From the NCBI GenBank assembly GCA_029265085.1, contig JAJUJY010000075.1:1-20077 (forward strand): a stretch of DNA of 20,077 nucleotides. Direction: 5' to 3'. The notes beneath the pieces were generated by a model that worked only from the letters and a program-made list of their open reading frames with translations, was not told the origin of the DNA and did no database searches. The translations under genes and the position numbers were made by a program. Shown piece by piece: positions 1 through 20,077 of the stretch. This stretch comes from Chloroflexota bacterium (GTDB taxonomy: Bacteria; Chloroflexota; Anaerolineae; Anaerolineales; Anaerolineaceae). Every line of letters starts with the position of its first letter. Position 1 is the first letter of the stretch.

Positions 1-1219
1 AATACTGTGCTGAATATTGTGCCGCCGAAACGTACATTCCCATCAAAATACGCAGCTTGGGCTGTAAGCCAAAGCCTTCATTGCGTGTGCGGCGGTACAT
101 CAGGCGCAGATCATTCGAGTCTTCCGGCGTGCGGTAACCGTACTTGACGCCGTCATAACGGTGCAGGTTGGAAGCCGCTTCCACCCGGCTGATCACAAAA
201 TAAGCCGGGATGCCGTAGCGCGTATTCGGCATCGGCACATCCTCAACAATCTCAGCGCCCATTTCCGCCAGCAGTTTCGCCGCACGGCGCACCGATTCCT
301 CGATCTCCGCGGGCAGCGCCCGTTCAGCATATTCACCCGTTTCAGGGTCCGGGAAGGTGATGCGGAAATAATCCAGGGAAAGACCAATACGCAAGCCGCG
401 CACACCCTGTTCCAGGGCTGCCATGTAATCCGGCACAGCCACATTGGCTGTGGTGCTGTCATGCGCATCCGGACCGGCAATCGCCTGGAGCATCAAGGCT
501 GCATCGGTGATATTCCGCGCCACCGGGCCGGGACAGTCCAACGAGGAGCCAAAAGCAATCAGGCCATAACGGGAAACGCGCCCATAAGTCGGCTTGACGC
601 CCACTACACCGCAAAAAGCGGCCGGTTGGCGAATGGACCCGGCAGTATCGGTTCCCAAAGACAGCGCCACCTCACCTGCCGCCACCGAAGCGGTGCTGCC
701 GCCCGAGGAACCGCCCGGTACATGCGCGGTATTCCAGGGGTTGCGCGGACTGGGCTGGTAAGCTGAGGATTCATTGGACGAGCCGTAGGTGAACTCATCC
801 AGGTTAACCTTGCCAAGCATCAACGCGCCAGCTTTTTCCATGCGCTCTACCGGTGTAGCGGTGTACGGCGCGACATAATTTGCCAAAATCTTGGATGCGG
901 CGGTTGAGGGAGTGTCTTTGACGCAAAAGATATCCTTGACCGAAAGAGGAATACCCGCCAGCAAGCCGGGATCTTCACCGGCAGCCAGCTTGCGGTCCAC
1001 CTCACGAGCCTGAGCGCGAGCGCGTTCAGCCGACAGGGTAATAAACGCATGCACTCGTTGTTTGTCTTCTTCGGTCAGTTCACCGGCATTCAGGCTGCCT
1101 GGCCGTCCATCCACTGCCTCAATCCGCTTCAAGCTCGAATCCAGGATTTCCTCCGCGGAAACCTGCTTCTGCCGCAGCAAGAGGCTTAATTCATATGCGG
1201 GGGTATCGCAAAGTTCCAT
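1..1219 (-). CDS. gatA: Glutamyl/aspartyl-tRNA(Gln/Asn) amidotransferase subunit A, C-terminus outside window
   Basis: This is the amidase subunit of GatCAB, which releases ammonia from glutamine to convert mischarged Glu-tRNA(Gln) or Asp-tRNA(Asn) in the cytoplasm. Reading the minus strand from the ATG at 1219 gives 406 uninterrupted residues to the left edge; the family is usually about 480-490, so roughly the last 80 are missing. The amidase-signature Ser-cisSer-Lys triad is visible: Lys95 in SVKDIF, Ser171 in PGGSSGGS and Ser195 in DTAGSIRQPA. The segment VVGVKPTYGRVSRYGL that follows is typical of GatA rather than of generic amidases. The ATG lies 6 bases after the gatC stop, so the two genes are co-transcribed. 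gatB is not in the window. No frameshift is seen. Confidence 0.97.
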   Translation of the reverse strand, partial: MELCDTPAYELSLLLRQKQVSAEEILDSSLKRIEAVDGRPGSLNAGELTEEDKQRVHAFITLSAERARAQAREVDRKLAAGEDPGLLAGIPLSVKDIFCVKDTPSTAASKILANYVAPYTATPVERMEKAGALMLGKVNLDEFTYGSSNESSAYQPSPRNPWNTAHVPGGSSGGSTASVAAGEVALSLGTDTAGSIRQPAAFCGVVGVKPTYGRVSRYGLIAFGSSLDCPGPVARNITDAALMLQAIAGPDAHDSTTANVAVPDYMAALEQGVRGLRIGLSLDYFRITFPDPETGEYAERALPAEIEESVRRAAKLLAEMGAEIVEDVPMPNTRYGIPAYFVISRVEAASNLHRYDGVKYGYRTPEDSNDLRLMYRRTRNEGFGLQPKLRILMGMYVSAAQYSAQY

Positions 1220-1225
1220 AAGCTG

Positions 1226-1546
1226 TTATTCCAATGTGGTATGGGGAATATCGGGGACGATGATATAGCCATCTTCGGCACGCGGTGCCTGGGCTAAAAT
1301 TTCGGCCGGATTTGGATACGGCAGCCAGACATCTTCGCGTGGAAGCGAACTATTCTGCACCGTATACGGCACCCCGTGTAGGCTGGCTGGAATGTCCGCA
1401 TCGACAGGGATTGCTTCCAGTTCATGGATCGCTTTTAGCTGATTGTTCAGCTCGCGGCGCAAATATTCGGCCTGGGCGGCATCCAGTTCTAATGCAGCCA
1501 ACCCGACCAGATGGTTAAAAGTCTCAACACTGATTTCTTCGTTCAT
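1226..1546 (-). CDS. gatC: Glutamyl/aspartyl-tRNA amidotransferase subunit C
   Basis: This 106-residue protein is the small subunit that wraps around GatA and stabilises the GatCAB complex. The N-terminus (ISVETFNHLVGLAALEL) matches the usual GatC opening with a conserved helix, followed by the Leu/Glu-rich helix containing LNNQLKAIHELEAIPVD and the C-terminal PREDV-like segment (LPREDVW) that inserts into GatA. Length is normal for the family (about 95-105). The start at 1546 is preferred over an upstream in-frame ATG at 1663 because similarity begins here and an AGGGT-like ribosome site lies just upstream. It is the first gene of a gatC-gatA pair. Confidence 0.95.
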   Translation of the reverse strand: MNEEISVETFNHLVGLAALELDAAQAEYLRRELNNQLKAIHELEAIPVDADIPASLHGVPYTVQNSSLPREDVWLPYPNPAEILAQAPRAEDGYIIVPDIPHTTLE

Positions 1547-1696
1547 TTTCGTTCTACCCTGTTTTGGGGAATATAAAAATGAAAGCTGCAGGTCAGCATC
1601 ATCTTTCCGTACTATCCTACCATAAAATTGAGTAAATATCGGCAGTCTGCCCGCACCATTCAAGGCTTTTACGTACTTTAATATGCCCCCCTTGGT

Positions 1697-1754
1697 CCCC
1701 CCATTTTCGGGGATTTATTTATTCCAGCCAATCCATACGCCCGAAAATGGGGGG
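1697..1754. repeat. 15-bp inverted repeat in a C/G-tract-rich intergenic region
   Basis: The stretch 1547-1859 has no credible gene. It contains a perfect 15-base inverted repeat, CCCCCCATTTTCGGG at 1697-1711 and its complement at 1740-1754, separated by 28 bases and flanked by further C and G tracts (1686-1692, 1763-1773). On RNA it would form a strong stem. Runs of this kind also occur at 10986-11045, with a shared GTCCCCCCA core on one strand or the other, so it may be a small dispersed element. It could alternatively be a local stem of no special function. Confidence 0.55.
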
Positions 1755-1792
1755 AAACTCGCAGGGAGGGGGGACTTCACAGCTTTTATCAT

Positions 1793-1826
1793 AAAAAATT
1801 CCCCACTTCGGACAGATAGCGGGGAA
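1793..1826 (-). terminator. Candidate intrinsic terminator of the Thr/Pro-rich gene
   Basis: On the minus strand, a TTCCCC/GGGGAA six-base stem (1821-1826 with 1799-1804) is followed directly by six T residues (1798-1793). It lies about 35 bases past the stop of the minus-strand gene ending at 1860. The loop is long (16 bases), so strength is uncertain. Confidence 0.5.
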
Positions 1827-1859
1827 CCCATCAAACGGAAGCAGAAGCCCGTTTACCGG

Positions 1860-2327
1860 TTATGGCGAAGGATAACCAGGTGTTTCCACCGTTGCAGTTT
1901 CCGTTGGCGCAGTCGTATTGGTCGGCGCCAGAGTATAGGTTGGCAGCTTGGTATAGGTTGGCTGCGGGGTGATCGTGGCCGTGCGGGTCGGCGTGCCGGT
2001 GTTGGTCGGTGTAGATGTGTGGGTGGGGGTCAGCGTGAAGGTTGCCAGACGGAAAGAAGTACTGCTGGGCACTGGTGTAGAAGAAGGCCGCAGCGTTCGC
2101 TCCGGCAGTGCTTGCTGCCCATCCCGTAAGGTTGGCGTCCAGGTTGGTGGAAGCTGGCGTAAAGTAGCCGTTGGTGACGGCAAAATCAGCAAAGAAGGCA
2201 GTTCGGGTGGTGGAAATGGATTCAACCCGGAATATGGATTAATAAAGATCACAGCCACAATAATCGCTGTAATCAATGTTGCCACAATCACCAGGATGGT
2301 GAGCAAATTCCACAAAGTATCTTTCAT
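1860..2327 (-). CDS. Membrane-anchored Thr/Pro-rich protein, unknown function
   Basis: This 155-residue protein has one hydrophobic helix near the N-terminus (about residues 5-30, LLTILVIVATLITAIIVAVIF), acting as a signal anchor, followed by an extracytoplasmic tail made almost wholly of Thr, Pro, Ser and Ala with TPT, PTNT and PTYT units. No catalytic or binding domain is visible. Such low-complexity Thr/Pro tails are common in Anaerolineae as O-glycosylatable stalks, but here the stalk carries no head. An AAAGGA site precedes the ATG. It is transcribed divergently from the GT39-type glycosyltransferase at 2492, which makes a glycosylation substrate relationship possible but unproven. Composition argues for a real gene, because the hydrophobic segment is correctly placed and upstream signals are good. 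Confidence 0.75.
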   Translation of the reverse strand: MKDTLWNLLTILVIVATLITAIIVAVIFINPYSGLNPFPPPELPSLLILPSPTATLRQLPPTWTPTLRDGQQALPERTLRPSSTPVPSSTSFRLATFTLTPTHTSTPTNTGTPTRTATITPQPTYTKLPTYTLAPTNTTAPTETATVETPGYPSP

Positions 2328-2406
2328 TTAATGCCCATCCTTTCCGTTATACCGCAATGCGCTGCGCGCAAGACGGCCTGTTAAACCTGGAATACCCCAC
2401 ATTGTC

Positions 2407-2434
2407 AGTATATCTAACTTTGCCGAACTGTCAA
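2407..2434 (-). promoter_or_regulatory. Promoter of the Thr/Pro-rich gene
   Basis: Minus strand: TTGACA (2434-2429), 16-base spacer, TATACT (2412-2407). This is close to the housekeeping sigma consensus and lies about 80 bases upstream of the ATG at 2327. It is divergent from the plus-strand promoter candidate at 2457. Confidence 0.75.
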
Positions 2435-2456
2435 GCAGCGCGCTCCGCTAACCTCA

Positions 2457-2465
2457 TGCTATAAT
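2457..2465 (+). promoter_or_regulatory. Extended -10 promoter candidate for the glycosyltransferase operon
   Basis: A perfect extended -10 element, TGCTATAAT, is present on the plus strand, 27 bases before the ATG at 2492. There is no convincing -35 box at 16-18 bases, as is tolerated with extended -10 promoters. Transcription would begin near 2472, just at the GGAAGG ribosome site. Confidence 0.55.
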
Positions 2466-2491
2466 CTTCCCAGGAAGGGACGTACCAAACC

Positions 2492-4816
2492 ATGCCCGTT
2501 GATGAACCCTCCCCTGTAGAGCCTATCGATCAGCCCCAACTCCCGCAGATTCAGCAAGAATCTGATTCGCAATTAAAGCTGCGGTTGGAGTTGGCTCCTG
2601 GCACGCGCCTGCAGGTCACGATCGAAGCACATGCCAGTGACGGCACACCGCTGGAGACCCATACCCTCACCATTCACGGGCAAGAAATACCTACCCCTGA
2701 CAGCTCTTCCGTTGCAGGTTCTTTGCCAGAATCGGGAGTTCCTGCACCGCCCCCCTGGATGCGCCCGTGGATTGCGCTGCGCAGTTTTCGCCTGACCTGG
2801 CAAAACAGCCTGTTCTTCCTGGCGCTGATCATCTACCTGGTTACCCGCCTGGCCGCTCTGACCGATTTTCCCATTTATTTTTTCACCGATGAAGCCGTAC
2901 AAACCGTGCTGGCCGCTGATTTTATCCGCGATGACCTGCACAGTTACACAAGCGAACTGCTGCCTACCTTTTTTGTTAACGGCAACCAGTATAACCTGTC
3001 AATTTCTGTTTACGCACAGATCTTGCCGTACCTTCTCTTTGGAAAATCTGTTTTTGCCACCCGCGCAGTCTCCGCAATTCTCTCCCTGTTGGCCGCACTG
3101 TGGGTTGGCCTGGCATTAAAAAATATTTACCAGAGCAAGGTCGGCTGGGCTGGGGTTCTGCTGGTTGCAGTCACACCCGTCTGGTTCCTGCACTCGCGCA
3201 CTGCCTTTGAAACCGTGCTGGCAACCACATTTTATGCCGGCTTTCTCTATTATTATTCCCTCTACCGCACCCGCTCCCCCAAATCGATCTACGCGGCAGT
3301 GATTCTGGGCGCGCTGGCCTTTTACAGCTACAGCCCGGCACAAATGGTGCTGGCGCTGACTACCCTCCTGCTGATCATCTCGGACGCCCGCTATCACTGG
3401 CAGCAGCGCAAATGGCTGCTGCGCGCGTTTGGGCTGGGTTTATTACTGGTTCTACCGTATATCCGGTTCTTGATCAACCATCCCGGCGAAAACCAACGCC
3501 ACATGCAAATTTTGAATTCGTACTGGATTCAAGACATCTCGGTTTGGCAAAAATTAGGCCAGTTCTTTACAGAATATCTGCGCGGGCTAAATCCTGTGTA
3601 TTGGTACAGTGCCGATCCGCCAGGATTAATCCGCCATGCCATGCGCGGCTACGGTCATCTGTGGCGCCCTGGCCTGCTGTTGTTTGTGCCCGGATTGATC
3701 CTCTGCTTGCGCCATTTTCGCCAGACCCAATACCGCCTGCCGCTGCTGGCATTATTGGCTGCGCCCAGCGGTGCCGCCCTGGCGGAATTGGGTGTGACCC
3801 GCGCCTTATTCATTATCATTCCAGTCGCCTGGATCAGCGGAATTGCCCTATCCGAACTGGCGGAATGGCTGGTGCGGGCAGTTCAGCCGCGCCTGCCGCG
3901 CTGGCCGCTGCGGGCAGCAGTCACTGGCATGTTATTCTTCCTGATCGCTTTCTCCGGCCTGCTGATGGCCCAGGATGCGGTTACAAACGGCCCGACCTGG
4001 TACGATGACTACGGTCTTTCCGGCCTGCAGTACGGCGGAGAGCACATCTTCCGTGCCATTCAAGATTATTTAGCTGAGCACCCCCAGACGCGCCTGATCT
4101 TCTCCCCTTCCTGGGCTAACGGCACCGATGTGATCGCACGGTTCTTTTTCTCCGATCCGCTGCCTTTTGAAATGGGCAGCATCGAAGGATACTTCATCGC
4201 TTACCAGGAGATTAAACCCACCGATCTGTTTGTGATGATTCCGGAGGAATTTAATAAAGTAAAAGAAAGTAATAAGTTCACCGATATCCAGGTAGAGCGA
4301 ATTGTCAATTATCCCAACGGCTCACCCGGTTTCTACTTCACCCGTCTGCGGTACGCAGATAACATCCTGGAAATTTTTGAAGCCGAACGCGCTCTACGGC
4401 GCGTGCTGATGCGCGAAATGGTCACCCTGCCGGACGGCAGCACCGCCGAAGCAGCCTTCTCACACCTGGATATGGGCGTAATTCAACATGCTTTTGACGG
4501 CAATGAAGACACCTTAATCCGCTCGCTGGAGGCCAACCCCCTGCGCATTGAATTAACCCTCCCCGCTGCCCGCACACTGAATGCAATTCGTGTGCGTGTG
4601 GGCGGCGTAGCCACGCGCCTGACTGTCAAAGCGTATGCCCCTGGCAGCCAGACTGCGCAGGAATTCAGCCAGGAAGTTCCATCCAGCCCAGCACCGCGCA
4701 ATATCGACCTCACGTTCCCTGCTGCGCTGGAAGCGGACCGCCTGGTCATCGAAGTTTTAAGCGTTAATGACCAGGAACCGGCGCATGTCCACTTATGGGA
4801 GGTCTGGTTAAAATGA
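2492..4816 (+). CDS. GT39/ArnT-like membrane glycosyltransferase with C-terminal soluble domain
   Basis: This is a 774-residue polytopic protein of the protein-mannosyltransferase/ArnT (GT-C fold) type, expected to transfer a sugar from a lipid-linked donor on the outer face of the membrane. After a roughly 100-residue, Pro-rich soluble N-terminus, transmembrane helices start near residue 105. The first outside loop carries the acidic motif FTDEA (Asp133-Glu134) expected of the catalytic site in PMT_2 enzymes. About a dozen hydrophobic segments follow to near residue 500, then a soluble region. The last 120 or so residues (HLDMGVIQHAFDGNEDTL onward, ending LWEVWLK) resemble a discoidin/F5-8C-type carbohydrate-binding beta-sandwich. 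It is first in an overlapping three-gene set, its stop sharing bases with the next ATG. The acceptor substrate is unknown. Confidence 0.8.
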   Translation: MPVDEPSPVEPIDQPQLPQIQQESDSQLKLRLELAPGTRLQVTIEAHASDGTPLETHTLTIHGQEIPTPDSSSVAGSLPESGVPAPPPWMRPWIALRSFRLTWQNSLFFLALIIYLVTRLAALTDFPIYFFTDEAVQTVLAADFIRDDLHSYTSELLPTFFVNGNQYNLSISVYAQILPYLLFGKSVFATRAVSAILSLLAALWVGLALKNIYQSKVGWAGVLLVAVTPVWFLHSRTAFETVLATTFYAGFLYYYSLYRTRSPKSIYAAVILGALAFYSYSPAQMVLALTTLLLIISDARYHWQQRKWLLRAFGLGLLLVLPYIRFLINHPGENQRHMQILNSYWIQDISVWQKLGQFFTEYLRGLNPVYWYSADPPGLIRHAMRGYGHLWRPGLLLFVPGLILCLRHFRQTQYRLPLLALLAAPSGAALAELGVTRALFIIIPVAWISGIALSELAEWLVRAVQPRLPRWPLRAAVTGMLFFLIAFSGLLMAQDAVTNGPTWYDDYGLSGLQYGGEHIFRAIQDYLAEHPQTRLIFSPSWANGTDVIARFFFSDPLPFEMGSIEGYFIAYQEIKPTDLFVMIPEEFNKVKESNKFTDIQVERIVNYPNGSPGFYFTRLRYADNILEIFEAERALRRVLMREMVTLPDGSTAEAAFSHLDMGVIQHAFDGNEDTLIRSLEANPLRIELTLPAARTLNAIRVRVGGVATRLTVKAYAPGSQTAQEFSQEVPSSPAPRNIDLTFPAALEADRLVIEVLSVNDQEPAHVHLWEVWLK

Positions 4817-5232
4817 GTGCCTCCTTACCCGCCGCCAAACGCCGCTCCTTTTGGCTGAAATTATTTCTGGCTGTATTGGTGATCCTTTGCCTTTCCGGCT
4901 GGGCGCGCCTGTATGAAGCCCTGCGCGATTGGGATCTATTCATCACAATTGGGATGCAGCCCGGCCCAGGCTACCTGGCCGTCACTGGCGCGTTGATTGG
5001 CGCAGGTTTTCTGCCCGCAATCGTGGGGATTTGGCTGCGCCGCCGGTGGAGCTGGGCCTTTGCGCGGATTCTCGTACTGGCCTGGGCGGCCTGGGATTGG
5101 ATTGACCGGTTGTGGATTTCCCGCGCCGAAACTCGCCTGGTCAACTGGCCGTTTGCACTCGGCCTTACCCTTGCTATTCTCGTCCTCGCCTTTCTGGTTT
5201 ATGGAAAGGAAGCCAAAAAAAATGAATCATAA
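4813..5232 (+). CDS. Small four-helix membrane protein, unknown function
   Basis: The protein has 139 residues with four predicted membrane helices: about 12-33 (FWLKLFLAVLVILCLSGWARL), 50-71, 80-102 and 108-128. It has no recognisable family motif. The start at 4813 is chosen because ATGA overlaps the stop of the glycosyltransferase, which is typical of translational coupling; an in-frame start at 4795 would overlap more and lacks support. The 3' end overlaps the following CYTH gene by 11 bases. The coupling suggests an accessory role for the glycosyltransferase or a membrane partner of the CYTH protein; neither can be read from the sequence. Confidence 0.8.
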   Translation: MSASLPAAKRRSFWLKLFLAVLVILCLSGWARLYEALRDWDLFITIGMQPGPGYLAVTGALIGAGFLPAIVGIWLRRRWSWAFARILVLAWAAWDWIDRLWISRAETRLVNWPFALGLTLAILVLAFLVYGKEAKKNES

Positions 5233-5836
5233 CGACCAGGAAATTGAGGTGAAATTTTACCTGGGCAATTTACCCGCCCTGGAAGAAAAACTGCGCGCAG
5301 CGGGCGCTGAATGTGTTCAGCCGCGTGTCTTTGAACGCAACCTGCGCTTTGACCTGCCAGACGGCAGCCTCACCCGCCAGCGCCGCGTACTGCGTCTACG
5401 GTCTGACCGCCAGGCCGTATTGACCTATAAAAGCCCGGCTCTTCCCGGCGAGACCGTCAGCATCCGCCAGGAAATTGAAGTTGTGGTCAGCGACTTTGAA
5501 GCAGCAAAACGTCTGTTAGAAGCCCTGGGCTACCAGGTAAGCGTCATTTACGAAAAATGGCGCGCCACCTACCGCCTGCCGGATGCGGAAATCGTCTTAG
5601 ACGAATTACCCTACGGCAATTTTTGTGAAATTGAAGGCACCAACTCCGAAGCCATCCAGACCCTGGCAAATCAGCTTGGACTGGACTGGTCAGCCCGAAT
5701 TTTAGAAAGCTACCTGGCCTTATTTGAGCGCCTAAAAACCAAACGCCAGCTAGCCCTGGAACATCTCAGTTTTGCCGAAGTGAGCAGCATTCCGGTAACG
5801 GCTGCGGATTTGGATCTGCGGCCAGCCGACCGATAA
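5222..5836 (+). CDS. CYTH-domain protein (class IV adenylate cyclase/thiamine-triphosphatase superfamily)
   Basis: This 204-residue protein starts with the CYTH signature ExExK (Glu7-Ile-Glu9-Val-Lys11) and carries the further beta-tunnel residues expected of the fold: LRLR (57-60), LTYK (67-70), RQEIE (82-86), KWR (112-114), LDELP (126-130) and FCEIEG (134-139). Such enzymes bind a triphosphate with divalent metal inside the tunnel; known members hydrolyse tripolyphosphate or thiamine triphosphate or cyclise ATP. The sequence resembles the CyaB-like branch, but activity cannot be told from it. The start at 5222 has an AAAGGAAG site nine bases upstream; a longer reading frame from 4997 is only a shadow through the previous gene. 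Confidence 0.88.
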   Translation: MNHNDQEIEVKFYLGNLPALEEKLRAAGAECVQPRVFERNLRFDLPDGSLTRQRRVLRLRSDRQAVLTYKSPALPGETVSIRQEIEVVVSDFEAAKRLLEALGYQVSVIYEKWRATYRLPDAEIVLDELPYGNFCEIEGTNSEAIQTLANQLGLDWSARILESYLALFERLKTKRQLALEHLSFAEVSSIPVTAADLDLRPADR

Positions 5837-5852
5837 AAAAACTACCAGAAAG

Positions 5853-5877
5853 GCTGCTGTGCATTTTGCACAAAGCA
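5853..5877. terminator. Weak hairpin between convergent genes, possible terminator
   Basis: TGTGC-ATTTT-GCACA (5858-5872) can extend over a small internal loop to GCT/AGC. It sits between the stops of the convergent genes ending at 5836 and 5919. A run of seven A (5834-5841 region) would give a T run on the minus strand, but about 15-20 bases away from the stem, so termination here is uncertain. Confidence 0.3.
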
Positions 5878-5918
5878 ACCGCTGGCAGTTTTAATCAGCA
5901 CTTGTTGGCTGGCTGCGT

Positions 5919-6326
5919 TTATTCAGGCAAAATCTCGTACTCGAAGGTGATTTCTGCCTTGCCGCGCACCGTTGCAGCCACAGAACAATATTTTTCCTCG
6001 GAAAGTTCAATCGCCTGCCGCACCGCTGTTTCAGTCAGACCAACACCGCGCAGCCGATACACCAGATGAATTTTCCGGAACGTCCAGGGTGGGTCCGCGT
6101 CCTGTTCACCTGACGCGGAAATTTCCAGGCTGGTCAACGTCAGGCGTTTCTTTTGCAAAATTTCCACCACATCCACGGCTGTGCAGGAGGCCAGCGCCAC
6201 CAGCAGCAGTTCGGATGGTTTCATGCCAACACCTTCATCCGGGGTTGAAAGCACAACCGAATGTTTTGTTGAGTCAACGCCAATAAATTGTTTGCCGCCA
6301 ATCCAACGTACGTTTGCAGATGCCAT
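5919..6326 (-). CDS. OsmC/YhfA-family thiol protein
   Basis: This 135-residue protein belongs to the OsmC superfamily of small cytoplasmic thiol proteins that reduce organic hydroperoxides or act on other sulfur compounds. The two reactive cysteines are visible: Cys48 in LLVALASCTAVDV at the start of the central helix, and Cys114 in EEKYCSVAATV. The GMKPSELLLVALASC segment is the family hallmark. Length fits the short YhfA-like branch. A strong AAAAAGGAG site precedes the ATG. It is the last gene of a three-gene set after a CsoR/CstR-type repressor (12-base gap), so control by that repressor is likely, and a role in reactive sulfur or hydroperoxide handling is a reasonable inference. Confidence 0.9.
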   Translation of the reverse strand: MASANVRWIGGKQFIGVDSTKHSVVLSTPDEGVGMKPSELLLVALASCTAVDVVEILQKKRLTLTSLEISASGEQDADPPWTFRKIHLVYRLRGVGLTETAVRQAIELSEEKYCSVAATVRGKAEITFEYEILPE

Positions 6327-6338
6327 GCAGACTCCTTT

Positions 6339-6623
6339 TTAGGGCGTTTTGCCCAATAATTCAATCAGTTCGTCAACCAACTGCTCGCGGCTTTCCCGGT
6401 CGGTATTCTGATCCAGATTATCAACCAGGCACCCGGATACATACGATTTCAGATAAAGCATTGTCACACTTTGCACCGCCGAACGAATTGCACTCAACTG
6501 CTGCAGCACTTCCCGGCAGTCGCGTTCTTCATCGACCATTGTACATACACCACGTACCTGGCCTTCAATCCGGTGCAGCCGGTTTAATAAATGATCTTTT
6601 GCATGTTGGTCAACCACTTTCAT
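6339..6623 (-). CDS. CsoR/CstR-family transcriptional repressor (DUF156)
   Basis: This 94-residue all-helical regulator has the family core HRIEGQVRGV (17-26) and the Cys36 motif RDCREVLQQLSAIRSAV. In CsoR proper, Cu(I) is bound by Cys36, His61 and Cys65. Here Cys36 and Cys65 are kept but position 61 is Tyr (SYVSGC). Loss of the His with both Cys kept is the pattern of CstR, which senses persulfide by Cys-Cys crosslinking, so a persulfide or thiol sensor is more likely than a copper sensor. It lies between an FmdB-like gene and an OsmC-family gene. A palindrome overlapping the operon promoter (6905-6925) is a good candidate for its operator, giving negative autoregulation. Confidence 0.92.
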   Translation of the reverse strand: MKVVDQHAKDHLLNRLHRIEGQVRGVCTMVDEERDCREVLQQLSAIRSAVQSVTMLYLKSYVSGCLVDNLDQNTDRESREQLVDELIELLGKTP

Positions 6624-6644
6624 TCGCTACCGTCCACCTTTCGC

Positions 6645-6661
6645 CACCTGTCACGCAGGTG
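6645..6661 (-). other. Intergenic hairpin between FmdB-like and repressor genes
   Basis: A perfect CACCTG-TCACG-CAGGTG inverted repeat lies between the FmdB-like stop (6675) and the repressor ATG (6623). There is no T run, so it is not a simple terminator; it may affect mRNA stability or translation of the repressor. Confidence 0.4.
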
Positions 6662-6674
6662 ATATTTATCCAGC

Positions 6675-6881
6675 TCAGGTAAACCGCCCTGATCCGCCGC
6701 AGCTGCTGGAACTGCTGCCGCCTGTACTGCCCGTTGTGCTGCTGGCAAAAATCGAAACCAGCTTGTGCGTCTCTTTGCTCTGGCAAACCGGGCATTCAGG
6801 ACGTTGATTTTGCTCGCTGAAGCGGATCATTTTCTCAAACTTTTCCCCGCAAGCATCACATTGATACTCGTATAATGGCAT
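6675..6881 (-). CDS. FmdB-family zinc-ribbon protein
   Basis: This 68-residue protein opens with MPLYEYQCDACGEKFE, the standard FmdB_1/CxxC_CxxC_SSSS start, and holds one zinc ribbon made of Cys8-x2-Cys11 and Cys30-x2-Cys33. It then ends in a Gly/Ser tail with SSSSSCGG, also family-typical. The function of the family is poorly known (named from a putative regulator near amide/formamide operons). The start at 6881 is set by a GGGAGGT site nine bases upstream; an earlier start would bury that site. It is the first gene of the operon with the CsoR/CstR repressor and OsmC protein. The Cys-rich zinc ribbon fits a thiol-stress setting, by inference only. Confidence 0.9.
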   Translation of the reverse strand: MPLYEYQCDACGEKFEKMIRFSEQNQRPECPVCQSKETHKLVSIFASSTTGSTGGSSSSSCGGSGRFT

Positions 6882-6904
6882 AGAAAGGCAACCTCCCAAT
6901 CAAG

Positions 6905-6925
6905 ATATACTCCCCTAGAGTATAT
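6905..6925. promoter_or_regulatory. Probable CsoR/CstR operator palindrome
   Basis: ATATACTC-CCCTA-GAGTATAT: eight-base perfect arms (6905-6912 and 6918-6925) around a C-rich centre. CsoR-family operators typically have A/T-rich outer arms and a G/C tract at the centre. The right arm contains the -10 box of the operon that encodes the repressor, so binding would block RNA polymerase. Confidence 0.7.
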
Positions 6926-6947
6926 TAGTTTTCACTTGTTCTGTCAA
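6919..6947 (-). promoter_or_regulatory. Promoter of the fmdB-like/repressor/osmC-like operon
   Basis: Minus strand: perfect TTGACA (6947-6942), 17-base spacer, TATACT (6924-6919). Transcription would start near 6912, about 30 bases before the ATG at 6881. The -10 box is inside the palindrome at 6905-6925. Confidence 0.85.
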
Positions 6948-7006
6948 TCACAAACGATCGACATTTTGGAAAGGTCATTTCGAAAATGAGAATATCCCGC
7001 CCCAAC

Positions 7007-7034
7007 TTGTTTTGTTGATAATATCGATTATACT
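7007..7034 (+). promoter_or_regulatory. Promoter candidate for the DegV-family gene
   Basis: TTGTTT (7007-7012), 16-base spacer, TATACT (7029-7034), about 35 bases before the ATG at 7070. The -35 box is a partial match. Confidence 0.5.
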
Positions 7035-7069
7035 CAGAACATTATAAACTTACCAAAGAGGAGACACCT

Positions 7070-7915
7070 ATGTCAAAGGTAATCATCATTACCGACAGTA
7101 GTGCCTACCTACCGCAGAATCTTGTTGAGCAATACCCAATCCATGTAATTCCACTGACGCTGAATTGGGACGGGCAAGATTACCGGGATGGGGTGGATAT
7201 TCAGGCAGCAGAGTTTTATACCCGATTAGGCAGTTCAAACACACTGCCAACCACCAGTCAGATCCCTGTACACACATACCAGCAAACTTTCCAGGATTTG
7301 ATTGGACAGGGTTACCAGTGTCTGGTGCTGCCCATCTCCAGCGGAATTTCCAGCAGCCTGCAGTCGGCACTGCAAGCGCAGACCCTCTTCCCGGATGCTC
7401 CGATTGAAGTAATGGATTCAAAATTGGTTTCGATGGCCCTGGGGTTCCAGGTACTGGCGGCAGCGCGCCTGGCCGCGCAGGGTGCCGACCTGGCAGCCTG
7501 CAAAGCCGCTGCTGAAGAAGCATATCCCAAAATCGGCGTTTATTTCACCGTGGACACATTAAAATACCTGGCCGCCGGCGGGCGCATTAACAGCGCCAAG
7601 CGGTTGTTAGGCACAGCGCTGAATATCAAGCCTGTGCTGGAAATCCGCGACGGCAAGATTGAACTGGTCGGCAGTGTAATTTCGCAGCGCAAAGCCATTG
7701 AACGCATGCTCAAACTTGTCGAACAGGGAATCGCCGGGCGCAGCCCGGTGCGCCTATCGGTTTTTCATGCCAACGTGCCGGAAATTGCCCAGGAACTGCA
7801 AGACCGCGCAGCCCAACAATTTGGCGCCGTAGAAGCCATCCTGAGCGAAGTCAGCCCGGTCGTAGGCAGCCACACCGGTCCGGGAACGCTCAGTGTTGCT
7901 TATATGGCAGGCTGA
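7070..7915 (+). CDS. DegV family protein (FakB-like fatty-acid-binding protein)
   Basis: This 281-residue protein is full length for the DegV family, two-domain proteins that hold one fatty acid in a deep pocket. In Gram-positive bacteria the FakB members present the fatty acid to the kinase FakA. The family signatures are present: TDSSAYLP (8-15), the TTSQ loop (61-64), the SSGISSSLQSA segment (90-100) that contacts the carboxylate, GGRI in the middle and LLGTALNIKPVL, plus the C-terminal SHTGPGTLSVAYM. An AGAGGAG ribosome site lies six bases before the ATG. No fakA-like kinase is in the window. Its last 26 bases overlap the 3' end of the convergent polymerase gene. Confidence 0.94.
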   Translation: MSKVIIITDSSAYLPQNLVEQYPIHVIPLTLNWDGQDYRDGVDIQAAEFYTRLGSSNTLPTTSQIPVHTYQQTFQDLIGQGYQCLVLPISSGISSSLQSALQAQTLFPDAPIEVMDSKLVSMALGFQVLAAARLAAQGADLAACKAAAEEAYPKIGVYFTVDTLKYLAAGGRINSAKRLLGTALNIKPVLEIRDGKIELVGSVISQRKAIERMLKLVEQGIAGRSPVRLSVFHANVPEIAQELQDRAAQQFGAVEAILSEVSPVVGSHTGPGTLSVAYMAG

Positions 7916-10115
7916 GCAGTTGGCCGCCCTCTACCCAGGCCTCCAACGCAGCCTGATCATACCCAAACGGTTGAAAAACGCTGCTGGCTGCCCGTAACAA
8001 AAGCAGCCGGTAGCGGCTCACATCCAGGCGGGCCGGGTCCGGCAAATAGGGCAAATCCCAGGCATGCACATCCGGTTGGCCGCGCAAAAACAAAAATCGC
8101 ACCCGCTGGCCGGGTTGAAAATGTTTCCCTAGTTCAGCCAGCTGCGCGGCAGCCCGCGCCGCCGGTGACGGGGTGACATAGCCGGCCAGCTCACGAGTCA
8201 GGCGCTGGCCGACCAACAAGTCCTCTACTGGCACACGCCGCGCGCGCAGTTCCGCCAGACGCTGGCGCAGCACCGCAATCAGATCGGGCAGCAGCGCCGG
8301 AAGCTGATCCGCATCCTCTGCCTGCGCTAAAATTTCCAGCAGCTCCATTTGCACCGCTCCCACCCAGGCCGGGGTATCGCGGCGGCGCGCTTCCAGCCCG
8401 CGCACCTTGAGCGTTCCATCCTGAAACACACCAAAATAGCGGTTAGCGACCGGTACGCGCTCATCCAGCCGTGAAGGCAAAAAAACCACCCAGCGGTAAA
8501 TACCATCCAGCGCCAGCGGCAGCCCGGTGCGGCGGGTAATCTCCTCCACCAACGGCTGAAAATCTTCCACCCGGGCGGCATCCGCACGGTGCACCCAGAT
8601 GCCGTCCACATACAAATGCAGCACCGTACAGCCCTGGTCTTCGGCGGCTTCTTTGGCGCGCAGCAGCGCTTCGCGCCCGCAGGCTGTAACGGCCTCATGC
8701 GCCTCAATTCGCCCAAAACGGGCATTTTTATACCCCAAATAACCAAAACAGGTTACCAACAGCCATTTATGCGCAGCCGTCTTGGCACGGTCAGTGCGGT
8801 TTTTCGGGTCCCAGGCCGGCCGGTTTGCCAGGCGGCGCTTGAGCGCCAGTCGTTTTTCCAACAGCGGCGCCAATGTGCGCGGAATCAAGCCGGGCGGCTG
8901 CGGAGAAGGCCCCAAATCCTGCGGCACGCCGGTCTCCGGCGAAATATTGCAGTACACCATGATACTGGGATACATTGACATAAAGTCTAATTCAGCCACA
9001 TTGCGGTGCAGCCCCACCAGCGGCTGGTAAATCATTCCTCCCTGATCACTGCGCAGCAAATCCAGGGCGGTTTTCTGACGTTCCACCTGCTGCTTGTGCC
9101 AGGGCACCAGAATTCCCGCCCCCGTCTCGCGCCCCGTTTGCAGCGCCGTGCGCATCTGCATGGCGGAGATGCCGCCCCCCGGCGAATTGCGCGCTGCCAC
9201 CTGCACCGGCAGACCGGTAACCCGCGCCGCCTCCAGAACACCTTCCAGGCCGTACTCATCCCAAAGCATGGCGTTGCGGTGATCAATATGCCAGCGGCCA
9301 AACAAGTGCACCTGCTGGCCGCGAAAAATAACCTGGCCGTAGGAAAAATACGAACGCGCCTCGCGGTACCCTGCTTCCCGCCCCAACTGACGGTTGAGCG
9401 GCAAGGTCATACCCCATCGCGCTGACCATTCCATCAGCTGCGGCAGCAGCCAGGTATCTCCCCAGGCGGTCAAGAGCAGGTCAGGATCATGCTGCTGGAG
9501 CAGTGCGCGCAGGTTCACCAGCAGCGGCCGGGTTGGCTCCAGCGGCAGGCGGCACTGGGTGCGCTCGCAGCGCACCAACAGTTCGCGCGGAGCGGCGTGC
9601 TGCGGGTCGCAATCCGGCTCAAGCTGCATCACCCGCAGGGGCGGCGCAGGCGGATCGAAATCCCAGGGGGTATCCAGCACGCGCAGTTCGCGCACAGCCC
9701 CTTGCAGATCAAAAGACACAGCGCAGCGTGCCAGCGGAAACGTATCATAACGGGCGGCATGGTGCAGCGCAAGCGGCAAATCGGCATCATAGTAGGTCAG
9801 GTCAGGGTAGCGCACCATCACCTGCCGAAAAAGCTCCGCCTGGTCTGGCGCACGCGAGCGCACCGCCAGCACCGGCAGCGGATCCGGCAGAAAAAGATCA
9901 CGCCGCCGGGTAAAGAACAGCTCCACCGGAAGCGATTGCCCGCGCAGATAGCGCTGGGCGGCCTCCAAGCCGGATGCCTCTCCGGCAATATAAAACGTCA
10001 CCGCAAAGGATTGGTGCAGGCGCAGCCGTTGGCCGTCTTCAGCCAGCAGCCAGAGCACCAATTCATCTTGCGGGTCCTCATATAAATCAAGCAGCCAACC
10101 AACCGCCTCACCCAT
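7890..10115 (-). CDS. Family B DNA polymerase with degenerate catalytic motifs (PolB2-like)
   Basis: This 741-residue protein shows the family B polymerase order: N-terminal domain, exonuclease-like region, then palm and fingers. Motif A is intact (ELDFMSMYPSIM, Asp377). Motif B appears as K450 to G468 (KWLLVTCFGYLGYKNARFG). Motif C reads LYVDGIWV (502-508), where YxDTD is expected, so the second catalytic Asp is Ile506. A KVRGLEARRRDTP segment (570-582) matches the conserved KG..RRD region. The exonuclease motifs are also degraded: Exo I is FDLQ (135-138) instead of DxE, and Exo II keeps only Asp220. This pattern matches the 'inactivated' PolB2 family known in archaea and some bacteria, linked in Sulfolobales to damage tolerance. 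The start at 10115 overlaps the preceding small gene by eight bases; the longer frame from 10304 is a shadow. Confidence 0.9.
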   Translation of the reverse strand: MGEAVGWLLDLYEDPQDELVLWLLAEDGQRLRLHQSFAVTFYIAGEASGLEAAQRYLRGQSLPVELFFTRRRDLFLPDPLPVLAVRSRAPDQAELFRQVMVRYPDLTYYDADLPLALHHAARYDTFPLARCAVSFDLQGAVRELRVLDTPWDFDPPAPPLRVMQLEPDCDPQHAAPRELLVRCERTQCRLPLEPTRPLLVNLRALLQQHDPDLLLTAWGDTWLLPQLMEWSARWGMTLPLNRQLGREAGYREARSYFSYGQVIFRGQQVHLFGRWHIDHRNAMLWDEYGLEGVLEAARVTGLPVQVAARNSPGGGISAMQMRTALQTGRETGAGILVPWHKQQVERQKTALDLLRSDQGGMIYQPLVGLHRNVAELDFMSMYPSIMVYCNISPETGVPQDLGPSPQPPGLIPRTLAPLLEKRLALKRRLANRPAWDPKNRTDRAKTAAHKWLLVTCFGYLGYKNARFGRIEAHEAVTACGREALLRAKEAAEDQGCTVLHLYVDGIWVHRADAARVEDFQPLVEEITRRTGLPLALDGIYRWVVFLPSRLDERVPVANRYFGVFQDGTLKVRGLEARRRDTPAWVGAVQMELLEILAQAEDADQLPALLPDLIAVLRQRLAELRARRVPVEDLLVGQRLTRELAGYVTPSPAARAAAQLAELGKHFQPGQRVRFLFLRGQPDVHAWDLPYLPDPARLDVSRYRLLLLRAASSVFQPFGYDQAALEAWVEGGQLLSLPYKQH

Positions 10116-10374
10116 CCAACCGCTTCCGCAAATCATCCAGTTGGGTATGCAGGCGCTGCACCTCCTTGTGCTGTTCCAGGAGCATGGCCAACAAAAAAGT
10201 TTCCATCGGCAGGGCGTGGCTGGCATAAGCTGCTGCAGCCAAATGCTGGCGAGCATAGACAAACAAATCATCCAGTGCCTGCTGGTCTGTCCGGCGCAGC
10301 GCACGCCGAAAACGGGTGAAGGCTTCTTGCTCTTCTACAAACGCCTGAGTAATGGATGGCATGGTGCGTCCCAT
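10108..10374 (-). CDS. Small helical protein coupled to the PolB2-like polymerase
   Basis: I do not recognise a family for this 88-residue protein. It looks all-helical, with a Phe/Arg-rich first half (EEQEAFTRFRRALRR), an Ala-rich hydrophobic middle (HLAAAAYASHALPMETFLLAMLLEQ) and a charged C-terminal helix with coiled-coil character (about residues 65-86). The start at 10374 is fixed by a perfect AGGAGG eight bases upstream; an ATG 24 bases further up would place that site inside the gene. Its TGA overlaps the polymerase ATG (10108-10115), so the two are translated together, suggesting a stoichiometric partner or loading subunit for the polymerase. Confidence 0.85.
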   Translation of the reverse strand: MGRTMPSITQAFVEEQEAFTRFRRALRRTDQQALDDLFVYARQHLAAAAYASHALPMETFLLAMLLEQHKEVQRLHTQLDDLRKRLDG

Positions 10375-10456
10375 AATGTTTTCCTCCTTTGCATTCAAAC
10401 GCAGACTGCCGCTTCGGTGCTGGCAGATTCCGCCTCATACAGTTGATCAAAACAAT

Positions 10457-10948
10457 CTAGACCAGTCCATCCGCCGCCGCAAGCAGCGCATCAAACAAGG
10501 GCTGGCGCTGCGCAGCCGCGGCGCGGGGCGGGCGCGCTGTCACAACCAGCGGAGCCGACTGGCGCAGCCGCTGCAAATGGTGAATAGACAGTTCCAGCAG
10601 CCGCTGGCTCTCCCACAGCGGCACGCTCTCATCATAATAGGTATCCAAGATGTCCAGCACCAGGGTTGGCACAGGTTCTGCCGGGCTGTTGGCCAGCAGG
10701 GTCAGCATCTGATAACAGGTGAAAGCGCGCGCAAGGCGCACATTGCGCAGCGACTCGGTCAACGCGGCCGTACGGCGGCGCAGTTGGCGAGCCAGAGGAT
10801 AGATATTGATGCAGTTACCGCCGTCTAACACACGCAGCGGCGCATTCAAAGCCAGGCGTGCGATTAAATCCAACACGGCAGCTGGCATACGCTCCGCAGC
10901 GGGAGCCAGCAAAAACTGATTGGGCAGTGGATCGGGAAATGGTTTCAT
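10457..10948 (-). CDS. RecA/RadA-like protein lacking a P-loop, polymerase-cassette accessory
   Basis: This protein of about 163 residues has the outline of a RecA-fold core. A strand followed by a loop at 38-50 (LRVLDGGNCINIY) stands where Walker A should be, but there is no GxxGxGK[TS]. NVRLARAFTCYQM (69-81) strongly recalls the NI-VARAFNS-HQ segment of RadA/Rad51. A Walker-B-like strand, VPTLVLDILDTYYDE, is at 93-107, and a late strand APLVVTARP at 132-140 recalls the sensor strand. It therefore probably cannot bind ATP in the usual way and may act structurally, as ImuA-type RecA paralogues do. The start is uncertain: 10948 is chosen because the upstream frame runs through a C/G-tract repeat. 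It lies 82 bases before the small polymerase-linked gene. Confidence 0.7.
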   Translation of the reverse strand: MKPFPDPLPNQFLLAPAAERMPAAVLDLIARLALNAPLRVLDGGNCINIYPLARQLRRRTAALTESLRNVRLARAFTCYQMLTLLANSPAEPVPTLVLDILDTYYDESVPLWESQRLLELSIHHLQRLRQSAPLVVTARPPRAAAAQRQPLFDALLAAADGLV

Positions 10949-10955
10949 ACTTCCC

Positions 10956-10984
10956 AGAGTAGGCTCCGCAGCCCAAATTTTCAA
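10956..10984 (-). promoter_or_regulatory. Possible internal promoter giving a leaderless transcript
   Basis: Minus strand: TTGAAA (10984-10979), 17-base spacer, TACTCT (10961-10956). Transcription would start at or next to the ATG at 10948, which lacks a well-spaced ribosome site. Match quality is moderate, so this could be chance. Confidence 0.35.
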
Positions 10985-10985
10985 T

Positions 10986-11045
10986 CCCCCCTCGGGGGGA
11001 CATTGGGGGGACAAAATGGAGTACCCCCTTGGGGTGACGTACCCC
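10986..11045. repeat. C/G-tract palindromes between regulator and RecA-like gene
   Basis: CCCCCC-TC-GGGGGG (10986-10999) is followed by GGGGGG (11005-11010) and two copies of GTACCCC (11021-11027, 11039-11045). The style resembles the C/G-tract repeat at 1686-1773. Its position inside an apparent operon could create RNA structure that reduces read-through from the upstream regulator gene. Confidence 0.5.
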
Positions 11046-11094
11046 TATGCCCGCTGGTTCATTCCACCCCCAGCCCTGGCGCTGTGCAGCAAGC

Positions 11095-11496
11095 CTATTG
11101 CCAGGCGCTGAAATCCCAATCCACCAGCAAACGGCGCAGTTCCTCACGGCTGTGCACGTTAAATTTGACCAGGGCGCGGCGCGCATACGTACGCACCGTT
11201 TCCGGAGAAAGCACCAGGCGGGCAGCTGCCTGGCGCGTGGTGTATCCCAGGCAAATTAATGCCACAGTATCCTGCTCGCGCGCCGTCAAGCCCTGCCAGC
11301 GCTCCCAGGCACTTTCCAATGTCTGCCGCTGCTGAATGGCCTGCTGGATCAAATTGGCAGCCACTTCCTCTGGTTCCAGGCGTTCCTGGTCTGCTAAAGC
11401 GCGCAAAGAACGCTGCAAGTCGGCATCCAGCGTAAAAACACGCTGCGCCGATGACTGCCCGCCCAACCAGTTCAGCAAACGCTTCCAGACTTGCAT
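11095..11496 (-). CDS. Small LuxR-type HTH regulator with possible ribbon-helix-helix N-terminus
   Basis: This 133-residue protein is the first gene of the polymerase cassette. Residues 69-125 (LTAREQDTVALICLGYTTRQAAARLVLSPETVRTYARRAL...) form a clear LuxR/FixJ-type four-helix DNA-binding domain, including the usual LTxRE start. There is no receiver or ligand domain. Instead residues 19-57 (RVFTLDADLQRSLRALADQERLEPEEVAANLIQQAIQQR) fit a beta strand plus two helices as in ribbon-helix-helix (CopG/MetJ-like) proteins, which would make a dimerising or second DNA-binding part. A GAGG site lies about eight bases before the ATG at 11496. It may regulate its own operon through the inverted repeats at 11517-11586. 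Confidence 0.85.
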   Translation of the reverse strand: MQVWKRLLNWLGGQSSAQRVFTLDADLQRSLRALADQERLEPEEVAANLIQQAIQQRQTLESAWERWQGLTAREQDTVALICLGYTTRQAAARLVLSPETVRTYARRALVKFNVHSREELRRLLVDWDFSAWQ

Positions 11497-11516
11497 AGCT
11501 TAACCTCAGCTCGAGA

Positions 11517-11586
11517 TCAGGAATTTTTTGTATTCAGCTGGTTTCACCGCTTGAATACAAAGAAAACCGATTCAGCCCATTCCTGA
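11517..11586. promoter_or_regulatory. Two nested inverted repeats in the leader of the polymerase cassette
   Basis: Inner pair: TTTGTATTCA (11527-11536) and TGAATACAAA (11552-11561), perfect over ten bases with a 15-base spacer. Outer pair: TCAGGAAT (11517-11524) and ATTCCTGA (11579-11586). They lie downstream of the predicted start of transcription and upstream of the regulator ATG at 11496. They may be operator half-sites for the cassette's own regulator or a leader RNA structure. Confidence 0.5.
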
Positions 11587-11601
11587 ATTTATGTCAATTT
11601 A

Positions 11602-11630
11602 ATTGTATAGAACATCTGTTCATTCGTCAA
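11602..11630 (-). promoter_or_regulatory. Promoter of the polymerase cassette
   Basis: Minus strand: TTGACG (11630-11625), 17-base spacer, TACAAT (11607-11602), near consensus. It gives a leader of about 100 bases to the ATG at 11496. A GAAC-N4-GTTC palindrome fills the spacer. Confidence 0.75.
11610..11621. promoter_or_regulatory. Candidate LexA/SOS box
   Basis: GAACATCTGTTC matches GAAC-N4-GTTC, the core of the Bacillus/actinobacterial-type LexA (DinR) operator, and sits exactly between the -35 and -10 boxes of the cassette promoter, an ideal place for repression. The outer C/G of the full Bacillus consensus is absent. No lexA gene is in the window, so the host LexA site is unknown. Confidence 0.6.
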
Positions 11631-11664
11631 GGATCAGCAGCAAACGCCTTTCCAGACTGTCTTA

Positions 11665-11700
11665 AAATCAAAAAGGGCTGCCTGAATCCTCAGGCAGCCC
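11665..11700 (-). terminator. Intrinsic terminator of the small membrane protein gene
   Basis: A perfect 11-base stem, GGGCTGCCTGA/TCAGGCAGCCC (11675-11685 with 11690-11700) and a four-base loop, is followed on the minus strand by TTTTTGATTTT. It lies 24 bases past the stop at 11724 and also insulates the polymerase-cassette promoter. Confidence 0.9.
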
Positions 11701-11723
11701 CACCCTATTTTTTCCCACAGCAA

Positions 11724-11966
11724 TCAGGCCTGCTTCTTTGAGCGAAAGGCTTCCACCTCAGCCCAAACCAGGTAGGCAATGCCGGCAATCAAGGCAAACG
11801 TGCTCGCCACTGACAACCCAGAGCCCACATAGCGGAACATCGCCTGAAATAAATCCTCACTCCAGGATGCCACCCCAGCCCCAAAAATCGCCGCCGAAAG
11901 ATAGCGTACCGCATACAAGAAAGCAGCAGTAAATATCAGGCAGATTCCAGCAGTTCTTCTTGACAT
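11724..11966 (-). CDS. Small two-helix membrane protein, unknown function
   Basis: This 80-residue protein has two hydrophobic helices, about 6-30 (AGICLIFTAAFLYAVRYLSAAIFGAGV) and 46-68 (YVGSGLSVASTFALIAGIAYLVW), separated by a short loop with acidic and aromatic residues (SWSEDLFQAMF), and a short charged tail ending RSKKQA. No family is recognised. A perfect AGGAGG stands six bases before the ATG. It is a single-gene unit with its own promoter (11991-12019) and a strong terminator (11665-11700), which supports it being real. Confidence 0.8.
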   Translation of the reverse strand: MSRRTAGICLIFTAAFLYAVRYLSAAIFGAGVASWSEDLFQAMFRYVGSGLSVASTFALIAGIAYLVWAEVEAFRSKKQA

Positions 11967-11990
11967 CGATTCCTCCTAAAAGTTTTTTTG

Positions 11991-12019
11991 ATCATACATT
12001 GAACGCTGGCCGGGCACAA
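11991..12019 (-). promoter_or_regulatory. Promoter of the small membrane protein gene
   Basis: Minus strand: TTGTGC (12019-12014), 17-base spacer, TATGAT (11996-11991), followed by a short leader with AGGAGG before the ATG at 11966. Confidence 0.55.
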
Positions 12020-12068
12020 CCGCCTGGAGGTGCATTCCGCCCTGCCCATCTGGACAGGGCACCACAAA

Positions 12069-12109
12069 TTAAAAACTCTGCGGCAAGGCACAAATAAGCC
12101 GCAGAGTTT
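12069..12109 (-). terminator. Intrinsic terminator of the receiver-Roadblock gene
   Basis: A perfect 12-base stem, AAACTCTGCGGC/GCCGCAGAGTTT (12073-12084 with 12098-12109), 13-base loop, then T-rich sequence (TTTAATTT) on the minus strand. It lies 53 bases past the stop at 12163. A second small inverted repeat, GCCCTG/CAGGGC, lies at 12039-12060. Confidence 0.85.
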
Positions 12110-12162
12110 CTATCACAACAGAGAAATGCTTGTCAACGCGGTGAATCTGGCCGTGCAGCCAG

Positions 12163-13263
12163 CTACGCCCCTTCTTTCGGCGCTAACCCAAGCTGGAGTG
12201 CCTGATCATACGAAAGCGCATCCGGATTGCTCAAAATCACATTTTGCGAACCGACTGCTGCCTCCCAAAAATCATCCGCAGAGGCCTGTCCGGGCTGCGG
12301 CGGTTGTTTGAGCAGCTCATCCAGGCTTTCCAGCCGGGCTGCATCCATTTCCGGATGAGGTTCTTCGACCAGTGTCTTCACCTCCACAGCAACCGGCGCA
12401 GGTTCGCTGGCTGGGCGGGCTGCAGGGTTCAGATAATAAGGCACTTGCATCTCGTCCAGCACCGCTGCCAACGCACGCTGTGCGGTAACTGCCGCCTCAA
12501 ACGTCAGCGCAAGGCGCAAGGCGCTTGTACTGGCGCGCAGAAAAACCAACAAGGCAAAATCGCCCACAGAGGCAAGCACCAGCTCGTATTTTTCACCTGT
12601 AAAGGCCTGCACATTCTCCGGGCGGCCAGCATGGATCAATCGCGACACTTTGGCATTGGCACTGACGGCCGCCATTACGATTGCCGCCCAATGGGCATCA
12701 AAATCCAGTTCAGCCAATTCGCCCGCCTGAACCATGATCCGGCCAAGATCATTCACCAGCAGTGCGCTAACCGCACCAACCTCCTGGCGCAGTTGCGTCA
12801 GGATATCGGCCAGGCGGTTGGTTTCTTTGCTTTTTTCAGCAGGCGTCCTGGACGGCACAGCTGCTGCCGGCGCTTTTTCAAGCACCGGCTCTCCATTTGA
12901 TAACTGCCGCTGCACCTCGTCCAACAATTCACCCACTGGCAGCGGCTTGCGGAAAAATGCATCAGCGCCCGCTTTTAAGGCTTTTTCCTGTAAATTCTCT
13001 TCGGTAATTCCAGAGATGGCAATCAACCGAATGTTCATCTTCCGGTCGCGCACCTTACGGATCAAATCCAGGCCAGACATTCCCGGCAAGCGAATATCGG
13101 TAATGATCAATTGAACGGGAGAGCGAGCAATTTCCAGGATAGCTTCTTCCGCCGAAGGCACCACCCTCACCCCCAGCCCCATTCCCAGCGATTCGAGCGC
13201 ACTGCGCAGCATACGCCCCAATTCCATTGAATCGTCAATGATTAACACTTTTTTCTCAGTCAT
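12163..13263 (-). CDS. Response regulator receiver fused to a Roadblock/LC7-like domain
   Basis: This is a 366-residue cytoplasmic protein. Residues 1-120 are a CheY-like receiver with the full active site: Asp10-Asp11 (LIIDDS), phosphoacceptor Asp56 (ITDIRLP), Ser84 (AISG) and Lys106 (FFRKPLP). After a linker, residues about 147-275 (ADILTQLRQEVGAVSALLVNDLGRIMVQAG...YELVLASVGDFALLVFL...) look like a Roadblock/LC7 (MglB-like) domain, a fold that often regulates small Ras-like GTPases. The tail (285-366) is Pro/Ala/Glu rich and without a clear fold. There is no DNA-binding domain, so output is probably protein-protein. No histidine kinase or MglA-type GTPase is in the window. It has its own promoter and terminator. 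Confidence 0.85.
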   Translation of the reverse strand: MTEKKVLIIDDSMELGRMLRSALESLGMGLGVRVVPSAEEAILEIARSPVQLIITDIRLPGMSGLDLIRKVRDRKMNIRLIAISGITEENLQEKALKAGADAFFRKPLPVGELLDEVQRQLSNGEPVLEKAPAAAVPSRTPAEKSKETNRLADILTQLRQEVGAVSALLVNDLGRIMVQAGELAELDFDAHWAAIVMAAVSANAKVSRLIHAGRPENVQAFTGEKYELVLASVGDFALLVFLRASTSALRLALTFEAAVTAQRALAAVLDEMQVPYYLNPAARPASEPAPVAVEVKTLVEEPHPEMDAARLESLDELLKQPPQPGQASADDFWEAAVGSQNVILSNPDALSYDQALQLGLAPKEGA

Positions 13264-13304
13264 GGGTTATTCCTGTGAATAGATCGCAAAAAGGGATTAA
13301 AAAG

Positions 13305-13313
13305 ATTATATCA
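13305..13313 (-). promoter_or_regulatory. Extended -10 promoter of the receiver-Roadblock gene
   Basis: Minus strand TGATATAAT (13313-13305), a perfect extended -10 element, about 40 bases upstream of the ATG at 13263. A TTGACA is present further up, but with a spacer of about 23 bases, too far to be a normal -35 box. Confidence 0.65.
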
Positions 13314-13402
13314 AATTCAGGTGGACACTTGCCTGTCAAAAAAGTAAGGGGCATGCTCCGCTCAACAAACCGCCCGAACCAAAACCGTTCAGGTTAAGCA
13401 AA

Positions 13403-13433
13403 ACCTGGCAAACACCAAATGGGTTTGCCAGGT
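13403..13433 (-). terminator. Terminator hairpin at the end of the peptide-transporter operon
   Basis: An 11-base perfect stem, ACCTGGCAAAC/GTTTGCCAGGT, with a nine-base loop. On the minus strand it is followed by TTTGCTT, a weak T run. It lies about 80 bases past the stop at 13512 and before the promoter of the next gene, so termination of the operon is the likely role. Confidence 0.6.
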
Positions 13434-13511
13434 AAAAAAACACATAGATTCGTTTCCAGCCGATAACACCTCGCCTGGGCAATCATGCTCAGCCAAAGAG
13501 CATCTGCAGGG

Positions 13512-13715
13512 CTATTTCTTGCGAGAGCGAACGGTATGCATTGCCAGCCCAACCAGCCCCATCATCAAACCGCCAAAGGAGGCGATATAACTCAGGAAGT
13601 TGAGCAAGAAAGTCGATTCAACGATCTTAACCACCATCAGTAATGGCAAGATCACACCAACAATCATCAAGAAAACACCCACAACAATTAACCAGCGAGG
13701 GTTCCAGCTTCTCAT
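13512..13715 (-). CDS. Small two-helix membrane protein at the end of the transporter operon
   Basis: This 67-residue protein has two hydrophobic segments, about 8-29 (WLIVVGVFLMIVGVILPLLMVV) and 36-58 (FLLNFLSYIASFGGLMMGLVGLAM), and a basic tail (RSRKK). No family is recognised. The start at 13715 is chosen because an AGGAAA site formed by the end of the preceding gene lies just upstream; the earlier in-frame start at 13742 would overlap that gene by 19 bases. Its place right after the OppF-like gene suggests co-expression with the transporter. Confidence 0.75.
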   Translation of the reverse strand: MRSWNPRWLIVVGVFLMIVGVILPLLMVVKIVESTFLLNFLSYIASFGGLMMGLVGLAMHTVRSRKK

Positions 13716-13723
13716 CGAATTTC

Positions 13724-14764
13724 CTATTTCTTGTATAACCAACAGGCCGCGGTATGTTCGGCTTCAATTTCGAAATCGGGCGGAACTTCCACATCGCACA
13801 ATCCCTTAATCACACGCGGACAGCGGGGATGGAAGCGGCAGCCAGCCGGCGGCTTGATCAAGTTTGGCGGCTCACCAGGCGGAACCTCTTTGTAGGTGTA
13901 AGCGTTACTGGCATCCGGCTCCGAGGTACCCGTTAAGAGCGCCTGGGTATAGGGGTGCGAGGCATTGCGCAGCAAATCTTCCGACTTGGCTTTTTCCACC
14001 AGGTTCCCTGCATACATCACGAAGATGCGGCGAGAGAAGTAGCGCACGGTAGAAAGGTCGTGCGTGATGTAGATGACTGCCAGGTGATGCTCTTCCTGCA
14101 AATTCTTCAGCAGTTTGAGGATTTCAACGCGCACGGAGGCATCCAGCATGGAGACCGGTTCATCGGCCACTACCAGCTGCGGATCCAGGATCATTGCGCG
14201 TGCAATCACCATACGCTGCTGCTGTCCGCCGCTGAGCATATGTGGGAATTTCGGCAAGAAATCCTGCACGGGGGTGACTTTGACTTCCGTCAACGCCTGT
14301 TCAATGCGCTGCAGCCGGTCTTCTTTTGATTTGGCAGTATTGATGACCAGCGGCTCTTCCAGAATCTTTTCCACCGTCATAAACGGAGCCATCGCGCCGT
14401 AAGGGTCTTGCTGGACATAGCCAACCTGAGCGCGATATTTGCGCAGGTCATTGCCTTTCATATCGGCAATGCTCTGGCCTTTATAGGTAATCGAGCCTTT
14501 GGTAATGCGGTTTAAACCCAGAATGGTTTTCATCAGGCTGGATTTACCGCAGCCGCTTTCACCAACAATCGCGATAGCTTCGCCTTCATAGAGATCAAAG
14601 CTTACGCCATCCACCGCGTGCACATATCCGGCATGGCCAAAACCAAACCGGCGTAATTCAAACCAAACACGCAAATCTTTTACCGAGAGGAGCACGTCAC
14701 CATTGGGATTTGAGGTCGTTTCCGGACCAACGTTGACGTTCTCAGGGGTGATTATCTCAGTCAT
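13724..14764 (-). CDS. Peptide ABC transporter ATPase, OppF/DppF-like
   Basis: This 346-residue cytoplasmic ATPase is one of the two that power peptide import. It has Walker A GESGCGKSS (68-76), the Q-loop near Gln118-Gln119 in YVQQDPYG, signature LSGGQQQR (177-184), Walker B VVADEP (Asp201-Glu202) and the switch His in YITHDLS. The C-terminal oligopeptide-transporter extension carries HPYTQALL and CRFHPRCP, with four cysteines (309, 315, 323, 341) in the spacing that binds an Fe-S cluster in some relatives. It follows the OppD-like gene by 12 bases with an AGGAG ribosome site. D/F naming follows gene order and similarity; a di- or oligopeptide substrate is inferred. Confidence 0.95.
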   Translation of the reverse strand: MTEIITPENVNVGPETTSNPNGDVLLSVKDLRVWFELRRFGFGHAGYVHAVDGVSFDLYEGEAIAIVGESGCGKSSLMKTILGLNRITKGSITYKGQSIADMKGNDLRKYRAQVGYVQQDPYGAMAPFMTVEKILEEPLVINTAKSKEDRLQRIEQALTEVKVTPVQDFLPKFPHMLSGGQQQRMVIARAMILDPQLVVADEPVSMLDASVRVEILKLLKNLQEEHHLAVIYITHDLSTVRYFSRRIFVMYAGNLVEKAKSEDLLRNASHPYTQALLTGTSEPDASNAYTYKEVPPGEPPNLIKPPAGCRFHPRCPRVIKGLCDVEVPPDFEIEAEHTAACWLYKK

Positions 14765-14776
14765 GCAACATCTCCT

Positions 14777-15733
14777 TTAAACGTGCAACCAACACTTCAC
14801 CAGGTGACCTTCTTTGTTGACCACTGGCGGCTCTTCTTCACATTTCCCAAAGCGCAGCGGGCAGCGATCTTTGAAGCGGCAGCCCGTCGGTAAATTCAGC
14901 AAGCTGGGCGGCTGGCCGACAATGAAATCAAGTTCTTTGTCACCATGCAGCCGCGGCACACTGGCCATCAGTTTGCGCGAGTATGGGTGCAGTGGGTCTG
15001 CAAAGAATCGTGCTGCATCGCTCACCTCGACAATTTGACCCGCATACATCACTGCAACCTTGTTTGCCAGTTCGCTCGAGGTCGCAATATCGTGCGTGAT
15101 CAAAATGTAGCTGGTTTCCATCTCTTTCTTGATGCGCTTTAATACGTTAAAAATGTTTGCCTGGGTTAGCACGTCCAACGCGGAGGTTGGTTCATCCAAG
15201 ACAATCAAATCCGGTGTCGTTACCAAAGACATGGCAATCGCCGCGCGCTGGCGCATTCCGCCAGAAAGTTCAAAAGCATAACGATCCAAGAACCCTTCCG
15301 GAACGCCAACCAGGTTAAACATTTTGCGTGCCTGGTTCATTGCTTCTTCTTTGCGCACACCACCGTGCACCATAATTGGCTCAGCCACCTGATCGCCCAC
15401 CTTCAAAACCGGGTTGAGCGAGTTCATGGCTGCCTGCGGCACCAGCGAAATTTGCTGCCAGCGCACATTCCGGCGGTAATCTTCGTCATTCAAGGCCATC
15501 ACGTCCTTGCCGTTTAGAAACACCTTGCCGGAATAACTTTGAACGTTTCGCGGCAGCAAACGCAGGATCGCTTTCGCCAGAGACGATTTACCGCAGCCTG
15601 ATTCACCCAGGATGACGACGGCTTCGTTATGGCCCAACTCAAAGTTTACGCCATCAACCGCTTTCACGGGTCCGCGTTCGGTACGAAAATGAAGGACCAG
15701 ATTTTCAATGCGTAATAATTTTGTGTCAGCCAT
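14777..15733 (-). CDS. Peptide ABC transporter ATPase, OppD/DppD-like
   Basis: This 318-residue partner ATPase has Walker A GESGCGKSS (43-51), Q-loop VPQAAMNSLNPV (98-109) with the SLNP motif typical of OppD/DppD, signature LSGGMRQR (156-163), Walker B IVLDEPTSALD (Asp180-Glu181) and switch His in LITHDIA. The C-terminus has HPYSRKLM and CRFKDRCPLRFGKC, the OppD/F-type cysteine-rich extension. It begins four bases after the OppC-like gene stop and would form the heterodimer with the downstream OppF-like ATPase. Confidence 0.95.
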   Translation of the reverse strand: MADTKLLRIENLVLHFRTERGPVKAVDGVNFELGHNEAVVILGESGCGKSSLAKAILRLLPRNVQSYSGKVFLNGKDVMALNDEDYRRNVRWQQISLVPQAAMNSLNPVLKVGDQVAEPIMVHGGVRKEEAMNQARKMFNLVGVPEGFLDRYAFELSGGMRQRAAIAMSLVTTPDLIVLDEPTSALDVLTQANIFNVLKRIKKEMETSYILITHDIATSSELANKVAVMYAGQIVEVSDAARFFADPLHPYSRKLMASVPRLHGDKELDFIVGQPPSLLNLPTGCRFKDRCPLRFGKCEEEPPVVNKEGHLVKCWLHV

Positions 15734-15737
15734 AGGT

Positions 15738-17087
15738 TTACAGGCCTCTTAGTTTCGGGTTGAAAATGCGGTCAAGCGCGAAGCCCAACATCGCAAATCC
15801 TAAACCGGTAAACATCAACAAGATGGCCGGTTCAAGAATCCAGTAATAATATCCCTTGTACAACGCACCGTTAACTTCGGCATCGTTGATGATCTTACCC
15901 CAGGTTGGCAGCACCGGATCACCCAGACCGAGCACGGCCAGTGAAGCCTCAAGGAATACGTAAGAAGGCACTGAAGACACCAGGGTGGGGATCAACAGCG
16001 GAATAATGCGCGGGATCAAATAGGTGAAGATGATCCGCGAATCACTGGCGCCGTACGCCTTGGCTGCTTCGATGTAGGTTGATTCTTTCACCTGCAAGAA
16101 GATCGCGCGGTAAGACTTGATCGAGCCAGTGAAAATGCTCAACAACACGGTCACACCCAGGATTGTCCAGATGCTGCGGTTATAGAACGTACCAACCATA
16201 ATCAAGATCGCCAGGAAGGGCAACACGAGGTTAACCTCGGTAATACGCTGGATCAGGTCATCCACCCAACCGCCATACCAGGCACCAATGGCCGCGATAA
16301 TCATCGTCAGCACAGCGGTGCCGAGGGCTGCCAGCAAACCAAAGGCCAACGCGATTGGCGCACCCCACAAAAGCGGGACAATCAAATCACGCCGAGCATT
16401 ATCCGTTCCGGCCAGGCCGTACACATTACCGTGGAAGACAAATTCCGCATTAATATCGGAACCTTCTTCAAAAGTGATCCCATTGATCACCAACTGGTAT
16501 TTGCCTTTTAGGGGCACAAGCGGGTCCGATTTTTCCACCGAGAACAGCGAGGGCATCACTTCCTTGCCCCTCAAGCGTTTGATCAATTTTTCGTCCTGCG
16601 AGAATCGGAAAGTCTGTTTCTGGTTTACACCAAAATCCGAAATGCGCACTTTCCGCTCATCGGGGGTAATCAAATAAATCGATACAAACGGCTGCTTTGC
16701 TTCATATTTCGAGGTGAAATAGATCAGCAAATCCTGCGGGTATTCATCGTAGGAAAAATCAAAGGTATAGGTGAAATCAATCGAGGAAGTTCCTTGCTCA
16801 CCAGGTGTGACGGTTTTCAGCAGCGAATCTTCGGTATCACCCGATTTCACTGCAAAAGAAACCGGCTGTTTCTTCTCGGTAAAGAAGTTATACCAGGCCG
16901 GAGGAGCATTCTTCGGATTTTGATACCATACCTCTTCCCCACCACGCCAGAGACGGATGGCCTCATTGTATGGGATCTTAATCATGGCATATACCGCAAG
17001 GGCAATCAACAACAAGATAACAATAGAGCCAGCGATTGCCGATGGGTAGTATAGAAAATCGCGAATGATATTCTTAAGCTTGTTCAT
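15738..17087 (-). CDS. Peptide ABC transporter permease, OppC-like, with large extracytoplasmic insertion
   Basis: This 449-residue inner-membrane permease has a first helix at about 15-37, then a soluble region of roughly 180 residues (about 40-222), then the usual OppC core. The core starts with the family motif GTDNARRD (227-234) and five membrane helices. The EAA loop that docks on the ATPases is YIEAAKAYGASDSRIIFTYLIPRIIP (338-363). OppC/DppC proteins usually have about 280-320 residues with a short loop between helix 1 and the GTDxxGRD motif, so the insertion is striking; its beta-rich, charged character suggests a folded periplasmic domain. It lies two bases from the OppB-like gene and four from the OppD-like gene. 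Confidence 0.93.
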   Translation of the reverse strand: MNKLKNIIRDFLYYPSAIAGSIVILLLIALAVYAMIKIPYNEAIRLWRGGEEVWYQNPKNAPPAWYNFFTEKKQPVSFAVKSGDTEDSLLKTVTPGEQGTSSIDFTYTFDFSYDEYPQDLLIYFTSKYEAKQPFVSIYLITPDERKVRISDFGVNQKQTFRFSQDEKLIKRLRGKEVMPSLFSVEKSDPLVPLKGKYQLVINGITFEEGSDINAEFVFHGNVYGLAGTDNARRDLIVPLLWGAPIALAFGLLAALGTAVLTMIIAAIGAWYGGWVDDLIQRITEVNLVLPFLAILIMVGTFYNRSIWTILGVTVLLSIFTGSIKSYRAIFLQVKESTYIEAAKAYGASDSRIIFTYLIPRIIPLLIPTLVSSVPSYVFLEASLAVLGLGDPVLPTWGKIINDAEVNGALYKGYYYWILEPAILLMFTGLGFAMLGFALDRIFNPKLRGL

Positions 17088-17089
17088 AA

Positions 17090-18214
17090 TCAGTTCCCAC
17101 TACTACCCACTTTAACACGCGGGTCAACCAAAGCATAAACGAAGTCCAAGATGAACACCGTAATAGCCAAAAGATAGGCATAAATAATGGTTGAACCAAC
17201 AATCACCGGTGTGTCAAACAGACCAATCGCCGTATAAATCGTCCGGCCTAAACCTGGCCACAGGAAGATCGTTTCGGTAATGGTTGCGCCAGTCCACAAA
17301 GCAATGACCAGCAAAGCAAAGTTGGTGATGATGGTGGGTAACGTTGGGCGCAAAATATAGCGGCGTTCAATATCCCGTGAAGACAGACCTTTGGCTTTGG
17401 CCATATCGACATAATCTTCACTGGAATAGATCAAGAAGAATGTGCGCCAGTTGTAAATACTGAGGAATAATGAGGCAATGATGAGCGAACTGGCCGGCAG
17501 GATAAGATGTTTTAATAAGCTGAGGATGTAGTCACCGGTGTTCGTTGGCGGTGGAGCAGCAACCATTCCACCAAACGGCAAAATTTTCAAAACTGCCGCA
17601 AAAATCAAAATGAAGAATATACCGTAAAACCAGGGTGGAACAGACGAGGTTGGTGAAAGCGCAATCACCAACTTATCCCAGAAATTGCCGTAATTTCGCG
17701 ATAATGAAAGTGCAATGAATACACTAAAGAAGAACAGGAACAACTGCGATGTTCCCATCAAGAGCAGTGTAGCTGGCAAGCGTTCCAAGATAATTGCCCG
17801 AACGGAGCGCGATCCGTTGTCGCTAACCATGTTCAACGCCCGGCCCAGGTTTAATTGCAAAGCATTGCCGAGATAGCGGAATGCGCGCACCGCAAAGGGA
17901 GTATTCAATCCCAGCCGGTTTTCTTCCAGCGCAATCATTTCCTCGGTCATCTTTTGGCGTGTTTCTGGGGTAATCTTCTGGTTGGCAGTCATTGCGGCAA
18001 CCCGCATGATGACGCGTTCCTTGATCTCAGACTTCATAATGTTATCGACATAACCACCCATATTGGCGATCATGATCGTCAGAAACACACCAATCACAAC
18101 TGTAATAAACAGGGTTATCAAACGAATTGCTGTGAAACGAGCAATTCGGCCTAAAGCCGAGCTCGAGGTTTTCTTCTTCGTACCCTCCGAGACTGTCTGA
18201 GGTACTGCTGTCAT
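17090..18214 (-). CDS. Peptide ABC transporter permease, OppB-like
   Basis: This 374-residue inner-membrane permease has a helix at about 28-50, a moderately long extracytoplasmic part (about 55-130) with LNTPFAVRAFRYLGNALQLNLGRAL, which matches the OppB/DppB lead-in before helix 2, and five further helices. The EAA loop is EDYVDMAKAKGLSSRDIERRYILRPTLPT near residues 260-290. The C-terminus (VYALVDPRVKVG) is family typical. The start at 18214 is an ATG with a GAGGG site; an upstream TTG is in frame but would swallow that site. It lies downstream of the binding-protein gene across a strong hairpin (18239-18269). Confidence 0.94.
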   Translation of the reverse strand: MTAVPQTVSEGTKKKTSSSALGRIARFTAIRLITLFITVVIGVFLTIMIANMGGYVDNIMKSEIKERVIMRVAAMTANQKITPETRQKMTEEMIALEENRLGLNTPFAVRAFRYLGNALQLNLGRALNMVSDNGSRSVRAIILERLPATLLLMGTSQLFLFFFSVFIALSLSRNYGNFWDKLVIALSPTSSVPPWFYGIFFILIFAAVLKILPFGGMVAAPPPTNTGDYILSLLKHLILPASSLIIASLFLSIYNWRTFFLIYSSEDYVDMAKAKGLSSRDIERRYILRPTLPTIITNFALLVIALWTGATITETIFLWPGLGRTIYTAIGLFDTPVIVGSTIIYAYLLAITVFILDFVYALVDPRVKVGSSGN

Positions 18215-18238
18215 TTTCTGCCCTCGCAAATTGGTTAA

Positions 18239-18269
18239 ATAGGGGCAAGGTTTTTGCCCTTGCCCCTAT
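18239..18269 (-). terminator. Strong hairpin after the binding-protein gene (attenuator or mRNA stabiliser)
   Basis: A perfect 12-base stem, ATAGGGGCAAGG/CCTTGCCCCTAT, with a seven-base loop. On the minus strand it is followed only by TTTAACC, so it is not a complete terminator. Such stems after the binding-protein gene usually protect its 3' end and let limited transcription continue into the permease genes. Confidence 0.75.
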
Positions 18270-18292
18270 CATACTACTTGAACTGTACAGCC

Positions 18293-20077
18293 TTACGGAG
18301 CTGTCACGAAATCGATCGAGGAGAAGGTGGGAACGCTGACAACCAGCGGAACCACTGCAACCTCAAGTTTGTTCGAGCCAGCTTCGAGCTTGGCGGTGAC
18401 GTCAGCAGGCAGGGTGACGGTGTATAAACCATCTTCCACGAAAGTGGCTTCTGCAACGGTCACGATTTCACCCTTGGCGTTGTAGAGCAAGTATTTCACC
18501 TGCTTGATCTCAGCCTGCGGGTAAGCTTCGTCGTTGAAGCTAACCAACACATCGAAGGTGGCTTCTTCACCAATCTTCACCTGGCCAGCGCCATCGAGGG
18601 TCACATCGGCAATCTTGGGAGTGCCGTAGTTAGCCCAGCGGTCCGCCAGATCGGGGTACTCGGCAAAGTGCTTCAGGGTCAGACTCTTCTCAGTCAGGAA
18701 GGCTTTGTCGAGGTAGTAAGGACCAGTGCCAACCCAGAAGTGACCGTGTTCAGCGTACCAGGCCTTGAGGGCTTCGTAGCGAGCGGCGGCTTCTTCAGCA
18801 GTGACGTACTGGCTCATGGTCGGGGCGTACGGAATGTAGGATTCAGCAATCGCCTGATCCAGGGTCTTGGACAGGATCTCGAGAGTCGGGCCGCCAACAA
18901 AGCTGGTCTGCTCGATCTCTTTTACGCCGGCTTTATCAACCGAGTAAGCGATTTCGCCATTGGCTTCCGCCAGGTTGGCAACAGCTAAAACATCCCAGGA
19001 ACCTTCGCCGTAGGTATAGGTCGGCCATAAGACCGGCATATTCAATTCGGCATCCAACTGGTAGGTATTGGTGTAGTATTCAATCACCAACGGCTCAGTG
19101 GAGACGATCTTGAAGCCCTTGAAATCGGCTGCGAAGACTTCGTAGACCGGGACAGCCTGCTCATCGTAGATGGGGCTTTCGGGTTTGGCGCGGTCAAAGG
19201 TCATGATCATGCCCATGACGAAGTCGCCAAGGGACAGATTCACACCATTGTGCCATTTGACGGTTTCGAACATGCCAGCCGGATAGTACATGGTGGTCTT
19301 GCGCAGAGCAGTCAAACCATCGGGGAATTTCTCGCCAACGGTGATGAACTTCTGAGCAGCGGCATCCCAGTCAACCCAGGCATCTGCCGGAACGGTGATT
19401 TCTTTTTCGAACTTCAGGTCAACCCAGTCATTGGTCTTGGCAACGGGCAAGCCTTCGGTCACAACAACTTCGGCCTTTTCGATGCGCAGCGGCCACATGA
19501 GACCGGTGAAGGGATCGTACATCACGTCGCCACTCTGGGTAGCGCGGATAGCGCCCTGGTCGTAAGCCCAGTTAGAGCCAGCGATGGGGTTCCACGGATC
19601 GCCAAACAGACCCTGGGTTGCCCACTTGAGCGTGCCACCTTCTTTGTCAGCCCAACGAGTGGTGTACGGCCAAATCTGAGCGCCTTCAACACCAGCAGCC
19701 AGGTCGTAGGTAGTCTGCAGACCCTTAGCGTAGGGGATGTAGTTCTTGCCGTCGATCAAGAAGACCTGCAAAGAGTCTTCCAGGGACAATGCAAGAGCGC
19801 GTTTCATCATTTCATGGCGTTCTTCCACGGTCTTGTAGCCAGCGGTCGCCAGATCGTCACCCAGTTTCTGGAATTCTTCGTCAGGTTTGTTGGCGAGGAA
19901 CACAGGGATACCCTGGGCGCTGGTGGGCAGGTACATTTCCTGGAAGATGTTGCCCTGGTCGCGGTCCAAAATAGTTGAGGACCAGGCAGCGGTGTAGAGG
20001 TGCCAGAGGCCTTCTTCGGGTTGTGAACCAATCCACAGGGGGGCGGCTTCAGAGGACTTCTTGTATTGGCGGTCCAC
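18293..20077 (-). CDS. Peptide ABC transporter substrate-binding protein (SBP family 5), N-terminus outside window
   Basis: The open frame runs from the right edge to the TAA at 18293 and gives 594 residues; signal peptide and N-terminal lobe are missing. Family 5 traits are seen: MYYPAGMFETVKWHNGVNLSLGDFVMGMIMTFDRAK (the 'W.dG..vta.Dv..t..r' region), repeated Trp/Tyr-rich segments, and GTGPYYLDKAF, the hallmark GTGPY loop. After about residue 480 a separate beta-rich part of about 110 residues (KIADVTLDGAGQVKIGEEATFDVLVSFND...YTVTLPADVTAKLEAGSNKLEVAVVP) looks like an Ig/fibronectin-like domain, not usual at this place. It is the first visible gene of the transporter operon and sits outside the cytoplasmic membrane. 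Substrate is probably peptide but cannot be told. Confidence 0.92.
   Translation of the reverse strand: MDRQYKKSSEAAPLWIGSQPEEGLWHLYTAAWSSTILDRDQGNIFQEMYLPTSAQGIPVFLANKPDEEFQKLGDDLATAGYKTVEERHEMMKRALALSLEDSLQVFLIDGKNYIPYAKGLQTTYDLAAGVEGAQIWPYTTRWADKEGGTLKWATQGLFGDPWNPIAGSNWAYDQGAIRATQSGDVMYDPFTGLMWPLRIEKAEVVVTEGLPVAKTNDWVDLKFEKEITVPADAWVDWDAAAQKFITVGEKFPDGLTALRKTTMYYPAGMFETVKWHNGVNLSLGDFVMGMIMTFDRAKPESPIYDEQAVPVYEVFAADFKGFKIVSTEPLVIEYYTNTYQLDAELNMPVLWPTYTYGEGSWDVLAVANLAEANGEIAYSVDKAGVKEIEQTSFVGGPTLEILSKTLDQAIAESYIPYAPTMSQYVTAEEAAARYEALKAWYAEHGHFWVGTGPYYLDKAFLTEKSLTLKHFAEYPDLADRWANYGTPKIADVTLDGAGQVKIGEEATFDVLVSFNDEAYPQAEIKQVKYLLYNAKGEIVTVAEATFVEDGLYTVTLPADVTAKLEAGSNKLEVAVVPLVVSVPTFSSIDFVTAP

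Follow-up and report, generated by a model that had tools for sequence, protein, structure and literature searches.

How bacteria hold back error-prone repair until accurate repair has been tried is a central question of the SOS response. E. coli delays error-prone repair by operator strength and UmuD cleavage. The stretch of Chloroflexota DNA analysed here (20,077 nucleotides, referred to as the window) carries a polymerase cassette together with a gene for a small DNA-binding protein, and raises the question of how such a cassette is controlled. An earlier note had described four genes in a row on the minus strand, and all the elements that it named were found. The features are as follows.

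7890..10115, minus strand: PolB2 family B DNA polymerase, 741 aa (Pfam DNA_pol_B, 3.9e-24)
7902..7922, minus strand: candidate beta-clamp motif QLLSLPY at the PolB2 C-terminus, recognized by eye against QLxLF (PMC11791011)
10108..10374, minus strand: PPB2, 88 aa, N-terminus MGRT, kept in 75 of 78 loci
10457..10948, minus strand: iRadA, a P-loop-less RadA/Rad51-like protein of 163 aa (RadA profile, predicted fold)
10956..10984, minus strand: second putative sigma70-type promoter, for iRadA (52 loci aligned, promoter scoring)
10985..11042, no strand assigned: C-tracts and dyads ahead of the iRadA promoter (sequence; modest statistical support)
11095..11496, minus strand: LuxR-type regulator, 133 aa (Pfam GerE, 8.4e-11)
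11602..11630, minus strand: putative sigma70-type promoter of the luxR-type gene, read from the sequence and similar in many relatives
11610..11621, no strand assigned: predicted LexA operator GAAC-N4-GTTC, GAACAGATGTTC, inside the luxR promoter spacer (comparison with relatives)

The genes iRadA, PPB2 and PolB2 (7890-10948, minus strand) follow the only order described for bacterial PolB2 mutasome operons, and by sequence comparison the cassette is the gene set of this translesion mutasome, in line with the mutasome-like character suggested before. The complex was modelled by Timinskas, Timinskas and Venclovas in 2025 as a heteropentamer of one PolB2, one iRadA and three PPB2 (PMC11791011), and thus the three-gene core is not new. 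The earlier note had seen in it a non-homologous counterpart of the ImuA-ImuB-DnaE2 mutasome; the cassette is indeed unrelated to those proteins, but its core has its homologue in the PolB2-iRadA-PPB2 system of archaea, for which a mutasome role had been put forward before (PMC11791011). Profile searches of the four cassette proteins detected neither Y-family ImuB nor C-family DnaE2, the only polymerase present being of the B family, and Rfam and tRNA searches of the window returned no match.

A contig scan with a single protein yielded one locus only, and relatives were gathered by whole-genome searches. Co-occurrence of the core genes proved to be conserved: iRadA and PPB2 each lie near PolB2 in 75 of 78 related Chloroflexota loci, the exact MGRT start of PPB2 is retained in 65 of 75, and the order iRadA-PPB2-PolB2 on one strand holds in the window and in all 74 related loci with both partners detected. 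All neighbour counts leave out L052 and L154 (contig ends) and score L167 and L169 as misses and L156 as an iRadA miss, while L007-L022 duplicate, in shorter form, loci that enter the counts once under other ids. The third set comprised 40 loci hand-picked from the top of the list, without matches near the contig start and without G849. The related loci include several near copies and are non-independent.

The polymerase is assigned to the PolB2 group by its profile match (4.2e-114 to NCBIfam PRK05761.1-2, yet under the family's own cut-off) and by loss of the first aspartate of the DxD motif, which reads YVD. This loss had been described as damage to the catalytic motifs; since the motif A aspartate (motif reading, PDB alignment) and the second DxD aspartate are retained, the enzyme is not necessarily dead. 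In the exonuclease region, D-I-E of Exo I pairs with E-P-D over a weak stretch only (4.7 bits, PDB alignment). The 163-aa iRadA of the window contains no Walker A motif, GKT and GKS being absent, as expected of the RecA-like protein without an ATP site that the earlier note described; it is closer to RadA/Rad51 than to bacterial RecA, as seen in the RadA profile (E 5e-7), the AlphaFold model (pLDDT 95.2) and Foldseek matches to the RadA/Rad51 family. The C-terminal tail seen in many relatives is missing from the iRadA of the window. The PPB2 gene shows a Shine-Dalgarno-like AAAGGAGG, and its overlap with PolB2 by 8 bases, ATGGGTGA at 10115-10108, was confirmed.

The fourth gene encodes a LuxR-type regulator, as previously proposed, with a GerE/LuxR helix-turn-helix at its C-terminus (Pfam GerE 41.8 bits, cut-off 23.5, E 8.4e-11), followed by a conserved WDFSxW tail. 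Its AlphaFold model (pLDDT 88.4) matched LuxR-type helix-turn-helix structures in Foldseek (best E 1.1e-3, probability 1.00) and contained no beta strand in the monomer. The N-terminal helical part may tentatively be called ribbon-helix-helix-like, ribbon-helix-helix families being matched in 2 of 34 members each. Among the family matches shown for the 133-aa protein there was no receiver domain, and it does not classify as a two-component response regulator. In 52 of the 78 related loci the gene was detected in the vicinity of iRadA; eight of these 52 matched across the helix-turn-helix alone and may therefore be other LuxR-type genes. We found no published description of this small regulator.

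Its putative promoter consists of a -35 element TTGACG (11630-11625) and a -10 element TACAAT (11607-11602) separated by a 17-bp spacer, which holds the GAAC-N4-GTTC palindrome already pointed out at 11621-11610. By itself the palindrome is non-significant in a single 20-kb window, where 20 of 100 shuffles contained at least one; its significance emerges across relatives, in whose genomes the LexA-operator comparisons were made. The lexA gene was detected in all 16 relative genomes, and its promoter carries the box in all 16 (15 exact, one with one mismatch); at recA, 14 of the 17 loci show the variant GAACN4GTGC and none the exact box. Upstream of the first cassette gene, the box was exact in 28 of 37 loci of the first sample and present with at most one mismatch in 36 (0/37 both for the backward pattern and for PolB2 coding sequence), and in a further sample it was exact in 23 of 38 and within one mismatch in 31 (backward 1/38). 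Pooled, this amounts to 51 of 75 loci for the exact box (backward 1) and 67 of 75 with at most one mismatch (backward 11). By this comparison the palindrome, shared in relatives with lexA and in variant form with recA, is the local LexA operator, and the operator sequence supports the SOS control proposed earlier. The presence of lexA genes near bacterial polB2 has been reported (PMC11791011). A LexA operator is hereby proposed for a large, little-studied phylum.

The earlier note overlooked a second promoter and a C-tract array before iRadA, as well as the probable role of the LuxR-type gene, which, as judged from the comparisons below, is probably more than an operon member, namely a LexA-controlled relay. 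The iRadA promoter (-35 TTGAAA at 10984-10979, 17-bp spacer, -10 TACTCT at 10961-10956) ends 7 nt ahead of the ATG, and the transcript is probably leaderless. Its distance to the ATG is nearly fixed across loci, and the promoter score reached at least 7 in 24 of 44 non-redundant loci (44 of 52 kept) against 3% of shuffles. The proximal dyad GTCCCCCCAAT-GTCCCCCCGAGGGGGGA (11012-10985) abuts the -35 element, with its centre at about -43 if transcription begins at the ATG of iRadA; a second dyad, CCCC/GGGG, lies at 11042-11021. A dyad near the -35 occurred in 15 of 41 loci versus 11.5% in shuffles, a modest excess, and the array sequence differs between lineages. Its periodicity of 11-12 bp is modest as well: over 24 of 30 loci (six were dropped, two for long inserts and four as near copies) the summed z was 3.1 for either lag, whereas a coding control attained 3.5-3.6 at lags 6 and 27, and a further control gave 2.0.

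In several intergenic regions (e.g., L040, L140, L142, L149) a hairpin is followed by a T-run, and for this reason the array could be a terminator; the window has no T-run. The hairpin as a conserved RNA element was set aside, folding giving a mean z of -1.6, with 10 of 30 loci below -2 and the window itself at -0.04. Such hairpins, the adjacency of the regulator to the cassette in two thirds of the loci and the LexA boxes at its front would fit a plain four-gene LexA operon transcribed entirely from the LexA-box promoter, with the regulator as a fine-tuner or autoregulator and the C-tracts as a leaky terminator or attenuator. We consider this unlikely, as the conserved promoter at iRadA with its nearly constant ATG spacing speaks against it and as it leaves unexplained why the array-type promoter is kept where the regulator sits on another contig.

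The latter situation was revealed by comparing promoter type with the presence of the regulator. In the 120 bp next to iRadA, a LexA box was found in 7 of 53 loci with an adjacent regulator and in 15 of the 23 lacking one (Fisher p 1e-5), and at least four C-runs in 31 of 53 versus 4 of 23; seven loci combine regulator and box. These counts leave out L156, L167 and L169 (no iRadA or regulator found) and retain L191, whose one-mismatch box is probably due to chance. It was forecast beforehand that array-type genomes without an adjacent regulator would mostly encode it elsewhere and that single-copy LexA-direct genomes would lack it, the array or LexA-direct labels of 22 genomes having been assigned by eye ahead of the test. 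Six of the 8 array genomes encoded a full-length regulator on a different contig, and none of the 13 single-copy LexA-direct genomes did so (Fisher p 5e-4); four outcomes were already known (G105 positive; G291, G177 and G233 negative), and the blind part gave 5/7 versus 0/10. A LexA box precedes all six off-contig copies (five exact, one with one mismatch). Just half of the array loci (4 of 8) hold four or more C-runs, G750, labelled LexA-direct, encodes the regulator next to its second PolB2 copy, and the regulator was not detectable in the array genomes G811 and G774. The genomes compared may be incomplete. Tree-based independent contrasts ran in the expected direction (about 3 versus 0), too few for significance.

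The same genomes bear on two further explanations. That the regulator is an antiterminator letting RNA polymerase through the luxR-iRadA hairpin, as AlpA of Pseudomonas aeruginosa does in the known AlpR/AlpA relay (PMC12796719), would suit the hairpins that resemble terminators at some of the loci; it is improbable, because the T-run is missing in some loci, including the window, and because a regulator encoded elsewhere provides no upstream transcription to rescue, yet the array-type promoter stays. Least probable of all, despite frequent linkage and joint damage control, is a LuxR-type protein acting as a DNA-binding mutasome subunit, as no full-length relative turned up in 13 tested genomes that possess iRadA, PPB2 and PolB2 and carry the LexA box at their iRadA promoters, and as the LuxR-type gene is separate from the cassette in six genomes.

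Gene content and order, their conservation, the LexA boxes, the second promoter and the match of promoter type with the regulator are supported by sequence comparison. The reading that we favour, and regard as reasonably probable, is a two-step SOS circuit in which LexA represses the LuxR-type regulator and the latter activates the PolB2 mutasome. In undamaged cells LexA would occupy the box in the regulator promoter and keep the gene off; we infer that upon DNA damage LexA cleavage is followed by synthesis of the small regulator, that this protein binds the C-tract dyads immediately upstream of the iRadA -35 and activates, rather than otherwise affects, iRadA-PPB2-PolB2, and that the three products then assemble into a lesion-bypass complex. 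This suggests that SOS often switches the polymerase set on indirectly, via a small regulator. At little better than even confidence, Anaerolineae-type Chloroflexota may possess a two-tiered SOS response, with LexA controlling a dedicated LuxR-type activator and, in regulator-less lineages, acting directly at the mutasome promoter. A pattern modelled on the iRadA promoter gave 39 matches in 28 of 52 genomes versus 3 control matches; 11 are iRadA promoters and the other 28 recur, by reading, in at most two genomes. Within the two-tiered reading, and held with equally balanced confidence, the PolB2 mutasome is the one clearly recurrent regulator target found so far. Error-prone bypass would then start only after the regulator accumulates. 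An activator under LexA control and dedicated to a translesion polymerase would, if true, be a different answer than that of E. coli, and the circuit would be built around an enzyme acquired from archaea.

What appears to be new is hence the control, from LexA through the LuxR-type regulator to the mutasome, activation itself being proposed. The published mutasome (PMC11791011) shares with the present cassette the three proteins, their order, the MGRT start of PPB2, a P-loop-less RadA relative and the lost first DxD aspartate, whereas the Chloroflexota cassette adds the LuxR-type gene and a second promoter with its array; the words 'Chloroflex' and 'LuxR' do not occur in the main text of that article. 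The homologous archaeal polymerase Dpo2 of Sulfolobales is damage-induced and required for targeted mutagenesis (PMC7390963); its partner genes are the same, and damage control there proceeds via Orc1/Cdc6 homologues (PMC11791011) instead of LexA and a LuxR-type protein. The cassette of the ImuA-ImuB-DnaE2 system likewise pairs an error-prone polymerase with a RecA-fold partner under SOS control (PMC12926913), its C- and Y-family polymerases being unrelated to PolB2. In PrtR/PrtN and AlpR/AlpA of Pseudomonas aeruginosa, a damage-responsive repressor governs a dedicated positive regulator as a second response tier; those systems drive pyocin and lysis genes, with PrtR and AlpR as the repressors (PMC12796719), whereas here LexA itself would stand above a translesion polymerase cassette.

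Four minus-strand genes, an 8-base overlap between the last two of them and a GAAC-N4-GTTC palindrome in the promoter, all described in the earlier note, were confirmed in the window. The cassette consists of the following elements, from its most 5' one:

11630-11602, minus strand: promoter, TTGACG, GAACAGATGTTC, TACAAT
11496-11095, minus strand: LuxR-type gene (the regulator), 133 aa, separated by 146 bases from the next gene
10948-10457, minus strand: RadA-like gene (iRadA), 163 aa
10374-10108, minus strand: 88-aa gene (PPB2)
10115-7890, minus strand: family B polymerase gene (PolB2), 741 aa

The end of the PolB2 gene overlaps by 26 bases a convergent gene, which we take to be DegV-like. The 113 bases between the palindrome and the luxR-type start codon (11497-11609, minus strand) hold a stem-loop, TGTATTCA...TGAATACA; the same distance is only 14-20 bases in many relatives.

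At E up to 1e-100, PolB2 was found in 38/396 genomes of the class and 194/400 genomes of the order around one relative (G001), and an overlapping phylum sample gave 17 matches below 1e-150 in 16/301 genomes, the next matches appearing only at 1e-16. Conservation of the RecA-like and 88-residue genes beside PolB2, the check proposed in the earlier note, was borne out in 78 related loci (two contig-end loci left out): iRadA and PPB2 were each found in 75, and the order iRadA-PPB2-PolB2 was kept in all 74 loci with both partners. The N-terminal MGRT of the window's PPB2 recurs in 65 of 75 homologs. A LuxR-type gene was detected at 52/78 loci, the match covering the helix-turn-helix only in 8 of them. 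At two loci (L167 in G802, L169 in G840), neither iRadA and PPB2 nor the regulator could be detected in the 2.7 kb upstream of PolB2.

The palindrome in the window alone proves nothing; judged across genomes, it is the LexA box of the relatives. A LexA gene above the family cut-off is present in 16/16 relative genomes, with the box exact in the lexA promoter of 15 and with one mismatch in the remaining one, and across these genomes TAGAACN4GTTCTA has 40 occurrences versus one for the backward pattern. The recA promoters carry the variant GAACN4GTGC in 14/17 loci and the exact box in 0/17. Upstream DNA was collected in sets of 17, 23 and 40 loci, the third hand-picked from the top of the order-level PolB2 list. 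The box stands 5' of the first cassette gene exactly in 28/37 loci and with at most one mismatch in 36/37 (backward pattern 0 and 5; PolB2 coding sequence 0 and 2); the third set gave 23/38 and 31/38 (backward 1 and 6). Often a TTGAC -35 flanks it on one side and a -10 element on the other. The extended box also lies, exact, at the start of another small LuxR-type helix-turn-helix protein (by eye; L136, G169) and near a conserved membrane-protein-like gene (...FAGIARIFTPEQGRDEP..., similar in each; L119, L124, L126, L128, L129, L133, L135) in four genomes.

A second, sigma70-type promoter precedes iRadA and aligns across 52 loci. Its -10 lies mostly 6-7 bases 5' of the start codon (37/44 loci after removal of near copies), which suggests that the iRadA message may be leaderless. 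Scores of at least 7 were reached in 24 of these 44 loci versus 3% of identically searched shuffles. Upstream there is often a G-tract touching the -35, with C-tracts farther up; in the window, GTCCCCCCAAT-GTCCCCCCGAGGGGGGA is followed by TTGAAA-17-TACTCT. LuxR-family activators often bind near -42. Four or more C-runs within 120 bp before iRadA were found at 31/53 loci with an adjoining regulator versus 4/23 without. A spacing of 11-12 bp stands out less clearly: over 24 loci the summed z is 3.1 at both lag 11 and lag 12, top of 26 lags, compared with up to 2.0 in one control region and 3.6, at a different lag, in a coding control.

In a comparison of 76 loci that included the window, a LexA box (at most one mismatch) lies within 120 bp of iRadA in 7/53 with an adjoining regulator versus 15/23 without (Fisher p 1e-5). 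L037 (5980) and L141 (3907), both in operon orientation, have a second exact box directly before iRadA despite an adjoining regulator, and L038 has a near copy. By eye, the 23 loci without an adjoining regulator comprise 8 array-type (iRadA promoter behind C-tracts; one with a one-mismatch box, probably by chance), 14 LexA-direct (box in promoter context at iRadA) and 1 of neither type. The prediction, fixed beforehand, was that the regulator would be found elsewhere in the 8 array-type genomes and be absent from the 14 LexA-direct ones. A full-length relative (E below 1e-25) was present in 6/8 array-type and 0/13 single-copy LexA-direct genomes (Fisher p 5e-4). In G750, the fourteenth LexA-direct genome, such a gene lies next to the second of its PolB2 copies; scoring G750 as a failure of the prediction gives p 2e-3. 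Four of the 22 outcomes had been seen before the prediction, and the blind part amounts to 5/7 versus 0/10, plus G750. All six separate regulators lie on a different contig from the cassette, and each has a LexA box in its promoter, exact in five and with one mismatch in the sixth (none for the backward pattern). A tree of joined iRadA, PPB2 and PolB2 ends requires 6 changes for the LexA-direct type, and supported branches force at least 4 of these. It yields 4-7 independent pairs, of which about 3 are in agreement, on average none disagree and the others show no difference, too few for significance.

From this comparison, we infer that the LexA-controlled regulator would be an activator of the mutasome. 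This role would explain why the mutasome promoter usually lacks a LexA box where the regulator is present, why it has one in the absence of the regulator, and why genomes with the regulator gene elsewhere still keep the array-type promoter. Three other readings compete with this one: a simple operon containing an attenuator, antitermination in the manner of AlpA (PMC12796719) and a LuxR-type protein in a structural role. Repression of the mutasome on damage by a LexA-controlled regulator would have little logic. Titles in the open-access literature yielded no relevant work on the mutasome with LuxR, Anaerolineae LexA or Chloroflexi PolB2.

The putative activator matches Pfam GerE (LuxR-type helix-turn-helix) in 34/34 relatives, has no receiver domain and ends in a WDFSxW tail whose W-D and final W are invariant among relatives. 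Its model (mean pLDDT 88.4) is confident apart from the first 20 residues, and the C-terminal part matched DNA-binding domains of LuxR type, at best with E 1.1e-3 and a probability of 1.00. Ribbon-helix-helix Pfam families each matched two members, and the N-terminal half may be of this type; in the monomer model it has helices and no strand. In L118 (G298, 6683-7687), a solitary copy of the LuxR-type gene has an exact LexA box before it and, by eye, a TIR-domain-like gene after it.

The window polymerase matched Pfam DNA_pol_B (3.9e-24) and, as best NCBIfam model, PRK05761.1-2 (4.2e-114, under the model's own cut-off); compared with solved archaeal polymerases, it retains the motif A Asp, and in DxD it has Tyr in place of the first Asp but keeps the second. 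The window iRadA has no Walker A; its AlphaFold model (mean pLDDT 95.2) matched RadA/Rad51-family structures, and a profile of 53 relatives matched archaeal RadA (E 5e-7). The three proteins are the iRadA, PPB2 and PolB2 described in archaea and bacteria in PMC11791011, with an earlier account of the linked trio in PMC4104785; the 'mutasome' of the earlier note is therefore already a published proposal. Archaeal PolB2 is active, damage-induced and required for targeted mutagenesis, according to PMC7390963 and PMC11791011. The iRadA C-terminus is often QxxLF-like in the first locus set (e.g., HQLPLF, QPSLF, QLALF), while the window iRadA is short and without such an end, and the window PolB2 ends in QLLSLPY plus three residues. 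By eye, this placement of the candidate clamp motif, on PolB2 and not iRadA, agrees with the 'one or the other' pattern already published.
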